A stretch of DNA of 64,000 nucleotides, taken from Prochlorococcus sp. AG-402-L09 (lineage in GTDB: Bacteria > Cyanobacteriota > Cyanobacteriia > PCC-6307 > Cyanobiaceae). The stretch spans positions 1 through 64,000 of the forward strand of contig QCIK01000002.1 in NCBI GenBank assembly GCA_003216715.1, read 5' to 3'. Numbering within the stretch: the first letter of the stretch is position 1; every line of letters begins with the position of its first letter. Positions 1 through 64,000 of this stretch are shown piece after piece. The position numbers and the translations under genes were made by a program. The notes beneath the pieces were generated by a model that saw only the letters and a program-made list of their open reading frames with translations, ran no database searches and was not told the origin of the DNA.

Positions 1-1
1 A

Positions 2-328
2 GATCCTAAATCAGGTCTTAGTCCTTGTTTAAATCCACTTAATTGCGTTTTCTTTCAAAAAGAATTTGAAGATGTTGACAAGAACTTTGAGCGACTTGTC
101 ACGATTGCCCAGAAAATTCCTAGAACCAAAGTTTTAGAGAGTAATCAAAATTACTGGAAAGGGGTTTGTCGTAGTTTGATTTTCAGATTCCCAGATGACT
201 TGGAAATTTTAAAAATAGGAAATAAGATTGAAATCAAGTCAGCATCAAGGTATGGCGGAGGCGATCTTGGAGTTAATGGAACTAGAGTTGGTAGATTATT
301 GACTGATTTAGAAAAATTAAATGGTTAG
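2..328 (+). CDS. DUF1499 family protein, C-terminal part (cut by window edge)
   Basis: The frame is open from base 2 to a TAG at 326-328, so about 108 residues are visible and the N-terminus lies outside the window. The start of the visible part (PCLNPLNCV) and the C-terminal stretch with SASRYGGGDLGVNGTRV match what I know of the DUF1499 family, whose last third carries an S-R-x-G-x-x-D-L-G-x-N-R pattern. The function of the family is not established. It is followed by a short gap and then by decayed sequence. Confidence 0.8.
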   Translation, partial: DPKSGLSPCLNPLNCVFFQKEFEDVDKNFERLVTIAQKIPRTKVLESNQNYWKGVCRSLIFRFPDDLEILKIGNKIEIKSASRYGGGDLGVNGTRVGRLLTDLEKLNG

Positions 329-408
329 CTACCAAAACTTTCATAAATCAATCAATTTGTTGTTGTAGAGAAATATACTAGTTATTTTTGGGTAGCTGTA
401 TTTTTAGA

Positions 409-558
409 ATGAACAGAGCACAAAAATATTTTCTTCATCTTCCAAAAGGTACTCATTTTGAAAAAATTATTGATACAGAATATGGGAAGGAGAAAATTTA
501 TGTAAGCCCAGACGGTAAAAAACATTCAATACCTATGATCTCAGATACGATTTCTTGA
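409..558 (+). CDS. Small hypothetical protein (49 aa)
   Basis: An ATG at 409 opens 49 codons with an even, soluble composition (MNRAQKYFLHLPKGTHFEK at the start, PMISDTIS at the end). I recognise no family. Its last 60 bases overlap, on the opposite strand, the end of the broken gene at 498-909; that gene may have lost its natural end here. It could be chance. Confidence 0.4.
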   Translation: MNRAQKYFLHLPKGTHFEKIIDTEYGKEKIYVSPDGKKHSIPMISDTIS

Positions 559-909
559 GAAACTTCAACCCAGGAAAATTTGCAGTTTGGACAATTGTTT
601 ATCCATCTTGTGATTTTTGTTCCTTCATAAATATGACCAGAGGCTTCAACAATAGGCTTTGTTGCAGGACTAGTGAAAATGTTATATAAAATTCTGTTGT
701 CCTTCAAACATTACAGTTGCTCTTTTTGAGTCTCCTATTGATTCGCCGATATAAAAAGTTTTAACACCAATCTCTTTAAACATCGCCTGCTGCTCTGGCG
801 CATTTATATGAGAGCAATATACTCTGTAAATAGTATTGCTAATATTTAAGTCTAAAACAGTGATCTCAGTTGCAATGAAGAGGTAATGAATATTAGAGGA
901 TATACCAAT
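498..909 (-). pseudogene. Frameshifted small protein gene
   Basis: Two minus-strand frames together read as one protein. The upstream frame (909 down to 682) contains VYCSHINAPEQQAMFKEIG and YIGESIGDSKRATVMFEGQ. The downstream frame (from about 700) continues with LYNIFTSPATKPIVEASGH. The switch lies at about 683-700 (FEGQQNF then LYNIF). The upstream frame has no ATG, GTG or TTG start, and the downstream frame runs on past TKITRWI into a tail that may not be original. The style (short alpha/beta protein, EASGHIYEG) recalls small picocyanobacterial DUF3764-like proteins, but I cannot name the family firmly. Confidence 0.6.
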
Positions 910-961
910 TTACTTCTCTTCCTAACAATTGTTGTTTTCGTTCAATTGTCTGGGGAGGATC

Positions 962-1123
962 TTACATAGATTTTTTATTTATGCCGTTAGTATTTTCGAT
1001 GTCTTGTAAAAGACCTTTTGTGGCTTGGTGAAAACCATTTTTCAATAAAAACGTTTGAGCTTCATTAAACTTTTGTTGTATTTTTCTTGTATACGGAGTC
1101 ATATCATTTGGTGATAAAGTCAT
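962..1123 (-). CDS. Small hypothetical protein (53 aa)
   Basis: It starts MTLSPNDMTPYTRKIQQKF from an ATG at 1123 and ends NGINKKSM. It is polar, probably helical, and without Cys or membrane segments. Codon use is normal for the window. I recognise no family. It stands alone between a pseudogene and an AT-rich gap. Confidence 0.6.
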   Translation of the reverse strand: MTLSPNDMTPYTRKIQQKFNEAQTFLLKNGFHQATKGLLQDIENTNGINKKSM

Positions 1124-1379
1124 TTTTTTTTTATATTCTCATTAAATAGTGCTCTTTATTCAAATTGATATGAAGTGGCAATTACTACAAAAAAATGTTA
1201 TTAGTAATAACTACTTACTCAGTTAAAATAGAAGCTTGGTAGTTTTGCGTATTGCATCTAAAGCTTCAAACGATATAACTAACTCAAGATGCATTGTGAC
1301 ATTGTTTATCTTTAAGCGCTTAAGCAACACGTTTTCATTGAAAAAGATCGACAACAGCAAATGTTATTCAAGATGCAAA

Positions 1380-1490
1380 ATGGAACCTTTACCTAACGAG
1401 ATTTATCAAGACATTGTTGATTTTCAATCTGACGTGAATAGACCTATAGATATTTCTATTTATAGGGAATTCAAAAAGGAAGCTGCATGA
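1380..1490 (+). CDS. Possible 36-aa acidic protein
   Basis: The ATG at 1380 opens MEPLPNEIYQDIVDFQSDV and ends FKKEAA. The frame stays open upstream to a GTG at 1236, but the N-terminal extension looks unlike coding sequence, so I prefer the internal ATG. No family is recognised, and the short length keeps this uncertain. Bases 1491-1656 hold nothing I can identify. Confidence 0.35.
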   Translation: MEPLPNEIYQDIVDFQSDVNRPIDISIYREFKKEAA

Positions 1491-1656
1491 GCTCCTAACT
1501 TAATTTTTTTAGTTCTTATTTTCTTTATTCCACCTATTTAGTGATAGGGTAAAAGTCTACAACGTTGAAATTTTGTTGAATAAAGCGTATTAATTTTTTC
1601 GTTGAGTTATTGAATGACTGTAAAGTAGATAGAAATAAGTATTTAAATTTCTATTG

Positions 1657-1863
1657 ATGGATAGCTTGAAAGCAAAGTCTTTGGCTAATGAATTAAATGA
1701 ATTAGCATGTAAAGGATGTACTGAGGGATGGCTAGAGAAACACGATGGACTATCAGATCCAATTCAAGACATTAATGAGTGTGGATCGCTTGGATTTATT
1801 ACGCCTGAACGACAAGAGCGATTAATTATTGAAGTCAAAGAGATTATTAATGCTGGAAATTAA
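1657..1863 (+). CDS. Small hypothetical protein (68 aa)
   Basis: The ATG at 1657 is chosen over a TTG directly before it. The protein is soluble and acidic with a Cys-x-Gly-Cys segment (ACKGCTEGWLEKHDG) and a helical C-terminus (TPERQERLIIEVKEI). It is first of three closely packed plus-strand genes (next starts 5 bp later), probably one operon. No family known to me. Confidence 0.7.
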   Translation: MDSLKAKSLANELNELACKGCTEGWLEKHDGLSDPIQDINECGSLGFITPERQERLIIEVKEIINAGN

Positions 1864-1868
1864 ATAAT

Positions 1869-2132
1869 ATGGATAAAAAAAACGGAACTAGTCCGAGTAA
1901 GTTTTCTGTTCCTCCTTTCGCTACAGATGATGAGATATGGTTAAAAATTCTTGAAGTGTTGACACCATCTGAACAGTTACAGGCTAGCCGTACTAAATCG
2001 GAGTTTAATGATCCGTATATGGGTGGTAAAGAGGTTATTGTTAAACGCTCTGATCAGTCCGACATAGCTGTTGCATTACTGTCTGAAGTCACGGCTGGTG
2101 GTGATGAATGGGCAATATATAGAGAACTTTAA
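1869..2132 (+). CDS. Small hypothetical protein (87 aa)
   Basis: It begins MDKKNGTSPSKFSVPPFAT and contains a helical, charged middle (DDEIWLKILEVLTPSEQLQ) and an acidic end. There is no signal peptide or membrane segment. It lies 5 bp after the preceding gene and its TAA is followed immediately by the ATG region of the next, which supports co-transcription. Confidence 0.7.
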   Translation: MDKKNGTSPSKFSVPPFATDDEIWLKILEVLTPSEQLQASRTKSEFNDPYMGGKEVIVKRSDQSDIAVALLSEVTAGGDEWAIYREL

Positions 2133-2133
2133 A

Positions 2134-2313
2134 ATGGATACTTATTCATTAATTGCATTAGGAATAATTGTAGTATTACTTTTGATTTTGCTCTTTCTTT
2201 CCCAATTATTTAGAAATTTAATTAGAAAGCAAATTGATGATCAAATGAAAGATATGATTCCGATAAAAGCTATTAGAGAAAGAATAGGAATTAGAATAAA
2301 GTTGAGAAAGTAG
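2134..2313 (+). CDS. Small single-span membrane protein (59 aa)
   Basis: The ATG at 2134 lies 1 bp after the previous stop. Residues about 5-27 form one hydrophobic helix rich in Leu and Ile, followed by a very basic tail (RNLIRKQIDDQ, RERIGIRIKLRK) that should stay in the cytoplasm. An upstream in-frame start exists within the preceding gene but makes no sensible N-terminus. Function unknown. Confidence 0.65.
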   Translation: MDTYSLIALGIIVVLLLILLFLSQLFRNLIRKQIDDQMKDMIPIKAIRERIGIRIKLRK

Positions 2314-2554
2314 AATATAAATGATTTTGATTTTGATTGAATTTTATCCTGACGTTTCCTTGTTTAAAGTGATGTCTTTTTATATAACTATTATCTTGAG
2401 CTATTAATTATATGAGTTGTCCGTGTTCCGCAATAGTTTTTATTTGATGTTTGAGTTATACATTAGTATTTCTTATGGTTAAAAGTTAGTAAGTAATACC
2501 GATAGAAAAAAATTAAAAGAAAGGATAGATTAATCTTAATTGTAGGAGACCTTT

Positions 2555-2713
2555 ATGAATACGATTGATTCTAAAAAAATATCTAAAAGTCAAGTTGATC
2601 CAATTGAAGATTATCTAGAGTGTGTTACATATTGTTCAATATCTAGCAGTGCCGAAGAGAACGACTGCCAAACTATATGCATGGAAAGACATTTGAAAAG
2701 CTCATATTTTTAG
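2555..2713 (+). CDS. Small Cys-containing protein (52 aa)
   Basis: A strong AGGAG ribosome site ends 7 bp before the ATG at 2555. The protein reads PIEDYLECVTYCSISSSAE then NDCQTICMERHLKSS, with four Cys in two CxxxC-like pairs (ECVTYC and CQTIC), a pattern that could bind metal or form disulfides. Small picocyanobacterial proteins of this kind are common and uncharacterised. Confidence 0.6.
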   Translation: MNTIDSKKISKSQVDPIEDYLECVTYCSISSSAEENDCQTICMERHLKSSYF

Positions 2714-3104
2714 ACTTTTTATCAAAAAATAAAACTAGAGGAACATACAGCTCTTTCGTAATTTCAATCTGTTCTAGGAGTTTCAACCTTAACTTAGATT
2801 TAGTAGATTAGACAAACTGTTTTATCCTGCTAATAATGATTTTAGAATAGCCTATGAATAATCCAGTAGGAATAAGCACAATTTCGTCTAGTGTCTCTTC
2901 ATTGACACCAAATTTATCCACGATTAATAAATTAATTTATGTTTGTAGCTAATTTTGCAAAGTTGTTGATGTAGTAAAAAGCGTTACAGACTTGAATAAT
3001 CTTTCCTGAAAATCTTTTTTCATGTTGGGGTAAAAACAAAAGGTTTAAATACTTATGATAAAAACTGTAAATATTGCCATCTTAAATTAGATCATAAATA
3101 AAAA
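2714..3104. other. AT-rich gap without a supported gene
   Basis: I see only very short open frames (for example 32 codons from an ATG near 2856) without coding character or ribosome sites. Together with the broken frame that follows it looks like decayed sequence. Confidence 0.5.
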
Positions 3105-3277
3105 TTTTGGCTCATCCCATATCTTGGTATTGGCTTGTTGGCTTTTTTCTATGGATGGTTCATAACCTTTTAGTTCTTAATCGAAAAGTCAACATTGATA
3201 AAGAACGACAAATCTCAAAGCGATTCAATGCAATCTCAAGGCTTTACCCAGAAGGTACATTCATTCCACATAGATAA
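3105..3277 (+). pseudogene. Frameshifted small membrane protein remnant
   Basis: One frame (3105-3173) reads FWLIPYLGIGLLAFFYGWF, a membrane helix, and then stops. A second frame takes over near 3155-3165 and reads HNLLVLNRKVNIDKERQI and on to YPEGTFIPHR. Joined, they make a plausible single-span protein. There is no start codon for the first part, so the gene is probably dead. Confidence 0.45.
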
Positions 3278-3324
3278 AAAAGATTATTTGATTTTAAATT
3301 AACTTCAGCCCTTCCTTAGTCGCC

Positions 3325-3462
3325 TTAATAATGAGGAGGTATTGAATTTTCTTGAGGGAAATATTCTTCAGTTTCATTTTCATAGGTTTCACCTTTCCTT
3401 TTGAAGTATTCCTCTGATGGATCAAAAGAATCGTTGTCTGGATTGTTTTTTTCTTTCATCAT
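3325..3462 (-). CDS. Small acidic hypothetical protein (45 aa)
   Basis: It starts MMKEKNNPDNDSFDPSEEY and continues with KRKGETYENETEEYFPQ; nearly every residue is polar. It may be intrinsically disordered. Two start Met are adjacent, so the exact start is uncertain by one codon. No family recognised. Confidence 0.55.
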   Translation of the reverse strand: MMKEKNNPDNDSFDPSEEYFKRKGETYENETEEYFPQENSIPPHY

Positions 3463-3520
3463 TTAATAATATTTTTTTTTGTAGGAAGATTTTGAAAGAT
3501 CAGTGGATTTATCAAAGTGA

Positions 3521-3712
3521 TTATCCAGGAATTCCATTACAAATAATTCCTGCTTTGGCCATTAAAAGTAAGACGAATTGATGAAAGCTAGGTACAGCTT
3601 TATTTAATGCTATAAGAAATATAAGCAATGACATTGAAGTCATTGAAAGATATTGCATCCAATGAATACCTACTTTATCAAGTCCATTTTTATCAAAACT
3701 TGTACTAATCAT
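3521..3712 (-). CDS. Small two-helix membrane protein (63 aa)
   Basis: The frame encodes two hydrophobic stretches (about residues 19-36 and 44-60) after a polar N-terminus. A third potential start (MTSMS) lies inside. Codon use is ordinary. I cannot connect it to a family, and the short length leaves some doubt. Confidence 0.45.
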   Translation of the reverse strand: MISTSFDKNGLDKVGIHWMQYLSMTSMSLLIFLIALNKAVPSFHQFVLLLMAKAGIICNGIPG

Positions 3713-3807
3713 TACATTGATGCATTGTCTGTGAACTTAACGCAAAAATAAATTTTTTGCTTAAATATTTCTTTTTTTGATTGATGCCTTTACAAAATAG
3801 GAGTAAT

Positions 3808-5277
3808 TTAATCCATTGAAATTTCGATGTTTTGAAGTGCCTCTACACCTTTTTCGAAGATTGTTTCAGCGTATTGAGTCCACTTCCCCTGTCCCCAATA
3901 ACGGAAGCAGCTAGTTTCTAATAGCAAAAGGTATAGGAGCGCTTCTTGATAGCTATGGGTTTTTGTCAAAGAGGGATTTTGAACTATTAAATGGTCAAAT
4001 ATTTGATGAAAATAGGAACTAAGTTTTGAAATTGGTTCTAAAACATTTTTATATCCAGTTTCCCAACTCAAGTCGTTAGTCCAGCTAGCTCCACTCAAAG
4101 AAAAAGATTGATCTTCCTCTTTTAATTCTTCAATTGCTTTCTTAAACGAAGTTGGTGTTATAGCCCCTGATATTTTTTCCCATATTTTGTGTTGATTGAT
4201 TGCTTGTATCAATGGATAACTATCTTCATCTATATTTGATGTTTCTAAGAAGTCCAGGTATTCAGATCCGTTCATGGCAATTGTGGGGTTTGTATTCGTT
4301 TTTGGACCAATTTTTTTATATGCCTGAATGAATGCTTGAGGAAATTCGTTCATCATTACCCCGCCATTTTCTCCGTCTGCTATTTGGGAAACAAGCGTGG
4401 GAATAATCTGTTGCCCTAAACTCTGTTTAGATAACCCTACTGCCTCGTAATAAGGTTGCATTTGTCCTACAAGTTTAGTATCTGATCCTTGAGTTTTTAC
4501 AAGGGAAAGAATAGATATTGTCTCTCCATTACTACTTTGAGCTTTGAGCATATTGGGAATATATTTCTGCTCGTCTCTTAGATTTGAGCCATCTATATTT
4601 TGAACGCTATGTTCTTGAACCATCACCCACCGATATCCACATTCCTTAAGAGCTTTTATTAATTTAAAAAGAACATCCGGATGGTTTGGAAGATGCATCT
4701 CAGGCAGAGAGAACCCATTTACCCGACGTAATGCATCTTCTCCGAATATTGCTGCGAAGTGATGCTGCCAGGCAGTTATCTGTAATTTAAAGTCAGAAGG
4801 TGGTGTCGAAGAGGCTACGGCATGACTCCAAAAGGTTCCTAGCCATTCAACATGCGGTTGGACTGTTTGATCAGTCGTTAGGAGTTTTAACGATGCGAGA
4901 ATATCCTCTCGACCCATTTGTTCGATTCCCCAAAGAAGATTTCCGGAGTAATCAAGCATTATTTTGGGATCATATCCCTCATCTATCAGGCTGGGAATGA
5001 TTTCAGCTAGACGTTTATAACATTGAGCAAATGGTTCGGCATTGTGGTTATCTCCCTCTGAAGTGTGTTCAAACATATATTGCAAATGTGAAATGAGCTC
5101 TCCATTTTTACCTGCGGGAATTGTTGGTTGATGCATGTGGAGGGCACATGCAAATCCAGAATTAACATTTTCTAACCTTGACTTTTCTTTTAATTGACTA
5201 CAATCTCTTTCCTTATTTACCAATTCATTAATTGCTAATTCAAATCCACATATCGGTGGTAAGTCTTTGGACTTCAT
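3808..5277 (-). CDS. Glycoside hydrolase family 57 protein
   Basis: This 489-residue protein has the GH57 opening motif HMHQP at about residues 47-51, then LDYSGNLLWG, HVEWLGTFWSH and LPEMHLP, which follow the order of conserved GH57 blocks in the (beta/alpha)7 barrel. Characterised GH57 members act on alpha-glucans such as glycogen or amylose, so a role in storage-glucan metabolism is likely but not proven. The length fits the shorter cyanobacterial members. The C-terminal third is helical. It is transcribed alone; about 200 bp with no recognisable gene separate it from the CIA30-like gene. Confidence 0.8.
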   Translation of the reverse strand: MKSKDLPPICGFELAINELVNKERDCSQLKEKSRLENVNSGFACALHMHQPTIPAGKNGELISHLQYMFEHTSEGDNHNAEPFAQCYKRLAEIIPSLIDEGYDPKIMLDYSGNLLWGIEQMGREDILASLKLLTTDQTVQPHVEWLGTFWSHAVASSTPPSDFKLQITAWQHHFAAIFGEDALRRVNGFSLPEMHLPNHPDVLFKLIKALKECGYRWVMVQEHSVQNIDGSNLRDEQKYIPNMLKAQSSNGETISILSLVKTQGSDTKLVGQMQPYYEAVGLSKQSLGQQIIPTLVSQIADGENGGVMMNEFPQAFIQAYKKIGPKTNTNPTIAMNGSEYLDFLETSNIDEDSYPLIQAINQHKIWEKISGAITPTSFKKAIEELKEEDQSFSLSGASWTNDLSWETGYKNVLEPISKLSSYFHQIFDHLIVQNPSLTKTHSYQEALLYLLLLETSCFRYWGQGKWTQYAETIFEKGVEALQNIEISMD

Positions 5278-5477
5278 ATTATTGAGGTTATATATTTAAA
5301 ATAATCCCTCTGAGAGGAAGTTTTCAGAAGTAATCGGAGTATATACAATAAAAAATCTTTTTCATAGATTTAATTTGTTTTACGGTTCTATTCATGGAGA
5401 AGTACTTTTACTACTCAAAGTGTTTTTTATTACCTAGAGATATGAACAGTCTAAATATGTTTGTTTTTCAAATTGTG

Positions 5478-6038
5478 CTAATAAACACAAATAGATTGCA
5501 ATAGAAAATTTATTTTTCCAGGCTTAAAGCCAGGATTAAGTTCTCCTGGTCTACCGAATTTGGAATGTAGTAATTGAAATTGACTTATAGAATCTGATTT
5601 AAATTTAATTGGTAAAGAAATTTTTTTTGCAAGAACTGTTGGTTCAAGGCTTTCGAAAGGAACTTTGATAAGTGTTATACCAAATCTCTTTGTTTCTATT
5701 TCTGCTACCCATCTGAGCCCACCGGGTGATTTATCTAAAAAAAATTCCCTTAAGCCAAAAATCCCATATTTACATGACACTCCAAATTTCAAAGTTCGGC
5801 CTTTACCTTCAATTTTTAATTCAAAGCCTTGATAATTCGACAAATTTAGAAGAGGTGAAAATATTGGAGATTTGCAACTAACAAAACCCCCTTTTTCCTC
5901 TACCACAACACCTTCTAGTGAGAGACCTTTTGAGGAGGTTCTACAGACTGCATTGCTTGAACCTCCCATAACAGTGTCGTTCAATGAGAACCAATCATCA
6001 AAGTCACTGGATGAGACGACTTTTGAAAGCTCCGGCAT
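5478..6038 (-). CDS. CIA30-like (NADH dehydrogenase assembly factor type) domain protein
   Basis: The 186 residues form a single CIA30 domain: the conserved DFDDWFSLNDTVMGGSS start at about 13-28, GGFVSCKSP in the middle, and the FQLL...G end. In mitochondria CIA30/NDUFAF1 assists complex I assembly; in cyanobacteria the same jelly-roll fold is found in small proteins of unknown role, perhaps NDH-1 assembly. There is no signal peptide. It stands alone on the minus strand. Confidence 0.75.
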   Translation of the reverse strand: MPELSKVVSSSDFDDWFSLNDTVMGGSSNAVCRTSSKGLSLEGVVVEEKGGFVSCKSPIFSPLLNLSNYQGFELKIEGKGRTLKFGVSCKYGIFGLREFFLDKSPGGLRWVAEIETKRFGITLIKVPFESLEPTVLAKKISLPIKFKSDSISQFQLLHSKFGRPGELNPGFKPGKINFLLQSICVY

Positions 6039-6251
6039 CTTTTATCAATAGTTTTTTTAACTCTATAAAATTTTTTTTTGAATCATGAGTTTAAAAATGT
6101 AGATTTCATCAGATAAAGAAAAATGCTTTTAAGGCTCATTCAATGATTCTTAAAGTCTTTGAATTGATTTTTAATTACTAATAAGGCTATTAGGGAGTTT
6201 TTAATCTGAGATGATTCGCTTGAGTTGGCTTGAAGATTTATCTAGTGAGGG

Positions 6252-6350
6252 TCAATCATTAAAGAGGAGGCAACCCTGAGATGATGGATTTATGGAACAT
6301 TCTGCATCCCAAAAGTCTTCAACTTCGGTTCTTTCCCAATGATTAATCAT
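6252..6350 (-). CDS. CP12-like mini-protein (C-terminal motif only)
   Basis: From the ATG at 6350 only 32 residues follow, ending ECSINPSSQGCLLFND. This matches the CP12 C-terminal GAPDH-binding motif in spacing: Cys, two residues, Asn-Pro, four residues, Cys, then an acidic end. The frame stays open to 6449 with coding-like sequence (KETSSNLLERIDVAKDKIK) but without a standard start, so a rare start codon or a damaged N-terminus is possible. A second member is at 24687-24848. CP12 regulates the Calvin cycle by tethering GAPDH and PRK; whether this short form does so is inference. Confidence 0.55.
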   Translation of the reverse strand: MINHWERTEVEDFWDAECSINPSSQGCLLFND

Positions 6351-6456
6351 TGTTTTTAATTCCTTGATTTTATCTTTAGCGACATCAATTCTTTCAAGGA
6401 GATTTGATGAAGTTTCTTTCTTAATGGTTTTCCTCGTTATTATCCTTATTTAAAAT

Positions 6457-6720
6457 CTACCTTTGATTGAAATAGAACGAATTACAAAAATTACCAACAT
6501 TATTTGTCTCAGCCTTAAGACCTGTTTTCTTTGCAATAAGACTGATCTTCGCGTTTTTTTCTTTTAGTGAATAGTCATTCTGATTAAGGTACATTGTGTA
6601 ATATTCTCTGCATAAATTTGAGAGCTCTTTTTCTCTTGAAAACGGGATACGACCTACAGCTATCACTATCAGAGCCAGAGCTATTGCTCCTGTAAAAGCT
6701 TTGTTGAGAGAGTTAGTCAT
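6457..6720 (-). CDS. Small protein with N-terminal membrane helix (87 aa)
   Basis: Residues 8-24 are hydrophobic (AFTGAIALALIVIAVG), followed by IPFSREKELSNLCREYY and a second Cys near the C-terminus. The pattern helix, then Pro-x-Ser-Arg, then Cys, recurs in the gene at 49394-49639, so these may be related anchored or secreted proteins with one disulfide. No known domain. Confidence 0.65.
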   Translation of the reverse strand: MTNSLNKAFTGAIALALIVIAVGRIPFSREKELSNLCREYYTMYLNQNDYSLKEKNAKISLIAKKTGLKAETNNVGNFCNSFYFNQR

Positions 6721-6909
6721 TAGATATGTTTTTTATATATTATCTAGCATGCCTCCTAAGGTAGTAAATCTTTGATATGTAAATACGAAATCTATCAACC
6801 TCGGCCAATACTTTTACTTACTACAGATAATGAAATTCTATAGTCATCTTTGGTTGTAGAAAATTAAATACCTTTATGTATTAAAAATTAAATTATTTTT
6901 ATTGGTTTT

Positions 6910-7050
6910 TTAAAATGCTGATTTACCTTGCGCTGATTTGAAAAGGAAAAAAGTTGGTAATCCTAGTAATACGACTACAGATGTTAGGAGTACAAGAATT
7001 ATGGTTGATGAACTCACACCAAGTTCTGTAGCAGCTAACGCAAAGGTCAT
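6910..7050 (-). CDS. Small single-span membrane protein (46 aa)
   Basis: The ATG at 7050 gives MTFALAATELGVSSSTIIL followed by an uninterrupted hydrophobic helix and a short basic tail (FKSAQGKSAF). The size and layout resemble low-molecular-weight thylakoid subunits, but the sequence matches none I know (PsbX, PsbN, PetM and Psb30 were considered). Function unknown. Confidence 0.55.
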   Translation of the reverse strand: MTFALAATELGVSSSTIILVLLTSVVVLLGLPTFFLFKSAQGKSAF

Positions 7051-7156
7051 TGAATTAATGATCGATTATTACAATTATTACTTAAATATTCTTTAAAGCT
7101 GAAATTATTAAAAGGTTGTAAGATTAGATTCTTTTTAGTTGTTATTTTGCTTTAAA

Positions 7157-7486
7157 CTATTTAGTTTTCGTCTTATTTGATTCAACTTTACTTTCGAGAT
7201 TTTCGTTTTTTTTCATTTCATCTGCTTTCAGTTGAGCCTTTTTTTCTAAGGCCTCTTTCTCGATTGCTTTCTTTGCATCAGCTTCTTTTTCTGCAGCGAT
7301 TTTTGCTGCTAATGCTACTGATTTTTCATGTGCAATTTTTGCATCAAGCTTTCCTGTAGACCTCATCCATTCATTAACACTGACTTCTTTACCAGCAGTT
7401 TCACATTCTTTTTTGTATCTTAAGAATGGGAACCAATGATGCTGTGCTGTTTCAGGGTTACTAGAATCCATACCATTTTTTGACAT
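7157..7486 (-). CDS. Ala/Lys/Glu-rich coiled-coil protein (109 aa)
   Basis: Residues 1-50 are an ordinary globular start (HHWFPFLRYKKECETAG, VSVNEWMRSTGKLDAK). Residues 50-109 are a continuous charged helix with repeated AAKIAAEKEADAKKA-type units. I see no membrane segment. The N-terminal part may be a small domain with a helical arm. No family recognised. Confidence 0.65.
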   Translation of the reverse strand: MSKNGMDSSNPETAQHHWFPFLRYKKECETAGKEVSVNEWMRSTGKLDAKIAHEKSVALAAKIAAEKEADAKKAIEKEALEKKAQLKADEMKKNENLESKVESNKTKTK

Positions 7487-7714
7487 TTATCAAATGCAAA
7501 CTTGATGGATTATCTAATAATGTATAAATAAACAGCTTTTAACTTTTACTAATTTTAAGTTCATTTTATACATCAATAGTTTTTGTGATTTTTTTTACTT
7601 TGAAATAGTCAATCCATAAACGATACTTGCATTAATCCTGACAAATATTTGTTCCGTTAAGGTTATAGATCTTTATTTATATATTAGTTTGTCATGACAT
7701 AAAAAATTTTGATT

Positions 7715-7939
7715 ATGGATTCATCATTGGCTTTAGGAATTATTTTGACTTTTGTTGGGATAATTATTTTTATATTGATATCTAAAAATGATCTTGGAGT
7801 TACTACTTTAAAGAAAGATCCTGAATCTCATACAACACTAATTGGTTCCGTAGCAAAGGGTATTCCTGGCTCTAATATCTTAAATTCAGATTCAATCTCC
7901 ACTGCAAAGGAGCCGTCAGAAAATTCAATTCACAGCTAG
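7715..7939 (+). CDS. Small membrane-anchored protein (74 aa)
   Basis: I choose the ATG at 7715 over a TTG two codons earlier. One hydrophobic helix spans about residues 4-24 (LALGIILTFVGIIIFIL), followed by a polar, Ser-rich tail with no structure I can predict. Bases 7940-8174 carry only short open frames (see rejected items). Confidence 0.55.
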   Translation: MDSSLALGIILTFVGIIIFILISKNDLGVTTLKKDPESHTTLIGSVAKGIPGSNILNSDSISTAKEPSENSIHS

Positions 7940-8174
7940 CAAAGATGCTAATGACGATTTTATTTGGACTTTGATTTTAAATAGTCTGGATCCTCCTCTT
8001 CTAAACGACGTCTCACCGGCCACTTCTGCTTTCTTTAAACGGAGGACGGCCTAGAATGTTCAGTTAGGAGAAGGAATGGGGATTTGATTGCACATTGTTA
8101 TTCAGAATCAGATCGAATGGGGCAAAGACGTTGGACGATTGATCTTAAATAATTTTCAATGAACTATAGGCAAT

Positions 8175-9704
8175 TTATATTCCTAGCTCGTCAATTAAAT
8201 TCTTTTGGAATTTAGAACCCAGAATGCTATTAGCAGCCATAGCACCACTGGCTGCTACAGGAGGAATCCCTATCCCTGGGAAGGTACTTGAACCGCACAT
8301 TAAAAGATTTTTAATTGGAGTTTTATTTCCTGGGAAAAGTCCTTTTGCTGCCGATAAGGCTGGACCATAACTTCCATGTTTTGTATTTAAAAATCTTTGA
8401 TGAGTAAGTGGTGTCCCTAGCATTTTTATTTCAATTCTTTCCTGAATATCAGGGATTAGTTTTCTTATCGGTTCCCAGAAGACTGAGCAACGCTCCTCTT
8501 TCGTTTTTTCATATTCGTTAGTGCCTATTTTAAGATTTTCCCATATCTCCCAAGGCTCATTAGCAGGTGTATATCCGTGAAGAATGTGTTTGTTGTGGGG
8601 TGACATTGTTGGATCCAACGCCGATGGTATAGAGAGAACTACTACATTTCTTTCAGCAGTAATACCTTTCGACCAATCATTAACCCATATTGAGTGGAGT
8701 GGAATATTTTCTAGACCTTCTGCATTAAACCCAAGATGTAGATGAAGAAATGACTTGCATTTTGGAGTAGTGGCCCTTTCATTCCTCCATTTTTGAGATA
8801 TGTCTTTTGGTATTAAATCAAGGGTGTTCCAAATGTCTGCATTACTAACAATATGATCTGCCAATATTGTCTCACCATTTTTTAGCTCAATTCCGATTGC
8901 TTTATTCCTTTTTATAATTATCTGACTTACTTTTGAATTAAGTCTAAGATTTCCTCCGAATGAGTAAATTCCATTTAATAGAGCCTTAACGATTGATTCA
9001 CTTCCTCCCTTTGGATACTCCAGGTAGGCATCTGGTTTAAACCAATCATCAAAAAGTGTTGCCATCGCAGCAGCATTCGTTTCGTCTTTGGATAAACCGC
9101 TTATTAGAAAACAAAGTAATTCAACCCAATTTCGTAAAAATGAATCTTCAAGATGTTCATCAACTAAATTCCCAAAAGCACCTCCTAGGTATTTAAAGTA
9201 TTTTAAGTGGGTGACGAGTGTTTTACTACGTCTTAAGAGCTGAAAAACAGTTTCCTTATTCTGATTTAGTGCTATTAGGGGAATTGCATTAGCTGCTGCA
9301 CCAATTGGTTTAATCACTTGAATAAAATGTTCCCATTCTTTAATGGCATCATTTCCGCTAATTGATTTGATCTGATCAAGGAATCGTCTATCTCCAACTC
9401 CAATCGTGAATTCACCCTCAGGAATTTGAACATTCCAATCCTTATATTTAATTAATTCAATTTTTTGGTTAAGAGCCTTGAGGACTTGACCTAATGGATT
9501 TGTCGTTGGCCAGGTACCTATTCCACTCCAAAGAGAGGGACCAGATTCAAATTTATAACCATTTTTCTCAAAGCCATGAGCGGCTCCTCCTGGTTTTGAG
9601 TGAGCTTCAAGGATTAGGACTTTTTTGCCAGCTTTTGCAAGTAATCCTCCGCAACATAATCCACCAATACCACTTCCAATTACTATTACTTCTGGATTTT
9701 TCAT
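8175..9704 (-). CDS. FAD-dependent oxidoreductase, carotenoid isomerase/phytoene desaturase-like
   Basis: A 509-residue flavoprotein. The N-terminal dinucleotide-binding motif VIGSGIGGLCCGGLLAKAG (about 6-24) is followed by LEAHSKPGGAAHGF, typical of the CrtI/CrtISO family. The C-terminal FAD contact region PGIGIPPVAASGAMAA lies at about 475-490. Family members desaturate or isomerise carotenoid precursors; CrtISO converts prolycopene to lycopene. I cannot separate CrtISO from its uncharacterised cyanobacterial relatives by eye, so I give no symbol. The fibrillin-like gene just upstream on the same strand also points to thylakoid lipid or pigment metabolism. Confidence 0.75.
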   Translation of the reverse strand: MKNPEVIVIGSGIGGLCCGGLLAKAGKKVLILEAHSKPGGAAHGFEKNGYKFESGPSLWSGIGTWPTTNPLGQVLKALNQKIELIKYKDWNVQIPEGEFTIGVGDRRFLDQIKSISGNDAIKEWEHFIQVIKPIGAAANAIPLIALNQNKETVFQLLRRSKTLVTHLKYFKYLGGAFGNLVDEHLEDSFLRNWVELLCFLISGLSKDETNAAAMATLFDDWFKPDAYLEYPKGGSESIVKALLNGIYSFGGNLRLNSKVSQIIIKRNKAIGIELKNGETILADHIVSNADIWNTLDLIPKDISQKWRNERATTPKCKSFLHLHLGFNAEGLENIPLHSIWVNDWSKGITAERNVVVLSIPSALDPTMSPHNKHILHGYTPANEPWEIWENLKIGTNEYEKTKEERCSVFWEPIRKLIPDIQERIEIKMLGTPLTHQRFLNTKHGSYGPALSAAKGLFPGNKTPIKNLLMCGSSTFPGIGIPPVAASGAMAANSILGSKFQKNLIDELGI

Positions 9705-9799
9705 TCCTTTTTTATTAAGGGGTTTTTCTTCTTTAGTGTTTCTACAACAAATTCTTCAGAACTGCTTGAATAAAGTCAGTATTTAAGGAGGTAATTTAC

Positions 9800-10561
9800 T
9801 TAAATTTTTGTTTGGTCTAGAAGAGGAATTGATGGACGTATGTAAACAAATAAAGCTCCGTGCATATCTCTAATGATTCTTAAATCTTCGTCAACATAGA
9901 TCACGCTAATCTCACAAGTTGGATTTTCTTTGTTCCATGGCAGAAGTTTCCATACGGTCTTTACTGGATACCACCTTTCCATGAGAATATTGTCTAAAAA
10001 AGGAATTTTTCCTAGTCCATCCACCTTTGATACTTTAGTCTTCTCTAACTCCATTGAAAGAATGTTGTCTTTTAGTTGAAGCCCCTTAGCCAGAGTTATG
10101 ACTCGACCACCAAAGGTAGGCAAAAGCTTAAACCACCCAAGGATTGGGATGGTTGTAAGTCCAAAGATAGTGGTATCAAAGGTGGAGATCATTTCCCCTT
10201 TAATAAAATTGAGGTGCTGACCGACTCTTCCCACTGTTGATAAACCAAATGATCCAACTTGTAAAAGATGAAGCTTGAAAAATAAATCGCTTTTTGATTT
10301 GTCGTTTAAAGCTTTTTCAATGGCTAAAAAAAATGGAGAACTTCTAAATAATTCAACTGATGAGTAAATAAGCTCCCATTCACCTTCAATAGAACTCTGA
10401 GTTATTTCATCTGATAGTGGCAGTAGATCTTCAACTAGTTTATTCATCTCTACTAATTTATTCTGGTACATAGGAGCAATCATTGCGTTCATCCTTTGAC
10501 CTCTATCTGTTGCTGCTGCTACCTGGTAAATAAGGGCTTTGAGATCCTTCCTGTCTTGCAT
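9800..10561 (-). CDS. PAP/fibrillin family protein
   Basis: This 253-residue protein has the fibrillin lipocalin-like pattern: a helical start (LKALIYQVAAATDRGQR), then GEWELIYSS at about 81-89, a long beta-rich middle and a short C-terminal block with DEDLRIIRD and LFVYIRP, which is the usual PAP_fibrillin end. Such proteins coat plastoglobules or thylakoid membranes and are linked to photoprotection. It lies about 95 bp upstream of the CrtISO-like gene on the same strand. Confidence 0.8.
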   Translation of the reverse strand: MQDRKDLKALIYQVAAATDRGQRMNAMIAPMYQNKLVEMNKLVEDLLPLSDEITQSSIEGEWELIYSSVELFRSSPFFLAIEKALNDKSKSDLFFKLHLLQVGSFGLSTVGRVGQHLNFIKGEMISTFDTTIFGLTTIPILGWFKLLPTFGGRVITLAKGLQLKDNILSMELEKTKVSKVDGLGKIPFLDNILMERWYPVKTVWKLLPWNKENPTCEISVIYVDEDLRIIRDMHGALFVYIRPSIPLLDQTKI

Positions 10562-10691
10562 TTTATTGAATTGGTTAATTCGTTCTTAACACCTTGACCT
10601 TAACTAATATTTCCTAAAGACCTTAAGTTTATATATAGGCTTAACAAGTAATATTTGAGCGTTTCTCATTGATTTGGCTTATAACATTCAT

Positions 10692-10844
10692 ATGATTACA
10701 GCTAAAACCTTACTACTTATAATATTTGTTCCCTTGGCATGTCTTAAAGTTTTTGGCTTCTATAAAAAAATTCTCAAGTTCTCAGAACCGTCTTTAAAGC
10801 AAATAAAAGCAAAATTAGAAAGATCATTTGCAATAGATAGCTAG
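10692..10844 (+). CDS. Small membrane protein (50 aa)
   Basis: The frame reads MITAKTLLLIIFVPLACLK and then a basic amphipathic tail ending ERSFAIDS. One N-terminal membrane helix, with a Cys at its end. It lies between the fibrillin gene (opposite strand) and the H1-like gene. Not recognised. Confidence 0.45.
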   Translation: MITAKTLLLIIFVPLACLKVFGFYKKILKFSEPSLKQIKAKLERSFAIDS

Positions 10845-11134
10845 GTTGATTGGTCGAATTTTTGTGTTTTATGGCGATTATTACTTACCTTTTTATAGCA
10901 AGAATAAATCTTTTTTTCCTTCTTGATAGTCATTTTAGGCTTAAGTGAGACTTTAGCTAAATTTTTTCTAAATAAGCCTATGACTTGTTTTTTGTACTCC
11001 TTATTCCTTTTTATGATTAGTTTTTTGTATAAATTAATAAGATGCAAATGCTATTTACATCTACATGTAAATAGATTGTTCGGTTTGGATACCCACAATG
11101 TGCTAGATGTTGTATATAGGTAATTCTTAATTCA

Positions 11135-11752
11135 ATGTCTCAATTAAGTATCAAAGTTAGCGCTAAAGGCGAAGCCATGATCGCTACTCTTCAAAAGGAA
11201 ATTTTTAACCGAAGAAGAAAAAAAGTAACAGCATCACAAGTTGTTGAAACTCTTGTAGAGAGCGGGGCTAAGTCACAATCTGATAAGCGTTATGCTGCTT
11301 CTTGGAAAAACTTAATAAAGGATATTGAGAAAGCTGCAAAAGTTTCTGAGTTACATGGTAATAAGCCGGCAAATGTTAGTGCTGATGAATGGGCTTTGAT
11401 TCTTTCTCACCGTACTCGTAAGTCCTCAAGTGCTAAGAAGGTATCAGCAAAACCCTCAGCTAAAAAGGCTGCTGTCAAGAAAACTGTTGCTAAAAAGGCC
11501 GCCATCAAAAAAACTGCTGCTAAAAAAGTAATTGCAAAGAAAGCAGTAACTAAAGCTGCTCCAGCCAAGAGCGCTGCAAAAGCAAAAGTCAAGACTTCTA
11601 AAGTTAAAACAGCAGTTAAGAAAGTAGCTTCTGCTCAAGCTAAAAAAGCAACTTCAATCGCTAACTCAGTTTCAAAGAGAGCATCTAAGGCTGTAGCGGG
11701 AAGACCTGCTAAGCGTGCAAGAAAAGTTAGTCTTAAAGCTGTAAAAGCTTAG
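11135..11752 (+). CDS. Histone H1-like protein with globular N-domain and lysine-rich tail (205 aa)
   Basis: Residues 1-90 form a domain starting MSQLSIKVSAKGEAMIATL and continuing RRRKKVTASQVVETLVES. The second half is a tail of Ala-Lys-Lys repeats like that of eukaryotic H1 and bacterial HctB-type proteins. It ends with AGRPAKRARK, an AT-hook-like GRP core. It is probably a DNA-binding, nucleoid-associated protein. A paralog at 22165-22683 has a nearly identical N-domain but a shorter tail. Both genes are followed within about 10 bp by the same folded RNA element. Tail repeats cause spurious open frames on the other strand. Confidence 0.8.
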   Translation: MSQLSIKVSAKGEAMIATLQKEIFNRRRKKVTASQVVETLVESGAKSQSDKRYAASWKNLIKDIEKAAKVSELHGNKPANVSADEWALILSHRTRKSSSAKKVSAKPSAKKAAVKKTVAKKAAIKKTAAKKVIAKKAVTKAAPAKSAAKAKVKTSKVKTAVKKVASAQAKKATSIANSVSKRASKAVAGRPAKRARKVSLKAVKA

Positions 11753-11759
11753 TCAATAA

Positions 11760-11812
11760 GCCAGATCCGTTAAAGCGGCCTGAAAAGTGCAATGCTTTTC
11801 TCTGGCTATTTT
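11760..11812 (+). ncRNA. Structured 3'-UTR element after the H1-like gene (copy A)
   Basis: Eight bases after the stop codon the sequence folds as a three-way junction: outer stem CCAG/CTGG, a small hairpin CCG-ttaaag-CGG, and a larger hairpin GAAAAG-tgcaatg-CTTTTC, followed by TATTTT. The downstream region of the paralog at 22690 has the same layout with compensatory changes. It could be an unusual terminator, an mRNA-stabilising element or a protein-binding site. Confidence 0.55.
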
Positions 11813-11825
11813 AGTAACTATGACA

Positions 11826-12152
11826 TTAGTATCCCAAGCCTACATTGCCTTTTGTGTAGCCTTGGCAGTAGTACTTGGCATGGTAGTAGTGATTAGTAAT
11901 ATCAGCTTTCTCTCCTTCTAGTCCATCGATTCTTTTCTTTCCTAATTTCAATTCTCTTGCAGCCTTTTCCCCTGTAATTAAATCAGCGCTTAGACGTCCG
12001 CAAATATCATTCACTTTGAAGTCTTTCGCTGAAGGACCTCTGACATAGCCTGCAAAAAATGCCAGAAATAATCCAAGGGTTACAAACCTTCGGTGGTTTC
12101 TCCACCATTCATAACTATTTAGATTTAGTTTCTTTTTTAAACCAATGTACAT
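11826..12152 (-). CDS. Small membrane-anchored protein (108 aa)
   Basis: A basic N-terminus (MYIGLKKKLNLNSYEWWRN) precedes a single hydrophobic segment at about residues 24-38 (VTLGLFLAFFAGYV). The rest is soluble with two Cys (DICGRLSA and KYYCQGYT) and many Tyr near the end. Possibly periplasmic or lumenal with one disulfide. No known domain. Confidence 0.65.
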   Translation of the reverse strand: MYIGLKKKLNLNSYEWWRNHRRFVTLGLFLAFFAGYVRGPSAKDFKVNDICGRLSADLITGEKAARELKLGKKRIDGLEGEKADITNHYYHAKYYCQGYTKGNVGLGY

Positions 12153-12298
12153 TTATATAAATGATAGATTTGTTCACCTTAGGCTTTAGTCCCTTTCTTT
12201 ATTGATGAAGTTCTTGATAGGTAAATATTTTAGCTTATTCACTTAGTTAATGAATTAACCCTATTCGCTTTTCAATTGATCATATTCACCAGTTACGA

Positions 12299-12913
12299 TT
12301 GGATTATTGGCAAATGTATTTACGAATGCTTGAGAAAATTTCAAAAGATGATTGGCAATATTTTGTCCCATTTTTGGCTTGCACTATTTGCTTCTTTGCA
12401 ACAGATTTCTTAGGAATAATTGATAAGACTTCTATTGCTTATTGGTCTGGACGTTTGTTTTATGAGCCATACAGGATTATTACATCCCATTTTTTTCATG
12501 GTGACTTTAATCATTTATTGGCAAATATCTCTGGAATCATCGTAGCTAGATATTTTCTTAAATCTTTAGGCCTTCAAAGTAACTATTTCTTTCTGGCTTT
12601 TATTGTTTTGATAATGCCTCTCCAAGCGTTCATTTGTTGGTGCGTAGATATTTTAGTTTATAGAAATCCTATGTCTCTAGCCATTGGCTTTAGTGGCGTT
12701 TTATTTGGTATCGACGCGTTTATTCTAATGACTACAATTTATGGAAAGAAAAGATTTTTTTTTATTGGATGCGACCTAAAGAAAGATACAAGATTACTTA
12801 AATCTATTTCTGTACTGACAGGTATTGGAATTATTTGGTCATTCTTACCTGGAATTAGTTTGTTAGGTCATATGTCTGGACTTTTGGCAGGATTTCTACT
12901 GTTTTGGCTCTAA
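12299..12913 (+). CDS. Rhomboid family intramembrane serine protease
   Basis: About 204 residues with six predicted membrane helices. The family landmarks are present: HFFHGDFNHLLAN at about 64-76, the catalytic GFSG motif with Ser132, and the catalytic His191 in GHMSGLLAG. Rhomboids cut membrane proteins within their helices; the substrate here is unknown. The frame begins with TTG at 12299; an ATG at 12314 gives MYLRMLEK and may be the true start. Confidence 0.8.
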   Translation: MDYWQMYLRMLEKISKDDWQYFVPFLACTICFFATDFLGIIDKTSIAYWSGRLFYEPYRIITSHFFHGDFNHLLANISGIIVARYFLKSLGLQSNYFFLAFIVLIMPLQAFICWCVDILVYRNPMSLAIGFSGVLFGIDAFILMTTIYGKKRFFFIGCDLKKDTRLLKSISVLTGIGIIWSFLPGISLLGHMSGLLAGFLLFWL

Positions 12914-13001
12914 ACAAACAATTGATTTGATCTTATTGCTTCTTAAGAAAAACGTAATCATTTGAATAGTTAAAAGCCTCAACTCAACTTTAATTGAGTT
13001 G

Positions 13002-13030
13002 ACTTCACTTCACTTCACTTCACTTCACTT
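13002..13030. repeat. ACTTC pentanucleotide microsatellite
   Basis: ACTTC is repeated almost six times without interruption. The repeat covers the stop codon of the minus-strand gene that ends at 13020, so slippage would alter the last residues of that protein. A short inverted repeat (AACTCAA...TTGAGTT) just before it may serve as a weak terminator. Confidence 0.85.
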
Positions 13031-13280
13031 GATAAACTTTTGACCTTCCATTGCATTTACGCACCGCCCATTCGATTGGAGATTTTAAACTTTCTTGTTC
13101 AACACAAATAGTCTGATAATTAGCCCATTTAGCTATTGGCCCTAATCTTATTGCAATTAGTGCAAGGCTAAACGCACATAAAAATGCACATAACAGCAAA
13201 GCAATTCCGGTAAATAGATCATTAAACTTGAACTTCTTTTCTGTCAGATTGAAGTTCTTATTTTTCTTGGTCTCACTCAT
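13020..13280 (-). CDS. Small membrane protein (86 aa) ending in a microsatellite
   Basis: A polar, Lys/Asn-rich N-terminus is followed by a membrane segment at about residues 24-46 (GIALLLCAFLCAFSLALIAI) and a short exported or cytoplasmic tail with two Cys (TICVEQ and RKCNGR). The stop codon lies inside the ACTTC repeat. Function unknown. Confidence 0.65.
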   Translation of the reverse strand: MSETKKNKNFNLTEKKFKFNDLFTGIALLLCAFLCAFSLALIAIRLGPIAKWANYQTICVEQESLKSPIEWAVRKCNGRSKVYQVK

Positions 13281-13417
13281 AGAACTAATGGGTTGGAATA
13301 AAATGCCTCAATATTTAAAGTCTTATATACTGTTACCTCTTTTATGGTGGCATAGCTAATAAAAGGTGTATGAATTTTATAGATCTATTTATTGATAGTT
13401 AACAGTTGGAAATTTTC

Positions 13418-13621
13418 TTAGGTTCCTTCATTTGTCTTTTCCCCATTAAACATCCTTTTCTCCCCGATCACGATGGTTAACCATCCAATTGCTAGAAGCC
13501 CTCCAGCTTGATAGTCTCCTTTTAGAAAATCAAATAGAGCGAGGGTGCTTGCAGAAATAGCAAGAGTTCGAACAGCAAACCTTGCAAAGGTAATTTTCTT
13601 TTTTTTAATAGGTTTATTCAT
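13418..13621 (-). CDS. Small two-helix membrane protein (67 aa)
   Basis: It begins MNKPIKKKKITFARFAVRT, a basic start that should remain in the cytoplasm, then has hydrophobic segments near residues 18-30 and 38-51. It is part of a run of small minus-strand genes from 16.3 kb down to 13.0 kb. Not recognised. Confidence 0.6.
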   Translation of the reverse strand: MNKPIKKKKITFARFAVRTLAISASTLALFDFLKGDYQAGGLLAIGWLTIVIGEKRMFNGEKTNEGT

Positions 13622-13672
13622 ATCCCCATTTTGCAGGGACTAACTTAGTAAAACAAATTTTGGTTGGATGAG

Positions 13673-13885
13673 TTATTGAAATTTATTCTTTTGAAAACAC
13701 TTTGTTAATAGAATTAAATCTATCATTTCTTCTTTGTCGTAAGAAGATTGATCCTTTTCCCTAACACCGCTTCCCTCTGTTAAACCTTGTAGTTCTAGTT
13801 TCTTTCTAATCAACATTTTTCTTTCTGCACTTGAAAGACTTTTAAAACGGTTTTTCCTTTTTTCACGACTTTTACTATTGCTCAT
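13673..13885 (-). CDS. Small basic protein (70 aa)
   Basis: The N-terminal half is strongly basic (SKSREKRKNRFKSLSSAER) and likely helical; the C-terminal half is acidic with DKEEMIDLILLTKCF. It might bind nucleic acid, but nothing beyond composition supports that. No family known to me. Confidence 0.55.
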   Translation of the reverse strand: MSNSKSREKRKNRFKSLSSAERKMLIRKKLELQGLTEGSGVREKDQSSYDKEEMIDLILLTKCFQKNKFQ

Positions 13886-13944
13886 TGGATTTGCTTAATA
13901 ATAAGTTGTCTATTAATAATGAATTGATAATTGTTCTTACTAGT

Positions 13945-14247
13945 TTAATTCATTAAATAATTGTTATCTAGTAGTGCATCAATGACTTTTGCTCCTCTTG
14001 ATTTATTCCCAAGAGAAAGGGGATTGGCCTTATCTAGTATTGAAGCAAAGCAGGTAATCCAAGTACTACCTTTGCAGACTTGAGCAGCCTCGCAAATGTG
14101 TTTTGGTGCTTTTTTCGTGCAACCTAGAGTGCGAGAAAATTTAATAGATTCTAATTGAGTATCAAGTTCTAATTCTAGTAATGAAAATTCGTCTTTACTA
14201 ATACTTTCACCAGCAGCGTAGCTTTCAAGCAAAATTTGATAGTTCAT
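13945..14247 (-). CDS. KHIC-motif small protein, paralog 1 (100 aa)
   Basis: The signature is APKHICEAAQVCKGSTWIT followed by FASILDKANP. The same order (Ile-Cys, then Gly-Ser-x-x-Ile, then AxILDxxxP) appears in genes at 22795-23091 and 26148-26429. The N-terminus is helical and acidic. No function is known to me; three copies within 13 kb suggest a lineage-expanded family. Confidence 0.7.
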   Translation of the reverse strand: MNYQILLESYAAGESISKDEFSLLELELDTQLESIKFSRTLGCTKKAPKHICEAAQVCKGSTWITCFASILDKANPLSLGNKSRGAKVIDALLDNNYLMN

Positions 14248-14276
14248 TATTTAAAGAGTTTTAGGAATATTGAAAA

Positions 14277-14468
14277 TTAAGATCGAAAAAGTTTTTCTAA
14301 ATCTTGCTTCACTTTCTCCAATTCATTTAGTTCTTTTTGGTTTGTTTTTTGCCCCCATTTATCTACTTCTCCAGTCCGACCATTTTTAATTGTCATCCTT
14401 ATCCACCAAAATTGAAGACTCAAGAAAATCAGAGCAAAAAAAATTAGTTCAAGAGTTCCTTGTTTCAT
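14277..14468 (-). CDS. Small membrane protein with charged tail (63 aa)
   Basis: Residues 6-24 form a membrane helix (LELIFFALIFLSLQFWWIR). The rest is a charged helix (KELNELEKVKQDLEKLFRS) likely to form a coiled coil on the cytoplasmic side. It lies 29 bp downstream of the start of the KHIC paralog in the same minus-strand run. Confidence 0.6.
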   Translation of the reverse strand: MKQGTLELIFFALIFLSLQFWWIRMTIKNGRTGEVDKWGQKTNQKELNELEKVKQDLEKLFRS

Positions 14469-14529
14469 CCCAAACTATTCTAATAAATCGAACTTTTTCT
14501 TATCGTTGTACTCATTTTTCATGTATTGA

Positions 14530-14649
14530 TTACTCATTAGGATCAACTTCAGTGATTTTTAGATTTAAGCCAACGTAGAGAAGAATACCTCCAATAAGAG
14601 GGGTCCAAAGACCCAATGGGTTTAAATCATGTGATTGCAGAAATTCCAT
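14530..14649 (-). CDS. Very small membrane protein (39 aa)
   Basis: It starts MEFLQSHDLNPLGLWTPLI, continues through one hydrophobic helix (GGILLYVGLNL) and ends KITEVDPNE. Its ATG (complement 14647-14649) directly abuts the stop of the gene at 14650-14841, so the two are probably translated together. Confidence 0.55.
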   Translation of the reverse strand: MEFLQSHDLNPLGLWTPLIGGILLYVGLNLKITEVDPNE

Positions 14650-14841
14650 TTATTCTTCATCTCTTCTAATGATGATTTGATTTGTTTTATATTCAGATAC
14701 TACCCTATTAGCTATTTCAACAATAAATGAATTTGGACAGTGTAAAGCCTCTTGTAACTCAGCTAATTCATCAGAAATAAACTCTATACTTCTTGCAATC
14801 ACTGCTTGATGTTCTTCTTTTGGTTCCCATTCATTAGCCAT
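14650..14841 (-). CDS. Small acidic protein (63 aa)
   Basis: It reads MANEWEPKEEHQAVIARSI then FISDELAELQEALHCPNSF. The start resembles that of its upstream neighbour at 14848-15006 (MPEEWQPTNEELEVIDSAW): both open with a Glu-Trp-x-Pro segment and a helix, so they may be distant paralogs. Soluble, function unknown. Confidence 0.6.
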   Translation of the reverse strand: MANEWEPKEEHQAVIARSIEFISDELAELQEALHCPNSFIVEIANRVVSEYKTNQIIIRRDEE

Positions 14842-14847
14842 TTATTT

Positions 14848-15006
14848 TCATTGATAATGATCTGCTATTTTGTTAAGCATTTTTGAAATATATTTTTCAG
14901 TTGCAGTTGTTTGCTCTTTTATTTTTTCGCATGCGACCTTAACTTGCATCCATGCACTGTCTATTACTTCAAGTTCTTCATTTGTAGGCTGCCATTCTTC
15001 AGGCAT
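14848..15006 (-). CDS. Small helical protein (52 aa)
   Basis: It begins MPEEWQPTNEELEVIDSAW and goes on as one long polar helix (VKVACEKIKEQTTATEKYI). It is separated by 6 bp from the gene at 14650-14841 and by 1 bp from the gene at 15008-15103, an operon-like arrangement. No family recognised. Confidence 0.55.
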   Translation of the reverse strand: MPEEWQPTNEELEVIDSAWMQVKVACEKIKEQTTATEKYISKMLNKIADHYQ

Positions 15007-15007
15007 A

Positions 15008-15103
15008 TTAAATATGAGTTAAACCAAACATGATCCCTTTAGAGATTGCCCATCCAATACCTAGGCATATAACAACTGTAAAAAGTGTTTTTAAAAGGTC
15101 CAT
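15008..15103 (-). CDS. Very small membrane protein (31 aa)
   Basis: The frame reads MDLLKTLFTVVICLGIGWA and ends ISKGIMFGLTHI: a single membrane helix. The tight packing with neighbours (6 bp upstream gap, 1 bp downstream) supports it as a real gene despite its length. Confidence 0.5.
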   Translation of the reverse strand: MDLLKTLFTVVICLGIGWAISKGIMFGLTHI

Positions 15104-15109
15104 ACTCTT

Positions 15110-15310
15110 TTAGTCCCTTCCAAATGCAGTTCTTAACGAACTTGAAAATTCGAATTGAACCCCATCATTAGATGAACCTAGGTTTTGAATTAGCTTTGAA
15201 CTGGCAAATCTTGATTGAGTTGATGAATAAATTGATTGAGATTTTACTGCTGATGATTTTACTGCCGCTGTTTTCTTTGCTGTTGCTCTTGTTGCTGTAG
15301 CTGAGGTCAT
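15110..15310 (-). CDS. Small Ala/Ser/Thr-rich protein (66 aa)
   Basis: A low-complexity N-terminus (MTSATATRATAKKTAAVKS) is followed by a Ser-rich region and VQFEFSSSLRTAFGRD. The start recalls the Ala-Lys tails of the H1-like proteins in composition only. Likely disordered. No known function. Confidence 0.55.
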   Translation of the reverse strand: MTSATATRATAKKTAAVKSSAVKSQSIYSSTQSRFASSKLIQNLGSSNDGVQFEFSSSLRTAFGRD

Positions 15311-15373
15311 TAAAAAAATTGTATTTCTTACAACTTAGACAAACTGAGGTAAAAGGCGATACTTGTTAACTTT

Positions 15374-16291
15374 TTAAAATCTTAATATCATCAACCAAAG
15401 AGGGATTGATATGAGTGCGATGATCGTACTTAAGACAACAAGAGATGTGGCGTCCTCTTCATCTCTTGACGCTGCTTGGGATATTAGTAATACAGATATT
15501 GCTGTTGGCGCAGCTGATTGAAGTACTAAAGCTTCTTGCATGACGTTGGGTAATCTGATTGCTGAGGAAATGATCAACATAATGACTGGCAATCCAACAA
15601 GTTTCATGAATAAAGCATTTTTTATGGATATTATTTGGAGTTTTATTCTTGAGAGATTTGCTTTCCTCAGCCAACTTAGATTCATTCCAACGATTACTAG
15701 TGCTAAAACAATTACAACCCTTGAAGGTATCCATAGTAAGGCAGTTATTTGTTCATCCCATGGAGATGTATGAACAATTAATGCGCCAATTAATCCTTTT
15801 ACAGCTGGGCTGCTAAATATTGCTTTTATGAAATTCTTCCAATATGTATTAGAATTTAAAACTTTTGAAGGATCTGTTAGCAATATTGGTCCGATACTCC
15901 AAATTACTAATGTCGCACCAAGGTCAAAACCTATGCTGTAAATCAAAGCATAATTTGGAAGCAGTGCTAGTGAAACTGGTATTCCGAAATAGCCAGTATT
16001 TCCAAATGCGCTACCTAATTGAAGAGTTCTGTTTGGTATAAGGTTTTTTATCCTTGGAAAACTATTTAATGTAGTCATTAAGAAGCCTATAGCTACCAAT
16101 GCTAATGCAGCAGATTCTATTAATGGTAATTCTAGGCCAGACTTTAGTAATATCCCCATCAAGCTGATAGGAATTCCATAGATAATAAGGGGACGAGAAA
16201 TCGTTAGGGATAAATTTTTTTTAAATCGTCCGAGTAAATAACCTATTAAAAGACATGGTATTAATTCAGCTAATAGAAAGATTATTTCCAA
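15374..16291 (-). CDS. AEC family (auxin efflux carrier-like) permease
   Basis: A 305-residue integral membrane protein with about ten hydrophobic segments. It shows the AEC features of a five-helix repeat, the FGNTGYFGIPVSLAL block at about 95-109 and a C-terminal QSAAPTAISVLLISQ block with the helix-breaking Pro. The family exports small carboxylates or other anions; the substrate cannot be read from sequence. Within the 14-16 kb run it is the only large gene. Confidence 0.75.
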   Translation of the reverse strand: MEIIFLLAELIPCLLIGYLLGRFKKNLSLTISRPLIIYGIPISLMGILLKSGLELPLIESAALALVAIGFLMTTLNSFPRIKNLIPNRTLQLGSAFGNTGYFGIPVSLALLPNYALIYSIGFDLGATLVIWSIGPILLTDPSKVLNSNTYWKNFIKAIFSSPAVKGLIGALIVHTSPWDEQITALLWIPSRVVIVLALVIVGMNLSWLRKANLSRIKLQIISIKNALFMKLVGLPVIMLIISSAIRLPNVMQEALVLQSAAPTAISVLLISQAASRDEEDATSLVVLSTIIALISIPLWLMILRF

Positions 16292-16450
16292 CTGAGTAAA
16301 GCAAATATCATTTTAGTTTTCTGAGAATTTAGTAGTAGTTTTATTGATTATTTCTTTATTTTAACTTTAGTTTATCTTAATTAGTGCTTTTAAGGTTTTG
16401 GACATATGTTTCTTTTTCACTGATTGAGAAAGTTTTAATTCGTAATAAGC

Positions 16451-16672
16451 TTACTTTTCCTTGTAAATACTTTTTTCTGAACACCCTAATGTTTCGCCAA
16501 AGAGAATATCTGTGCACATTGCATTACATAAAAGATAAACGACCCAACTAACAACAGGGACCCCAACTAAATAACTAAAAGGGTGTTTTACTTTGATGAA
16601 CCCAACAATGGCAACGCTTAAAACAACAATCAAGTTGATGATTCGTTTGAGGCTTTTTCTTGTTATCTGCAT
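16451..16672 (-). CDS. Small membrane protein (73 aa)
   Basis: Two hydrophobic segments (about 13-26 and 34-52) with a basic start (MQITRKSLKRIINLIVV). Three Cys lie in the C-terminal half (LLCNAMCTDI and LGCSEKS). Not recognised. Confidence 0.6.
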   Translation of the reverse strand: MQITRKSLKRIINLIVVLSVAIVGFIKVKHPFSYLVGVPVVSWVVYLLCNAMCTDILFGETLGCSEKSIYKEK

Positions 16673-16775
16673 TATCTATTTCTAGCAGAAACTTTTCTTT
16701 TTTATCTAGTTTTTACAACAACTGTTAGTCAGCTTTGTTTTCTTTGGGTATTATTTGAGATATTAAAGATTATCG

Positions 16776-17087
16776 ATGTCTTCTACTGTCACCTCAGTTT
16801 TTACTTTTAAGGTTGAAAGCACCTTTGACGAGTGGGCTGCAATCTTTGACAGCAGTGAAGCTACCAGAAGACATAGAGAGTTTAATATTCAGCCTTTGTA
16901 CAGAGGTTGTAGTGATGAAGATCCTCAAAAAATCATTGTTATCCATCAGCATCCAGAGGGTAATATTGAGAAATTTATAGCAGCCAATGGAGACTGGATG
17001 GCGAGCCACAGAGTTGATTTATCTACAATGGAGAAGTCTTCTTGGACTTGGACTGACAACCGTAGTGTTCAGTTTAAAGCCGCTTAA
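16776..17087 (+). CDS. DUF3764-type small protein (103 aa)
   Basis: The protein has a ferredoxin-like alpha/beta pattern: FTFKVESTFDEWAAIFDS, then LYRGCSDEDPQKIIVIHQH, PEGNIEKFIAANGDWM and a Trp-rich end. I recognise this as the small family labelled DUF3764, common in Prochlorococcus and of unknown role. The gene at 39324-39563 looks like a shorter relative (SKGNPEKAIVVVQALE). Confidence 0.7.
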   Translation: MSSTVTSVFTFKVESTFDEWAAIFDSSEATRRHREFNIQPLYRGCSDEDPQKIIVIHQHPEGNIEKFIAANGDWMASHRVDLSTMEKSSWTWTDNRSVQFKAA

Positions 17088-17247
17088 TAAAAATACGGGC
17101 CGTTTACCTAAGCAATAAAAGATATATTCCGGATTTTTATTATTTCTAGTCATTAACAGATATCTAGATCTGAATTTTCAAGATTAGGCATATTGATTAA
17201 TTATTTATCTACTTAAAAGAGTTTTTTTGTATGGAGATGGTGAGCTA

Positions 17248-17373
17248 TTAAAAAAATTTAATTGAATTAGAAAACTCTATGGGTATTGATATTACCCCGA
17301 TAAATAAAATTAGAATTGGGAGATTCCACAATATAAGTAACTGAATAAATTTAAACTTGGTAAATTTATACAT
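17248..17373 (-). CDS. Very small membrane protein (41 aa)
   Basis: It starts MYKFTKFKFIQLLILWNLP, contains one hydrophobic helix and ends EFSNSIKFF. It lies 2 bp downstream of a possible 26-aa frame. Composition is plausible, but no family or ribosome site supports it. Confidence 0.45.
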   Translation of the reverse strand: MYKFTKFKFIQLLILWNLPILILFIGVISIPIEFSNSIKFF

Positions 17374-17375
17374 AG

Positions 17376-17456
17376 CTAGTAATCAGTACGCTTTAGTCCC
17401 CATAAATTTCCTTGCTCTGAAGCTTTTACAATCGCTTTGTAAATATCTAATGTCAT
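17376..17456 (-). CDS. Possible 26-aa peptide
   Basis: The frame MTLDIYKAIVKASEQGNLW...RTDY is soluble and helical, and sits 2 bp upstream of the small membrane protein at 17248. The 2-bp spacing is the main support; it may be chance. Confidence 0.3.
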   Translation of the reverse strand: MTLDIYKAIVKASEQGNLWGLKRTDY

Positions 17457-17814
17457 AATTTTAATTAAATCGAATAACATTTTTAAGTTACCTTTTAAAT
17501 TACTGACTGTATGTAGGGAGTAATACCAAATATATAAAGTAAAAATTATTAATGTAATTAGTTTTTCTAATAGTTGATTATTTATGGACCTCGTTATTTT
17601 TAGTCTTTTAAAATCAATTTAAACCTATAAAAAGTAGTTTAGCTAAATTCTTTAGTACATATTTTTATCATGAATTTGGCTCGGATCTTATCTGTTATCT
17701 AATGTTTCTAAATCATTGACAGGATTTAGTTACGGTTTTCTGTCCAAAAATTGTTCGGTAGATATCTTTCACAACTATTTTGTTGTTTTTAGTATTGAAA
17801 AAATTTTATTAGAA

Positions 17815-18012
17815 ATGTCCTCAAGACCAATTACATCCTGTAAAAGATATGCTGTTAGCTACCGAGATTTTGCTAACAAAAGACATGAGTTAGGGTTTTA
17901 TGCTATTGATGCTTTTGAAGCTAGGCAGCTAGCAATTGAGTTCAACAAATTTGTTCGTGAGCATCCAAATTCTATTGATAGGATTTCTCTTAGAAATAAA
18001 GTTATCGCTTGA
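17815..18012 (+). CDS. Small basic protein (65 aa)
   Basis: I place the start at the ATG at 17815 (MSSRPITSCKRYAVSYRDF); the frame extends to 17716 but the extra residues look non-coding. The protein contains IDAFEARQLAIEFNKFVRE, an amphipathic helix, and is basic overall. No membrane segment and no known domain. Confidence 0.6.
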   Translation: MSSRPITSCKRYAVSYRDFANKRHELGFYAIDAFEARQLAIEFNKFVREHPNSIDRISLRNKVIA

Positions 18013-18134
18013 TTTCATTTCGTTTGTATGTCACTTGGCTAATAATCAATATATGTCCGGAGATATTGGTTATTTAAATAACTACTCTTGAATGATTATT
18101 TAAAATATTTAAAGTGGAATTCTAGTCTAGTATC

Positions 18135-18638
18135 TTATTTATCTTGTACCCATAAAGCAAGTCCACCACCCTTTCCTCTAGCTGATAGCCATTTACCATT
18201 GGGATCGATAGCTATTAATGCAAAAAAAGGTCTCTTTTTTTGATCCGTTGCCGGTAGAGATCTTTTTAAAATAGTCAATGAAGCTAGTTTTATTTGAATG
18301 AAATCAAAAGAAAAGGGTAATAATGGCTGCTTCCTTTCTAAATTTGCGTAGCCACTGAATCTCAGGGTTAGTAATCCAAATTTAATTGCGTTGGCGATAG
18401 TAAATTTCTCTTCTTCTTGATTCTGTGTATCTTTCTTCAACTCTAGACTGGCTGAAAGAACCTGTAGCAAAGTGCTTGAAATCGTGTCTTCTGTATCAGA
18501 TCCCTGCTTCCAAACTGAATTAAATTTCCACAGTCCTAATAGAGAGTCAAATTCAATGCCACTACCATCTACTCTTGCGCTTTTTTCTAATTCTTTAAGT
18601 TTGTCTAGAGAAGGAAGATCCATTTTATTTACGTCCAT
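18135..18638 (-). CDS. Conserved cyanobacterial hypothetical protein (167 aa)
   Basis: A soluble protein with GLWKFNSVWKQGSD (about 34-47), LRFSGYANLE and an Arg/Gly-rich end (WLSARGKGGGLALWVQ). The beta-rich pattern with GLW and repeated aromatic residues recalls a small lipocalin or fibrillin-like barrel, but I am not certain. A second Met five residues in is an alternative start. Confidence 0.6.
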   Translation of the reverse strand: MDVNKMDLPSLDKLKELEKSARVDGSGIEFDSLLGLWKFNSVWKQGSDTEDTISSTLLQVLSASLELKKDTQNQEEEKFTIANAIKFGLLTLRFSGYANLERKQPLLPFSFDFIQIKLASLTILKRSLPATDQKKRPFFALIAIDPNGKWLSARGKGGGLALWVQDK

Positions 18639-19019
18639 TACAGTTAATTTTGTTTGAGTAATTTTAATCAGATATCTGACGTCTAGTGGTTTTAGGCTTT
18701 ATTAATTTATCTGCCATGAATAGTTTTGAGTTAATTATTGCTTAATTGTACATTTATTTATTCATGTGCATTCTTTCAATATCTAATTTTCATTATGTAT
18801 CATATGAGACTTTTAAATATTTAGGTCATAATTAGAAATCAATAAGAGAGTGAGTCCCTAATTTTGGCTAATGAATTTAAACCAAGTACGTCACTCTTAA
18901 CGGTAGGACTAAATTTATTTATGCTTATTTTTTTGCTTTTAGCTATTTAGTTCATAATATTCAAGCTATGGACGGTGCTTATTCTTTTTGTTTGAATGGA
19001 GTGTTAATTAACTTCCCAA

Positions 19020-19193
19020 ATGACTACCTTTAGAGAAAGAATTAATTCACATCTCCCGATAGTGCTTCAGTTGGTAAGCACTGCATCCTTGGTTGTGATC
19101 GCTCTGTCTGCTATTTGTGGATCTCAATCGTTGAAGAAATTGTCTTCTGCTCATGAAATGCCTGGCTCGGCAGAAGTGCATCACGATCATTGA
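19020..19193 (+). CDS. Small membrane-anchored protein with His-rich end (57 aa)
   Basis: It begins MTTFRERINSHLPIVLQLV, has one hydrophobic helix at about 14-35, and ends GSAEVHHDH, which could bind a metal ion. A clear terminator hairpin follows 24 bp after the stop. Not recognised. Confidence 0.55.
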   Translation: MTTFRERINSHLPIVLQLVSTASLVVIALSAICGSQSLKKLSSAHEMPGSAEVHHDH

Positions 19194-19216
19194 AGTCCTG
19201 ATCATATAAAATGTAC

Positions 19217-19243
19217 AAAAGGGCTTGTATAAGCCCTTTTTTT
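19217..19243 (+). terminator. Intrinsic terminator
   Basis: AAAAGGGCTTGTATAAGCCC followed by seven T forms a GC-rich stem with a T-run. It ends the small gene at 19020-19193 and, because the stem is preceded by an A-run, may also stop the SRAP gene converging from the right. Confidence 0.85.
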
Positions 19244-19252
19244 GTCTTGATT

Positions 19253-19891
19253 TTATAGGAAGGATAATTGGTCGGCATTAGGTTTGTTTATTGGCTCGGC
19301 TGTCCATTCTGCTGGGTCCCATTTAGTCATTAGCGGTTTTAAAGCTTTAAGGTCTTGAGCACTTTTAACTGAAGAGATCCATTCTTCTTCTAGCCCATTT
19401 GGAATAATAACGGGCATACGGTTATGAAATTGTTTGACTAAATCATTTGGTTCGGTCGTTAGCACACAACAGCTCTCTAGTTCACATCCTTCTTTAGACA
19501 TCCATCGATTCCAAAGTCCTCCAAACCAGAAAGTTTGAGAATCTTTTCTACCTATTAGGTGACCTTTTTCTAGAAAACCATTGGCTGGTATCAAACATCT
19601 CTTATGCCTCCAGCTTGCCCGAAAAAGTTTCTTCTCTTCAACACTTTCTGATCTCGCGTTAAATGGCTTTGGCCTTGTGTTGTCAAAAGGGTCTTTACTC
19701 CACTCAGATATAAACCCCCATAGCATTATGGATGTTTGTGTCTTGCCTTCATTCTTAAGAACAAGAATTGGAGAACCTGGTTTGATTAATATTTGTGGTT
19801 CATAATTTTGACTCAATCCCCTTGGTAAATCTTTTTTTAATAGGTCAGGTAAATTTATAAATTTAGTTAATAGCTGATATCTTCCGCACAT
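19253..19891 (-). CDS. SRAP domain protein (YedK/HMCES type)
   Basis: The mature N-terminus is MCGRY; the catalytic residue of the family is Cys2, exposed after Met removal, so I start one codon after the first of two Met. NARSESVEEK at about 78-87 and FHNRMPVI supply the usual Asn, Glu and His active-site surroundings. SRAP proteins form a thiazolidine crosslink with abasic sites in single-stranded DNA and so protect replication forks. The neighbouring upstream gene is a Cas4/RecB-like nuclease, a possible repair partner. Confidence 0.85.
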   Translation of the reverse strand: MCGRYQLLTKFINLPDLLKKDLPRGLSQNYEPQILIKPGSPILVLKNEGKTQTSIMLWGFISEWSKDPFDNTRPKPFNARSESVEEKKLFRASWRHKRCLIPANGFLEKGHLIGRKDSQTFWFGGLWNRWMSKEGCELESCCVLTTEPNDLVKQFHNRMPVIIPNGLEEEWISSVKSAQDLKALKPLMTKWDPAEWTAEPINKPNADQLSFL

Positions 19892-19947
19892 CAAATTAAT
19901 CCTTTAGACGCTTTTTGATCAGAATCATTTTAAAACTAATAGCGTTC

Positions 19948-20808
19948 TTAAAATAATGGCAAAGTTCCTTGTGTAATTTCTTTTTTATTTGAATTTCTTG
20001 AAAATAGTATATTCGAATATTGATCTGCATAGGCGCAGTTCTTGCATGAAGGATTTGATTCTGGAATCTCTGATTGATTCATTAGTGTGACCATTTCATC
20101 TAGTCGACTCTCTATCCAATCATTGCTCCATTTATAGGGAACAAGATATTCATCAAAACGCATGGTCTTATTAAATTCATCTTCATCCCTTTTTGCATTG
20201 CAAACTAGAAAATAAGATATTGGATGAACACTAAAACCCATCCCCGAGAGTAAGTAAGCATAAAAGTCCATTTGAATTTTATAGGCCTCGTGAAAAGGAT
20301 CCTCTAAATAATCTTTCTTATCAACTCGTCCGTTTTTTGCTTGTGATTTGTAATCCACAATTATTAGTTGTCTTGTAATAGTGTCTTGCCAAATATCGTC
20401 TACACCTCCAGTCAAAATTATTCCGGTATCCTTGTAACGATGCATTAGTCCCCGATGAAGTGAGTTTCTCCAGTTATTTATTTCAGGATGATCAAATGGA
20501 ACAACATGAGATAGTCCATTAGATGCAAATATTCTGTGTGGAACCTGCTTTTGTCTGCAATCGTCAAATTCTTTTTTGAGTAATAGGTCAGTGGTTTCAT
20601 TGAGAGTCCAACCTGGTGTCCCTGGAGGATCAAGACCTCTTACCCTATCGAGATAAAAGCACCTTTGACACGTCAAAAAATTTGTGAAACGACCCCTACT
20701 AATTTTAAAATCTTCTTGTTGATTTGGCTTGTAGAGAGAAGACTTACGACTTCGAAGGCCTGTGGCTTCGATTGGTTCTTTTTTGCTATTTCTTTTTAGA
20801 TCAATCAT
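19948..20808 (-). CDS. PD-(D/E)XK nuclease, Cas4/RecB-like
   Basis: A 286-residue protein. ILTGGVDDIWQD (about 131-142) and LIIVDYKSQA (about 149-158) give the D...(D/E)xK active site of the PD-(D/E)XK fold, followed by QMDFYAYLL, the conserved Q-x-x-x-Y helix. It has CQRC near residue 48 and CKNC near residue 257. Such paired Cys often hold an iron-sulfur cluster in Cas4, AddB and similar nucleases, though the usual split is one plus three. No CRISPR array or cas genes are nearby, so a role in DNA repair is more likely. It lies 56 bp upstream of the SRAP gene on the same strand. Confidence 0.75.
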   Translation of the reverse strand: MIDLKRNSKKEPIEATGLRSRKSSLYKPNQQEDFKISRGRFTNFLTCQRCFYLDRVRGLDPPGTPGWTLNETTDLLLKKEFDDCRQKQVPHRIFASNGLSHVVPFDHPEINNWRNSLHRGLMHRYKDTGIILTGGVDDIWQDTITRQLIIVDYKSQAKNGRVDKKDYLEDPFHEAYKIQMDFYAYLLSGMGFSVHPISYFLVCNAKRDEDEFNKTMRFDEYLVPYKWSNDWIESRLDEMVTLMNQSEIPESNPSCKNCAYADQYSNILFSRNSNKKEITQGTLPLF

Positions 20809-21087
20809 TTTGTGTAATCACATAAAGATTTCAACTGGATTTATTCGATAGATTTAATTTCTTTAACGCAATTGTCTTTTCCCTATCAATTAAAAAATTT
20901 AGAACCTTTTTACTTAATTGAGAAGGATTTTTCAATTAATCGTTTTTAAACCTTTATAAGCTACTTTTCCGAAAATTTAGGTACGGACATATTTTTGTAG
21001 CTCGCTAATTCATTCAAACAACAAAAGTTTTCCACAGCTCCTATATGCTTAATATTGACTAAATCCCTCTATAAAAGGTTTTCCAAT
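20809..21087. other. Intergenic region, nothing recognised
   Basis: AT-rich sequence between the nuclease gene and the paired-terminator element. I see no coding frame, hairpin or repeat worth naming. Confidence 0.5.
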
Positions 21088-21322
21088 AAAAAAGACCCTA
21101 GGTATGGTGTCCTACGGGTCTGGGTGATGGGGATACTATTTCTAACCCTATTTCCCATATAAATCAACCCCCCCCTACAGATGGTGTTCATTTAAGTTTG
21201 CGATAAAACATATAGTGCTTTAATGTTGCCTAATCTGATTGATTTGATTATTATTTTTGAAAAGCTGGGTGATGGGGATCCTTCAGCAGTTTATTTTGCC
21301 CTCATGATATGAGGGCTTTTTT
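21088..21322. ncRNA. Divergent small-RNA element, locus 1
   Basis: The element contains no coding frame. At the left is a minus-strand terminator (stem GACCC/GGGTC plus TAGG/CCTA, T-run at 21093-21088). At the right is a plus-strand terminator (GCCCTCAT/ATGAGGGC, T-run from 21317). Just inside each sits the same 15-mer, CTGGGTGATGGGGAT, at 21120-21134 and 21265-21279, in the same orientation. Two RNAs transcribed outward from the centre would therefore carry mutually complementary segments. TTGCGA, 17 bp, TAATGT (about 21199-21227) is a possible rightward promoter. A second locus at 37678-37921 has the same design in inverse orientation. Confidence 0.6.
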
Positions 21323-21497
21323 ATTGCTTATTTTGTTTTGTGGTGGACCTAACCGTTTAATTATTTTTAATTAGCCTTTATATCCTTGAAATATTCATCG
21401 TGTTTGAGCATTTCGATTGTTCGATTTTTGGTATTGCAGGCGACATATATTAGATGTTTTGAAATATATGACTTGACATTACCTATTAGTTCTTGCT

Positions 21498-21511
21498 AGT
21501 ACATGTGTACT
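21498..21511. promoter_or_regulatory. LexA-box-like palindrome
   Basis: AGTACATGTGTACT fits the cyanobacterial LexA box RGTAC-N3-DGTWCB at every position. It lies 11 bp before an ATG with a good AAAGG ribosome site (21523) and about 95 bp before the start of the Cys-rich gene at 21606. It suggests DNA-damage control of what follows. Confidence 0.6.
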
Positions 21512-21522
21512 GCTAAAGGTAA

Positions 21523-21723
21523 ATGACTTTATCTGCTTCCCCGTATGCTGTCTTTAAGGCTGAAGAATGGGTATCTGCCGTAGCCCAACCTATTGGAATC
21601 GGTCAATGTCTACGACTCACCCCAAAGAAACTTGCACCTATCAGATCTTCGGTCAAGAAGAAGAGTGGCAATTCCTTGAGAAAGGGATTCTCAAAAAAAC
21701 ATGTTCAGCTTGCGTTTGCATGA
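21523..21723 (+). CDS. Possible overlapping or leader reading frame (66 aa)
   Basis: The ATG at 21523 has the ribosome site AAAGG 5 bp upstream and follows the LexA-like box. The frame (MTLSASPYAVFKAEEWVSA, then basic sequence) overlaps the better-supported gene at 21606-21887 in another phase. It may be a leader peptide, an alternative product or the sign of a frameshift; the basic second half looks like a shadow of the Cys-rich gene. Confidence 0.3.
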   Translation: MTLSASPYAVFKAEEWVSAVAQPIGIGQCLRLTPKKLAPIRSSVKKKSGNSLRKGFSKKHVQLAFA

Positions 21724-21887
21724 CATGTCAACATTTCAATTATTCCAGCGACAATCATTGCAGAACAATTCTTTCGTTTCATGTTCATCGTCGTTTTATT
21801 CCTCATGGAGATCATTTGATTTCACGTTGTCTTCTTTGGATGCGGCAACGAGAGAAAGAGATTGGTTGGTGTCCAGAGGTAGCCTGA
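21606..21887 (+). CDS. Cys-rich conserved picocyanobacterial protein (93 aa)
   Basis: I start at the ATG at 21606 (MSTTHPKETCTYQIFGQEE). The middle is LKKTCSACVCMTCQHFNY with SSDNHCRTILS after it, then SRCLLWMRQREKEIGWCPE; eight or more Cys and several His suggest metal binding. I recall similar proteins in marine Synechococcus and Prochlorococcus, without known function. Upstream lies a LexA-like box, which would place it among damage-induced genes. Confidence 0.65.
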   Translation: MSTTHPKETCTYQIFGQEEEWQFLEKGILKKTCSACVCMTCQHFNYSSDNHCRTILSFHVHRRFIPHGDHLISRCLLWMRQREKEIGWCPEVA

Positions 21888-22164
21888 CACTCTGAATAGA
21901 TCAATTTGCTTATTAGTGTTCCCATACCATCTTTGATCAGCATATGAGGTCTATTAGCTCTATTAACTAGAATTGTTTTTGTATTAGTTTTTGGATTTTC
22001 TCTCGTCCACTTGATATGGCTTTATAGTCATGATCCAATTATTTAAAGATGTCACTTTAATTGATATTGATAGATATATGAAAATTTAGTAGTCGATTAA
22101 CCATTGACTATTGAATTTAATACCCTATATGTGATAGATGTATTAAGAAAGTAATTATTGAGTT

Positions 22165-22683
22165 ATGTCTCAGTTATCCATCAAAGTTAGTGCTAAAGGT
22201 GATGCCTTGATTGCTACCTTGCAAAAGGAGATCTTTAACAGACGTCGTAAGAAGGTTACTGCTTCTCAAGTTGTTGAAACCCTTGTTGAAAGCGGTGCTA
22301 AATCTCAGTCTGATAAACGTTACGCAGCTTCTTGGAAAAACCTAATTAAAGATATCGAAAAAGCAGCTAAAGTTTCTGAGGTTCATGGAAATAAGCCAGC
22401 AAATATTAGCGCTGATGAATGGGCTTTAATTCTTTCTCATCGCACACGTAAAGGCTCTGCTCCAAAAGCTGCTGCAGCAAAAAAAACCACAGCTAAAAAA
22501 GCTGTCGCAAAAAAAACGGTTGCTAAAAAGGCAACAGCAAAAAAAGCAGTAGCTAAAAAGCCAGTTGCTAAAAAGGCTGCAGCCAAAGCTAAAGCTGAGG
22601 TTTCTGCAGTTGTTAAGCCAAGTGCTGGTAGACCTGCTAGACGTGCACGCAAAGCCAGAAAAGCACCTGAAGCAGCTAAATAA
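22165..22683 (+). CDS. Histone H1-like protein, second paralog (172 aa)
   Basis: The first 90 residues match the protein at 11135-11752 with few changes (MSQLSIKVSAKGDALIATL; VHGNKPANISADEWAL). The tail of Ala-Lys-Lys repeats is about 33 residues shorter and ends AGRPARRARKARK, again an AT-hook-like core. A nucleoid role is inferred from composition. The DNA differs at many third positions while the protein is kept, so both copies are probably under selection. The same three-way-junction RNA follows the stop codon. Confidence 0.8.
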   Translation: MSQLSIKVSAKGDALIATLQKEIFNRRRKKVTASQVVETLVESGAKSQSDKRYAASWKNLIKDIEKAAKVSEVHGNKPANISADEWALILSHRTRKGSAPKAAAAKKTTAKKAVAKKTVAKKATAKKAVAKKPVAKKAAAKAKAEVSAVVKPSAGRPARRARKARKAPEAAK

Positions 22684-22689
22684 AGCTTA

Positions 22690-22739
22690 CCCAGACCGTC
22701 AGGCGGCATGAGAGGTTCAATTCCTCTCACTGGTATTTT
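22690..22739 (+). ncRNA. Structured 3'-UTR element after the H1-like gene (copy B)
   Basis: Six bases after the stop the sequence folds as outer stem CCAG/CTGG, hairpin CCG-tcagg-CGG and hairpin GAGAGG-ttcaatt-CCTCTC, followed by TATTTT. Compared with copy A at 11760 the large hairpin has two base pairs changed on both sides (A-T to G-C). The large hairpin resembles a tRNA T-arm, but no acceptor, D-arm or anticodon arm is present. Confidence 0.55.
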
Positions 22740-22794
22740 GTAGATACCTTGATGATATTTGTATGGATCTGTTTGCTCAGGTAAATCTTTTCCT

Positions 22795-23091
22795 TTAATC
22801 AGTAACTATTAAACCTGCATTGCATAGAGCGTTGAATACCTTTTTTTTGCGTTCCATTTTTTTTTCTGTTGGCTGAAGCATATCAAGTATGGACGCAATA
22901 CAACTTATTTCATAGGAGCCTTGGGAAATGAGAGCTGCATCACATATTTCATTATTAGCAATTACAGGTTCGATACCAGTGAATTTCAATTTCTGAATTG
23001 ATGCTTTTAATACTTGCTCGAGATATTCTAGTTGTTCGTTATTCAATGTCTTTCTGTCTACATAATCCATTAGAACTAATGAGGGCGTCAC
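22795..23091 (-). CDS. KHIC-motif small protein, paralog 2 (98 aa)
   Basis: It keeps the family order with NNEICDAALISQGSYEISC then IASILDMLQP, though the Lys-His before Ile-Cys is lost. A Met at residue 8 (MDYVDRKTLNNEQ) aligns with the starts of the paralogs at 13945 and 26148 and may be the true start. Function unknown. Confidence 0.65.
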   Translation of the reverse strand: MTPSLVLMDYVDRKTLNNEQLEYLEQVLKASIQKLKFTGIEPVIANNEICDAALISQGSYEISCIASILDMLQPTEKKMERKKKVFNALCNAGLIVTD

Positions 23092-23161
23092 TACTAAATC
23101 TACAAATAACTAATTTAACTACTTTTTGGAAATATTTTGATCTCTTTGGATTTTCTACTTT

Positions 23162-23377
23162 TTAGGTGTCTTTTTTATTCATATCAGCTTTATATGCATT
23201 GAGAGCTTCTTTAATTCTTCCTGGTGCAAAAGGATTTTTACCTTTTGCCTCTTTCTTTGCTTCTTGCCATGCATTGTCGATTTCTTTCTTTGCTATCGGA
23301 TCGTTATTGAAATTTGTGTATAGCTTCATCAGATACCAAGTGCTTAAAACTAATAGACCTAGACCTAATAAATACAT
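23162..23377 (-). CDS. Small membrane protein with charged tail (71 aa)
   Basis: The N-terminal helix MYLLGLGLLVLSTWYLMKL is followed by a Lys-rich region (WQEAKKEAKGKNPFAPGRI) and ends DMNKKDT. A longer frame on the opposite strand is a shadow of this one. No known family. Confidence 0.65.
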   Translation of the reverse strand: MYLLGLGLLVLSTWYLMKLYTNFNNDPIAKKEIDNAWQEAKKEAKGKNPFAPGRIKEALNAYKADMNKKDT

Positions 23378-23456
23378 GAGGCTGTCTCGACAATTACGAC
23401 AATCTAACCAATTGAAGGGAAATTGCGCCTATAAATAAAAAAATTACGTATGCGCT

Positions 23457-23612
23457 ATGCCACTTATCGTAGATCCCTCTAAAGATACGAGTAATGGAGT
23501 TGGGAAGATTTTTATAACAATCAATATCACACTTGCCATCGCATTACCTTTGTCTGCAATTTTGGTGACTATCTTTTGGGGCTTAAAACATGGTTTCAGT
23601 AGTTTTATTTGA
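23457..23612 (+). CDS. Small membrane protein (51 aa)
   Basis: It reads MPLIVDPSKDTSNGVGKIF, then a hydrophobic helix at about 20-43, and ends LKHGFSSFI. The size and layout suit a single-span thylakoid or inner membrane protein. Not recognised. Confidence 0.55.
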   Translation: MPLIVDPSKDTSNGVGKIFITINITLAIALPLSAILVTIFWGLKHGFSSFI

Positions 23613-23633
23613 TTTCAATAGAGAAATTATTTT

Positions 23634-23792
23634 TTATCCAAATAAAGTTTTAATAAGTTCAACAAATAATTTGATGCTCCAAAATAAGATGCCTCCATAA
23701 ATAAACCCTGCCAGACCAGAAGCCCAGTCATTGTAAAATTTCCACGAAATGAGTATTACGACGATTCCAAGAAAGAGTGAATATGTAGCCAT
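23634..23792 (-). CDS. Small two-helix membrane protein (52 aa)
   Basis: MATYSLFLGIVVILISWKF forms the first helix, and AGFIYGGILFWSIKLFVEL the second. It converges with the gene at 23457-23612, the two stops being about 20 bp apart. Function unknown. Confidence 0.55.
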   Translation of the reverse strand: MATYSLFLGIVVILISWKFYNDWASGLAGFIYGGILFWSIKLFVELIKTLFG

Positions 23793-23948
23793 TATTTTGT
23801 TGTCTATTTCAAGAGACGTTTTGTGAAAAAGTTTAGAGGTCGGTATACCTAACTTTTGTGTAGTAGCAACCGAAGTGAGTGATAGTTACCGAATAATTTT
23901 CTTCGGTTCGCCTCATTCCAATCTCTCTTAATTTAAGACAGAGTAGTT

Positions 23949-24236
23949 ATGTTCTCCGAAAGAAAAGTTATGTACACTTCACTCTTCGACACTTTTTTCT
24001 CTGATTCTTTAATTGCACCTACCAGAACTGTTTATGTGGTTTCTGATAGTCAGCTTGAAGAGCTTAAGCGTAATCAACGTCAAGAGGAACTCGACGACAT
24101 CGAAGACTCCAGAAAAAGACTAGAAGAGAGCTATCAAGCTCGTATTAAAGTTCTTGATGAACGTCAAAATGAGATAAAAGAGGAACTTAAGGCTTTGTCT
24201 CCCACAAAGGTTAAGGCTGCCCTTAATAAGAAGTAA
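23949..24236 (+). CDS. Coiled-coil protein (95 aa)
   Basis: The start MFSERKVMYTSLFDTFFSD offers two Met; MYTSLFDTFF at 23970 is an alternative. After VYVVSDSQ the rest is a continuous charged helix (LEELKRNQRQEELDDIEDS and on), strongly predicted as coiled coil. A good terminator follows. I recall no named family. Confidence 0.65.
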   Translation: MFSERKVMYTSLFDTFFSDSLIAPTRTVYVVSDSQLEELKRNQRQEELDDIEDSRKRLEESYQARIKVLDERQNEIKEELKALSPTKVKAALNKK

Positions 24237-24266
24237 CTGTTAGTTGGTCTGAAGAATGTGTTTCTT

Positions 24267-24300
24267 AGCACCTCCCTATTTAAGTGGAGGTGCTTTTTTA
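24267..24300 (+). terminator. Intrinsic terminator
   Basis: AGCACCTCC-ctatttaagt-GGAGGTGCT with a six-T run ends the coiled-coil gene at 23949-24236. Confidence 0.9.
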
Positions 24301-24357
24301 CTGATGTTCAAATGATTTTTCTCAAATCATTTCTTTGTATCTAAATCTATGAAAGTG

Positions 24358-24492
24358 TTAATTGTCTAGATTCTCTTTTTGACTTTCTTCAAGTGCCTTA
24401 TTACCTTCTTTGAGTGTTGTCCTGACCCACCAAACTGAAATTCCTGCAATAGCGATGCCTAATGTCATTATTGAAATTATTGTTGAATTCAC
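24358..24492 (-). CDS. Small membrane protein (44 aa, GTG start)
   Basis: A GTG at 24492 opens NSTIISIMTLGIAIAGISV, a membrane helix, followed by a basic and acidic tail (WWVRTTLKEGNKALEES). An internal ATG nine codons in is an alternative. The arrangement helix, Trp-Trp, charged helix resembles the gene at 14277-14468. Confidence 0.5.
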   Translation of the reverse strand: MNSTIISIMTLGIAIAGISVWWVRTTLKEGNKALEESQKENLDN

Positions 24493-24686
24493 TTGTTATA
24501 ACCCTTAGTTACTTGAGTTGATTTTGCTTTTTTTAAGCAGCTCATCAGATGTCAGGAATTGGTTTTCCCAGATTAAAAATATTTTAAATGATGACTCTAA
24601 AATAATTTAAGAGAAAGATGAGGATAAATTCACTTGCCATAGGCCTTCTTGATGGTTTATACCGAGATTAATTGAAGAGGAAAACC

Positions 24687-24848
24687 ATGAAACTTCAAAC
24701 TTCATTTAGTGTCCCCAAAGAAAATATGGGTGACATAGGTAGAAAGCACGAGATAGTTAAAAGAGGAATGACAGCGATAGCTTCATACTGGGAGAGAGAG
24801 TGTGCTTTAAATCCTTCCTCACCTGCATGTCTTATTTTTGAGGACTAG
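24687..24848 (+). CDS. CP12-like mini-protein, second copy (53 aa)
   Basis: The last 20 residues contain YWERECALNPSSPACLIFE. This is the same pattern as the protein at 6252-6350 and has the CP12 C-terminal spacing Cys-x-x-Asn-Pro-x4-Cys followed by an aromatic and an acidic end. The N-terminal 30 residues (KENMGDIGRKHEIVKRGMT) are helical and lack the N-terminal Cys pair of true CP12. Binding to GAPDH is inference from the motif. Confidence 0.6.
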   Translation: MKLQTSFSVPKENMGDIGRKHEIVKRGMTAIASYWERECALNPSSPACLIFED

Positions 24849-24910
24849 TAGTTGATAGGAGATAAGGAAATATACTTTCCTTGAGCAAATAGTTAATTTT
24901 TTACTTCTCA

Positions 24911-25171
24911 ATGAAAAGTGTTATAAAAACTTGGTTTGGATTATTACTTTCCCTATTTTTAGTAATTAGTGTTAGCTTCCAGTCAGTTGAAGCCGAGCCG
25001 GTGTTAATGACATCGGATGTTGATATTGAAAATGATCAAGGCTCAATGGATTCAAAAAGTATTGATGATCTTTTAGGCCCAGATACAAATTTTCCCTTTG
25101 ATCCAGCAGATCATAGAGATGGGTCTAATCCGATTAAAAGAATTGGCAAAATAAGCGATGATAATTTGTAA
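24911..25171 (+). CDS. Secreted acidic small protein, FPF-motif family (86 aa)
   Basis: A signal peptide covers residues 1-28 (basic start, hydrophobic core, VEA before the cut). The mature part is acidic and contains DDLLGPDTNFPFDPAD. Proteins at 28296-28541 and 36823-37083 share this plan: signal peptide, acidic middle, then an acidic-Gly segment and FPF-x-P near the end. The place of action would be periplasm or thylakoid lumen. Function unknown. Confidence 0.65.
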   Translation: MKSVIKTWFGLLLSLFLVISVSFQSVEAEPVLMTSDVDIENDQGSMDSKSIDDLLGPDTNFPFDPADHRDGSNPIKRIGKISDDNL

Positions 25172-25183
25172 GTAAGTATCTTT

Positions 25184-25390
25184 TTATTTTCTAAGCAAAA
25201 GTTCTAAACGTTTTTTTTGTTCTTCAAGAGATTCGGTCTTTTGATTTCTTTTTGCCTCCATTCTATTTTTTATAGACTCATCAGCTTGTCTTGCGATACT
25301 TGCTTTCCTAAGGAAAACAAGGATTGAAATCACAGCAAATATAAGTGCAAGTGAACCCAATGGAACTATTGTTGCGCTCATTTCTTCCAT
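25184..25390 (-). CDS. Small membrane protein with coiled coil (68 aa)
   Basis: A helix at about residues 8-28 (PLGSLALIFAVISILVFLR) anchors a charged coiled coil (KNRMEAKRNQKTESLEEQK and on). Its ATG overlaps the stop of the upstream gene at 25390-25554 (TAATGG), so translation is probably coupled. Confidence 0.65.
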   Translation of the reverse strand: MEEMSATIVPLGSLALIFAVISILVFLRKASIARQADESIKNRMEAKRNQKTESLEEQKKRLELLLRK

Positions 25391-25554
25391 TAGTAATTAC
25401 AGGCGTTATATAAACGATTCGCTTTCTGTTGATCCTCACATTTTTTTAGTTTCGTTTCTAACTCTTCCATCTCCTTTTGAGCCTGATTGATTAATTCCAA
25501 TGACCATTGCCAGTTTCGCTCGTTGCAATGTTGTTTTGCAGAATCCCAGTCCAT
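25390..25554 (-). CDS. Small coiled-coil protein (54 aa)
   Basis: It starts MDWDSAKQHCNERNWQWSL and continues as a helix (KEMEELETKLKKCEDQQ) with three Cys in all. The stop overlaps the start of the next gene by one base, indicating a two-gene operon. No family recognised. Confidence 0.6.
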   Translation of the reverse strand: MDWDSAKQHCNERNWQWSLELINQAQKEMEELETKLKKCEDQQKANRLYNACNY

Positions 25555-25760
25555 GGTTGGATTGCTTTAATAATGGGTGATTTGGTCGAGCAGAACTCTT
25601 TTTCTCTCAGAGGATAACAAGTTTATGAACTAAATATTGTGTTTTTATCTTCTCTTTGAAAACTTTATTTGTATTAACTTTAGGCAGATCAATTTAAACC
25701 CAACCTTGATCCTCATTTTTACTCTGCCTCACTTAAGCTCGAAATATCATTTTTTATTCT

Positions 25761-26171
25761 ATGGAAACAGCTTTTGCTTGGAGCCTTTGTCTGTCTGCCG
25801 TTGTTGTTTTGCTTTCAATTGGGCCACTAACTTATGGCCGAGTCAAAGCTGGATATTCGGCCGAGAATATGAGTGCTCCAAGAGCTTTATTTGATGAGCT
25901 CCCCGATTTTGGCAAAAGAGCTGTTTGGTGTCATCAAAATTGCTGGGAGAGCATAACTCTTCACGCTCCTGCATGTTTGCTATGTCTGATTGCCGGTGTT
26001 GTCTCTCCTGTGGCCGTAATAGCTGCGTGGGTTCACCCAATTTTGAGGTTTATTTATATTGGTGCTTATGTTGGCGATATCCCTCCTGCTAGAGGACTTT
26101 GTTGGGCTTCGGGTCTTTTATGTTCAATTCTTTTGTATAAAGAGGGCTTAACTGCTTTGCTTTCTTCTTAG
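25761..26171 (+). CDS. MAPEG family membrane protein
   Basis: 136 residues with four predicted membrane helices. GYSAENMSAPRALFDELP and WCHQNCWESITLHAPACLL fit the loop and second-helix region of cyanobacterial MAPEG members (membrane-associated proteins in eicosanoid and glutathione metabolism), with the conserved Glu and Asn region. The substrate in cyanobacteria is unknown. Its 3' end overlaps the end of the converging gene at 26148-26429 by 24 bp. Confidence 0.75.
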   Translation: METAFAWSLCLSAVVVLLSIGPLTYGRVKAGYSAENMSAPRALFDELPDFGKRAVWCHQNCWESITLHAPACLLCLIAGVVSPVAVIAAWVHPILRFIYIGAYVGDIPPARGLCWASGLLCSILLYKEGLTALLSS

Positions 26172-26429
26172 TTGATCGACTAATAAACTTCTTGGTTTAC
26201 CAGTTTTTACTGGATTTAATCGATCAAGTATTACCGCAACTGCAGTGATCCAAGAACTTCCCTCTGGAATCTTTGTTTGGTTACAAATATGTTTTGGAGC
26301 TATTTCTGGGGAGAGATTCGAATCGATGTCATTGATTACCTGTTGATAATGTTTTTCTAAAAGGTCAATATCTTCTTTTTCAAGAATGTTGCCTGAACAA
26401 TACCAATCTAGTGATGTTTTCCAATCCAT
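26148..26429 (-). CDS. KHIC-motif small protein, paralog 3 (93 aa)
   Basis: Contains APKHICNQTKIPEGSSWIT followed by AVAVILDRLNP, the clearest match to the protein at 13945-14247. It lies 15 bp downstream of the LOG-family gene on the same strand, so both may be co-transcribed. Its end overlaps the MAPEG gene on the other strand. Confidence 0.7.
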   Translation of the reverse strand: MDWKTSLDWYCSGNILEKEDIDLLEKHYQQVINDIDSNLSPEIAPKHICNQTKIPEGSSWITAVAVILDRLNPVKTGKPRSLLVDQLRRKQSS

Positions 26430-26444
26430 TATCGGATGATACGT

Positions 26445-27296
26445 CTATTGTTTGATAATGTCCCATGCTTCTGAAGCACTATCGGCGTATTGAAAGAGAT
26501 TCATGTGATCATCTGAGATTAGTCCGTAGTCTGAAAGGAATTGAAAGTTGATAACTTTCGACCAATAATCTCGACCAAATAGGATAATTGGAATTTGTGT
26601 TTTCATTCCTGTTTGACGAAGAGTGAGTAATTCAAATAGTTCATCAAATGTTCCAAATCCTCCTGGGAAAAACACTGCTGCAACTGATCTCATTACAAAA
26701 TGAAATTTTCGTAAGGCGAAATAATTAAATTTAAAGCAAAGCCCAGGCGTGATATATGAATTGGGATGTTGTTCGTTTGGGAGACTTATATTTAATCCTA
26801 TGGATTTACAGTCGGCGTCAAAAGCACCTCGATTCGCAGCCTCCATGATCCCAGGACCGCCACCAGTGACAATTACATGTGAATTGCAGTGTTCTTTTTG
26901 GTTTTGTCTGGAGACAATCTTTGCGAATTCTCTGGCTGAATCGTAGTAATGAGATATCGATTGTAAATTCTTTAGACGTGTTACTTCTCTCTGTAAATTA
27001 GATGAGCTCGGATCTTTGGTGAGAGAGTTCTTCGCTAGTGCAAGTCTGTGATCTATAGAGCTTTTATCGGTAAGGCTCGCTCCTCCAAAGACGATGATTG
27101 TTGATAAAATATTTTGTTCTTCTAGGATTTTTTCTGGTTTATTAATTTCTAGAAGCATTCGCACTCCTCTCATTTCATCACTATTGAGTAACTCTCTATC
27201 TTCATGGGCTAATTGGTAATTGTTCGAACTAATAATTAATTCAAGGTTTTTCCTGACTAGTTCTTGATCGTCACTTCTATTTTGAGTACTCATCAA
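26445..27296 (-). CDS. LOG family protein (TIGR00730-like)
   Basis: The 283-residue protein has the two LOG motifs: GGGPGIMEAANRGAF at about 144-158 and PGGFGTFDELFELLT at about 213-227, that is, PGGxGTxxE. Family members are cytokinin riboside monophosphate phosphoribohydrolases or nucleotide 5'-monophosphate hydrolases, formerly called lysine decarboxylases. The N-terminal 90 residues are an extra helical extension typical of the longer class. Confidence 0.8.
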   Translation of the reverse strand: MMSTQNRSDDQELVRKNLELIISSNNYQLAHEDRELLNSDEMRGVRMLLEINKPEKILEEQNILSTIIVFGGASLTDKSSIDHRLALAKNSLTKDPSSSNLQREVTRLKNLQSISHYYDSAREFAKIVSRQNQKEHCNSHVIVTGGGPGIMEAANRGAFDADCKSIGLNISLPNEQHPNSYITPGLCFKFNYFALRKFHFVMRSVAAVFFPGGFGTFDELFELLTLRQTGMKTQIPIILFGRDYWSKVINFQFLSDYGLISDDHMNLFQYADSASEAWDIIKQ

Positions 27297-27386
27297 AATA
27301 TGCCTCCTTGAGTTTTAATGCGGTAAGGAATTAGATTAATTAATCCAACCATGTGAAATGAATAGTGAAGTAGCTGATGCCATTAT

Positions 27387-27728
27387 CTACATTCCCATTG
27401 CTCTTCTAAGTTTTGTCGCCTCGTCCATTCCCTCCATGATTGTGAAAGTAGAATTAACAGTCGCGGCTGTACGTAGCTTTGATAGCTCTTGATATTCACT
27501 GGATTCATAAGCTTCTACTGCTATTCGCATTGATGGGAATTCACAAATGACGGCTAGGTTTGAATCTTCAGTTTTTTCTTTTCCTATTGGGTCTGTATCT
27601 TTCGCAAATACCTCCCCACCATTTTCTTTGAGCCATGGGCCAACTTTTTCGACATATTCATCAAATAATTCTTGATTAATAACCTTTGCAGTTGAGATCC
27701 AGTACCCTTTGGCTCCTTTCTTATCCAT
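27387..27728 (-). CDS. DUF1330 family protein (113 aa)
   Basis: It starts MDKKGAKGYWISTAKVINQ and follows the DUF1330 dimeric alpha/beta-barrel pattern with YVEKVGPWLKENGGEVFAK, ICEFPSMRIAVEAYESSEY and a C-terminal strand (STFTIMEGM). Function unknown; related folds include small monooxygenases. Confidence 0.75.
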   Translation of the reverse strand: MDKKGAKGYWISTAKVINQELFDEYVEKVGPWLKENGGEVFAKDTDPIGKEKTEDSNLAVICEFPSMRIAVEAYESSEYQELSKLRTAATVNSTFTIMEGMDEATKLRRAMGM

Positions 27729-27815
27729 TAACTTTTAATCAATTATGAATTTAGGATAGATCAGACATACCTCAAAAAATAATTTTCAAATCAATGGCCT
27801 ATAAGTCTCAATAAT

Positions 27816-28226
27816 TTATTTCCATAGACTTCTTTTTTTTAAAAGATCTTCGATATTTGGCCATGCTGCAATTAATTCCTTTAGGGCTTGTCTATTTGGA
27901 GTGTATAAAACACATGAGAAGGCACTGATGACATAAAAGACAAACCACAATTTGTTGATTGAGTAAACAGAGACAAAGGAGAATATAAAACTACCAATGA
28001 ATACAAAAAAGAGTGATCGATTTATCACTTCAAGTGGAGATCTTCTTAATCGTCTAAGCAATCTTTTTGTAGATTTTGTCTTTGAGAATCTTTGTGCCTC
28101 TATTTCTTCTTCTTTGATTAGTCTTTCATTTTCTTGATCCAAGATTTCGTTTGATCTGACAATATCCTCTATCTCTTGACTGGATAAGTTATCTAGAGGC
28201 TCTGTGTCTTTTTTTATTGCTGCCAT
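27816..28226 (-). CDS. Membrane protein with acidic N-terminus (136 aa)
   Basis: Residues 1-65 are charged and helical (IVRSNEILDQENERLIKEE). Two membrane helices follow (about 72-88 and 93-110), the second with a Cys, then a short cytoplasmic tail. Not recognised. Confidence 0.6.
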   Translation of the reverse strand: MAAIKKDTEPLDNLSSQEIEDIVRSNEILDQENERLIKEEEIEAQRFSKTKSTKRLLRRLRRSPLEVINRSLFFVFIGSFIFSFVSVYSINKLWFVFYVISAFSCVLYTPNRQALKELIAAWPNIEDLLKKRSLWK

Positions 28227-28295
28227 AGTTCAACAAACTTAAAAGTTAGATAGTTATCTGTATCTACCTTACTAAAGCGAATGTTTGCCTTTTGA

Positions 28296-28541
28296 TTAAT
28301 TGCCTAGACCAGGTGGAAAAGGAAAAACTTGTTCATCCCCAAAAATATCCTCCATACTCAACTCTTCACTTTGTGATTCAATTTCTACAGCTTCTTCTTC
28401 GGATTCCATTCCCATTTCATATGAGTCACCTTCTCCATAATCCTCTGGTGGAACCCAGCCTTGTATTACAGCCTCAGCACTATTCAATCCAGAGAAAACA
28501 ATGAATACGAATAAAACTAATTTGATTAGAAAATTTTTCAT
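28296..28541 (-). CDS. Secreted acidic small protein, FPF-motif family (81 aa)
   Basis: A signal peptide (MKNFLIKLVLFVFIVFSGL, AEA cut site) is followed by a very acidic region with EEEAVEIESQSEELSMEDI and the end FGDEQVFPFPPGLGN. It is the second of three proteins sharing the G-D-x-x-FPF-x-P end (24911, 36823). Confidence 0.65.
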   Translation of the reverse strand: MKNFLIKLVLFVFIVFSGLNSAEAVIQGWVPPEDYGEGDSYEMGMESEEEAVEIESQSEELSMEDIFGDEQVFPFPPGLGN

Positions 28542-28670
28542 ATACCCATGCTCTCATTACTTAGGCTAATGCTTGATCAGAAGGTTGATTAGCTTTAGGA
28601 CTTGTAAAAATACCTTTAGGATTGTCTTCTATAAGTCGAGGCTTTTCTTTTTCTAATTAGCAACTGATAT

Positions 28671-28805
28671 TTAATCGGCATTTTGTCTGACAGGTCTCAT
28701 CATCCCGCCTCCATCATCATCATCATCCCCAAAACCAAAAAATAGCCAGGTAATAGCAAATACAGCTAATGCTCCTGATAGCGTCAATGCTTGTAACTCG
28801 TTCAA
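28671..28805 (-). CDS. Small membrane protein with Asp/Gly stretch (44 aa, TTG start)
   Basis: From a TTG at 28805 the frame reads NELQALTLSGALAVFAITW, a membrane helix, then GDDDDDGGGMMRPVRQNAD. The DDDD-GGG-M-x-P pattern recurs in genes at 35495-35671 and 38103-38279, which supports this short frame as real. Location is probably the thylakoid or cytoplasmic membrane. Confidence 0.55.
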   Translation of the reverse strand: MNELQALTLSGALAVFAITWLFFGFGDDDDDGGGMMRPVRQNAD

Positions 28806-28909
28806 AGCTTTTCGGCTAATTTTTCACGACCTTAGCCCTTATTTCGTTTTTTTGTTGATGAGGAGAGCTTTCTTTCTGGTTATATTGTCGAAACTTAATT
28901 TGATTACTA

Positions 28910-29002
28910 ATGGAAGAATTAGCCAAAAGAGTGGAAGAACTTGAGCGTCGAGTCCAGCATTTAGAAGCAGTGCTGCAATACCAAGCAAGAAAAAACAAAT
29001 AA
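28910..29002 (+). CDS. Mini coiled-coil protein (30 aa)
   Basis: MEELAKRVEELERRVQHLE is a clean heptad pattern, ending QARKNK. It may form a homodimeric coiled coil. The length makes it uncertain, but the heptads are unlikely by chance. Confidence 0.45.
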   Translation: MEELAKRVEELERRVQHLEAVLQYQARKNK

Positions 29003-29015
29003 TCTCTGTTGCCAT

Positions 29016-29210
29016 CTAACCAATACCTGGAATATCAAAAGGGAGTTTGTCTTCAAGTACTACTAAGTATTTTTGGACTGCAGGAATACGAAGAAGAGCT
29101 AATGGAACAACAATATTCAGAACAATCCATGCTCCTCCAACTAATGGAGCCCATTTACCAGCTTTTTTGATAAAGCTCATTCCCTTCTCTTTCTCTGGAG
29201 TCTGATTCAT
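29016..29210 (-). CDS. Small membrane protein (64 aa)
   Basis: A basic start (MNQTPEKEKGMSFIKKAGK) precedes a membrane helix (PLVGGAWIVLNIVVPLALL), and the end is KLPFDIPGIG. Its ATG lies 33 bp from the left end of the 654-bp repeat, so its promoter may be inside the repeat. The gene at 39760 stands in the same position relative to the second repeat. Confidence 0.6.
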   Translation of the reverse strand: MNQTPEKEKGMSFIKKAGKWAPLVGGAWIVLNIVVPLALLRIPAVQKYLVVLEDKLPFDIPGIG

Positions 29211-29243
29211 GTTTTTGATTTATTGATTAGATCTTAGCTAGAC

Positions 29244-29897
29244 CCCAAACTTACTATTTTTGATCAGGTTAAGTGGAAATGCAATGGGCATTAAGGCTGA
29301 TTGCGTTGAGGTGCGAATAGAGCAAAGATACGTTTGTTGAGTTAAGAGGCACCATTGATGGTCGACACTCCACCTGAGTATTTAAGAGAAGCGAACTGAA
29401 TTCTGGTTCCTGCTCCAACATTCTCAATGAATAAGTGGGCTATTCGTCTGATGCGACAAGGATCAATGATTTAGGTGCGTCAATTCAGTCGAAACTCCTC
29501 TGCATCGTTTAGGTGCCCTAACGGAGTAAAAAAGCCTTTCTACTAGACACTTGGCCCCAGGCCACCAATATCCAGAAGCTTCCAAAGAATCGGTAAAGAA
29601 AAAGGGCCCCCTAGGGCCCTTTTTAAATGTCTAATTAAAAGAGGTTTATTTTTTCTACGGTTTCCCTACCTAAGACGTACGGTCCTACAGAACTATTGAA
29701 GAAAAGGAAATTTTAGGATAGATGTACGTCAGGCAATTAATTGAATTGGTCATCAATTAATTGGCTTCTGGGGGGGAGCACTGACGTTTTTTATTCAAAG
29801 GAACAACCTTCTAAAGCTCAGTATAAAAAGAAGGTTGTCCTGAGAAGTTCAAAAAATATAAGAACAAACCACTGTCAGCCGTGTAGGAATAATTACT
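29244..29897. repeat. 654-bp perfect direct repeat, copy 1
   Basis: Identical over its whole length to 40133-40786, in the same orientation and offset by 10,889 bp; line-by-line comparison shows no difference. It has no convincing reading frame. A 42-codon minus-strand opening (29470-29342) lacks a start codon. It contains hairpins (TGGCC-cca-GGCCA at 29552-29564, a strong terminator at 29599-29625, and a long stem around 29799-29840), so it probably encodes one or more non-coding RNAs. Confidence 0.95.
29599..29625. terminator. Bidirectional terminator inside repeat copy 1
   Basis: AAAAAGGGCCC-ccta-GGGCCCTTTTT is nearly symmetric and should work in both directions. The same sequence is at 40488-40514 in copy 2. 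It would end a plus-strand RNA that starts earlier in the repeat. Confidence 0.85.
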
Positions 29898-29928
29898 CAA
29901 AATACCGGTTTTTTATTTTCTCTAAAGA

Positions 29929-30159
29929 TTAGTTGCCATCGCAGTCTTCATCTTTTGGCAACTGAAGCCATCCACTCGTCCACTTTGAATATGTTTTTAA
30001 TTCCGACCATGGAACTCTTATAAGAATTTCGGTGTTGTTGACTGGAAATAGTTCTACCCACCGTTCATCTTTTTTGCCTCCATAGCTTTTAACTTCAAAA
30101 TGTCGATAACCTTCTCTTTTTACGGCTGAGGTCCAAGCTGCATTCGGTGGCCATCTCAT
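29929..30159 (-). CDS. TIGR02450-type Trp-rich small protein (76 aa)
   Basis: The frame contains MRWPPNAAWTSAVKREGYR, then HFEVKSYGGKKDERWVELF and YSKWTSGWLQLP. The pattern W-T-S, G-x-R-H-F-x-V and W-V-E-L fits the small Trp-rich family TIGR02450/DUF2389 of cyanobacteria and proteobacteria. Function unknown. It ends 32 bp to the right of repeat copy 1. Confidence 0.7.
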   Translation of the reverse strand: MRWPPNAAWTSAVKREGYRHFEVKSYGGKKDERWVELFPVNNTEILIRVPWSELKTYSKWTSGWLQLPKDEDCDGN

Positions 30160-30262
30160 TTAGTTTCCTCTTTTCTTCAAGCCTTCACTCTTTATTTATT
30201 TTAGTCTAAATTTATACACTTAAAGCTTATTTATGTTTTATATTTTTGTAAACATAACATTT

Positions 30263-30403
30263 TTAATCTAGAAAGATTCCTTTAACAGATAAATCTTTTC
30301 TCTCACTAGGATCTGGATATGTGTTTTTGTATTGGCTAATAGATATAGATGTGCCGATCATTAAGACTAGAATTATTAGAAGATATTTTACTTTGTTTTT
30401 CAA
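30263..30403 (-). CDS. Small membrane or secreted protein (46 aa, TTG start)
   Basis: From a TTG the frame reads KNKVKYLLIILVLMIGTSI, then QYKNTYPDPSERKDLSVKG and FLD. One N-terminal helix that could be an anchor or uncleaved signal. An internal ATG exists. Low certainty. Confidence 0.45.
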   Translation of the reverse strand: MKNKVKYLLIILVLMIGTSISISQYKNTYPDPSERKDLSVKGIFLD

Positions 30404-30560
30404 CTTCTTATTAAATGCTTGATTGATCTAATGATTGGTTTTCATCCAAGCATCAGCCTTAATATTGCTCATAAATATACCGCTTCGCTCCATCAAACAG
30501 ATATGTTTATTTTGAATTAGTTTTTTTGCCGTAAGCCCTGCATCAAGCTATATTGATTAT

Positions 30561-30576
30561 ATCAATAAATATTGAT
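30561..30576. promoter_or_regulatory. Predicted ArsR operator at the pstS promoter
   Basis: ATCAATAAATATTGAT has perfect 6-bp arms (ATCAAT-N4-ATTGAT) and fits the ArsR-family pattern ATCAA-N6-TTGAT. The site between gap and arsR at 34298-34313 is the same except for two central bases, and the identity extends two bases to the left (ATAT...). It ends 2 bp before the first possible start codon at 30579. Confidence 0.65.
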
Positions 30577-30632
30577 CAATGTCAGTGCCTTCACGTCCTA
30601 TGCTTTCATTGCTTTTAAGTCGCAGACCTTTG

Positions 30633-31604
30633 ATGAGCTTTGCTAAGAAGAGTCTTGTCCTCTCCTCTTTAATTATTCTTGGCTCAGGTGGAAGTGCCTT
30701 TGCGGGTGCTCGACTCAGCGGAGCTGGAGCCTCTTTTCCCGCTAAAATCTACACTCGATGGTTCTCTGACTTAGCTAAAGAGCGTGGACCTCGTGTTAAC
30801 TATCAAGCTGTTGGTTCAGGTTCTGGCCGTAAAGCTTTCATTGATGAAACCGTTAATTTCGGTGCGTCTGATGATCCGATGAAAGCAACCGATATTGCAA
30901 AAGTTACGCGGGGATTAGTTCAAATCCCAATGGTTGGTGGCACTATTGCTTTTGGTTATAACTACGATTGCGATCTTAAACTTACTCAAGAGCAAGCTGT
31001 TCGTGTTGCTATGGGTAAAATTACAAACTGGAAAGAGGTTGGTTGCCCTGAAGGAAAGCTAACTTGGGCGCATCGTTCTGATGGTTCAGGTACTACGAAG
31101 GCTTTTACAAATTCCATGCAGGCTTTCTCTAAGACATGGACTCTAGGAACAGGTAAATCTGTCGCCTGGCCTGCTGGTGTTGGTGGTAAAGGTAATGCTG
31201 GTGTTGCTGGCGTTATTCGTAACACTCCTGGTGCAATTGGTTATGTAAACCAGTCATATATTAGAGGTGAAATCAAAGCAGCCGCTCTCCAAAATTTATC
31301 AGGAGAGTTTTTACAGCCAACTACTGAGGCTGGTGCTATTGCTCTTAATGGAATACAACTAGATAAAAATCTAGCCGGTAATAACCCTAACCCTAAGGCC
31401 AAGGGTGCATACCCAATCGCAACCCTTACATGGATTCTTGCTTACGAAACTGGTAATGGTAGAAACACTGATGCCATTAGAGATTCACTTAACTACCTAC
31501 TAAGTGATAAAGCCCAGGCTAAGGCTCCTTCTCTTGGCTTTGTTCCTCTAAAAGGTGATATTCTTTCCAAGTCTCGCGCTGCTGTAAAGCGTATTGCTAA
31601 GTGA
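30633..31604 (+). CDS. pstS: Phosphate ABC transporter substrate-binding protein PstS
   Basis: The mature protein has the PstS landmarks: LSGAGASFPAKIYTRWF, YQAVGSGSGRKAF, NFGASDDPM and AHRSDGSGTTKAF, which line the phosphate site. I choose the ATG at 30633 because it gives a standard signal peptide (MSFAKKSLVLSSLIILGSG, cut after AFA). The frame extends to 30579, but that ATG lies against the operator with no room for a ribosome site. PstS binds phosphate in the periplasm for PstCAB, whose genes are not in this window. A terminator follows. The operator suggests control by ArsR, and PhoB control is also expected in general. Confidence 0.95.
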   Translation: MSFAKKSLVLSSLIILGSGGSAFAGARLSGAGASFPAKIYTRWFSDLAKERGPRVNYQAVGSGSGRKAFIDETVNFGASDDPMKATDIAKVTRGLVQIPMVGGTIAFGYNYDCDLKLTQEQAVRVAMGKITNWKEVGCPEGKLTWAHRSDGSGTTKAFTNSMQAFSKTWTLGTGKSVAWPAGVGGKGNAGVAGVIRNTPGAIGYVNQSYIRGEIKAAALQNLSGEFLQPTTEAGAIALNGIQLDKNLAGNNPNPKAKGAYPIATLTWILAYETGNGRNTDAIRDSLNYLLSDKAQAKAPSLGFVPLKGDILSKSRAAVKRIAK

Positions 31605-31624
31605 ATTTATTCCTTATAAATTAA

Positions 31625-31650
31625 CAAGGAGGCAATAGCCTCCTTTTTTT
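31625..31650 (+). terminator. Terminator of pstS
   Basis: AAGGAGGC-aata-GCCTCCTT followed by a T-run, about 20 bp after the pstS stop codon. Confidence 0.9.
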
Positions 31651-31709
31651 ATTGTCTTTTTTTGCTTGCTAGTAACTTCTTAACTTAAGCTTAAAAAAAG
31701 CTCTTTAAT

Positions 31710-31907
31710 ATGAAAAAAAAAGAATCAATGAATAATTGGAAGGAAATAGTTGGATCACCCATCTGGTGGATTCCAGTTTCACTACTAGTTTTATTTATTT
31801 CGATTGAGGGATTACATCTTGCCGAGCATGGTAAAAACTGTAAAACGAAATCAGCTTGGATGAATGAAGTTGGACTTGAATATGACAGAGAATCAGAGGT
31901 TCAGTAG
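31710..31907 (+). CDS. Small membrane protein (65 aa)
   Basis: The start MKKKESMNNWKEIVGSPIW offers a second Met six residues in. One membrane helix at about 19-35 is followed by LHLAEHGKNCKTKSAWMNE and an acidic end. It lies between pstS and arsJ but on the opposite strand to arsJ. No known family. Confidence 0.55.
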   Translation: MKKKESMNNWKEIVGSPIWWIPVSLLVLFISIEGLHLAEHGKNCKTKSAWMNEVGLEYDRESEVQ

Positions 31908-31947
31908 TCCTTCTTCCCTTGATATTTCATTTTTTTAATTGAAGGTC

Positions 31948-33210
31948 TTAGGAATTTTTTATAGCTTTTGTATTTGATACTGGAGGTAGTCGTAAACTAG
32001 TCAACAATGAGATAAATACAAATAGGCTTGAACACCATAAACATAGTTGCATTCCTATAGAGGCATTAGCTCCAAGCATGAATAAAACTCCTGATAGGAG
32101 AGTCCCAATCAGTCTCCCTGCCGCATTTGCCATGTAATAGAAGCCTACGTTTAGACTCACGTTTTCCTTGTCCGTATAAGCAAGAACCATATATGAATGT
32201 ATTGATGAGTTCATTGCAAATATGAACCCAAATAATATCAATCCAGCTGTAATTGCTATTTCTGGATTGCTTTGTCGCCATAGTGCTATTGCTATTAGCG
32301 CTGGTATTGCAGTTAAGGCAGCGCTCCAGAATTGAACAGAAGAAACTCCTGGGCTTGTTTTGTTTCCCCATAAATTTCTTAAAGACGGCGCAAACGCTTG
32401 AATAAAACCATAACCAATAACCCACAATCCTAGAAAAGCTCCAATCTCAGAAAAATTCCAATTTAGATACGTTTCAAGAAAAACAGGTAGTGCAACGACA
32501 AACCATACGTCTCTTGCCCCAAAGAGAAAAAAGCGTGCATAAGAGAGGACATTGATCCCTTGAGATTTAGAAAATAAGTCTTTAAAGATTGGTTTGTTTT
32601 TCATCTTTCCTATATCTCCAGGCAAAATTAATGTCATTAGAAATGACAGACCTAAACCGATAGCCATTAATTCAACTGCTTTATTAAATCCAAAACTTGT
32701 AAGCAAAAGTCCACCAAGAAAGAAGCCAACTCCTTTGAGAGCATTTTTTGAACCAGTTAAGATGGCTACCCATTTAAATAATTGATTATTTCCACCATCT
32801 TCTTCTGAGGAGTCTGGAACGACAGTTTTGATGGCACTTTTAGCACTCATCTTATTGAGATCTTTTGCTATGCCACTAATCGCTTGAGCAACCATGACAT
32901 AAATGACACTCAAAAGTTTCGACCAACCACTTGAAACGGGTATCAACATAAATAAGGCGCCGATTTGTAAAAGAGTTCCTACCCAAAGTGTTAGACGTAA
33001 TCCATATCTTGCTCCTATCCAACCTCCATAGAGATTAGTGATGACGCCAAAGAACTCATAGAAAAGGAATAAGAATGCAATTTCTAATGTTGTATATCCA
33101 AGGCTATGAAAGTGAAAAATCACTAGCATTCTTAGAGCACCATCTGTCAGAGTGAATGCCCAATAGTTGGTCGTTACTATTCCATATTGTTGCAATGCAG
33201 TTAATCGCAT
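31948..33210 (-). CDS. arsJ: Organoarsenical efflux MFS transporter ArsJ
   Basis: A 420-residue major facilitator with about 12 helices. The N-terminal sequence (QYGIVTTNYWAFTLTDGAL) and AISGIAKDLNKMSAKSAIK fit the ArsJ family as I know it. ArsJ exports 1-arseno-3-phosphoglycerate, made when arsenate replaces phosphate in the GAPDH reaction; the product breaks down outside the cell. The gene directly upstream, 10 bp away, is the dedicated GAPDH, and arsR is divergent. This is the full set for the pathway, which needs no arsenate reductase. I see no arsC nearby. Confidence 0.85.
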   Translation of the reverse strand: MRLTALQQYGIVTTNYWAFTLTDGALRMLVIFHFHSLGYTTLEIAFLFLFYEFFGVITNLYGGWIGARYGLRLTLWVGTLLQIGALFMLIPVSSGWSKLLSVIYVMVAQAISGIAKDLNKMSAKSAIKTVVPDSSEEDGGNNQLFKWVAILTGSKNALKGVGFFLGGLLLTSFGFNKAVELMAIGLGLSFLMTLILPGDIGKMKNKPIFKDLFSKSQGINVLSYARFFLFGARDVWFVVALPVFLETYLNWNFSEIGAFLGLWVIGYGFIQAFAPSLRNLWGNKTSPGVSSVQFWSAALTAIPALIAIALWRQSNPEIAITAGLILFGFIFAMNSSIHSYMVLAYTDKENVSLNVGFYYMANAAGRLIGTLLSGVLFMLGANASIGMQLCLWCSSLFVFISLLTSLRLPPVSNTKAIKNS

Positions 33211-33220
33211 GTTTTTATTT

Positions 33221-34246
33221 TTAGCCTTTTTCGAGATTTATGACATGGCAAACGAGATCTGCCATTCGACAGCTATAACCCCATTCATTGTCATACCAAA
33301 TATAGACTTTCAGTTGAGTTTTATTGACCACCATGGTTGAGAGAGCATCAATGATTGAACTTCTCGAGTCATTGACATAATCGATTGATACAAGTGGTTT
33401 TTCTTCGTAACCAAGTATTCCTTTTAGCTCTCCTTCAGAGGCTTCTTTGAACACATGATTGACTTCTTCTTGCGTGACCTCTTTCTCTAATTCAAATACA
33501 GCATCAGTTAAAGATCCATTGAGGAGAGGAACTCGAACTGCATGACCATTTAATTTTCCTTGTAATTCAGGGAATATCATCCCTATCGCTTTTGCTGATC
33601 CTGTCGTTGTTGGAATTAAGCTTTGTGATCCGCTTCTGGCTCTTCTTAAATCTGGCTTAAATGAATCAACGATTACCTGAGTATTTGTTAGGTCATGGAG
33701 TGTCGTGATGCTTCCATGCTTAATACCAAAGGTTTGATTAACGACCTTCACTACTGGAGCTAAGCAATTAGTTGTGCAGGATGCTGCTGTTACTAAGCGA
33801 TGTTTATTGGGCTCATATAAATCATGATTTATACCGTAGACGATATTTAGAGCATCCTCTCCCTGTATTTCACTTTTAACAGGACATGCAACGACAACTC
33901 TTTTCATTCCAAGAGTATCGAAATATGGATTTAATGTTTGAGGGGTTTTGAATTTTCCTGAACATTCGAGAATTAGTTCTATTCCTTTTTCCTTCCATGA
34001 CACTTTTGTGAAATCACTTTCTTGAGAAAAAGATATTGGTTGACTTTCAATACTCAGGTTGTTTTGGTCGTGGCTTATTGCTTTGTTCCAACGACCATGT
34101 ACTGAATCAAATTCAAGTAAATGCGCAGCTCCCTTTGCGTCACCCAATGGATCGTTGATATGTGTAATCTCGATATTTTCTCTGCCCCAGAGCGCTCTTA
34201 GAACAAGTCGTCCTATTCGACCGAAACCATTAATACCGATTCGCAT
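33221..34246 (-). CDS. gap: Glyceraldehyde-3-phosphate dehydrogenase, ArsJ-associated
   Basis: 341 residues with the NAD-binding start [19 protein letters not shown] and the catalytic motif [11 protein letters not shown] around Cys157. It begins an operon with arsJ (10-bp gap). In this context the enzyme uses arsenate in place of phosphate to give 1-arseno-3-phosphoglycerate for ArsJ; this role follows from the gene pairing known in Pseudomonas and others. Whether it also serves glycolysis cannot be told. The promoter carries the predicted ArsR operator. Confidence 0.9.
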
Positions 34247-34297
34247 AACGTGTAATTGAGTTGATTGAGTGAATCAATAAAGGATTATATTCCTCAT

Positions 34298-34313
34298 ATC
34301 AATTTATATTGAT
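34298..34313. promoter_or_regulatory. Predicted ArsR operator between gap and arsR
   Basis: ATCAATTTATATTGAT has 6-bp arms ATCAAT/ATTGAT and fits the ArsR-type pattern ATCAA-N6-TTGAT. It is positioned to control both divergent genes. A near-identical copy precedes pstS (30561-30576). Confidence 0.7.
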
Positions 34314-34384
34314 GTATAGAGGTTTGTCGATGCAAGCCTTTTCTGCGGTTTGTTTTATCATGTGATTATATTTTTTCTTCTGTG

Positions 34385-34714
34385 ATGGCCACAGCGACAA
34401 AGAGCGAAGTAGTTCTTGAAAATGCAATGGCCAGGAAATTGCTAAAAGCTTTATCTGATCCATTGCGATTGCAAATCATTGAGTCTCTTTCAGGCGGAGA
34501 GCGATGTGTTTGTGATTTGATTAATGAAATTGGATTGGCGCAATCGAAAATATCTTTTCATTTAAAAGTTTTAAAAGACGCAGGTTTGATTACCGATAGG
34601 CAAACTGGTAGATGGGTTTATTACCAATTAAATATTGACTCATTAAATTCTTTGCAAGATTGGATTGAACTGTTAAAAGAAAGCTCCCAACAACCATCGC
34701 AAGCTTGTAAATAA
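34385..34714 (+). CDS. arsR: ArsR family transcriptional repressor
   Basis: A winged-helix protein of 109 residues. ERCVCDLINEIGLAQSKIS carries the CVC arsenite-sensing motif before the recognition helix; the third Cys of the E. coli type (CVCDLC) is Ile here, and a C-terminal Cys in SQACK could substitute. The wing is RQTGRWVYYQL. It should repress until As(III) binds. I use the ATG at 34385, one codon after a GTG. It is divergent from gap-arsJ with the operator between. Confidence 0.9.
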   Translation: MATATKSEVVLENAMARKLLKALSDPLRLQIIESLSGGERCVCDLINEIGLAQSKISFHLKVLKDAGLITDRQTGRWVYYQLNIDSLNSLQDWIELLKESSQQPSQACK

Positions 34715-34864
34715 AGCAATTAATTTAAATCTAGTTTCCAATTGATTTAGCTCTATTCAGAATTTTTCTAATAATTTTTAGGTAATTATTTCTACTAGGT
34801 ATCAATGGATACTCTTTTATGCTTGGATAGTTATCATATTCTTATTACATCAAGATTTTTTGAT

Positions 34865-35023
34865 ATGAGCAAGAAAATCTCTAAGAAAGCCAGTGCTATT
34901 AGAACAATTTCTTTAGCAGTTGGTTCTCTAAGCCTTCTCGTTATTGCTGTTTCTCAAGTTACAGGCAATGAGGCCTGCACAAGTAATGCTTATTCGATTG
35001 AAAATCAAATACGACTTTCATGA
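34865..35023 (+). CDS. Small membrane-anchored protein (52 aa)
   Basis: I start at the ATG at 34865 (MSKKISKKASAIRTISLAV); the longer frame from 34805 adds sequence without coding character. One helix at about 15-32 is followed by a short tail with one Cys (GNEACTSNAYSIEN). It lies about 150 bp after arsR. Unknown. Confidence 0.5.
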   Translation: MSKKISKKASAIRTISLAVGSLSLLVIAVSQVTGNEACTSNAYSIENQIRLS

Positions 35024-35066
35024 TTTAATTTTCAATCTGAATATTTATAGTGCTTGATATTTTTAG

Positions 35067-35219
35067 GTGAATTTTTCAAGAGATATTTTTATTACTAGTT
35101 TGATCATTTTTGGATCCTCTTCGATTGTTGGTTATTTTTACCAACTTCAAATTGCTGTTGGATATGCATTGCTTAACGTGTTGGTACTGCTTATTTGGTC
35201 AAAACTCGCATCTCGCTAA
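35067..35219 (+). CDS. Small two-helix membrane protein (50 aa, GTG start)
   Basis: From a GTG with AGG just before it, the frame reads NFSRDIFITSLIIFGSSSI and then YFYQLQIAVGYALLNVLVL. Two hydrophobic segments separated by a short turn. Not recognised. Confidence 0.5.
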   Translation: MNFSRDIFITSLIIFGSSSIVGYFYQLQIAVGYALLNVLVLLIWSKLASR

Positions 35220-35248
35220 ACCTTCATTCATCACGACTTATACCTAAA

Positions 35249-35386
35249 TTATTCTTGGTCTTGTGAAAAATCTGCTAGTTCCATAATTTTTTTAAATTCG
35301 TCCATCTCCTCATCCGAAACTCCTGTTTTCTCCTGAAGTTCTTTTAATAAAGCATCTATTTTTCTTTTGATATTTTCTTCGCTCAA
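35249..35386 (-). CDS. Small acidic helical protein (45 aa, TTG start)
   Basis: The frame from a TTG reads SEENIKRKIDALLKELQEK then VSDEEMDEFKKIMELADFS. Entirely helical and soluble. No family recognised. Confidence 0.5.
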   Translation of the reverse strand: MSEENIKRKIDALLKELQEKTGVSDEEMDEFKKIMELADFSQDQE

Positions 35387-35494
35387 AATTTTTAATTAAA
35401 TATATGACTAATTATATATTCAATTCACCCTTGAACTTGTTTAGAGACGACAAATTTTTGTTGTCAATTAGTACATATTGTTTTGGTAGTCAAT

Positions 35495-35671
35495 TCAGGC
35501 CTGTGCTCCATCTGCTACACGCATCGTCATTCCTCCATCCATGTCATCATCATCGTTGTTGTCCATTATTGCCTTTCCAACCTCATAAAGAAGATAAGTC
35601 CCAACAATGATTAGAACCAAAAGGAAATTAAAATCTCCTGAGTTTGAAGCGTATGTTTGAATTTCACCCAT
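35495..35671 (-). CDS. Small membrane protein with Asp/Gly stretch (58 aa)
   Basis: A helix (FLLVLIIVGTYLLYEVG) is followed by AIMDNNDDDDMDGGMTMRV. This is the same order (helix, Asp run, Gly-Gly, Met, Arg/Pro) as in the genes at 28671-28805 and 38103-38279. It lies 2 bp downstream of the gene at 35674-35850, probably in one operon. Confidence 0.6.
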   Translation of the reverse strand: MGEIQTYASNSGDFNFLLVLIIVGTYLLYEVGKAIMDNNDDDDMDGGMTMRVADGAQA

Positions 35672-35673
35672 AA

Positions 35674-35850
35674 TTAGCCTCTGTTAAATAACCCTCTTCT
35701 TTTTTGTTGTGGTTTAGCTGCGCTGGTTCCACGAGACTGCTGCATTTCAGCTTTAGTAATTGGTTTACGATTTTGGAAAGTATCCCAACCAAGTAAAGCC
35801 ACAGTTCCAATGGCTCCAAAGAAAAGAACTACACCTGGTATTAAATCCAT
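35674..35850 (-). CDS. Small membrane protein with basic tail (58 aa)
   Basis: It begins MDLIPGVVLFFGAIGTVAL, then LGWDTFQNRKPITKAEMQQ and a strongly basic end (KPQQKRRGLFNRG). One membrane span. Co-oriented with and 2 bp from the Asp/Gly protein gene. Unknown. Confidence 0.6.
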   Translation of the reverse strand: MDLIPGVVLFFGAIGTVALLGWDTFQNRKPITKAEMQQSRGTSAAKPQQKRRGLFNRG

Positions 35851-36015
35851 CTAGTTGAATTAAGTCCAACAAAGTTAGTGGAATTGTTATTTAGACCGTG
35901 GATAAAAAATATTGCTTCAGCTAATACCCCTGATAACTTTTGCTGTGTACGGGTGCCCCCTTTACATTCCTTTACTTTTCCTTTACATTCATGGCCATTA
36001 TTTGAGTTTAATCTC

Positions 36016-36123
36016 GTGACTCCAGAAGCAGAAAAGTTTAATGGTTGGATGGCAATGATCGGCTTTATTGCTGCTTTCGGTGCTTACGCAACAACAGGTC
36101 AAATCATTCCAGGCATTTTTTAG
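36016..36123 (+). CDS. hli: High-light-inducible protein (35 aa, GTG start)
   Basis: The GTG at 36016 aligns with the ATG of the near-identical hli at 45732. The chlorophyll-binding motif is AEKFNGWMAMIGF (Arg replaced by Trp) and the end is TTGQIIPGIF, the signature of multi-copy and phage-type Hli proteins. These one-helix thylakoid proteins protect photosystem assembly from excess light. The upstream open frame back to 35878 is not used. Confidence 0.8.
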   Translation: MTPEAEKFNGWMAMIGFIAAFGAYATTGQIIPGIF

Positions 36124-36131
36124 GTTAATAA

Positions 36132-36428
36132 ATGACTTCTAGTAACCCAGTTTCTGATCAAACAATAGATCCAACTGATAATCAATCAGAAGGACAATCT
36201 GTTGATCCAACAGGAATACCAGCTTACAGTTCTGCTTCTAACCAGATCATTACTGAATACGGTAAGCAAAACATGTTTGCTACTCAAGTACAAACTCAAT
36301 TAGTTGAAAACTATTCCAACTACCCTGAGGAAGCAGAAAAGACGAATGGACGTTGGGCCATGATCGGTATGATTGCTTTACTTGGCGCTTATATCACTAC
36401 TGGACAAATTATTCCTGGCATATTTTAG
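36132..36428 (+). CDS. hli: High-light-inducible protein with long N-terminal extension (98 aa)
   Basis: The C-terminal 35 residues carry AEKTNGRWAMIGM and TTGQIIPGIF, a complete Hli helix. The first 60 residues are polar and Ser/Gln-rich (SDQTIDPTDNQSEGQSVDP), unlike most Hli proteins. It lies 8 bp after the preceding hli gene and is followed by a terminator, so the two form an operon. Confidence 0.85.
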   Translation: MTSSNPVSDQTIDPTDNQSEGQSVDPTGIPAYSSASNQIITEYGKQNMFATQVQTQLVENYSNYPEEAEKTNGRWAMIGMIALLGAYITTGQIIPGIF

Positions 36429-36456
36429 ATAGATTCGGACAAATCAATCTCATGTA

Positions 36457-36488
36457 AATCTAGAGATTTTTCTCTAGATTTTTTTTGT
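36457..36488 (+). terminator. Terminator of the two-gene hli operon
   Basis: AAATCTAGAGA-ttttt-CTCTAGATTT followed by a run of T, about 30 bp after the hli stop codon. Confidence 0.85.
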
Positions 36489-36539
36489 TCCATTTGACGA
36501 TTTAATCCATTTTACAGTTTTTGCAATATAAAAAATTAA

Positions 36540-36632
36540 TCAGAAAAAAATAGCTAAACCAATCATGTTAGTCATGATTCCTCCAATGATTTCAGTTATT
36601 CCAGCAAAGGCATTCTTAGGAAATACGATCAC
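36540..36632 (-). CDS. Possible 30-aa membrane peptide (GTG start)
   Basis: A GTG opens IVFPKNAFAGITEIIGGIM and ends GLAIFF. It overlaps the end of the gene at 36616-36720 by 17 bases in another phase, an arrangement seen in coupled gene pairs. Weak support. Confidence 0.3.
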   Translation of the reverse strand: MIVFPKNAFAGITEIIGGIMTNMIGLAIFF

Positions 36633-36720
36633 TGATCATCCTTATCAACGGCGCGATTGACCCAATTGCAAGCACTGCAAACATAACAAAAATGATTATT
36701 TTTGATTCCCATTTTTCCAT
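36616..36720 (-). CDS. Very small membrane protein (34 aa)
   Basis: MEKWESKIIIFVMFAVLAI leads into a helix and ends LIRMISDRIS. One span, Trp near the start. Plausible, not recognised. Confidence 0.45.
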   Translation of the reverse strand: MEKWESKIIIFVMFAVLAIGSIAPLIRMISDRIS

Positions 36721-36822
36721 GAAAATGGTTTAGCTAATCAGCACTTCTATCTGTGGACTTTTTCTAGATTTCGAAAAAATTAGTAATTTATTATCAATCA
36801 ATACTTTTCAAGAAAAAGATGA

Positions 36823-37083
36823 TCAGTCCTTACCGGAATTTTTACCAAAACCTGGAATAAAAGGAAATGCTTGATCATCTCCAAGGTCTGGGGCAGCACT
36901 AGTTTGCGAACCATTCAAGGCATCACTTGATTCTTCGATCACAATACCCATAGAGTTATCTTCGTTCATGTCAGAACCCATTTGAGCAGCTTCTACAGGG
37001 TTAATTCCTGAAAATATAGTTATTGAAGTTATAAAAACAGACAAGGCTATAAAACTAGCAGCCCTAAATATCTTTTTGAGCAT
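36823..37083 (-). CDS. Secreted acidic small protein, FPF-motif family (86 aa)
   Basis: A signal peptide covers about residues 1-33, with VEAA at the cut. The acidic mature part ends PDLGDDQAFPFIPGFGKNS. It is the third member with the proteins at 24911 and 28296, and shows the motif most fully: Gly-Asp-Asp-Gln-Ala-FPF-x-P-G. Unknown function. Confidence 0.65.
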   Translation of the reverse strand: MLKKIFRAASFIALSVFITSITIFSGINPVEAAQMGSDMNEDNSMGIVIEESSDALNGSQTSAAPDLGDDQAFPFIPGFGKNSGKD

Positions 37084-37165
37084 GGATATAAATCAGTTAT
37101 AAACAATCTAACGTTGGTGTTCACCCGAACGCGTTAGGTCTGAATACTCAATTAATGAGATTCAG

Positions 37166-37246
37166 TTAGATAATAGGAGTCGTAGCAATTGTTGATACTT
37201 CTGAGAAGATTGCAACAGCCATGAATATGTAAGGAACTAATTTCAT
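37166..37246 (-). CDS. Possible 26-aa membrane peptide
   Basis: MKLVPYIFMAVAIFSEVST followed by IATTPII. It resembles the first helix of small multidrug-resistance proteins (the FSE segment), so it could be a remnant or an independent micro-protein. Confidence 0.35.
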   Translation of the reverse strand: MKLVPYIFMAVAIFSEVSTIATTPII

Positions 37247-37373
37247 TGTTTTTGTGAATATGTATTAAGCATATATGCTCATCATCTAATCAGTGGTAGC
37301 TGATTGTACGGTTCTCGCTCCAACGACCATAAGTAAATTTGTTTGTGGCTATAAAAATATCTGATAACCAATA

Positions 37374-37586
37374 TCAATTACTATCACTGTTTTGTAGGAT
37401 CGCTTTTTTAGCAAGATTCTCTAATTGATCAGGTGAAACAGGTGTCGTTTTATTTTTTCCTTCTTTTAATCCTCTTAGTAAAGAAGTAGTTATTGCCAGT
37501 CCTAAAAATGCACCTAACCCCAACCAAAAAATTCTCTCTACTAAGAGTGCTGTGGGATTACCAATTGCATCAGTTACTTGTTCCAT
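37374..37586 (-). CDS. Small membrane protein (70 aa)
   Basis: A helix at about 19-38 (RIFWLGLGAFLGLAITTSL) is followed by a charged tail (EGKNKTTPVSPDQLENLAK). It lies to the left of the second paired-terminator element. No family known. Confidence 0.6.
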   Translation of the reverse strand: MEQVTDAIGNPTALLVERIFWLGLGAFLGLAITTSLLRGLKEGKNKTTPVSPDQLENLAKKAILQNSDSN

Positions 37587-37677
37587 CTTCTCGATTTGGG
37601 AAATAAATAAGGATCAGAGCAGTTTTTCACTAATTTTTCCTTAATCCATATTAGAAATTATGTGGAGAAATTCATGG

Positions 37678-37921
37678 CATAAAAAAACCCTCAAATTTGA
37701 GGGAGAAGATACTGAGAGATCCCCATCACCCAGTAATTCAAAAATACTACTCGCTATATACATATTACGCAAGCTAATAATTCCAGATATGGGTCTTTTT
37801 TTCTGTTTTTTTAATCTTTCTAACACCAGATATGGTAGGGGTTGCAATTTGGTTGAAAAACAGTTAAAAATAAGATCCCCATCACCCAGGCCCATAGGAC
37901 ACCATACCTAGGGTCTTTTTT
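37678..37921. ncRNA. Divergent small-RNA element, locus 2
   Basis: Same design as 21088-21322 but inverted. The left hairpin CCCTCAAATTTGAGGG (37688-37703) has a T-run on the minus strand. The right hairpin GGCCC...GGGTC (37889-37915) has a T-run on the plus strand. The 15-mer ATCCCCATCACCCAG occurs just inside each (37719-37733 and 37875-37889). The right end is nearly identical to the left end of locus 1 over about 47 bases; the centre has diverged but keeps spacing and short blocks such as TTCAAAAATA. No open frame fits. Confidence 0.6.
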
Positions 37922-38102
37922 ATTAGAATTGCTTTTTATTTAGATCTTGGAGTTATTTAGTGACTCTGAGGCTGTGGAAAACTTAGACCGCTTGAAGTAA
38001 TTTTTTTACAGAATGATCGATTAGATAAACATTCACTTCGTGCTAACCGTAACACTAAATATTTTTAGATCAGTTAGGTTTGTTCAAACAATTTTCTGAT
38101 AC

Positions 38103-38279
38103 ATGTCTGAGCTTCAGCTAGTTGACTCATTTCCCATCTGGAAAGCTGTTTTATGGTGTTTCTATCCTATGGCTGCTCTAGTTCTAGTAGAGCTAATCTC
38201 AAGAGCGCTTCCAGATGATGATGACGATTTCGGTGGGGGAAAGATGATTCCTGCTTACCAACCTGTTCGAGCAAGATAG
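38103..38279 (+). CDS. Small membrane protein with Asp/Gly stretch (58 aa)
   Basis: It has a helix (IWKAVLWCFYPMAALVLVE), then SRALPDDDDDFGGGKMIPA and a basic end (YQPVRAR). It is the best conserved of the three Asp/Gly proteins in this window (28671, 35495). I recall similar proteins across marine cyanobacteria; the function is not known. Confidence 0.7.
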   Translation: MSELQLVDSFPIWKAVLWCFYPMAALVLVELISRALPDDDDDFGGGKMIPAYQPVRAR

Positions 38280-38358
38280 ATCTAATCATTGGTCTGCTTC
38301 CATATTCAGCTCTAGTCGTTATCGATAGTTAAATAAATATGTTGTAGCCTATATTCTT

Positions 38359-38382
38359 TTATTAAGTATTTATACTTAATAA
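38359..38382. promoter_or_regulatory. Perfect inverted repeat before the PTOX gene
   Basis: TTATTAAGTA-ttta-TACTTAATAA has 10-bp arms and ends 16 bp before the ATG of the oxidase gene. It could be a repressor operator or a hairpin in the 5' leader. It is not a NtcA, LexA or ArsR site. Confidence 0.6.
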
Positions 38383-38398
38383 GTGAGCTATTTGGGTT

Positions 38399-38902
38399 AT
38401 GAAATTTTTTAATTCATTTGTTTTATATTTCACTGTAGGTATTCTTGATCGAATTTACGAAGGTAGACCGATTCAACGTTTTTGGGTTCTTGAGGTAATT
38501 GCTAGAGCACCTTATTTTGCATTCTTATCAGTTTTGCATTTACAAGAATCGCTTGGTTTGAAGACTCCTTTAATTAACAAGCTTATGAAGGCTCATTTTT
38601 ACCAAGCAATCAATGAGACGGAGCATTTAGAGGAGATGGAATCGCGAAGCGGCAATAGATTTTGGGTTGATCGATTTCTTGCTAGGCATTTAGTGATCTT
38701 CTATTACTGGGTAATGGTTTTTTATTACTTACTATCTCCATCAAATGCATACGATATAAATATAAAAATTGAAGAGCATGCGTATGAAACTTATGCAAAG
38801 TATTTAATCGTTAATCCAAATGATCAGAGGATACGTGAAATTGCTCAGGATGAGATCAATCATGCGAACGAATTAAAAGAAGCAATTGCTTTGATAAGTT
38901 AA
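38399..38902 (+). CDS. ptox: Plastoquinol terminal oxidase (alternative oxidase family)
   Basis: 167 residues with the four carboxylate/His motifs of the diiron family: LEVIARAPYF (Glu32), NETEHLEEME (Glu73, His76), EEHAYETY (Glu126) and DEINHA (Glu152, His155). PTOX passes electrons from plastoquinol to oxygen and relieves over-reduction in light. The protein is compact; plant PTOX has longer ends. Similar genes occur in some Prochlorococcus and in cyanophages. The inverted repeat just upstream may control it. Confidence 0.85.
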   Translation: MKFFNSFVLYFTVGILDRIYEGRPIQRFWVLEVIARAPYFAFLSVLHLQESLGLKTPLINKLMKAHFYQAINETEHLEEMESRSGNRFWVDRFLARHLVIFYYWVMVFYYLLSPSNAYDINIKIEEHAYETYAKYLIVNPNDQRIREIAQDEINHANELKEAIALIS

Positions 38903-38957
38903 GACGCCAACTTTTTGTTGATATTCATAATGATAATTTTTGATTATGGCTTTTTTA

Positions 38958-39227
38958 TTATCTAAAGCAAGCATCTCCTACAATTCTGAGCTTCTCGATA
39001 CGAGTAAGGTTCTCTCTCTTTAGCAATGTTTTAGGGGATACAGCCAAGCCTAATTTGATTCTGTTGGGCAATGATTCAACTAATGATTCAATATCTGTTA
39101 AATCTTCATTAGAAGATGCAATAACATCTTTTGTGCATTCCCAACCTTTGGTCGTAATGATTTGAGGCCATATAAACCAAAGACCGCTAAATGCTCCGAG
39201 AATTAAGAAAAACAGATTTCTAACCAT
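38958..39227 (-). CDS. Secreted or anchored small protein (89 aa)
   Basis: The N-terminal helix MVRNLFFLILGAFSGLWFI is followed by a soluble part with GWECTKDVIASSNEDL and an end GDACFR. Two Cys may pair outside the cytoplasm. It resembles the genes at 6457 and 49394 in layout only. Confidence 0.6.
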   Translation of the reverse strand: MVRNLFFLILGAFSGLWFIWPQIITTKGWECTKDVIASSNEDLTDIESLVESLPNRIKLGLAVSPKTLLKRENLTRIEKLRIVGDACFR

Positions 39228-39323
39228 TGTTCAGATTTAATTGAGACTAATATTTAGATTTGATTCTTTATTTATACCTAACCAGTGTGGATCCTCAAGA
39301 CCAGAGACTAGGTTCTGCGGTAC

Positions 39324-39563
39324 TCATGTCTCAACCATTTTTTTTTCAAATATTTCAATGTTCTCTTGTATATGTTTCCCTATGACACTCTCTAAAGCTT
39401 GAACTACAACGATCGCTTTTTCAGGATTGCCTTTGCTGACACCTCTGAAAATTACCTTTATTCCTTTGGCTGATCTTGCTGGAGCCTCGTCGTTGTCAAA
39501 CTTTTTCACCCATTCACCGTAAGGTACATTTACATCAAATGTACATACAGTTGTTTCAATCAT
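39324..39563 (-). CDS. DUF3764-like small protein (79 aa)
   Basis: The order TFDVNVPYGEWVKKFDNDE, IKVIFRGVSKGNPEKAIVV then a helical end matches the gene at 16776-17087 and what I know of DUF3764. It is shorter at the C-terminus, where the Trp-rich segment is missing. Unknown function. Confidence 0.65.
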   Translation of the reverse strand: MIETTVCTFDVNVPYGEWVKKFDNDEAPARSAKGIKVIFRGVSKGNPEKAIVVVQALESVIGKHIQENIEIFEKKMVET

Positions 39564-39759
39564 TAGGTGAGAATTAAAGTTATTTCTTTAATTTAAAAGC
39601 TTCTACCTTGCTTGTAATAACACACATATTTGTAGCCCAAACTCAAAAAATATATTTCGGATGTTTTTAAATATTCTGTGTTAAAGGAATTCTTCGTATG
39701 AAACACCAGCAAATTACGTGTTGCATAACTAAGCGGATCGTATTAGTGAATTTCTAAAA

Positions 39760-40104
39760 CTACCTTAAATCGATTAAGTATTTTGAATATGCATCACCAT
39801 TTAATATGCAAAAATCGAATAAAAATATCTTAAAGTTTTCTGGGTATTGCTTCCAGGTCAGACTTTTTAACTTTTTAAGCTCCTTTTCACTAAGTTTTTT
39901 CATATTCGCGTATACGTAAAAACCGTCGTCTAAGTCTTTAGGAATATTTTCATTCACCGAGCTTGTTGATTCGTTTGAATCAGTGAAAAATGCTTCCTTA
40001 GACGAATCGAAAAACTCAATTTTTTGATGATCAGTTCTACATCCTCTAGCCATTTCTCCGAAAATGCTTATTTGGTCTTGTTTACTTGTTTGTTCTCTCG
40101 ACAT
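39760..40104 (-). CDS. Hypothetical protein next to repeat copy 2 (114 aa)
   Basis: I start at MSREQTSKQDQISIFGEMA (40104); the longer frame from 40137 runs into the repeat. The C-terminal half YVYANMKKLSEKELKKLKS and YPENFKIFLFDFCILNGDA looks like a small folded domain; the middle is Ser-rich. The left end of the repeat lies 29 bp upstream, so its promoter is probably within or beside the repeat. Confidence 0.6.
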   Translation of the reverse strand: MSREQTSKQDQISIFGEMARGCRTDHQKIEFFDSSKEAFFTDSNESTSSVNENIPKDLDDGFYVYANMKKLSEKELKKLKSLTWKQYPENFKIFLFDFCILNGDAYSKYLIDLR

Positions 40105-40132
40105 ATTGATGGTTTGAGGTAAAAGTCCATAT

Positions 40133-40786
40133 CCCAAACTTACTATTTTTGATCAGGTTAAGTGGAAATGCAATGGGCATTAAGGCTGATTGCGTTGAGG
40201 TGCGAATAGAGCAAAGATACGTTTGTTGAGTTAAGAGGCACCATTGATGGTCGACACTCCACCTGAGTATTTAAGAGAAGCGAACTGAATTCTGGTTCCT
40301 GCTCCAACATTCTCAATGAATAAGTGGGCTATTCGTCTGATGCGACAAGGATCAATGATTTAGGTGCGTCAATTCAGTCGAAACTCCTCTGCATCGTTTA
40401 GGTGCCCTAACGGAGTAAAAAAGCCTTTCTACTAGACACTTGGCCCCAGGCCACCAATATCCAGAAGCTTCCAAAGAATCGGTAAAGAAAAAGGGCCCCC
40501 TAGGGCCCTTTTTAAATGTCTAATTAAAAGAGGTTTATTTTTTCTACGGTTTCCCTACCTAAGACGTACGGTCCTACAGAACTATTGAAGAAAAGGAAAT
40601 TTTAGGATAGATGTACGTCAGGCAATTAATTGAATTGGTCATCAATTAATTGGCTTCTGGGGGGGAGCACTGACGTTTTTTATTCAAAGGAACAACCTTC
40701 TAAAGCTCAGTATAAAAAGAAGGTTGTCCTGAGAAGTTCAAAAAATATAAGAACAAACCACTGTCAGCCGTGTAGGAATAATTACT
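40133..40786. repeat. 654-bp perfect direct repeat, copy 2
   Basis: Identical to 29244-29897 in the same orientation. Its left boundary is at CCCAAACTTACT and its right boundary at AATAATTACT; the flanks then differ at once. It contains the same hairpins and bidirectional terminator (40488-40514). Recombination between the copies would release the 10,889 bp between them as a circle. Confidence 0.95.
40488..40514. terminator. Bidirectional terminator inside repeat copy 2
   Basis: Same GGGCCC...GGGCCC hairpin with A- and T-runs as at 29599-29625. Confidence 0.85.
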
Positions 40787-40976
40787 TAACATCTATTCAT
40801 CATTGATATTATTAATTTGTTTGTGTAATTGATTAGTAATATTTATGTAGTCAATCTTTTGTATTTATAAATTTTTTATTGAAGTATACCGAAAGGCAAT
40901 TAACCCTATCGGTCTTTACGGTCTCTGAGGCTGATTGGGAGTGGTTAAATTTACACCTGATTTATTTTTATTTTCG

Positions 40977-41117
40977 ATGTCTAAAGAAACCTACCAAGAA
41001 ATTAAAAGAATCAGTGGTGAAGAATTAAAAGAGTTGCTATCCAATTTAGATAATGTTTTTGATTTAGGTACTGGTACCTTGTTGGGTGATAGTTATTTGG
41101 CTTCAAAAGATTATTAA
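40977..41117 (+). CDS. Small acidic protein (46 aa)
   Basis: It starts MSKETYQEIKRISGEELKE, continues as a helix (LLSNLDNVFDLGTGTLLGD) and ends LASKDY. The longer frame from 40935 adds hydrophobic residues without a ribosome site, so the ATG at 40977 is preferred. Unknown. Confidence 0.5.
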   Translation: MSKETYQEIKRISGEELKELLSNLDNVFDLGTGTLLGDSYLASKDY

Positions 41118-41195
41118 GTTACTGTTTATTGTTTTTGTGCTGTTTAATTTGTCATTTGATTTTTTTCCTCTAAATTTGAACAAATCCAGTTTCAA

Positions 41196-41348
41196 ATGAA
41201 TCATTTTTTGGCAACCTATATAGATTTTGTTCAAAGCGTTGGCTTTATATTTCTAACGACCTTGGCATTTTTTATCACAAGAAAACTATTTATAGACAAT
41301 AAAAAAGATAATTACATTGAAGCTGTGAAAATAAAAGTTGACGAATGA
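41196..41348 (+). CDS. Small membrane protein (50 aa)
   Basis: One helix at about 14-29 (SVGFIFLTTLAFFITRK) with a polar N-terminus and a charged tail (DNKKDNYIEAVKIKVDE). It lies 33 bp upstream of the gene at 41382. Not recognised. Confidence 0.5.
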   Translation: MNHFLATYIDFVQSVGFIFLTTLAFFITRKLFIDNKKDNYIEAVKIKVDE

Positions 41349-41381
41349 ATTATTTGCTAGAACTTAAAAAAAAATAGAAAA

Positions 41382-41552
41382 ATGCCAAAAGCTTTTGAGG
41401 AGTTTAAATTCTCTGAAGATCAAAAAACAGGAGCAGTGTCAGTATTTTGGGAGAACGTTCATCTTGCAGCTAAGGCCTTAAAGGAAGACACTAATTGCCC
41501 CAACGAGATTATTGCTAGTGGTTTAAGAGCTGTTGCGGCTGAATGGGATTGA
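41382..41552 (+). CDS. TxCPN-motif small helical protein, paralog 1 (56 aa)
   Basis: Contains VHLAAKALKEDTNCPNEII then ASGLRAVAAEWD. Genes at 49055-49234 and 60183-60362 share the order helix, L-K/Q-x-x-T-x-C-x-N, helix. The single conserved Cys in the turn between two helices is the family mark. Unknown function. Confidence 0.6.
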   Translation: MPKAFEEFKFSEDQKTGAVSVFWENVHLAAKALKEDTNCPNEIIASGLRAVAAEWD

Positions 41553-41589
41553 TTCTGAGGTTAGCTAAATTATTAGAAGTCATTAACAT

Positions 41590-41727
41590 CTAATTTTGTT
41601 TGGGCTCGTCTTTTGATTCTAGATTCTGTTTTTTTTTCTCTTCTTCTTCCTTAAATTGCTTCATGGCTTTACTGCCTATAGCATCTTCGATTAGTTCAAA
41701 AAACCATGTTTTAATAGGGTTAGCCAT
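41590..41727 (-). CDS. Small charged protein (45 aa)
   Basis: MANPIKTWFFELIEDAIGS leads into KQFKEEEEKKKQNLESKDE, a charged helix. It starts 2 bp after the stop of the Hli-like gene at 41730 and is probably co-transcribed with it. The first 16 residues could be an amphipathic membrane-binding helix. Confidence 0.55.
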   Translation of the reverse strand: MANPIKTWFFELIEDAIGSKAMKQFKEEEEKKKQNLESKDEPKQN

Positions 41728-41729
41728 TC

Positions 41730-41831
41730 CTAACGAATTAGATAGTTTGTGAATAACCAGATAGCAACGATAAACATAGCTGCTCTTCCGTGAATAACTT
41801 CTGATCTGCTTAGACGAGCAAAGATAGTCAT
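41730..41831 (-). CDS. Hli-like single-helix protein (33 aa)
   Basis: MTIFARLSRSEVIHGRAAM is followed by FIVAIWLFTNYLIR. The core E-x-x-H-G-R-x-A-M matches the chlorophyll-binding motif E-x-x-N-G-R-x-A-M of Hli and LHC proteins with Asn replaced by His, followed by one membrane helix. It lacks the TGQIIPG end. If real it is among the shortest Hli-type proteins, about one helix only. Confidence 0.6.
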   Translation of the reverse strand: MTIFARLSRSEVIHGRAAMFIVAIWLFTNYLIR

Positions 41832-41940
41832 TGATTACCGTATTGCTATCCCTTTATATCAGTGCTTCTCTGAGTATGCATGGGTAATTGTTGGGATCTT
41901 TCTTTTGTTTTAGGATTTAAACTTTTGCTTAATGCTTTTG

Positions 41941-42234
41941 CTATGAGCCTCTTACGCTCTGCACTTTTTCTTTAAATGATTGTTTTTTATCTGTACGAGT
42001 ATTTACTTTTAATGTCGTGTAAATACGTGGAGCACCATTGCTATGAACTGCCTCATGACATTTCTTTATGCATTCAAAAACTTGATCCCACTCACCTTCA
42101 ATTGCAGTTCCATTTGGACCCAGTTCATACTCGAGCTTATGTTCCTCAATAATTGATAAGCACGCATTTATGTATGGAGATAATGAGATACCTACCCCTA
42201 TTGGTACTAAACAAAGATCTATGCTTACCCACAT
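41941..42234 (-). CDS. Thiamine-binding protein, MTH1187/YkoF family (97 aa)
   Basis: The sequence MWVSIDLCLVPIGVGISLS, then LEYELGPNGTAIEGEWDQV and FECIKKCHEAVHSNGAPRI, fits the small ferredoxin-like MTH1187 family (UPF0045), in which the GPNGTxIEG-type loop and the C-terminal KxxTRxD strand are conserved. Members bind thiamine or hydroxymethylpyrimidine. It stands alone. Confidence 0.75.
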   Translation of the reverse strand: MWVSIDLCLVPIGVGISLSPYINACLSIIEEHKLEYELGPNGTAIEGEWDQVFECIKKCHEAVHSNGAPRIYTTLKVNTRTDKKQSFKEKVQSVRGS

Positions 42235-42412
42235 ATCAACTTAAGATTGAAAATATTTTAAATTCTAGCTAGTATTTTTTATACTTAAAGTCTTTTTAAC
42301 CAATAACTTTGGACCAAAAAATTAAGGTAGGTCGGTTATTACTAATGTTTTTACGCAGTTATTCATCTCGTCTCTTTTGTGATTTTATTACGTTATAAAA
42401 AAAACTTAATTC

Positions 42413-42499
42413 ATGGATAACAATCAACTTCAGGTTCTACCATTTTTCATTATTACCTTTGCTCTATTGATAAGTGGTTTTACCGTTATCTTTACTTGA
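42413..42499 (+). CDS. Micro membrane protein (28 aa)
   Basis: MDNNQLQVLPFFIITFALL, then ISGFTVIFT: a single helix with a polar start, like the smallest photosystem or cytochrome subunits in layout. I cannot match it to one. The coding case is modest. Confidence 0.45.
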   Translation: MDNNQLQVLPFFIITFALLISGFTVIFT

Positions 42500-42557
42500 G
42501 TGGTTCTATCTAATATTCCTGTTAGATTATGAAGGCAAATGAAATCAATATTTTTTA

Positions 42558-42698
42558 ATGAATTTTTCTACGATTGCAATCATTACGATTATAACTACTT
42601 TATGTTTCTATATAATTTTTTTAGTGCTTGGGGTTGGAGGTATTGCCAAAAACCGCAAAGCGCAAGGTCTTGATCAAAGTAAAGAAAATGATGAATAA
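42558..42698 (+). CDS. Small membrane protein (46 aa)
   Basis: MNFSTIAIITIITTLCFYI runs into a long hydrophobic helix (about 5-30) and a polar tail (KNRKAQGLDQSKENDE). One span. Not recognised. Confidence 0.5.
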   Translation: MNFSTIAIITIITTLCFYIIFLVLGVGGIAKNRKAQGLDQSKENDE

Positions 42699-42748
42699 TC
42701 GATTTGGAAATAATTGAAGTAGCATTTAACAATTTTAGATCAATCTTA

Positions 42749-43186
42749 TTAACCTCTTCCTTTTTGACAAGTACCTATCAAGGTTCTATTCCTTTGAGGG
42801 GATTCAACTGAGTAGGTACCATATTTTTCATTTATTTTATATACATTTTTAACGCTCTTTCTATTATCTCTGTGCGTAATTGTGTACGAATTACGTCTAA
42901 TCAAAGTCCTTCCCTCTTTTTTTATTCCTTTTTCATCAATAGTAGATATTAATCCATCTAGATTAATTGTTAGATAGCTCGTTTTCCAATCTGGTTTGAT
43001 TAGAGCACCTCTATTTATTTCATATTTACCAACACATTTTAGAAATATTTCTTCCGATCTAGTTTGTTGCAATGGTATTAAGAGTAATCCTGATAGCAAT
43101 ACCAAAATGAAATGAAATCTGTGCGGTTGTTTAGATTTAAAGAAGTTGTTTATATAAGGATTTAGAATTTTAAAATTTTTATTCAT
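42749..43186 (-). CDS. Exported hypothetical protein (145 aa)
   Basis: A long N-terminal region with a hydrophobic segment at about 25-38 (FILVLLSGLLLIPL) could be a signal peptide with an extended n-region. The mature part begins near SEEIFLKCVGKYEINRG and has two Cys (one at the start, one in GTCQKGRG at the end). Beta-rich, likely periplasmic. I recall no named family. Confidence 0.6.
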   Translation of the reverse strand: MNKNFKILNPYINNFFKSKQPHRFHFILVLLSGLLLIPLQQTRSEEIFLKCVGKYEINRGALIKPDWKTSYLTINLDGLISTIDEKGIKKEGRTLIRRNSYTITHRDNRKSVKNVYKINEKYGTYSVESPQRNRTLIGTCQKGRG

Positions 43187-43297
43187 ATTTTTTTTTTAAT
43201 TTTGCTTTTTAAGATTTTAATCTAAATCCCCATTTTGTATTTGTTTGTTTGGTTACTCAAAAATATTATTTATTGAAAAATCGTCAGTGAAGATAAC

Positions 43298-43444
43298 TTA
43301 ATCCTTCTTTCCTCTTAAAATCATTGTTAGTGGCAAACCGACTGTAAAAAGTATTCCTATGGTTAGGATGGTCAATCCCGTTGGGGAGAGAATGTCTACT
43401 CCCCCCATGACTTGTGATGCTTTTTGCGTTGTAGAAAAAATCAT
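43298..43444 (-). CDS. Small membrane protein (48 aa)
   Basis: MIFSTTQKASQVMGGVDIL, then SPTGLTILTIGILFTVGLP and a basic end (RGKKD). Its ATG overlaps by one base the stop of the LigA-like gene (TAATGA), so translation of the two is probably coupled. Confidence 0.55.
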   Translation of the reverse strand: MIFSTTQKASQVMGGVDILSPTGLTILTIGILFTVGLPLTMILRGKKD

Positions 43445-44130
43445 TAATTTATGGCGTATGCCCAGTTTATTGATAGATTATTTTCTTCAAGATACTTTTG
43501 CAATCTTCTTGAATTGATTTTCAATACTAGTCCACTTGTTGGATAGCTTTTAAATAACTTACCCTCTCTCCAACATTGAAGATAGATTTCGATATCTGAA
43601 ATGAAGTTTGTAAATTGAGTTTGAGGAATTTCAAAATTTAGATGTTTTAACTCTTGAAGTGATTGAAAATGGTTAATATTGCAATGACATATTTGAAAAG
43701 CGCAGAATTTTAGTCTTTTAGAATGTGATTTAAAATTTTGAATTTCTATAAAATCAGTTCGATTATTTTTAGTTGATGTTGTTTTATAGTCGTATAGAAC
43801 GCCTTTTATTTCTATTCTGTTTTTAATCGGTATGCTTTTAGGAATATTTTTTAGAGACCTTATACTTTCCGTAATGTCTTGACTATTTTTATTTATGGCC
43901 TTGTTTAACTCGCCATTGATATATTGAATGCCAATGATTGATCCAATAATTTTTGGTTCTAAAATTATTCTTGTATTCGGGAGAAATGTCTCCAACCATT
44001 CACGAAAGTTTCCTTGCCCTAATGATAAGAAGGCTTTTTTTCCAGATTTGCAATAGAAGATAGAATTTTCTGGAGAAATTCTATCAAGATTCCTTACAAG
44101 ATGATTTGATACCTCAATCTCTTCTCTCAT
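43444..44130 (-). CDS. LigA adenylation-domain-like protein, degenerate (228 aa)
   Basis: The middle and end follow the nucleotidyltransferase domain of NAD-dependent DNA ligase. LEPKIIGSIIGIQYINGEL (with Lys60) corresponds to the KxDG region followed by the strand SLRYxxG; SIRSLKNIPKSIP to NIRTIxxIP; IEIKGVLY to the RGEV strand; and YPTSGLVLKINS to DGVVxK (Lys204). The KxDG Asp is Ile62, and zinc-finger, HhH and BRCT domains are absent. It has a paralog at 48314-48916. It may be an inactive or altered AMP-transferring enzyme or a nick-binding protein. A complete ligA would be needed elsewhere. Confidence 0.65.
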   Translation of the reverse strand: MREEIEVSNHLVRNLDRISPENSIFYCKSGKKAFLSLGQGNFREWLETFLPNTRIILEPKIIGSIIGIQYINGELNKAINKNSQDITESIRSLKNIPKSIPIKNRIEIKGVLYDYKTTSTKNNRTDFIEIQNFKSHSKRLKFCAFQICHCNINHFQSLQELKHLNFEIPQTQFTNFISDIEIYLQCWREGKLFKSYPTSGLVLKINSRRLQKYLEENNLSINWAYAIN

Positions 44131-44219
44131 CTTTCAGTCCTACATTCATTTAAATTAGTTTGCTTTTTGTAATGGTAGGCGTATTTAATATAGAAAATTT
44201 GTTTTTTGTAAGATCAGAA

Positions 44220-44495
44220 ATGAGCCGATATTATTGCCCTTTCTGCTCTTCTCGTTATCAATTTTATAAGACTACAAGTGATGGTGTTTTGATTTGTGGT
44301 CTCTGCGGTGATCCATTAGTTAAAAAGCCTCTATTAATTTCAAGACGAATTATTGGAGCAGTTGCAGCATGCGCATTTCTAGCTCCCTTACTAATAATGA
44401 TTATTTTTGTTATTAACGACTTCTCTAAGGAAAAACCTCCAAAAAATTCTGATTCATTAGTCCTATTAACTATTGATAAATCATGGATAATATAA
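44220..44495 (+). CDS. Zinc-ribbon membrane protein (91 aa)
   Basis: I start at MSRYYCPFCSSRYQFYKTT (44220). Two CxxC pairs (CPFC and CGLC) form a zinc ribbon in residues 5-30, followed by a membrane helix at about 46-66. The upstream open frame from 44160 is less likely. The 3' end overlaps the next gene by 13 bases, suggesting an operon. Confidence 0.65.
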   Translation: MSRYYCPFCSSRYQFYKTTSDGVLICGLCGDPLVKKPLLISRRIIGAVAACAFLAPLLIMIIFVINDFSKEKPPKNSDSLVLLTIDKSWII

Positions 44496-45115
44496 ATCCC
44501 GACCATCGCCTAAATTTTCCGGCTACGACAAGGAATCGTGATTCCATCGCCGCAGTTTTAAGCAATTATATTACTCCTAATATCTTGCTTTTAGAAATAG
44601 CTAGTGGTAGTGGTGAACACGGAGTCTTCTTTCAAAAAAAATTCCCGTCAATTACCTGGCAAACTAGTGATCCTGAATTAGTACATAGAAAAAGTATTAA
44701 TTCATGGATTAGGCATGAGGGGCTGTATTCAAAAATGCCTGAACCTCTTGATCTTGATGTAGAAATGCGTCCTTGGTCAATTACCAATCAACTTGGGTCT
44801 TTAATTAAAGGAATTGTGTGCATAAATATGATTCATATATCACCATGGAGTTGTACAAGATCTTTGTTTGAAGAATCAAAGAAATATCTTGATCAAAGTA
44901 ATTTTTTGATGCTTTATGGACCTTTCTTGAGAAAAGAGAAACAAACTTCAGAAAGTAATTTGAATTTTGATCAATCCTTAAAAATACAAAACCCACTATG
45001 GGGGCTTCGCAACTTAGAAAACGTTAACGATATTGCATTTGAAAATGGATTTAAACTAGATAACGTAATCGATATGCCAGCCAATAATCTCTCGGTTATC
45101 TATCGCTTAAAGTAA
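44483..45115 (+). CDS. DUF938 family methyltransferase-like protein
   Basis: A 210-residue protein with NFPATTRNRDSIAAVLSNY and LLEIASGSGEHGVFFQKKF (about 36-54), the latter being motif I of the SAM-binding Rossmann fold, and CINMIHISPWSCTRSLFEE, all typical of DUF938. The family is predicted to methylate an unknown substrate. Translation may be coupled to the zinc-ribbon gene through the 13-bp overlap. Confidence 0.8.
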   Translation: MDNINPDHRLNFPATTRNRDSIAAVLSNYITPNILLLEIASGSGEHGVFFQKKFPSITWQTSDPELVHRKSINSWIRHEGLYSKMPEPLDLDVEMRPWSITNQLGSLIKGIVCINMIHISPWSCTRSLFEESKKYLDQSNFLMLYGPFLRKEKQTSESNLNFDQSLKIQNPLWGLRNLENVNDIAFENGFKLDNVIDMPANNLSVIYRLK

Positions 45116-45202
45116 AATTTTAAACAATTTTTTTCTTTATACTAAGAATTCCAGAAATTCGGTAGATGCGATAGGAGAATAGTTCAATTACGCTTTTTTC
45201 TT

Positions 45203-45475
45203 GTGGAGTTTTCTGGCCCAGATGCAATTAATAACGCTATACAAGCTGGATTAGATCTAGATGGAAGTCCTATTCCATCAGAAATGCTAACCCTCTACAA
45301 GGATGTGATGGATAAAGAAAATGCTCGTAAAAGAAGTGGAGTTAAGAAATCAATGCGAAACCGTATTGTTAAAACTGGATCTAAACATTATGACCAAGAC
45401 ACTCTAAATACACGATTAATCAAAGCTGGTTGGGATGGATTAAAAGCTAAAGAAATTGACTTTTTTTATAACTGA
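45203..45475 (+). CDS. Conserved small basic protein (90 aa)
   Basis: MEFSGPDAINNAIQAGLDL, then PIPSEMLTLYKDVMDKENA, a Lys/Arg-rich middle (RKRSGVKKSMRNRIVKTGS) and an end rich in Asp and Tyr. The basic region could touch RNA or DNA. A 14-bp palindrome with a T-run follows 36 bp after the stop. Not recognised. Confidence 0.6.
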   Translation: MEFSGPDAINNAIQAGLDLDGSPIPSEMLTLYKDVMDKENARKRSGVKKSMRNRIVKTGSKHYDQDTLNTRLIKAGWDGLKAKEIDFFYN

Positions 45476-45511
45476 GTTCTCATAATAGAAAACGACCCTA
45501 ATATATTAAAT

Positions 45512-45525
45512 TGACACTAGTGTCA
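45512..45525. promoter_or_regulatory. 14-bp perfect palindrome upstream of the hli cluster
   Basis: TGACACTAGTGTCA is followed by CACTTTTTTT. It can fold as a short stem with loop CTAG and a T-run, so it may terminate the gene at 45203-45475. Alternatively it is an operator for the hli cluster that starts 206 bp further on. Confidence 0.5.
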
Positions 45526-45731
45526 CACTTTTTTTATTAATTTATATCTCTTGTGGACAATATTGTTATGACTTGATTTTTTACTAATGTAGCCAAATTG
45601 ACTGTATTTACTATATTTTTTGTATCCGTTGCTCCTGAATTCCACATTCATGAGGCAAGCCGTACTTACAGGCATTTACATAGGTTAATAATTGGTTTAC
45701 ATTTATTCACATAAATATCTCGGTTTTCATC

Positions 45732-45839
45732 ATGACTCCAGAAGCAGAAAAGTTTAACGGTTGGGCAGCAATGCTCGGTTTCGTTGCAGCCTTCGGTGCA
45801 TACGCAACAACAGGTCAAATCATTCCTGGAATTTTCTAA
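45732..45839 (+). CDS. hli: High-light-inducible protein, cluster gene 1 (35 aa)
   Basis: MTPEAEKFNGWAAMLGFVA is followed by TTGQIIPGIF. It is nearly identical to the gene at 36016-36123, also at DNA level, so the two arose by recent duplication or transfer. The Arg of the chlorophyll motif is Trp. First of five consecutive hli genes. Confidence 0.85.
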   Translation: MTPEAEKFNGWAAMLGFVAAFGAYATTGQIIPGIF

Positions 45840-45859
45840 ACCAATAACTACCAATAACA

Positions 45860-45979
45860 ATGCAACCATCTAACAAAACAATCCTAGAAAGAAGCATCGG
45901 CAGACCAGCCATGATGGCTTTCGTTCTACTAACAGGTATCTACCTAACAACCGGCCAACTTATCCCAGGTGTCGTTTAA
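45860..45979 (+). CDS. hli: High-light-inducible protein, cluster gene 2 (39 aa)
   Basis: The motif reads LERSIGRPAMMAFVLL, keeping Glu, Gly-Arg and Ala-Met but losing the Asn, and the end is TTGQLIPGVV. It starts 20 bp after gene 1 and its stop overlaps the start of gene 3 (TAATG). Confidence 0.8.
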   Translation: MQPSNKTILERSIGRPAMMAFVLLTGIYLTTGQLIPGVV

Positions 45980-46125
45980 TGAAAAACCAAACAACTGAAA
46001 CTCCAAGAGTAGAAGAAGGCAAAGTGATTGCTGAAAGACTCAATGGCTACGCAGCATTTGTTGGATGCTGGGCACTAATAGGTGCATATCTCACAACAGG
46101 TCAAATCATTCCAGGTGTTGTCTAA
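45979..46125 (+). CDS. hli: High-light-inducible protein, cluster gene 3 (48 aa)
   Basis: A polar N-terminus (MKNQTTETPRVEEGKVIAE) precedes RLNGYAAFVGCWALIGA and TTGQIIPGVV. In the motif Arg is Tyr and Met is Phe, which should change pigment binding. Start and stop overlap the neighbours by TAATG. Confidence 0.85.
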   Translation: MKNQTTETPRVEEGKVIAERLNGYAAFVGCWALIGAYLTTGQIIPGVV

Positions 46126-46271
46126 TGACTACTCAGAACAACAACAGTAGAAACATTGATCCTGAAAAGGTAACTGCAGAAAGACTTAACGGGTATGCAG
46201 CATTGTTTGGATGCATCGCTCTAGTTGGTGCATATGCTACAACAGGTCAAATCATTCCAGGATTTGTTTAA
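46125..46271 (+). CDS. hli: High-light-inducible protein, cluster gene 4 (48 aa)
   Basis: MTTQNNNSRNIDPEKVTAE then RLNGYAALFGCIALVGA and TTGQIIPGFV. It is a close paralog of gene 3 and shares its unusual N-G-Y-A-A motif. Coupled on both sides by TAATG overlaps. Confidence 0.85.
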   Translation: MTTQNNNSRNIDPEKVTAERLNGYAALFGCIALVGAYATTGQIIPGFV

Positions 46272-46390
46272 TGGAAAACAACTACTGGAAGACAGCTGAA
46301 TTAATGAATGGTCGTCTTGCGATGATGGGCCTTCTCGCAGCTGTCGTTAATTATGGATTCACAGGCTGGATTATTCCAGGTTTTATTTAA
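46271..46390 (+). CDS. hli: High-light-inducible protein, cluster gene 5 (39 aa)
   Basis: MENNYWKTAELMNGRLAMM has the complete motif E-x-x-N-G-R-x-A-M, the only canonical one of the five. The end is GWIIPGFI, differing from the TTGQIIPG signature. Overlaps gene 4 by one base. Confidence 0.85.
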   Translation: MENNYWKTAELMNGRLAMMGLLAAVVNYGFTGWIIPGFI

Positions 46391-46408
46391 ACTTACTTTA
46401 TTATTAAA

Positions 46409-46519
46409 ATGTCTTTAAGTTATTGGGTTCGTGCAGAAGTAGACGATCTACTTAATGAAGATACTTTCTTCGATTGCTCAGATTATTCATGTCTTTTAGA
46501 AGATACTGATTGGGCATAA
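46409..46519 (+). CDS. Small acidic protein (36 aa)
   Basis: MSLSYWVRAEVDDLLNEDT then FDCSDYSCLLEDTDWA, very acidic with two Cys. It begins 18 bp after the last hli gene and is probably part of the same transcript. Not recognised. Confidence 0.5.
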   Translation: MSLSYWVRAEVDDLLNEDTFFDCSDYSCLLEDTDWA

Positions 46520-46538
46520 CTATTGTTAATATCTGATA

Positions 46539-46661
46539 ATGGAGACACATTTGGTTCGTTGTCAGTTATGCAAAAAAAATTCAGCTCAATCATGGTGGAG
46601 AATAAAAGGTTTGATCATGTGCAAGCAATGTTTTGAGAAACTCCAGCAAAAAAAGTCTTGA
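46539..46661 (+). CDS. Mini zinc-ribbon protein (40 aa)
   Basis: METHLVRCQLCKKNSAQSW then WRIKGLIMCKQCFEKLQQK. Two CxxC pairs 19 residues apart make a single zinc ribbon. It lies 19 bp after the preceding gene in the tail of the hli transcript. Could bind nucleic acid or protein. Confidence 0.6.
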   Translation: METHLVRCQLCKKNSAQSWWRIKGLIMCKQCFEKLQQKKS

Positions 46662-47099
46662 GGTTTTTATTTCATATTTTATAGCGTTTAAATATCACAA
46701 TAAACAATTATGTTTTTCCCTACAAAACTTATTCGTCTAATCATGCTTTGTTTTTAATCTAATACGATCCAAATTTTAAGTGGAAGCTTTCTCATAAAAG
46801 ATAATTTTCAATGATTCTCGAAAAACATCACCTTCCAGTGGTTTTGAATTTGATTTAAGTTTGAGTATCGTTTTTATTCAGCTATTCTTTATATGGTGTG
46901 CGTGACAAATATTTTATAATTTCTTTTACCTTTTTTAGGGTTCTTGTTTTGCCATATCACGATTCTGCTCTTGCAGTCTATGTCTAAACCACTAGTTGTT
47001 TCTAAGACTGATCTTATTGAAGAAATACGGTTCTAGAATATTGGTAATTTTTAAACTAAATAGGCTTACTGTTATTAAGCTTTAAAAGTTTTAAATCTA
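46662..47099. other. Intergenic region, nothing recognised
   Basis: About 440 AT-rich bases with only very short frames (such as MSKPLVVSKTDLIEEIRF near 46980). I see no clear hairpin or repeat. Confidence 0.5.
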
Positions 47100-47300
47100 T
47101 TAAATATCAAACCATACAAAATTACTAAGGTTGACTTCCATTGTTAGCAGCTTAATAGCATTTTCTAATTCTTCTTCGGTTTGAAATCCTAATACTTCGG
47201 CTGGTTCTAGACCTAGAGAACTGAAGTCTGGTTCTATTCCGAATGCCTCTATGCATTCTAAACTTCCGACTATGTCTTCTAGTTCCTCTAAATCAGTCAT
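47100..47300 (-). CDS. Small acidic protein (66 aa)
   Basis: MTDLEELEDIVGSLECIEA and then FQTEEELENAIKLLTMEVN, ending LSNFVWFDI. The end recalls the decayed frame at 48021-48140 (NNFVWVDIF). Helical and soluble. Unknown. Confidence 0.6.
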   Translation of the reverse strand: MTDLEELEDIVGSLECIEAFGIEPDFSSLGLEPAEVLGFQTEEELENAIKLLTMEVNLSNFVWFDI

Positions 47301-47342
47301 AATATTAAAAAAATTTTTTAATATATTTCAAATGAAAATTTA

Positions 47343-47594
47343 TTAAACTTCAAGTCTGAAACCTTTATCTAAAAGTTGTTGATATGTGAGTCTTGCTTGA
47401 AACGCAAGGATCTCAATGGGTTCTTTGTCGTCTCTTTGCATGATAAAAAAGTGGTTGTCATCCCCTTTTCTAGCAAAAATGACAATTTCCGATCCTCTTA
47501 CTAGTCTCCAATTTTCTTGATTCTTATGCTCAGATAATGGTCCTAAATCCCATGGAGCCTTCTCTGGATACTTTTCTCTTTTTACCCTTGGCAT
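47343..47594 (-). CDS. Tandem small protein A (83 aa)
   Basis: It shares with the next gene upstream (47662-47916) the order KYPE-x-x-PWDL, a beta-rich middle (GSEIVIFARKGDDNHFFIM; QRDDKEPIEI) and an end ARLTYQQLLDKGFRLEV. The pair looks like a tandem duplication with much divergence. Unknown function. Confidence 0.65.
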   Translation of the reverse strand: MPRVKREKYPEKAPWDLGPLSEHKNQENWRLVRGSEIVIFARKGDDNHFFIMQRDDKEPIEILAFQARLTYQQLLDKGFRLEV

Positions 47595-47661
47595 GTATTA
47601 AAAGTGACTATATCTTTAAGCCTACACTTATGCTCTTCAACGTCAAGAATTAGTTTTTTAA

Positions 47662-47916
47662 TCAGGAAAAGGCAGCCAATGAATAGCCCTCGTCAAACAA
47701 TCTTTGGTAAGTGAATCTGGCTTCATATTCTTTATATGCCGTTCTTTTACCATCATTTCTTTGTATGTATACATAATTATTGTCTATACGACTCCTTGTG
47801 AATGTATAGACGATGTCTGCCTTGGATAGCATCCATTTAATTGATTTGCATTTACTTTGATCGATAGTTGTTAAATCCCATGGGATATTCTCCGGATATT
47901 TTTCTTGTAGGGTCAT
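47662..47916 (-). CDS. Tandem small protein B (84 aa)
   Basis: MTLQEKYPENIPWDLTTID, then KADIVYTFTRSRIDNNYVY, QRNDGKRTAYKEYEARFTY and QRLFDEGYSLAAFS, matching protein A block by block. It is transcribed first of the two with a 67-bp gap. Confidence 0.65.
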   Translation of the reverse strand: MTLQEKYPENIPWDLTTIDQSKCKSIKWMLSKADIVYTFTRSRIDNNYVYIQRNDGKRTAYKEYEARFTYQRLFDEGYSLAAFS

Positions 47917-48020
47917 TTAAAAAGATATGTTTTTTTAATTTATGGTATAAAAACCTTGTAGACATGAGAATAAATACTGTTTTTGCTTAAATAATATCTA
48001 TTTGATGATGTTTATTCAAT

Positions 48021-48140
48021 TTATAAAATCATTGTATTGACTGCAAGATTTGAAAAGATATCTACCCATACAAAATTATTATCTTGTCCAACCCTATGAA
48101 ATCTTTTTAATTCATCTAAGAAATTTATAAAGACGACACT
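48021..48140 (-). pseudogene. Start-less frame, probable gene remnant
   Basis: A 39-codon opening without a start codon reads FINFLDELKRFHRVGQDNN then FVWVDIFSNLAVNTMIL. The N-F-V-W-x-D-I block is like the end of the protein at 47100-47300, so this may be the decayed end of a related gene. Bases 47917-48313 hold nothing else I recognise. Confidence 0.35.
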
Positions 48141-48313
48141 TTAATCTTTTCCTAGAAATTCTCCATATTATTTGTAATTGATATTGAATATTTTTTTATT
48201 CACCTTATTGCATTTTTCAAGTTGATATATGAGCACCTCTTTTTTTTCATTGATTTCTTAAGAAAAGAAGTTAATGAAGCGACTTTGCTCGACATCTTCC
48301 TATTGATATATAT

Positions 48314-48916
48314 ATGAGATTACTTGGACTTGATAAGGATTGTTTCTCTAGCTGGTGGGCAAAGTTACCAGAGGGATCAACAATGGTTGTGCAGCCTAAA
48401 ATTGCTGGCTGCGCAATAGGACTTAGATATAAATATGGACAATTAGTAGATGCCTATTCTCGTGAGGATAATGAGATTATTGAAAACATTAGGAATATTA
48501 ATGCTATTCCTTTGAGTATTGATGACTCTCTAAAAGTTGAAGTTGAGTTGGAGGGAGTTTTATATACCCCTTTTTCTAATTCAAAGATTACACTCGAGAA
48601 ATTGCTTTCGAACTCTTTCTCGAAAATTGACAATAGGACCTCTCTTTTATTTAAAGCATTTCAAATTTTTTGCTCAGAAAGGGATGAATTGTCAGATTTG
48701 ACCCAACTTCAAAACTGGGGTTTCGATGTCCCTATAACTCTAAGAACTGATGATCCTAGGCAAGTCAAAAGATGGCATTCTCAATGGATCAAGAATGAAT
48801 TGTTTTCAAATCTTCCTACCAATGGAATCGTCGCTAAATGTAATTCTTCTTTGACTAAGAATTTTTTGGGTGTTAGTCCTTCCTCTCCTAATTGGGCTTT
48901 GGCTTTAACTAGATAA
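48314..48916 (+). CDS. LigA adenylation-domain-like protein, second degenerate paralog (200 aa)
   Basis: VQPKIAGCAIGLRYKYGQL (Lys29) stands for KxDG with Asp replaced by Ala31; DAYSREDNEIIENIRNINA stands for the T-R-G-D-G...NIRTI block; VEVELEGVLY for the RGEV strand; and LPTNGIVAKCNS (Lys175) for DGVVxK, followed by SPNWALAL as in PRWAxAxK. The C-terminal 34 residues align without gaps with the paralog at 43444-44130. The ATG at 48314 begins MRLLGLDKDCFSSWW. Enzymatic activity is doubtful because of the lost Asp. Confidence 0.65.
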   Translation: MRLLGLDKDCFSSWWAKLPEGSTMVVQPKIAGCAIGLRYKYGQLVDAYSREDNEIIENIRNINAIPLSIDDSLKVEVELEGVLYTPFSNSKITLEKLLSNSFSKIDNRTSLLFKAFQIFCSERDELSDLTQLQNWGFDVPITLRTDDPRQVKRWHSQWIKNELFSNLPTNGIVAKCNSSLTKNFLGVSPSSPNWALALTR

Positions 48917-49054
48917 ATGTTTGATTAATCATTTTGATCGTAGATTTGAACATGTTCTTGTTGTTTTTTAATAGTCTCGATTCAGTTATCTTTGTTTAGA
49001 TTGCCAAATAAGCTCAATGAAAATATTCTTTATTTAATTGCTCCAATTCTTAAT

Positions 49055-49234
49055 ATGACCTTTACTGACAAGCAAATGTTTGAAGCAATAGAGGCAAATG
49101 CCGATGTCAAACTTTGTTTTGAAAAAATTTCTTTAGCATGTATGGAATTAAAAAGTAAGACCGGCTGCCCTAATGATGATGTTGATCGATTTCTTGAATT
49201 TGCTATTGGTAAGTGGGCTGATTCACATTCATAA
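49055..49234 (+). CDS. TxCPN-motif small helical protein, paralog 2 (59 aa)
   Basis: I start at MTFTDKQMFEAIEANADVK (49055); the longer frame from a TTG at 48992 aligns with nothing in the paralogs. It has ISLACMELKSKTGCPNDDV and then FLEFAIGKWADSHS, matching 41382-41552 and 60183-60362. Confidence 0.6.
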   Translation: MTFTDKQMFEAIEANADVKLCFEKISLACMELKSKTGCPNDDVDRFLEFAIGKWADSHS

Positions 49235-49393
49235 CCCTAATATGATCCTTATTTGCAATATCTTTGACTTTCATTAGGGTTATTCTTTTTTTTTATCCAT
49301 TAAGCTTACAAATTTGTTTATATTTGGAAATAGTAAGTAGGGGTATTGCCTAATCTGTTTGAATAGAAATTATCGACTGTTTTTTTTGTATGA

Positions 49394-49639
49394 ATGAATA
49401 ATTTTTTCTCAAAAATTTATTTAGGACTTTTGGCTTTAGGTTTTACTACAATATCCCTTCAATTACTCCCTATTTCTAGGAAAGCCTCAATCTGGAATCG
49501 TTGCTTAAGAAAAACATCGGAGACATTGAGTCAAGTCAAAGCTGTTAAGAAAATGAATGATGAGAGTAAGGAAGTTTTATCAGTGATGATATGTAATGGT
49601 GCTGTATTTGAACCCAAATTCAAGTCGAATATCCAATAA
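49394..49639 (+). CDS. Small anchored or secreted protein (81 aa)
   Basis: An N-terminal hydrophobic segment (IYLGLLALGFTTISLQLLP) is followed by ISRKASIWNRCLRKTSETL and a second Cys in MICNGAVFE. The layout matches the protein at 6457-6720. Possibly a family of exported proteins with one disulfide. Confidence 0.6.
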   Translation: MNNFFSKIYLGLLALGFTTISLQLLPISRKASIWNRCLRKTSETLSQVKAVKKMNDESKEVLSVMICNGAVFEPKFKSNIQ

Positions 49640-50075
49640 TGTTTGGGTATTTTTTTCTAGAATATTTGATTTCCATCCATTTTAAAAAAATTACGTTCCA
49701 TAGCTCTTCGTCCGATTTAATAGGAATAATAAATCTAAAGGTATGGTTCAAAGTAATTATTTCTTGTTGATACTAGGAATTCAATAAATTACCTAATAAT
49801 CCAGTAAATGCTAAAGGATGTATATAGATGCAGTACAAATCAGTTGATTTTAAGAGATATTCATTATTTGTTGTAATAAGTAATTTTTTCTGATTCACGC
49901 TCCAACAAATATTCAAAACTAAAGCTTTATATATTGATCGATTTGATTTTATGAACTTTTCAATTTGCTCTTAGCAGTCTTTAAGGAAGCATAGATTTTT
50001 TCTTATTTTATAAATATATCCTGTTATTGCTTGCGATTGACCGTTTTGTATTAGCCAAATGATCTGTAAAATCAT
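49640..50075. other. Intergenic region, nothing recognised
   Basis: AT-rich, no convincing frame on either strand, no repeat seen. Confidence 0.5.
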
Positions 50076-50189
50076 TTATTTTACTACATGCCAAAAAGGA
50101 ACTTTCCTATAAATCAATTGTCCTAACCATGAATAATTTTCCGTATAACCTTGAATTCCTGAGTTTAATCTAGAAGCTTCTGTTCCCAT
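50076..50189 (-). CDS. Possible small protein (37 aa)
   Basis: MGTEASRLNSGIQGYTENY then SWLGQLIYRKVPFWHVVK. The composition is balanced with several aromatic residues, unlike random AT-rich frames, but there is no clear ribosome site. No family known. Confidence 0.4.
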   Translation of the reverse strand: MGTEASRLNSGIQGYTENYSWLGQLIYRKVPFWHVVK

Positions 50190-50278
50190 TATTTTTACCT
50201 TTAATGTCTAGGACTAATGTAAATATTGTAAGTTTGTTAATTATAAGTTAGTATTATAAGTACAACCATTTATTTATC

Positions 50279-50635
50279 ATGCTCACTGGTAAGGATTTAT
50301 TAGCCAAGGTCAAAGACTTGGGAGATGTCTCAAAATCTGATCTTGTTAAAGCTTGTGGATATGTTTCCACCAAGAAAGGAGGCGGAGAACGTCTTAACTA
50401 TACTGCTTTTTATGAAGCACTTCTAGAAGCTAAAGGTGTAAACCTAGCAGCTGAAAGTGCTGGTGGTATTGGTAAAGGTGGTAGAAAGCTTAGTTATGTG
50501 GCTACTGTCCAAGGAAATGGAAACCTATTGATAGGAAAGGCCTATACAGCCCTTTTAGATCTCAAGCCTGGTGATAATTTTGAGATTAAGATGGGACGTA
50601 AAGGATTCCGTTTGGTTCCAGAAGGAGAAGGTTAA
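50279..50635 (+). CDS. cyAbrB transcriptional regulator
   Basis: 118 residues. The N-terminal part (LLAKVKDLGDVSKSDLVKA, CGYVSTKKGGGERLNYTAF) and the C-terminal AbrB-like swapped-hairpin (LLIGKAYTALLDLKPGDNF, then EIKMGRKGFRLVP) are those of the cyanobacterial AbrB family, which acts globally on carbon and nitrogen genes. Cyanobacteria usually have two, and I do not assign clade A or B. It stands alone with a strong terminator. Confidence 0.85.
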   Translation: MLTGKDLLAKVKDLGDVSKSDLVKACGYVSTKKGGGERLNYTAFYEALLEAKGVNLAAESAGGIGKGGRKLSYVATVQGNGNLLIGKAYTALLDLKPGDNFEIKMGRKGFRLVPEGEG

Positions 50636-50667
50636 TCTTTAAAAAACTGAATCAAAACATTTAGATT

Positions 50668-50702
50668 TAGCCGAGAAGCATATCTGCCTCTCGGCTTTTT
50701 TA
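50668..50702 (+). terminator. Terminator of the cyAbrB gene
   Basis: AGCCGAGA...CTCTCGGCT with a run of T, about 33 bp after the stop codon. Confidence 0.9.
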
Positions 50703-51174
50703 TTTGCTTAATTTTCCTAGTTAAATTTGTCTGATTACTCATCTATATTTTATTTACCTAGCGAGATCTTTCTCCTCTTTTTTACAGCTTTTTCCGTTTT
50801 GTACTTAGAGGATTCTTGCTTTTTAAGCTTCTTTTTTTTTGACTTTTAATGAAATTTTGTTTTTTTTTGCAAATATAATTGCATATACCATTTTAAATTT
50901 AATATTTTTTTGTATTTTCATGATTCTTTCTCATTTGAATTTTAAGTATGATATTTGTTTGCTTTGAAGCTTTTGGTCATGTGAAAAACTAGGTTCTTTA
51001 TTACAGATGATCTTTTTTATTTGAGATAAAACCTTGTTCAGCATTCTATTTTATTGAGCGGTTCCTTTTCTTTGATCAGGTATACACTCTTTTTTATCTT
51101 GTCTCTAATTAGTTATATTCACATTCTGATATCTAATTGCGTTATCCTTATGACCTTGTATGTATCTTTAATTC
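50703..51174. other. Intergenic region, nothing recognised
   Basis: About 470 AT-rich bases with long T-runs and only very short open frames. No gene, repeat or RNA fold that I can support. Confidence 0.5.
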
Positions 51175-51387
51175 TTGTTTGATCCGCTTTATGACGAAAT
51201 TGTAACTAATAGTTCAGACTTATGGGTTTATCTTGTGCGACATTTTTTTATTGAGCTTGTTTTACCATTGGCTATTTTTGTTGCCGTAATGCTTACTCTG
51301 TTTGTGAATTGGAATTGGATACCTATTTCAAGAATTGAGCGTGAGAGGGGTCTTAGTCTTGAGGCAGTTAAAAAGGATCTATTTTAA
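51175..51387 (+). CDS. Small membrane protein (70 aa, TTG start)
   Basis: After FDPLYDEIVTNSSDLWVYL comes a hydrophobic helix (about 27-46) and the end WIPISRIERERGLSLEAVK. One span with an ordered cytoplasmic tail. No family known. Confidence 0.5.
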   Translation: MFDPLYDEIVTNSSDLWVYLVRHFFIELVLPLAIFVAVMLTLFVNWNWIPISRIERERGLSLEAVKKDLF

Positions 51388-51465
51388 TAAGTTAACTTTT
51401 AATTATTTTTTCGGCATCCATACTTATTGATTAGCTTTGTTCGTAATTATTCAAATAACTAAAGC

Positions 51466-51570
51466 TCATTTTATATTTCTTGTATTAGCTTGTATTCCAA
51501 AATATATGGATAAACCAATCAAAAGAATAACAAGTAATGAACTGCTACTTCCTAGGATTTCTATAAGCAT
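51466..51570 (-). CDS. Very small membrane protein (34 aa)
   Basis: MLIEILGSSSSLLVILLIG then LSIYFGIQANTRNIK. One helix with a basic end; layout like small photosystem subunits but not matched to any. Confidence 0.45.
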   Translation of the reverse strand: MLIEILGSSSSLLVILLIGLSIYFGIQANTRNIK

Positions 51571-51912
51571 ATTTAGCTTAGATATCTAAGATCTTATTTT
51601 ACATTTCTAAACGGTTCCTAGGTATTGGATCTATCCTCTCATCAACTGATGTTACAAATAAAATATAAAAGGACTGTGTTTGACAAAATTCACAAATTAT
51701 ATTGAGAGTAGTCGTGGGTAAAGCATAAAATAATTATTACTAATTGAATAATCGTCTGATAGCTTAAAATTTATAAATACAATTTTTTTCTAATTGGCCA
51801 ATTGGTTAGTAATTTAAGAATCAAGTTATTGTTGGATTACGAATTAATATCGTACTATTAAAGATTTAAATAATTGCTGCACTTAGAATTATGAAATCAG
51901 TTTTATGTAAAT
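51571..51912. other. Intergenic region, nothing recognised
   Basis: About 340 AT-rich bases. I see no supported gene, repeat or terminator. Confidence 0.5.
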
Positions 51913-52335
51913 TCAGTAAAATTGACTATTCTCGCTAACTGGCTGCCATACCTTTCCTTTTAATGTCAGTGATAACCTTCTTCCCAATAAAAGGAATGGA
52001 AATAAAAAATTAGTCATCTTGTTAGAGGTAAAAATTATTCTGAGTACTTCTAACAGTGAGTCGCTTGGCTCCTTGATCTCAGAGCAAATCCAATTAATTG
52101 CATCCGCACCATGCATGATATTTTCATCAATGATTAGAATCGCTCCTTTATTCAAGTCATATCCTTGGTTATAAAGTTGAGTTAATAGGGATAGATTTTT
52201 TCTTCCATCTAGTATTTCTAATTCAGGAATACAGCTTTTTAATTCAATTAATTGTGCAAAGTGATTGCAAAATGGACATTCACCATCATATATAAATAAA
52301 CTTTTATATGGCATGATTATTTTTATTTTAGACAT
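51913..52335 (-). CDS. DUF393 (DCC family) thiol-disulfide oxidoreductase-like protein
   Basis: The motif YDGECPFCNHFAQLIE (about 16-31) gives the DxxCxxC start of the family, followed by GADAINWICSEI in the conserved middle. The fold is thioredoxin-like; the partner is unknown. A Met at residue 8 (MPYKSLFIYDGE) is an equally good start (52314). Confidence 0.8.
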   Translation of the reverse strand: MSKIKIIMPYKSLFIYDGECPFCNHFAQLIELKSCIPELEILDGRKNLSLLTQLYNQGYDLNKGAILIIDENIMHGADAINWICSEIKEPSDSLLEVLRIIFTSNKMTNFLFPFLLLGRRLSLTLKGKVWQPVSENSQFY

Positions 52336-52591
52336 TGTACATACACTTAGTCTGAAAACGTGTCAAATAAAGTAAAAAAATGTGATTATGCTTCAAAAAA
52401 TAAGCAGTAAACATATTTTTTTATCAGATATTTTGGGCTTTGTCTCAATTTCAATTTAATGGGTTACTGATCTTGATAGACATTAGACAATATAAAACTA
52501 CAAAAGCTTTATCGATTAACACATAATTTATATTAACTTATGCTTGTAGTTGATTACTTATTCATGTTTGTCAACAATAGTATTTTTAGCT

Positions 52592-52759
52592 TCAGCTTTT
52601 GAAAACGTTGCTCTTTACATTTTCTTCTTGTATCTGAGGTCGTAATAAAGACATAGGAAGTGCTGTAACTATTGCGAATGAAAGAACAAGGATTAAATCT
52701 GTTGTGAAATGGCTTATACCTAGTTCTGAGTGAGCAAGAGCAAAGTTCAGTAATGACAT
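52592..52759 (-). CDS. Small membrane protein (55 aa)
   Basis: MSLLNFALAHSELGISHFT, then a helix (DLILVLSFAIVTALPMSLL) and a polar tail. I choose the ATG at 52759 over one eight codons upstream. Not recognised. Confidence 0.5.
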   Translation of the reverse strand: MSLLNFALAHSELGISHFTTDLILVLSFAIVTALPMSLLRPQIQEENVKSNVFKS

Positions 52760-52987
52760 TTTGTTGTATTCAATACTGATCAATATTATTTTAATTTGTA
52801 TATAAATTTATATTGTGTAGTAAAAATTATTGGTATAAAATAAGATTCTTCTAATATTGATAACTATATACTTACTCATTCATGTTTAACCTTTTCATCA
52901 AGTATTGGTGAAAAACCTCAATTGCCCTAAAAGTACTTTATTATTTATAAAGCAAACTTTTGGAAAGGATTTGTACATATCGGAGTT

Positions 52988-53221
52988 ATGATGAGAATCG
53001 TTGCCTATGTTCGTTATTCAAATGCATCAATAATGTTTGATTGGCATATCTTGTTGGGTGCGCTCATTTTTTTTATACTTTGTGGAATCTTGATATTTCA
53101 AAATCTGATTTGGGAGGAGGAAGACTATTCAAGAAATAAAAAATGGTACAAATGGAAAGATTCGGCTATTAAGGCAAATAAAGGTAATTTATCTGGAATT
53201 TACCCAAGATCAAAAGAATAA
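52988..53221 (+). CDS. Small membrane protein (77 aa)
   Basis: The hydrophobic segment WHILLGALIFFILCGILIF is followed by a Trp-rich basic tail (EEEDYSRNKKWYKWKDSAI). A Met just before the helix (MFDWHILLG) is an alternative start. Function unknown. Confidence 0.55.
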   Translation: MMRIVAYVRYSNASIMFDWHILLGALIFFILCGILIFQNLIWEEEDYSRNKKWYKWKDSAIKANKGNLSGIYPRSKE

Positions 53222-53309
53222 TTAAATACGATTTCTGATTTATCTAACTATCCAGTCTTAACCAAATAGTTTTTTGATAACTGGTTTTTGGGTTTAACAT
53301 AATTCTTGC

Positions 53310-54659
53310 TTGTCGGAACGAAACCAGATAAAAAGAGAGAGGAATTTGTTTGGCTCTAGCTCAGATATGAATGAAATCAAATGTCCTGAATGTGGTAGTA
53401 CGATCAGCATTGATGAAGATAGTTATTCAAATATCATTATGCAGGTAAGAGATCAGGAGTTTGAGGATGAGATGAAGAAAAGACTTGAACTTCTTGAAAG
53501 GGATAAACAGAAATCCGTTGATCTTGCCATTAAAAATATTAGATTACAAATGCAAGAGGCAGCATTTATAAATGAAAAAAAAATGCAAGGCCTTCAGTCT
53601 CAATTGATTGCTGCCCAGGCTGAAAAAACAATGACTGTGAATAAGATTAAGCATAACTTCGAAAAAGAAAGAGACTCACTTGAGTATTTATTGGAGAAAA
53701 CAAGAGAAAAGAATGAATTTGATAAAAAACTTGCAGTATCTGACGCAATTACTGAATTAAAAGAAGGGTATGAAAAACTCAAAAATAATTTAGATAAGGT
53801 TGAACTGCAGAAGGAATTATCTGAAAAATCCATAAAAATGAGATATGAGATCCAATTAAAAGATCGAGATGATTTAATTGAGAGACTTCGTGATATGAAA
53901 ATAAAATTATCCACCAAAATGGTTGGTGAGTCACTTGAGCAACATTGCGAAAATGAATTTAATCGATTAAGGGCTACAGCGTTTCCTAATGCATTTTTTG
54001 ACAAAGATAATGATGCTAGTTGTGGTAGCAAAGGTGATTATATTTTCCGTGATTGTGATAGTGAAGGCAACGAAATAGTATCTATTATGTTTGAGATGAA
54101 AAACGAAAGTGATAGCACCTCTACCAAGAAAAAGAATGAGGATTTTCTTAAGGAGTTAAACAAAGATCGTATAGAAAAAAATTGTGAATATGCTGTGTTA
54201 GTTTCTTTATTAGAATCTGATAATGACTTATTTAATTCTGGTATTGTTGACTTTTCATTTCGGTATCCAAAAATGTATGTTGTTCGTCCTCAATGCTTTA
54301 TACCAATAATTTCTTTATTAAGGAATGCATCACTTAAGGCGCTTGAGTATAAATCAGAACTAGCTGCTATAAAAGAGCAGAATATTGATATCACAAATTT
54401 TGAAAATAGCCTAGAACTATTTAAGGATTCCTTTGGTAAAAATTATGCTCTAGCTTCAAAACGTTTTGAAACAGCAATTATGGAGATTGATAAATCTATT
54501 AATCACTTGCAAAAAACCAAAGATGCTTTACTTGGCGCTGATAGAAACCTTAGATTAGCTAATGATAAAGCTCAAGAAGTTTCGGTTAAAAGATTGACCA
54601 GAAATAATCCTACAATGAGAGAAAAATTTAACTCAATGAGAAAAAGTGATGCTGCATAA
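53310..54659 (+). CDS. DUF2130 protein with coiled coil and restriction-endonuclease-like domain
   Basis: 449 residues. After [15 protein letters not shown] (one CxxC pair) a long coiled coil spans about residues 45-205. Then comes the DUF2130 domain: [27 protein letters not shown] and [13 protein letters not shown], which place Glu, Asp and Glu-x-Lys as in PD-(D/E)XK nucleases. [19 protein letters not shown] is also typical. Its role is unknown; DNA binding or cutting is inferred from the fold. The next gene, 40 bp on, encodes a GIY-YIG-type domain. Confidence 0.8.
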
Positions 54660-54699
54660 TTCCCTTATTAATCATTAATAAGTAAGAGTTTAAAATTAT

Positions 54700-55239
54700 A
54701 TGAGTGGTTGGCTTTACTTAATAAGGAATAGAGATTTATATAAGATTGGCATAACAAAAAACTTTGAGAATAGGATGAGACAACTAAAGCCAGATTGTGT
54801 TGTTGCTAAATTTTATACGGGTGATTTTGTGAAATTAGAAAAAGAGTTGCATAATCGCTATAAAAAGTTTAGAATCCCTCAAACTGAGTATTTTAGATTA
54901 GAAAATTCTCATATTAAAGAGATAAAAAAAAGAATTTCCATACTTAATTATCCATTAAGTTTAACTTTAGGAATTTGTATAAAATCAATATTATTATTAT
55001 TATTTATATTTATTCTTACATTAGTAGTTATATCTTTATATATTAATGACTTAAATATGGCTATATTTAAGTCTCTTTTTTGGATTGAGCGAATTTCATT
55101 TGGACTAGCCTTTATTTCTTTGTTCGTTTATTCAGGTAAATATTTAAGTTTTTGGAATGAATTAAAATATAGATCCACAAGATTTATTATTTTTCTTTTC
55201 TTTTCTTTCTTATTTCGTCTTGCTGCTTTCTTTTTCTAA
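54700..55239 (+). CDS. GIY-YIG (T5orf172/MUG113-like) domain fused to membrane helices
   Basis: Residues 1-85 form the domain: GWLYLIRNRDLYKIGITKN starts with the two short strands (YLI and YKIGIT), followed by LEKELHNRYKKFRIPQTEY and FRL, the usual T5orf172 order. Residues about 90-179 hold three or four membrane helices. A nuclease-like domain anchored to a membrane is uncommon. It lies 40 bp after the DUF2130 gene and may be its partner. Confidence 0.75.
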   Translation: MSGWLYLIRNRDLYKIGITKNFENRMRQLKPDCVVAKFYTGDFVKLEKELHNRYKKFRIPQTEYFRLENSHIKEIKKRISILNYPLSLTLGICIKSILLLLFIFILTLVVISLYINDLNMAIFKSLFWIERISFGLAFISLFVYSGKYLSFWNELKYRSTRFIIFLFFSFLFRLAAFFF

Positions 55240-55299
55240 AAATATATTCAATATCAGTGATATATATCAATCTTATAAAATATTTTTGGATCTTTAAAC

Positions 55300-55653
55300 T
55301 TACCACATGTCTTTGCTTGACTCTTCTTCTTGTTGTTGCTTTAGAAGACCAAGTCTTCTATCAAATTCAATCTCTTCTTGACTTTTTTGTTCTACTTTAG
55401 GGTTTTTATTGCATTTTTCTTTCACTTCAAGAATCTTTTTACTTAAGTCTTCTGAGAAATGATCTTTTATCTCTTCCCATGCTTCCTTCTCTTCTGCATT
55501 ACCTACAGTTCCTTTGATTTGATCGATAATTATTTCCTTAACAAATTTTTTTAGATCATTTTCGGTCATAGAGTTAACTCGACTTGATATATACATATCC
55601 TTAAGGGTGTCTAATTCGTTGTCGCTAAGATCCTTATAGGTAAGTTCTTCCAT
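55300..55653 (-). CDS. Charged helical protein (117 aa)
   Basis: MEELTYKDLSDNELDTLKD, then DLKKFVKEIIIDQIKGTVG and EIKDHFSEDLSKKILEVKE, ending in a Gln/Glu-rich coil. I have the impression of a common Prochlorococcus hypothetical with no known function. It converges with the GIY-YIG gene. Confidence 0.65.
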   Translation of the reverse strand: MEELTYKDLSDNELDTLKDMYISSRVNSMTENDLKKFVKEIIIDQIKGTVGNAEEKEAWEEIKDHFSEDLSKKILEVKEKCNKNPKVEQKSQEEIEFDRRLGLLKQQQEEESSKDMW

Positions 55654-55905
55654 TTTTCTGGCTTTAAAAATATTTATAAGCCCATTTAGCCTCTAATACT
55701 ATTGAATTGGGATTAAAACTCAGCACATTCCTTTTTGTTTCCTCTTCATTATTGGTAATAACAGTCTTTTTAAAGCAATTAGCTTGCTCAGTAATCATAG
55801 AAACCTTAAATCTCATGTTGATTTTAAATCTTTCATATATTATGTCAATTATTTTTTAAAACAATATATTTGTCTTAAATGTTGAAAGCTTAACCTTTCA
55901 TGAGT

Positions 55906-56157
55906 TTATTTGTTTTTACGTTCAACCAGAGAATTTATTACAGCTTCAACTAATATTGCTGTAAAGAATAAACTTAGCGATGGAATAAATACAGGATACC
56001 AGAGCTTTTGAAATAAATTATAAAAATATGAGTTCCCATTAACACTTAATACAAAACTAAAAGCTAGAAATAAGGAACCTATTATTAAAATATAGAGATT
56101 ATAAATTAATATGATATCTAATATTTTTTTCCATTTGCCTTCTTTTTCTTTTTCCAT
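55906..56157 (-). CDS. Small two-helix membrane protein (83 aa)
   Basis: A Lys-rich start (MEKEKEGKWKKILDIILIY) leads to helices at about 14-35 and 50-72, and the end is basic (SLVERKNK). Unknown function. Confidence 0.55.
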   Translation of the reverse strand: MEKEKEGKWKKILDIILIYNLYILIIGSLFLAFSFVLSVNGNSYFYNLFQKLWYPVFIPSLSLFFTAILVEAVINSLVERKNK

Positions 56158-56213
56158 TTTTAATTTATTCTTATTGGATTTGAATTTCTATTAATAGTAT
56201 TCTTGCGTAGAAA

Positions 56214-56342
56214 TCAAGAACTTCCCCTGAAGGCATAAAGGTCAATTCCAATTGATTTAAGGTAGAAAGCACCGCCTATAGCAACTACGTTGAGGCAAAA
56301 AACAAAAAACCATACTTTCCATGATTGATTTTTAGAATCCAT
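56214..56342 (-). CDS. Small membrane protein (42 aa)
   Basis: MDSKNQSWKVWFFVFCLNV then a helix, ending KSIGIDLYAFRGSS. Aromatic-rich, one span. Not recognised. Confidence 0.5.
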   Translation of the reverse strand: MDSKNQSWKVWFFVFCLNVVAIGGAFYLKSIGIDLYAFRGSS

Positions 56343-56420
56343 CTCATTTGATAAATTTATCAATACATCTGATTATGTGATGTATTAATAAATTTTAGCT
56401 TTAACAGCATACGAAAAGTG

Positions 56421-56672
56421 TCAACTCAATGCATCAAGATCTCTTCTGTAATGTTTTGAGGACCTGAAATCAATATCATTTGATTTCCAATCTGTATCTT
56501 CTAGCAAGTCCGAATATTTATCATTATTTGATGGAAGTTTTTTTTCTAACCTCCAGCCAGCCTCACTTAAGAAATCTACATAGTCTTTTGAAAATATGTT
56601 TCCTGTGTTTCTTGTTGACTCAATGCATGATCCTATTTGGCCTGCTAACTCTTCCTTTGTTTGTAATGTCAT
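56421..56672 (-). CDS. Small acidic protein (83 aa)
   Basis: MTLQTKEELAGQIGSCIES, then SKDYVDFLSEAGWRLEKKL and a C-terminus rich in Asp, Ser and Arg. Soluble. An opposite-strand frame is its shadow. No known family. Confidence 0.6.
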   Translation of the reverse strand: MTLQTKEELAGQIGSCIESTRNTGNIFSKDYVDFLSEAGWRLEKKLPSNNDKYSDLLEDTDWKSNDIDFRSSKHYRRDLDALS

Positions 56673-56771
56673 CTATTAAAAATCAACTCATTTTGTTCTA
56701 ATCATTTTTTTTTTAAGCTGTTAAGTCAATCTTGTAGTGTTAACCCTCGCTGGAGTGTTTTCAGAGATTAA

Positions 56772-57812
56772 CTATGTGGTTTTTACTAAAACTTCTTTAA
56801 GGCGAACTCGAACCCTGTTTAATTGCTCTTGGCTTCCAAGGAATATCAAAATCATACCTGGAGAGATAGATACCTTGTTTTTAGGATTACTCATTAATTG
56901 CCCCGAGACTTTAATTGCTAAAAGTAGTGCTTCGCCACGTTTTGAGAAGTCAAAAACATTTTCATGTTGACGTCTAAAAATTTCAATTTGTTCAATTTCC
57001 TCAGTGAACTTGAATTCTTCTATTTCGCAATCTGAACCTGCAAGTAAGTCTATAAAGTCTACAGCTATAGGTCTTAATGCAGAGGCGGCCATGGTTCTAC
57101 CTGCCGCAACATATGGACTAACTACCGCATCAGCTCCTGCTAGTTTTAATTTACTAGAAGCTTCCTCGTTCGCTGCTCTAGCTATCAATCTGCAGGTATC
57201 ATTTAGTGCTTTTGCACTAAGAACAACATATAAATTTGCTGCATCATTTGGAAGAGTAACCACTAAACTTCGACAAATTTTTACTCCTGCAAGTAATAAT
57301 GTTTCGTCCATTGTCGCATCTGCTAATAAGACATTGAATCCTTTTTCCTCAGCTTCTGTTTTTCTTGTAGGATCGTTTTCTATTATTAGAGTAGATATTT
57401 TCTCAGACTTTAATTGGTCAGCAATTTCTTTTCCTGTGCGACCATACCCACATATAATTACATGATTTTTCATTCTTCTAATTAATCTCCTTAATCGGAG
57501 CTCCTCTAATTTTATGAAATATCCTAGTTCAGACAATTGTATAAATCTTTGAAGAGTTAATTGAACTACAAATAATCCTCCTCCGATGATTAAAAAAGTG
57601 ATGACCCTACCCGCTGAACTCAAAACTTCAACTTCACCAAAACCTATTGTTGTAATGGTTATCAGTACCATCCATAAACAATCTCCCCAATCCCAGCCTT
57701 CTGTAAATCGATAACCTAAAGCACCGAAAAAAAATAAGAATATGAGTAAAGAAATTGGGGCTGCCCAAACTTTTAAATAGCTTCTAAATTTATTTGTTTT
57801 TATCAGATTCAA
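56772..57812 (-). CDS. Potassium channel with RCK (TrkA-N) domain
   Basis: 346 residues: two membrane helices (about 18-33 and 68-88) flank a pore loop with the selectivity filter TTIGFGE at 54-60. The RCK domain follows, with VIICGYGRTGKEIADQL as NAD-binding motif, then a TrkA-C-like end (KVSISPGMILIFLGSQEQL). It is a Kch/MthK-type channel for potassium or, since TxGFG varies from TVGYG, a less selective cation channel. A plus-strand frame inside it is a shadow. Confidence 0.85.
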   Translation of the reverse strand: MNLIKTNKFRSYLKVWAAPISLLIFLFFFGALGYRFTEGWDWGDCLWMVLITITTIGFGEVEVLSSAGRVITFLIIGGGLFVVQLTLQRFIQLSELGYFIKLEELRLRRLIRRMKNHVIICGYGRTGKEIADQLKSEKISTLIIENDPTRKTEAEEKGFNVLLADATMDETLLLAGVKICRSLVVTLPNDAANLYVVLSAKALNDTCRLIARAANEEASSKLKLAGADAVVSPYVAAGRTMAASALRPIAVDFIDLLAGSDCEIEEFKFTEEIEQIEIFRRQHENVFDFSKRGEALLLAIKVSGQLMSNPKNKVSISPGMILIFLGSQEQLNRVRVRLKEVLVKTT

Positions 57813-57971
57813 TTTAATTCTTTAGTCTTAATTTTTATAGTATAGTTAAAATTGAATTAAATTTTTTTTCGTTTTTATTTCTATAGGTATAAACTAGTTA
57901 ATTATTTAATCATCCGTTTTCATTCATTACTTATAGTATGATTGAATTAAATGTATTAATAATCATCTGAT

Positions 57972-58193
57972 ATGCAATCTCTTACAGCTGAAGATAAGAA
58001 GGAATTATGTAGGGATGCGTTTCAAGACATATCTTCAATTCTTGCACGTTTACGCGATCAAGGTTTATCTGATTTGGAAATTTTTGAGTTTGGCAAGTCA
58101 CTCATAGATCATTTTGACCCAATTAAAATGGAAATTTTAAAAAAAAATTCAGATTATCAAGATGCTTTGTTCAGAGAAGCTAATGATCTTTAG
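57972..58193 (+). CDS. Small helical protein (73 aa)
   Basis: MQSLTAEDKKELCRDAFQD, then ISSILARLRDQGLSDLEIF and an acidic end. Two or three helices with one Cys. It resembles the TxCPN family in size and helix order but lacks the motif. Unknown. Confidence 0.6.
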   Translation: MQSLTAEDKKELCRDAFQDISSILARLRDQGLSDLEIFEFGKSLIDHFDPIKMEILKKNSDYQDALFREANDL

Positions 58194-58311
58194 ATTTATT
58201 CATATTATTATTTCTTTTAGTATTTTTACATACTCAGTTCGATCATATTTTTGTTTTATTTTTCAAGAAAATTAAATTTTATAATTTGATATGAGTCATT
58301 TTTTATCACAA

Positions 58312-58512
58312 TTATTCCTTATCACTATTTTCCTTGTCGTTTGTCTTTTGAATATAGTCAATTATTTTTTTACTCTGCTCTACAGTTAATGATGATAGAG
58401 GTGATGAAGCAGGTATTTTTAAGAGCGTGCATGTTGCAATTATTTCAGGCGAATCGACGTTTAGTGCTTTTGCAAGTTCCTTTACTCTTAATCTAGCCAC
58501 ATTAAAACTCAT
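58312..58512 (-). CDS. Stand-alone IF2 N-terminal domain-like protein (66 aa)
   Basis: RLRVKELAKALNVDSPEII, then ATCTLLKIPASSPLSSLTV and QSKKII match the IF2_N module (V-x-E-L-A-K-x-L...) that precedes the G domain in translation initiation factor IF-2. Nothing else of IF-2 is present. It may act on the ribosome or on nucleic acid; no relatives are named. Confidence 0.6.
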   Translation of the reverse strand: MSFNVARLRVKELAKALNVDSPEIIATCTLLKIPASSPLSSLTVEQSKKIIDYIQKTNDKENSDKE

Positions 58513-58598
58513 TGTTCTTTATGATCTTAAAAAGATTTTTGTGTTTATTTTTTTATTTTATTGCTATGTGTTGAAGTATTAGTTTCGATATAGATAAA

Positions 58599-58796
58599 AT
58601 GACGAATGATAGTGATTTGAAGTTGACCCTTCACAAAGTTGTCTCTTATGCGGTTCTTCGAATGGAATCTGAATCAGATGCCAATATAAGAAGATGTATA
58701 TTTCAAGAATATAAGGAATGGTTAGGAACTTCTATTGATGATTGGGTTTTGGCATTGCCTAACGATTGGGGTAAGTCTGACATGGATTTTTATTAG
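58599..58796 (+). CDS. Small acidic protein (65 aa)
   Basis: MTNDSDLKLTLHKVVSYAV, then CIFQEYKEWLGTSIDDWVL and an end rich in Trp and Asp. Soluble and helical. Not recognised. Confidence 0.6.
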   Translation: MTNDSDLKLTLHKVVSYAVLRMESESDANIRRCIFQEYKEWLGTSIDDWVLALPNDWGKSDMDFY

Positions 58797-58845
58797 ATTT
58801 ATTTATCTTTAAGTTCATATCTAGAGTTATTATATTTAAAGAGGA

Positions 58846-59082
58846 TTAATTAAAGTTTTTTTGTGCACACTGGTAACCCGATTCTCTAATATCTTTATTT
58901 TCATCAATAATTGCTTTGAGAGCACAATCGCAATAGTTTGTTATTGCGATTTTTGATATAGCCTTAGTTGCAGGATTACTTAAAGCACTTGTAACGCAGT
59001 CATCCATTTGACTTTCAGGATATGAATAAGCTATTCCAGTGGAACTAAGAACTATAATAGATATAATTAAGAATGCCTTCAT
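58846..59082 (-). CDS. Exported Cys-rich small protein (78 aa)
   Basis: A signal peptide (MKAFLIISIIVLSSTGIAY, cut near AYS) is followed by a mature part with four Cys (DDCVTSALS, NYCDCALKA and YQCAQKN), which would form two disulfides in the periplasm or lumen. The pattern C-x...C-x-C...C is seen in many small exported proteins. Confidence 0.65.
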   Translation of the reverse strand: MKAFLIISIIVLSSTGIAYSYPESQMDDCVTSALSNPATKAISKIAITNYCDCALKAIIDENKDIRESGYQCAQKNFN

Positions 59083-59241
59083 TTTCAGTATAGTAATCTA
59101 TTAACTATACAATTTATTTTGTCTAACGATTAATTTACGATTAAAATATTTATATTTTGTTGTTATTTTATTAATATTTAATTAAATAGGACTTCGATAA
59201 TCTAAGGTAATTTATCTAATAATTCAATTTGTTTTTCTTAA

Positions 59242-59457
59242 ATGTCATTAGATCAATTAAGAAGATTTTTAGCGGAAATGCAGAATGATGACACTTTAAA
59301 AGATGAAGTTCTTTCTTCCTCCACTGCAGATGATGTTGCCCTGATTGCCTTACGGAAGGGGTATGAATTCTCAGGCGATGAACTGCTTCGATTTTCAGGT
59401 AAGAAAGTTGGAAGAGTTACAGTACAAAAGAATGATGTACCGGGAGAATATAATTAA
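59242..59457 (+). CDS. Nif11 domain protein (71 aa)
   Basis: MSLDQLRRFLAEMQNDDTL, then STADDVALIALRKGYEFSG and DELLRFSG follow the Nif11 domain closely. Nif11-type leaders guide modification of peptide natural products such as prochlorosins. Here the C-terminal part (VGRVTVQKNDVPGEYN) has no double-Gly site and no Cys, and no LanM or transporter gene is seen in the window, so it may be an orphan or a different Nif11 protein. Confidence 0.75.
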   Translation: MSLDQLRRFLAEMQNDDTLKDEVLSSSTADDVALIALRKGYEFSGDELLRFSGKKVGRVTVQKNDVPGEYN

Positions 59458-59461
59458 AAAT

Positions 59462-59608
59462 CTATTTTCTTCTTCTTAGCTCATCAACTATTTTGTCCCA
59501 CTTTTTACCGGCTTTAAGATAAGAACTTCTCTTTCGTCTATAAATTAAATAATTAAAAATAAACATTGATAATATAAATATAATAATTAATAAAAAAATG
59601 AAATTCAC
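59462..59608 (-). CDS. Small membrane protein with basic tail (48 aa, GTG start)
   Basis: From a GTG, NFIFLLIIIFILSMFIFNY forms a helix, followed by the very basic RRKRSSYLKAGKKWDKIVD and a Lys/Arg-rich end. It converges with the Nif11 gene, the stops being 4 bp apart. Unknown. Confidence 0.5.
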   Translation of the reverse strand: MNFIFLLIIIFILSMFIFNYLIYRRKRSSYLKAGKKWDKIVDELRRRK

Positions 59609-59780
59609 TTTACTAAATAATCATACATTTTTATTATATAGATATTTATATAATGTGTCAGTTATAAATCGATTACACATAATATAGCTCAGGATTAAGT
59701 GATACTACTCAATTTAAAAATGATATTTTCCCATTTCGTTTCTTTTTCAACTAAGATAGTTTGTAATTCTTTCCAATTTT

Positions 59781-60113
59781 ATGGATATTACATTAATAGC
59801 TATTGCTATTTTTATCTTGGTTGCAATAGTATTTCTTGGACTATATTTGTTTAAAAGTATTAATAAAAAAAATTATATAGCTGAAGACGGTTCTGTTTTT
59901 GATATTGAATCTGATCTAGTTGCTTATCAGAAGCTATATGATAAGACAAAGCCTTTATTTAGCAGTGATACAGAGAAAGGTTCTGGACAGTCAATACTAG
60001 GATTTGAGAAATCATTCATTACGAAACTATCATCAGATGGTTTTCCAGATTTAAAAACACTTATTAAATATAGAAAACAATTTAAATCATTATCAGATTT
60101 AATTAATACTTAG
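59781..60113 (+). CDS. Membrane-anchored protein (110 aa)
   Basis: The N-terminal helix (MDITLIAIAIFILVAIVFL) anchors a soluble part with DIESDLVAYQKLYDKTKPL and FITKLSSDGFPDLKTLIKY. Likely cytoplasmic. It precedes the gene at 60183 by 69 bp. Unknown. Confidence 0.6.
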   Translation: MDITLIAIAIFILVAIVFLGLYLFKSINKKNYIAEDGSVFDIESDLVAYQKLYDKTKPLFSSDTEKGSGQSILGFEKSFITKLSSDGFPDLKTLIKYRKQFKSLSDLINT

Positions 60114-60182
60114 CTTGATTTTGTTGTTTTAGAGTTTCCGTATACTAAAATACAAATATCGAAAACAATTTTTCTAGTCAAA

Positions 60183-60362
60183 ATGAGTAAAGCAGAATAT
60201 ACGGAAGAACAACTATCTGAAATGAGGGAAGATGCCTTTGTAAATATCAAAGAGGCATGTATGAGACTTCAAGAACGAACAAAGTGTGATAACGATGTAG
60301 TCATTAAAATGTTAAACGAAGTATCTCAATTTTATATTAGTCAAGTCGAGAAAAAAATATAG
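60183..60362 (+). CDS. TxCPN-motif small helical protein, paralog 3 (59 aa)
   Basis: MSKAEYTEEQLSEMREDAF, then VNIKEACMRLQERTKCDND and VVIKMLNEVSQFYISQV. It shares helix, L-x-x-x-T-x-C-x-N, helix with the genes at 41382 and 49055. Confidence 0.6.
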   Translation: MSKAEYTEEQLSEMREDAFVNIKEACMRLQERTKCDNDVVIKMLNEVSQFYISQVEKKI

Positions 60363-60378
60363 AGATGACTTAAAATGC

Positions 60379-61119
60379 TTAGCTTTTCTCGAATTTATAT
60401 TCTTTTAATGGTTCTGGATTTATTAAACTAGTACTACTATCTTCCAAAAAGCGCATATCTTCAACTGAACCATCAACTTTGATTAATTTATTTATAATTC
60501 CTGTAAAAGTGATATCTCCTCCTGTTGTACTTGCTAGAACTGTTGTTGGATTAAATATTTTTAATAATTGAGGTAGTACAGTTTTACCTTTAATAAATTT
60601 ACCTGCGAGTGGTAATGAAAAATCTATTACTGGGGTTATTAATAAATCTATATTTCTAGGTTTAATATTTTTATCAAGAAAACCATGTGGCTCGATATAA
60701 ATTGAATCTATGCCTGATTCAATAATATATCCATTTTCAATATTTGGTACTGACGCTCCTGATGAAGCTTGAATATTTATATTTTTCTTTTTAAAGGTTT
60801 CACCAGGCTTAAGTGTGTTTATTTGGTTAAAACCAATTTTAGTTACAACATTACTAGCTGATTGTGAAGCAATTACTGGAATACTTTTATTTATTTTCTC
60901 TAGTGTTGGAGGATGTGCATGATCAGGTTGGCCTTGAGTTAGTAATAAAAAATCAATGCCTCTGGGAATCTCAACTTCCTTATCCAGTTCCCCCTTTATT
61001 AACCAATCTCCAGGAGGAAAAGTTAAATCGCCATTTAACCAAGGGTCAATCAAAATTCTTGTATTATCCAATTCAATAAGCCAACCATTCGCTCCGTAGT
61101 AAGTTGCTTTTATCGTCAT
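60379..61119 (-). CDS. Metallo-beta-lactamase-fold protein with altered metal motif
   Basis: 246 residues. YYGANGWLIELDNTRILID is the usual MBL start and TQGQPDHAHPPTL (61-73) sits where HxHxDH is expected: the two leading His are Gln62 and Gln64, while Asp66 and His67 remain. VLASTTGGDITFTG and IYIEPHG supply later strands. I recall cyanobacterial and plant relatives with the same loss, so this may be a family trait with one metal or a different activity. Substrate unknown. Confidence 0.75.
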   Translation of the reverse strand: MTIKATYYGANGWLIELDNTRILIDPWLNGDLTFPPGDWLIKGELDKEVEIPRGIDFLLLTQGQPDHAHPPTLEKINKSIPVIASQSASNVVTKIGFNQINTLKPGETFKKKNINIQASSGASVPNIENGYIIESGIDSIYIEPHGFLDKNIKPRNIDLLITPVIDFSLPLAGKFIKGKTVLPQLLKIFNPTTVLASTTGGDITFTGIINKLIKVDGSVEDMRFLEDSSTSLINPEPLKEYKFEKS

Positions 61120-61194
61120 GTGTTTTTACTTTCAATATAACTGTCCATTTTTTATATAGTGGATTAATCTAGTGATTTTCTTTTCTTTACTATT

Positions 61195-61299
61195 TCAATA
61201 TATCACTAATATAATTATTAATATAATCAAAATCAGTATTATTAGTAGTGCAAATTTTTTAATATATGTTTGAAATTCATACAACCAGTCATTTTCCAT
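61195..61299 (-). CDS. Very small membrane protein (34 aa)
   Basis: MENDWLYEFQTYIKKFALL then a helix almost only of Ile and Leu. Such Ile-rich frames can be chance in AT-rich DNA, but the polar start is credible. Confidence 0.4.
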   Translation of the reverse strand: MENDWLYEFQTYIKKFALLIILILIILIIILVIY

Positions 61300-61431
61300 G
61301 ATATCAGGATATTTTTTTGATTATATACTTTTATTTATTGTATTAGATAATTAATGTAGATAAATGTAGTTTGATTGAATCTCTCGTTTTTAAACATATT
61401 TCTCTAGTATTGGGATTAATCTCTTAATATC

Positions 61432-62151
61432 ATGACAATTCGGGATTGGGAAGGAATAGCTCTAATTATTGGTGCTGGTGATATTGGTAAATATATGTCA
61501 GACTATTTGACAACTGTTTCATCAAAGTTGGATGTTTTTGTCTGTGGGCGAAATCTAAAAAGTCAAAATGCGATATATTTAGACTTAGAGAATGATCATT
61601 CATTTATATCTTTTGAAAAACAAATCTCACTATTTAATAAGCCGCTCCGTCTAGTCATAAATACCAGTGGTTTTCTTCACTCAAGTGATTTAAAACCTGA
61701 AAAGAGACTTTCACATATCAATCGATCTAATATTATAAAGAATTTTTCTATTAATGCTTTTGCCCCCATTTTGATTGCTAAAAGTATAGAAAAATTTATC
61801 AGACCAGAACTTCCATTCTCCTATGCAAGTTTAAGTGCCAGGGTAGGTAGTATTAGTGATAATAAGCTTGGTGGTTGGTATTCATATAGGGCTTCTAAAG
61901 CTGCTCAGAATCAATTTTTAAAAACTCTCAGTATTGAATGGCGTCGAAAATTCCCTTTATCAATTGTATCTATATTGCATCCAGGGACTTGTGCCACTAA
62001 ATTATCAAAACCTTTTCATTCTTCTGTTCCTAAGGATAAACTTTTTACGCCCGCTCAATCTACAGAATACTTAATTAATATTATCTCCTCGCAAAAAACA
62101 TCTGATTCTGGTAAGTTTTTAGCTTGGGACGGGAATATTATTCCATGGTAA
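61432..62151 (+). CDS. Short-chain dehydrogenase/reductase (SDR)
   Basis: A 239-residue SDR: IIGAGDIGKYMSDYL (about 12-26) as cofactor motif, NTSGFLH in place of NNAG, and the catalytic Tyr152-x-x-x-Lys156 in WYSYRASKAAQNQ. The C-terminus GKFLAWDGNIIPW is typical of the CsgA-like group. The substrate is unknown. Confidence 0.8.
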   Translation: MTIRDWEGIALIIGAGDIGKYMSDYLTTVSSKLDVFVCGRNLKSQNAIYLDLENDHSFISFEKQISLFNKPLRLVINTSGFLHSSDLKPEKRLSHINRSNIIKNFSINAFAPILIAKSIEKFIRPELPFSYASLSARVGSISDNKLGGWYSYRASKAAQNQFLKTLSIEWRRKFPLSIVSILHPGTCATKLSKPFHSSVPKDKLFTPAQSTEYLINIISSQKTSDSGKFLAWDGNIIPW

Positions 62152-62255
62152 GTTTTAGATTTTAATTAATATAAATCTTTCTATTTATACATTTAGATAT
62201 TTTTCTGTTCTTTATTTTTTTCATTGTATTATATTAAAAGTAAAAATTTTAACCA

Positions 62256-62948
62256 TTGAAAAAACATATTATCGCCATAGGTGGAGGTGGCTTTGGGAGA
62301 AAAAATTCATCTCAGTTGATCGAAGAATATTTACTTAATATTTCAGGTAAAAATTACCCAAAAATTTGCTTCTTGCCAACAGCAACTGGTGATAATGATA
62401 GCTATATAGTACGTTTTTATTCGATTTTTACTCGCCTGAAGTGTATTCCTAGTCACGTTGAATTTTTTAAAAGAACCATCGATATTAAAGCTCATATTAT
62501 GGAGCAGGATGTTGTATTTGTTGGTGGTGGAAATACAAAAAGCATGTTAGCGATTTGGAATGACTGGGGGATGAGTGCATTACTTAAAGATGCTTACAAT
62601 AAGGGAGTAATCATGAGCGGTGTAAGTGCAGGAGCAATTTGTTGGTTTACAACTGGTATTACTGACTCTTGGGATAACGAATTAAGGATATTGCCGTGTT
62701 TAAATTTTATTAGTGGGACTTGCTGTCCTCATTATGATGAAGAACCTTCACGTATTCCTTATGTAAAAAAAATTCTACTTGATGAAAAAATATCCAATTG
62801 CATCGCTATTGAAGGTGGTGCCGCCATGCACTTTATTGACGGGAAACCATTTAAAAATTTAAGTTTCAAAAAAAATAAAAATACTTATAATGTATTTCTA
62901 GATAACAACGCTATAGTTGAGAGTCCTTACGAACAGATTCAATTATAG
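62256..62948 (+). CDS. Peptidase S51 (dipeptidase E-like) protein
   Basis: 230 residues from a TTG start (KKHIIAIGGGGFG). FVGGGNTKSMLAIW (88-101) and MSGVSAGAICWF (120-131) with nucleophile Ser124 are S51 hallmarks; HYDEEPSR and AIEGGAAMHF supply further family motifs. Characterised members cut Asp-X dipeptides or act on cyanophycin products; this one has the general PepE layout, so an aspartyl dipeptidase is likely. It follows the SDR gene by about 100 bp. Confidence 0.8.
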   Translation: MKKHIIAIGGGGFGRKNSSQLIEEYLLNISGKNYPKICFLPTATGDNDSYIVRFYSIFTRLKCIPSHVEFFKRTIDIKAHIMEQDVVFVGGGNTKSMLAIWNDWGMSALLKDAYNKGVIMSGVSAGAICWFTTGITDSWDNELRILPCLNFISGTCCPHYDEEPSRIPYVKKILLDEKISNCIAIEGGAAMHFIDGKPFKNLSFKKNKNTYNVFLDNNAIVESPYEQIQL

Positions 62949-63063
62949 ATAATTATTTTTCATTTACATTTGTTTTTCTTTTTTTCAAATCGTTTAATAT
63001 TAGAATTTACAGATTTATTTAGTAGTACTTAGAATGTATCTTTTTTTGTTATCATTTTCAGAG

Positions 63064-63240
63064 ATGGGGCTTAGTTTGCCTCTTGTAATTGTATTAGTTT
63101 TATTTGGTGGTTTCTTTCTTGTTAGCTTTTTTATTACGAGTCCTAATATGGATACAAAAGGCTTATTAAGAGTTCTATATTCAAAACCCGTTAGAAAGGC
63201 TGATGGATCTGTTGAGTATCCCGAAAGTAGGAATAATTAA
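63064..63240 (+). CDS. Small membrane protein (58 aa)
   Basis: MGLSLPLVIVLVLFGGFFL then VSFFITSPNMDTKGLLRVL and a polar end (KADGSVEYPESRNN). I start at the ATG at 63064; the frame is open to 63034. One helix. Not recognised. Confidence 0.55.
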   Translation: MGLSLPLVIVLVLFGGFFLVSFFITSPNMDTKGLLRVLYSKPVRKADGSVEYPESRNN

Positions 63241-63434
63241 ATTTTGCAAATATGTAGTATTTTTTATGAATTTCTAGTTTCTTATATTCTTGATATTCAA
63301 GGCAAATATATGGACCTTAATTAAACATTATGATTCTTTCGGGAACTATTTTTTGTGAAAGTTAGAAATTACTATAGCCTCATAGCACTCTTGAAGAGTA
63401 ACGTCGTATATGAACCGTAAGCATGTTCTAAAAA

Positions 63435-64000
63435 TTGGAAAAAAGTTTGTTTACTAAATTCAAGAGGGTCAATACCGAAATTAATAATAGGACTTTTCTT
63501 CCTTCTGGTCTAAATGGGAAAGCATTAGATATTTCACTGGATGATATCCCGTCTAGAAAAGAAGTTAGAGAAGCTATACCCAAGCATTGTTTTACTCGCC
63601 AAACTAATAGATCTCTTTTTTATCTCTTTAGGACAGTATTTATTCAGATCTTAGTTGTTTTGATAGGTCTCTCAATTCCTCTTACTAAGGAGATGATTCC
63701 AATTTGGATTTTATATGCAATTTTTTCTGGAACAACTTCAATGGGGCTATGGGTTTTAGCTCATGAATGTGGACATGGTGCATTTTCTGATAATCGTAAA
63801 TTAGAAACATTTGTCGGATATTGTCTTCACTCTTTTTTATTAGTTCCTTATTTTTCATGGCAAAGATCACATGCTGTTCACCATGCTTTTACCAATCACA
63901 TAACCGATGGAGAGACACATGTTCCTGTTGTGATCTCTGGAGATGGAAAATCTGAAAAAAAAGGTGGAGAGAATGAAATGGAGTCATCGTTATTTTTTGG
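63435..64000 (+). CDS. Fatty acid desaturase, delta-12 (omega-6) type, N-terminal part (cut by window edge)
   Basis: The frame runs from a TTG at 63435 to the window end, about 188 residues. Two His boxes are visible: AHECGHGAFSD (HxxxH) and SHAVHHAFTNH (HxxHH). The spacing and the FAD2-like context indicate an acyl-lipid delta-12 or omega-3 desaturase; DesA-type is the most likely in cyanobacteria. The third His box lies beyond the window. No ATG is available after the in-frame TAA just upstream, hence TTG. Confidence 0.8.
   Translation, partial: MEKSLFTKFKRVNTEINNRTFLPSGLNGKALDISLDDIPSRKEVREAIPKHCFTRQTNRSLFYLFRTVFIQILVVLIGLSIPLTKEMIPIWILYAIFSGTTSMGLWVLAHECGHGAFSDNRKLETFVGYCLHSFLLVPYFSWQRSHAVHHAFTNHITDGETHVPVVISGDGKSEKKGGENEMESSLFF

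Follow-up and report, generated by a model that had tools for sequence, protein, structure and literature searches.

The window (the whole 64,000-nt stretch of Prochlorococcus DNA analysed here) contains, at locus 1, two outward-pointing intrinsic terminators with a 15-mer, CTGGGTGATGGGGAT, directly inside each of them (Table 1). These features had been noted in a sequence-only reading, which also described the stretch as free of coding frames, and on all of these points it proved accurate. No ORF of at least 41 aa lies within 21088-21322. The left terminator, on the minus strand, reads GACCC(G)TAGG-ACACCATA-CCTAGGGTC, then TTTTTT, and ends at 21088; the right one, on the plus strand, occupies 21298-21316 and is followed by T6. 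The 15-mer is exact on the plus strand in both places at locus 1 and twice more, on the minus strand, at locus 2. When up to three mismatches were allowed, five matches were found in the window against 0.62 expected, a number that no dinucleotide shuffle reached. Since the 15-mers are direct repeats on the DNA and transcription would be divergent, the two predicted RNAs, here called L and R, would carry complementary copies, as the same reading had proposed; at both loci, L and R are perfectly complementary over 15 nt.

A coding role was rejected, because both RNAs have only short frames opened by ATGGGGATC, which vary from element to element; similarly, no conserved small-peptide ORF of the kind that would mark a type I toxin-antitoxin system was found in the two RNAs. 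The closest relatives of the 106-aa gene that neighbours the locus are 78-92% identical to it over the matched stretches, and all of them come from Prochlorococcus single-cell genomes.

Table 1. Positions of the features of loci 1 and 2 in the window
Feature	Position	Strand	Details
DnaA-box-like site TTTTCCACA, locus 1	21028-21036	+	61 nt outside the L terminator
Divergent pair, locus 1	21088-21322	L minus, R plus	two outward intrinsic terminators and paired 15-mers
RNA L, predicted, about 47 nt	21088-21134	-	5' tail AUCCCCAUCACCC; terminator hairpin 21094-21120; U run 21088-21093
First 15-mer, CTGGGTGATGGGGAT	21120-21134	+	complement forms the 5' tail of predicted RNA L
Promoter of RNA L, predicted	21139-21167	-	-10 TAGAAA 21139-21144; -35 TTGATT 21162-21167; 17-nt spacer; read from sequence
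NrdR-like box 1, CCCCTACAGATGGTGT	21172-21187	+	17.4 bits; adjoins the -35 element of RNA L
Second NrdR-like box, degenerate, ATAAAACATATAGTGC	21203-21218	+	31 bp from box 1; -6.7 bits
Promoter of RNA R, predicted	21226-21254	+	TTGCCT-17-TATTAT; consensus scan; conserved in the genus alignment
RNA R, predicted, about 60 nt	21262-21322	+	5' hairpin GCUG-GGUGAUGGGGAUCCUU-CAGC, then terminator 21298-21322
Second 15-mer, CTGGGTGATGGGGAT	21265-21279	+	inside the 5' hairpin of predicted RNA R; copies the rpoD4 translation start
Locus 2, same divergent layout	37719-37924	-	R 15-mer 37719-37733; L 15-mer 37875-37889; L terminator about 37890-37924
Weak NrdR-like box, locus 2	37823-37838	-	6.7 bits
DnaA-box-like site TTTTCCACA, locus 2	37973-37981	-	same relative place as at locus 1

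Structure and distribution of the predicted RNAs L and R

The conserved minus-strand promoter implies that RNA L should begin at, or just before, the CCCC. In the predicted fold of the resulting 47-nt RNA, the 5' tail is unpaired over 13 nt and is followed only by the terminator hairpin. The core of this tail, GGTGATGGGG, is kept in 38 of 41 distinct elements that were anchored without requiring the motif, a figure that leans upward because some of these loci had originally been fetched by a pattern containing it. As for the promoters, the number found by the consensus scan was not above chance; the L promoter has the form TTGNNN-17-TARAAR in 57 of the 67 elements that bear an NrdR-like box.

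RNA R differs in that its 15-mer region forms a 5' hairpin. Among 27 distinct R elements, GGUGAUGGG remains constant and the closing stem changes in a pairwise manner (GCUG/CAGC, ACUG/CAGU, GGCCG/CGGUC). In the stem alignment (n=16), 88.8% of the cells pair and covariation amounts to 0.355; 4 of 500 shuffles score as high, and none of the slid versions does. Cofolding of L with R yields a predicted gain of about 17 kcal/mol. Taken together, the conserved promoters and terminators, the exposed tail of L, and the covarying hairpin of R make a well-supported case, from sequence, for a pair of mutually complementary divergent small RNAs.

The pair is conserved throughout the genus and, in a variant form, across marine picocyanobacteria. 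The sequence-only reading had suggested looking for homologues that keep both 15-mers, and most genomes of the genus do keep them, at a spacing of about 145 nt (locus 1) or 156 nt (locus 2); some Prochlorococcus genomes have a third locus of this kind. When 25 locus-1 homologues are aligned, conservation is seen in the terminator on the left, in the first 15-mer together with the flanking TATTTCTAAC, in a block reading CAACCCC..GATGGTGT, and in the promoter, 15-mer, and terminator on the right. With 62 nt of the left half as the query, homologues were found in 118 of 400 family genomes (37 of 59 genera). A looser L pattern, consisting of the terminator and GGTGATGGGG, matched 272 of the 400, and this pattern also catches L-like copies outside any pair; the reversed pattern gave no match among those listed. 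Synechococcus-type genomes have the right element, with a terminator of its own, at a distance of about 140-160 nt. In some lineages, L and the rpoD4 site described below are kept without a nearby copy of R. The L pattern is also found in genera without a match to the rpoD4 start pattern, mostly at terminators 3' of genes and without a box; the rpoD4 start pattern is strict, undercounts, and misses nearly all of the genus Prochlorococcus.

Several related sequences were observed in other contexts. In six cases, CCCCATCACC stands directly before a terminator in a gene 3' region that lacks an NrdR-like box: three copies (L268, L253, and L256) are 3' of a gene whose product ends in GSGFDTADD or similar, and three others (L257, L258, and L271) are 3' of one ending in GKSSRKKDSDG. 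These box-less copies are possibly 3'-derived relatives of RNA L. At another site, L071, an R-type 5' hairpin (GACTGGGTGATGGGTCTCAGTC, 11469-11490) lies upstream of a 60-aa ORF (MNLGLLFLESVSTG...), possibly a second mRNA with the motif. A phage origin of the pair was rejected: viral contigs matched in numbers of only 3 and 2, and two of them (L274 and L276) are host-like. The first of these, an IMG/VR contig filed as viral, has a locus-2-like pair and is probably host DNA.

NrdR-like and DnaA-box-like sites

NrdR is a dATP-sensing repressor of ribonucleotide reductase genes. As the block between the two promoters resembled NrdR boxes, a matrix was built from the boxes in nrdJ promoters of the family, and the elements were scored independently. 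Box 1 of locus 1 is the best match to this matrix in the 64-kb window (the next best reaches 11.4 bits), and it is the sole strong NrdR-like box at either locus. Other lineages have a strong second box at the corresponding position, and the nrdJ promoters of the family carry similar paired boxes. In most of 27 stretches, the box pair had a higher score than any of 60 shuffles of that stretch. Among 93 distinct elements, which include close relatives, 67 have a box that scores 6 bits or more, as do 74 of 4000 control segments, and a box pair is present in 20, versus 2 of the 4000 controls, with start-to-start distances of 40-41 or 30-34 bp. According to published work, efficient NrdR binding is obtained with spacers of 14-17 or 24-27 bp between the 16-bp boxes; in many family elements, the distances are these same two. 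The genome encodes NrdR itself (TIGR00244, above the cut-off), and the boxes are candidate NrdR binding sites.

As an NrdR-like box, the loop of the L terminator (21095-21110 and 37899-37914) reaches 10.3 bits. Another sequence common to both loci is TTTTCCACA, which corresponds to a cyanobacterial DnaA box. Its only exact copies in the window are the two listed in Table 1, one per locus, and in 38 elements, many of them close relatives, it lies beyond the L terminator at a distance of 59-62 nt.

Complementarity to the rpoD4 translation start

When the genome was searched for the 15-mer with at most one mismatch, the only matches were the four copies in the pairs and a single further site, at C8:6673. 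There, CAGGGTGATGGGGAT shares 14 of the 15 bases and coincides with the ribosome-binding site and start codon of a sigma-70 gene, whose start reads GAGGCCAGGGTGATGGGGATCCCGCTGG. A published qPCR primer for PMM1697 is exact in the HL orthologue of this gene (L216) and has one mismatch in a second sequence (L213), versus seven in a paralogue; from this primer match, we identify the gene as the group-2 sigma factor RpoD4/PMM1697. This identity would agree with the arrangement of the five sigma genes in a complete HL genome. The principal factor SigA had also been considered and was dropped, as length, gene order, and the published primer all point to RpoD4. Published work describes a daily cycle of RpoD4 and an increase under nitrogen depletion.

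Across 24 family genomes, GGAG..CCAGGGTGATGGGGATCCCTCTGGAATCT is essentially invariant, and the bases on either side fall to 30-80%. The Shine-Dalgarno sequence, the GTGATG start, and the first eight codons of rpoD4, synonymous positions included, are near-invariant in the same genomes. L and rpoD4 match perfectly over 13 nt, with a duplex energy of -28.3 kcal/mol and a cofolding gain of about 16 kcal/mol. Potential L targets were checked genome-wide by pattern search, and energies were compared at the 44 long-ORF starts in the window, where complementarity to L reaches at most 7 nt and -15.9 kcal/mol. What is found here, a 13-nt match conserved in 24 genomes, is the conserved complementarity to an mRNA start that is expected of a trans-acting antisense sRNA. 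The rpoD4 start, like R, is able to form a CUG/CAG-type hairpin. This complementarity is evidence for pairing between L and rpoD4 rather than proof of it, since the site is too invariant for compensatory change to be visible.

Proposed regulation, alternatives, and known systems

In Prochlorococcus, the nearest logic is that of Yfr1/Yfr2/Yfr10, whose members are likewise short, end in terminators, and have conserved motifs that complement one another. Genes of the Yfr10 and Yfr2 types are neighbours, and one RNA keeps the other from its mRNAs. The same kind of cross-talk is predicted here, where the unpaired tail of L faces the complementary hairpin of R. However, the Yfr motif ACUCCUCACAC is absent from L and R, which carry CCCCAUCACC and its complement; the Yfr genes are in tandem and those of L and R divergent; and the present pair has an NrdR-like operator and an outside partner, rpoD4. 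Published work that examined whether Yfr1 targets PMM1697 classed it as a non-target. Other opposite-strand RNA pairs of Prochlorococcus, Yfr6/Yfr14 and Yfr8/Yfr9, overlap over long stretches and include a possible peptide, whereas L and R do not overlap and have 15 nt in common. Yfr6/Yfr14 was considered for its proximity to nrdJ and its opposite-strand partner and was dropped, as Yfr6 is a Downstream-peptide RNA leader. The paired 16-bp boxes resemble the NrdR regulon in their spacing and in their match to the nrdJ boxes of the family, but the units that they would control are predicted small RNAs and not ribonucleotide reductase genes.

Sigma factors are known sRNA targets in enterobacteria, where rpoS is under sRNA control, and decoy RNAs such as the chb decoy for ChiX are also found there. 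The resemblance lies in an sRNA that acts at a translation start and is titrated by a second RNA imitating the target; the present system differs in that regulator and decoy are placed back to back around one operator, at two or more loci, and there is no sequence relation. With Rfam 15, no family matched in the window and nothing came near threshold at the locus, where the weak matches (E above 1) were taken as chance. Literature on NrdR and small RNAs, on NrdR in Prochlorococcus, and on rpoD4 and sRNAs yielded no such system. No published description of the pair was found in the open literature that was searched; L and R may be among the NATL2A sRNAs Yfr106-108, and hence already named.

The observation is confirmed and conserved, and it extends beyond what the sequence-only reading had seen; a regulatory interpretation, here a proposal, is well founded on sequence. 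We propose, with a probability of roughly 60%, that L, under the control of NrdR, regulates rpoD4 translation by an antisense mechanism and that R is a decoy that titrates L. The two short RNAs would be transcribed divergently, L being little more than a bare antisense tail and a terminator. This tail, AUCCCCAUCACCC, would pair with rpoD4 over its ribosome-binding site and its start codon and lower RpoD4 translation; repression is the expected direction because the pairing site spans both of these elements. R, whose 5' hairpin displays the letters of the rpoD4 start, would capture L and set a threshold. The promoters of both RNAs would share the NrdR operator region, and as box 1 adjoins the -35 element of L, NrdR would repress L at least. 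A shortage of dNTPs would then release NrdR, L would rise together with nrdJ, and RpoD4 would be restrained. Because L and rpoD4 are both kept without a nearby R in some lineages, they look like the core of the system, and R like an added tuner.

In marine picocyanobacteria, protein regulators are few and the daily schedule is tight, with replication in the afternoon. More broadly, the pair may belong to a widespread, unnamed picocyanobacterial module in which an NrdR-run divergent sRNA and decoy set RpoD4 translation, thereby coupling dNTP supply, and perhaps replication initiation via the DnaA-like box, to daily transcription; we hold this extension only tentatively, at somewhat below even odds. 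If it is true, nucleotide pools would act on a sigma factor by a direct route, small RNAs would join the NrdR regulon, and there would be a reason for the frozen state of the 15-mer and the first rpoD4 codons across genomes.

The earlier suggestion of an antisense or sponge pair survives in part: the complementary divergent RNAs stand and a sponge role fits R, but a purely mutual antisense pair does not fit; the rpoD4 start carries the R sequence. This bears directly on the quite improbable case of a closed system in which the RNAs of the two loci interact among themselves alone and have no outside target. It would account for the perfect 15-nt complementarity of L and R at both loci, but the rpoD4 start bears the same sequence, and the lineages that keep L and rpoD4 with no R nearby imply that the pair is not obligatory. 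The persistence of L without R also weakens a reversal of roles, which we consider unlikely though the strongest of the alternatives, in which R is active, L a mere antagonist, and R titrates a common factor (an RNA-binding protein or RNase) off the rpoD4 hairpin. The letters common to R and the rpoD4 start, the CUG/CAG-type hairpin possible in both, and the presence of the hairpin at the 5' end of a small-ORF mRNA (locus 3) are in its favour; that the core of the L tail is kept beside gene-3' terminators suggests that L pairing is the constant element.

The copies of this core next to box-less terminators in gene 3' regions argue, along with the terminators placed directly at both ends and the covariation of the R stem, against a control region acting solely as DNA, in which there would be promoters and operators, the 15-mers would bind proteins, and no RNA would have a function. 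The operator-like boxes, and the fixed distance of the DnaA-box-like site, would suit such a region, to which we give slightly less weight than to the closed system. A single plus-strand transcript over the region was rejected, as the sequence upstream of L is unconserved save for the DnaA-like box. Least probable of all, if narrowly so, is one longer known transcript spanning the region, for example Yfr103. This RNA and Yfr106-108 belong to published sets (PMC5069720, PMC7368042); Yfr103 is abundant, multi-copy, 290-328 nt long, and present in NATL1A/2A and marine Synechococcus. Its host range is similar to that of the pair, and a palindrome lies at -29 to -58 from its start, but its length does not fit, the sequence upstream of the pair is unconserved, and both length and copy number are better matched by a repeat located at 29232 and 40121 of the window.

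This non-coding direct repeat of about 680 bp (29232-29911 and 40121-40800) is 97% identical between its copies, with a 341-nt core that is 100% identical. It has two copies in the genome and an GGGCCCCCTAGGGCCC terminator, and its length fits Yfr103.

Follow-up and report, generated by a model that had tools for sequence, protein, structure and literature searches.

In the window, the 64,000-nucleotide stretch of Prochlorococcus sp. AG-402-L09 analyzed here, the promoter of the phosphate-binding protein gene pstS carries a tandem pair of palindromes predicted to be operators of the repressor ArsR. Based on comparative sequence analysis, we assign a probability of roughly 85% to the reading that these are ArsR operators on pstS and that ArsR repression relieved by arsenic replaces PhoBR for the sole pstS of this genome. 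Phosphate uptake is thus probably switched by arsenic sensing, because the one pstS in the genome carries the same kind of paired sites that flank arsR and the standard regulator of phosphate genes was not found. The genome (G000; 43 contigs, 1.62 Mb, 92.5% complete) was examined by pattern searches and in chosen stretches. The features of the pstS-to-arsR segment are as follows.

30526..30554, plus strand: candidate pstS promoter, -35 TTGCCG (30526-30531), 17 bp, -10 TATATT (30549-30554), the -10 lying within operator site 1
30542..30557: operator site 1, ATCAAGCTATATTGAT, tandem partner of site 2, 3 bp upstream of site 2 and kept in relatives
30559..30576 (core 30561-30576): operator site 2, ATATCAATAAATATTGAT, before pstS
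30633..31604 (probable start; frame readable from 30579), plus strand: pstS, phosphate ABC transporter substrate-binding protein (TIGR00975, 231 bits, cut-off 205)
31948..33210, minus strand: arsJ, organoarsenical efflux MFS transporter (NF033734, 574 bits, cut-off 400)
33221..34246, minus strand: gap, ArsJ-associated glyceraldehyde-3-phosphate dehydrogenase (NF033735, 556 bits, cut-off 450)
34296..34313: operator between gap/arsJ and arsR, ATATCAATTTATATTGAT, found in every close relative but the divergent L039
34385..34714, plus strand: arsR, ArsR/SmtB-family repressor with an ERCVCDL motif (NF033788, 98 bits, cut-off 55)
34849..34864: additional site, ATCAAGATTTTTTGAT, on the 3' side of arsR and followed at once by a small ORF (34865-35023)

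Both genes of the ArsJ/GAPDH arsenate-resistance pathway, arsJ and a dedicated gap, are present above their NCBIfam cut-offs. The adjacent repressor is a winged-helix HTH protein of the ArsR family, exceeding the cut-offs of both PF01022 and NF033788, and the Cys-Val-Cys arsenite motif is present at its DNA-binding helix. CxCxL occurs in 107 of 125 ArsR matches, while the aligned high-light sequences among the other 18 read CVCDI. We take the genus group of G000 to be the one known as LLI and group g18 to be the high-light (HL) group. Genome searches of G000 returned one ArsR match, one pstS (the usual number in LLI genomes) and no Acr3; the detected output of arsR is therefore gap-arsJ, together with pstS by the present evidence. 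The pstCAB operon of G000 lacks any ATCAA-N6-TTGAT site, and an extension of this control to those genes was rejected.

Inspection of the pstS promoter reveals the layout ATCAA-N6-TTGAT-N3-ATCAA-N6-TTGAT, two palindromes in tandem 3 bp apart. An earlier sequence-only reading had reported ATATCAATAAATATTGAT and ATATCAATTTATATTGAT before pstS and between gap and arsR, differing solely in their two central bases, and both are exactly as it described; it overlooked site 1, the site at 34849-34864 and the probable pstS start at 30633. It had also held that many random occurrences of the motif would speak against the idea. The scan of G000 found the tandem form once, at pstS. The single motif is less sparse: the loose pattern ATCAA-N6-TTGAT occurs at 31 places in G000 (reversed control, 1), most of those outside the ars cluster lying within long ORFs, and 4 of the 31 fall in the 4.4-kb pstS-to-arsR segment, where the genome-wide rate predicts about 0.08. 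When up to three mismatches are allowed, the 18-mer was found 16 times in the window versus 4.8 expected, and none of 100 shuffles reached 16. The 16-base core ATCAATNNATATTGAT has four copies in the whole genome and none in the reversed control. The two extra copies were discarded as further targets, since both lie in coding sequence (an ABC exporter and recN), each spelling Ser-Ile-Phe-Ile-Asp (SIFID).

The ATG at 30579 is missing in the relatives L025, L034 and L036, so pstS probably starts at the ATG at 30633 with an MSFAKK signal peptide. Counted from this start codon, operator site 1 would span -91 to -76 and the core of site 2 -72 to -57. The candidate promoter matches the consensus at 9 of 12 positions (0.8 expected in shuffles), a weak match taken alone, and its layout, with the -10 inside operator site 1, is what a repressor site requires. 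No terminator hairpin was called at pstS. A close relative, L034, has lost both pstS operators through a precise 33-bp deletion (around 4100-4200), leaving a natural operator-less promoter.

A predicted autoregulatory palindromic operator adjoins arsR, at 34296-34313 in the window and at the counterpart position in relatives. The further site at 34849-34864 is possibly a third target of ArsR. Nearly every close relative with sufficient sequence retains it, and the small ORF behind it begins MSKKISKKAS. A similar site lies between arsR and pstC in the high-light genome G220.

The tandem arrangement was surveyed across 300 genomes of the family against a reversed control, and was found in 97 genomes versus none for the control. 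Reading of 30 loci gave 39 tandem pairs, with triples scored as two overlapping pairs: 18 directly before pstS, 17 at gap/arsR and four elsewhere, these four lying in closely alike loci and having no clear target. Among 80 loci with a related ArsR, ATCAA-N6-TTGAT recurs at gap/arsR, and loci with a nearby pstS usually have it ahead of that gene too. ArsR relatives from Nitrospira and Gemmatimonadota (~45-60% identity) mostly have the same motif adjoining arsR, which suggests that it belongs to this type of ArsR. The inner six bases vary while the half-sites, which the search pattern fixes, are kept; the 51 distinct pstS sites and 65 distinct arsR sites show similar inner-base preferences.

Some tandem operators were found in other settings. 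Those at L067 9384-9418, with counterparts in L121, L132, L139 and L143, have no clear target gene, and the nearest frame opens MIFAKKAF, like a pstS start, and then stops. These loci may represent a fourth class of tandem target, their resemblance to PstS being limited to that stub. Cyanophage pstS was rejected as an operator carrier: none of eight phages has a site in the immediate pstS promoter, and two have a single site more than 400 bp upstream. Four tandem pairs lie in viral contigs, where none adjoins any of the four query genes.

Bit scores, with true PhoR taken as >200 bits and true PhoB as >250 bits, detected neither protein in the 92.5% complete G000 genome. The best PhoB-type matches there reach 148 bits versus 313-525 bits for true Prochlorococcus PhoB. 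Both proteins were likewise not found in G056 and G086, complete relatives with the same promoter, nor in the other tandem-site genomes except G130. That genome has two pstS, two arsR and one phoBR, in two arrangements (L149, L162): an ArsR-operator pstS with arsR, and a PhoB-box-type pstS with phoBR, acr3 and a different arsR. Across 35 Prochlorococcus-like genomes with arsR, PhoR is absent from 15 of 16 that have the tandem site at pstS versus 6 of 19 others (Fisher p 3e-4, ignoring kinship), and the sole tandem-site genome with PhoR carries two pstS modules. The association between tandem site and PhoR loss recurs on the tree. Independent pairs on a five-gene tree give 3-4 contrasts in the expected direction, with none against in one pairing design and at most one in the other; a kinship-aware test typically gives p 0.125-0.25, there being too few contrasts for significance. 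Truncated or stop-ridden phoR remnants were seen in G206 (L159), where phoB is intact beside the remnant, and in G224 (G224:C14:35570-35881). The ArsR-type operator at pstS in place of standard PhoB control, as the sequence-only reading had proposed, is strongly supported by this comparative evidence, namely tandem sites at pstS and gap/arsR and the absence of detectable PhoB and PhoR.

Promoters of pstS fall into two classes. Among LLI genomes, tandem operators are carried by G000, G056, G086, G185, G196, G241 and G248. Repeats resembling a PhoB box are carried by the LLI genomes G146, G161, G173, G206 and G233, in most cases together with one ATCAAG-type site, and also by G110, which has no perfect site. 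Several arsR-bearing genomes have a linked pstS with a PhoB-box promoter that lacks an ATCAA-N6-TTGAT site. By eye, TTTAAG/GGTTAAG repeats are visible in this class, whereas no Pho-box direct repeats are seen at the G000 promoter. In high-light G220, a tandem-operator pstS, arsJ, gap, arsR and pstC form one cluster (L174), with the arsJ-gap-arsR cassette between pstS and pstCAB. Other high-light genomes have two pstS, one of PhoB-box type beside the ars genes and another with a single ATCAAAATAATTTGAT.

High-light genomes also allow the fate of the sites to be compared with and without arsR. ArsR-type pstS sites are intact in 24 of 24 arsR-bearing cases and broken in 4 of 7 without arsR (Fisher p 0.001), a contrast that is supportive only, because the 24 cases were chosen partly for showing this promoter type and the genomes are related. 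G312 was left out of this count because its pstS is itself damaged. The broken sites arose by point changes in G229, G270 and G313 and by an indel in G245. In G252, G300 and G320, where arsR is not detectable, a single intact site is kept; these sites might be used by another factor, or the loss of arsR might be recent.

These observations bear on who, if anyone, binds the palindromes. That they are chance products of AT-rich sequence without function is very improbable: the loose motif does recur across G000, mostly within genes, but the tandem pair is unique there, the reversed control is empty in 300 genomes, and the pair holds the same position before pstS in many species. We rejected a chance origin on these grounds of uniqueness, control and conservation. 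A different dimeric regulator, either an ArsR/SmtB paralogue or an unrelated repressor, could instead bind the sites, their likeness to the arsR site then reflecting a shared AT-rich palindromic form. The perfect sites in the three arsR-negative high-light genomes lend this some weight, as does the lone ATCAAGAAAAATTGAT site, not clearly tied to ArsR, that certain LLI genomes have in their PhoB-box promoters. We nonetheless regard a different regulator as unlikely, given that tandem pairs in the loci read occur nowhere but at pstS and gap/arsR, bar one target without a clear gene, that the motif follows ArsR into unrelated phyla, and that G000 has a single ArsR match.

A somewhat stronger competitor, though still an improbable one, is that pstS is mainly under phosphate-starvation control, by PhoBR or otherwise, with ArsR merely trimming its level. 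Several relatives do have PhoB-box-like repeats before pstS, some together with one ArsR-type site. The G000 promoter shows no such repeats by eye, and PhoB and PhoR were not found in its genome; another phosphate-responsive factor is possible. We favor arsenic-relieved repression of pstS by ArsR.

Under the favored mechanism, ArsR dimers in an arsenic-free cell would occupy both tandem palindromes, masking the -10 element along with the point where transcription is expected to begin (+1), and would hold pstS low as at ArsR's own divergent gap-arsJ/arsR promoter. Arsenate entering through the phosphate transporter would be converted to the ligand sensed by ArsR, which the CVC motif suggests is arsenite. 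Arsenite would then release ArsR, such that expression of pstS, gap-arsJ and arsR would increase jointly. A larger supply of phosphate-binding protein would let phosphate win over arsenate, and induced gap-arsJ would export 1-arseno-3-phosphoglycerate. ArsR control would in this way stand in place of PhoBR for the sole pstS of G000. Here we infer the binding, repression, inducer and benefit, as well as the preference of PstS for phosphate over arsenate. Because arsenate enters by phosphate transport, derepression should peak when there is little phosphate relative to arsenate, and ArsR could hypothetically therefore stand in for PhoBR. A more speculative extension, which we hold only tentatively, is that in PhoBR-less Prochlorococcus ArsR took over the sole pstS, with the arsenate leak at scarce phosphate acting as a phosphate-shortage signal, and that pstS promoters switched between PhoB and ArsR types several times.

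PhoBR belongs to the accessory genes of Prochlorococcus (PMC10119275), and the literature consulted leaves open how strains without it regulate phosphate uptake. An ArsR operator on the sole pstS of such strains would answer this in a specific and testable way for a phototroph that is among the most abundant, and would tie ocean arsenic chemistry to phosphate uptake. It also carries a warning that some published Pho boxes may be ArsR sites. For sphX-gap3, Table 1 of a 2007 study lists Pho boxes predicted in Nostoc PCC 7120 and Anabaena and reads them as PhoB/SphR sites (PMC1906773). Those boxes, CATCAACTtttATTGATGA (alr1094-1095) and CATCAACTtttTTTGATGA (Ava_3716), are exact ATCAA-N6-TTGAT matches before a PstS-like gene; the printed letters of the Nostoc box contain CATCAACTTTTATTGATGA, and alr1094 is followed by gap3 (PMC1906773). 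Judged by their letters, both may be ArsR sites.

The direct link between arsenic sensing and pstS proposed in the sequence-only reading is thus supported by sequence, but it has precedents in Agrobacterium tumefaciens 5A (PMC7965956) and in a 2014 proposal for cyanobacteria (PMC4284471). As far as the accessible part of that 2014 review goes, ars-linked pstS/gap3/MFS clusters of cyanobacteria have the same gene set as here, and arsenic co-regulation was suggested from gene order. The clusters were thought to form one operon with arsB and arsC, with no operator described in that part, whereas pstS of G000 has its own predicted promoter and operators (PMC4284471). The var operon of Vibrio cholerae is likewise an ArsR-gap-ArsJ system, in which the pathway repressed by ArsR consists of a GAPDH and ArsJ and does without arsenite efflux (PMC9601151). 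Its ArsR has no intact arsenite motif and is probably a sensor of arsenate, in contrast to the Prochlorococcus ArsR with its intact CVC motif, and pstS has no occurrence in the main text of that paper (PMC9601151). In A. tumefaciens 5A, ArsR1 represses pstS1 and phoB1 (PMC7965956), arsenite induction is independent of phosphate, and gel shifts located two ArsR1 binding sites (PMC7965956 and the 2012/2016 work cited there), whose motifs are described as unlike the known 12-2-12 repeats. Both systems have a pstS adjoining an ars locus under ArsR, the operator in the Prochlorococcus pstS promoter being a prediction from sequence. The Agrobacterium pstS1 belongs to an extra pst1/phoB1 operon, with a separate pho/pst2 locus serving the normal phosphate response; in G000 the sites stand on the sole pstS and PhoBR was not found. 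That is to say, ArsR control of a pstS is already known, and its predicted arrangement on the sole pstS of a genome without PhoBR is a new variant.
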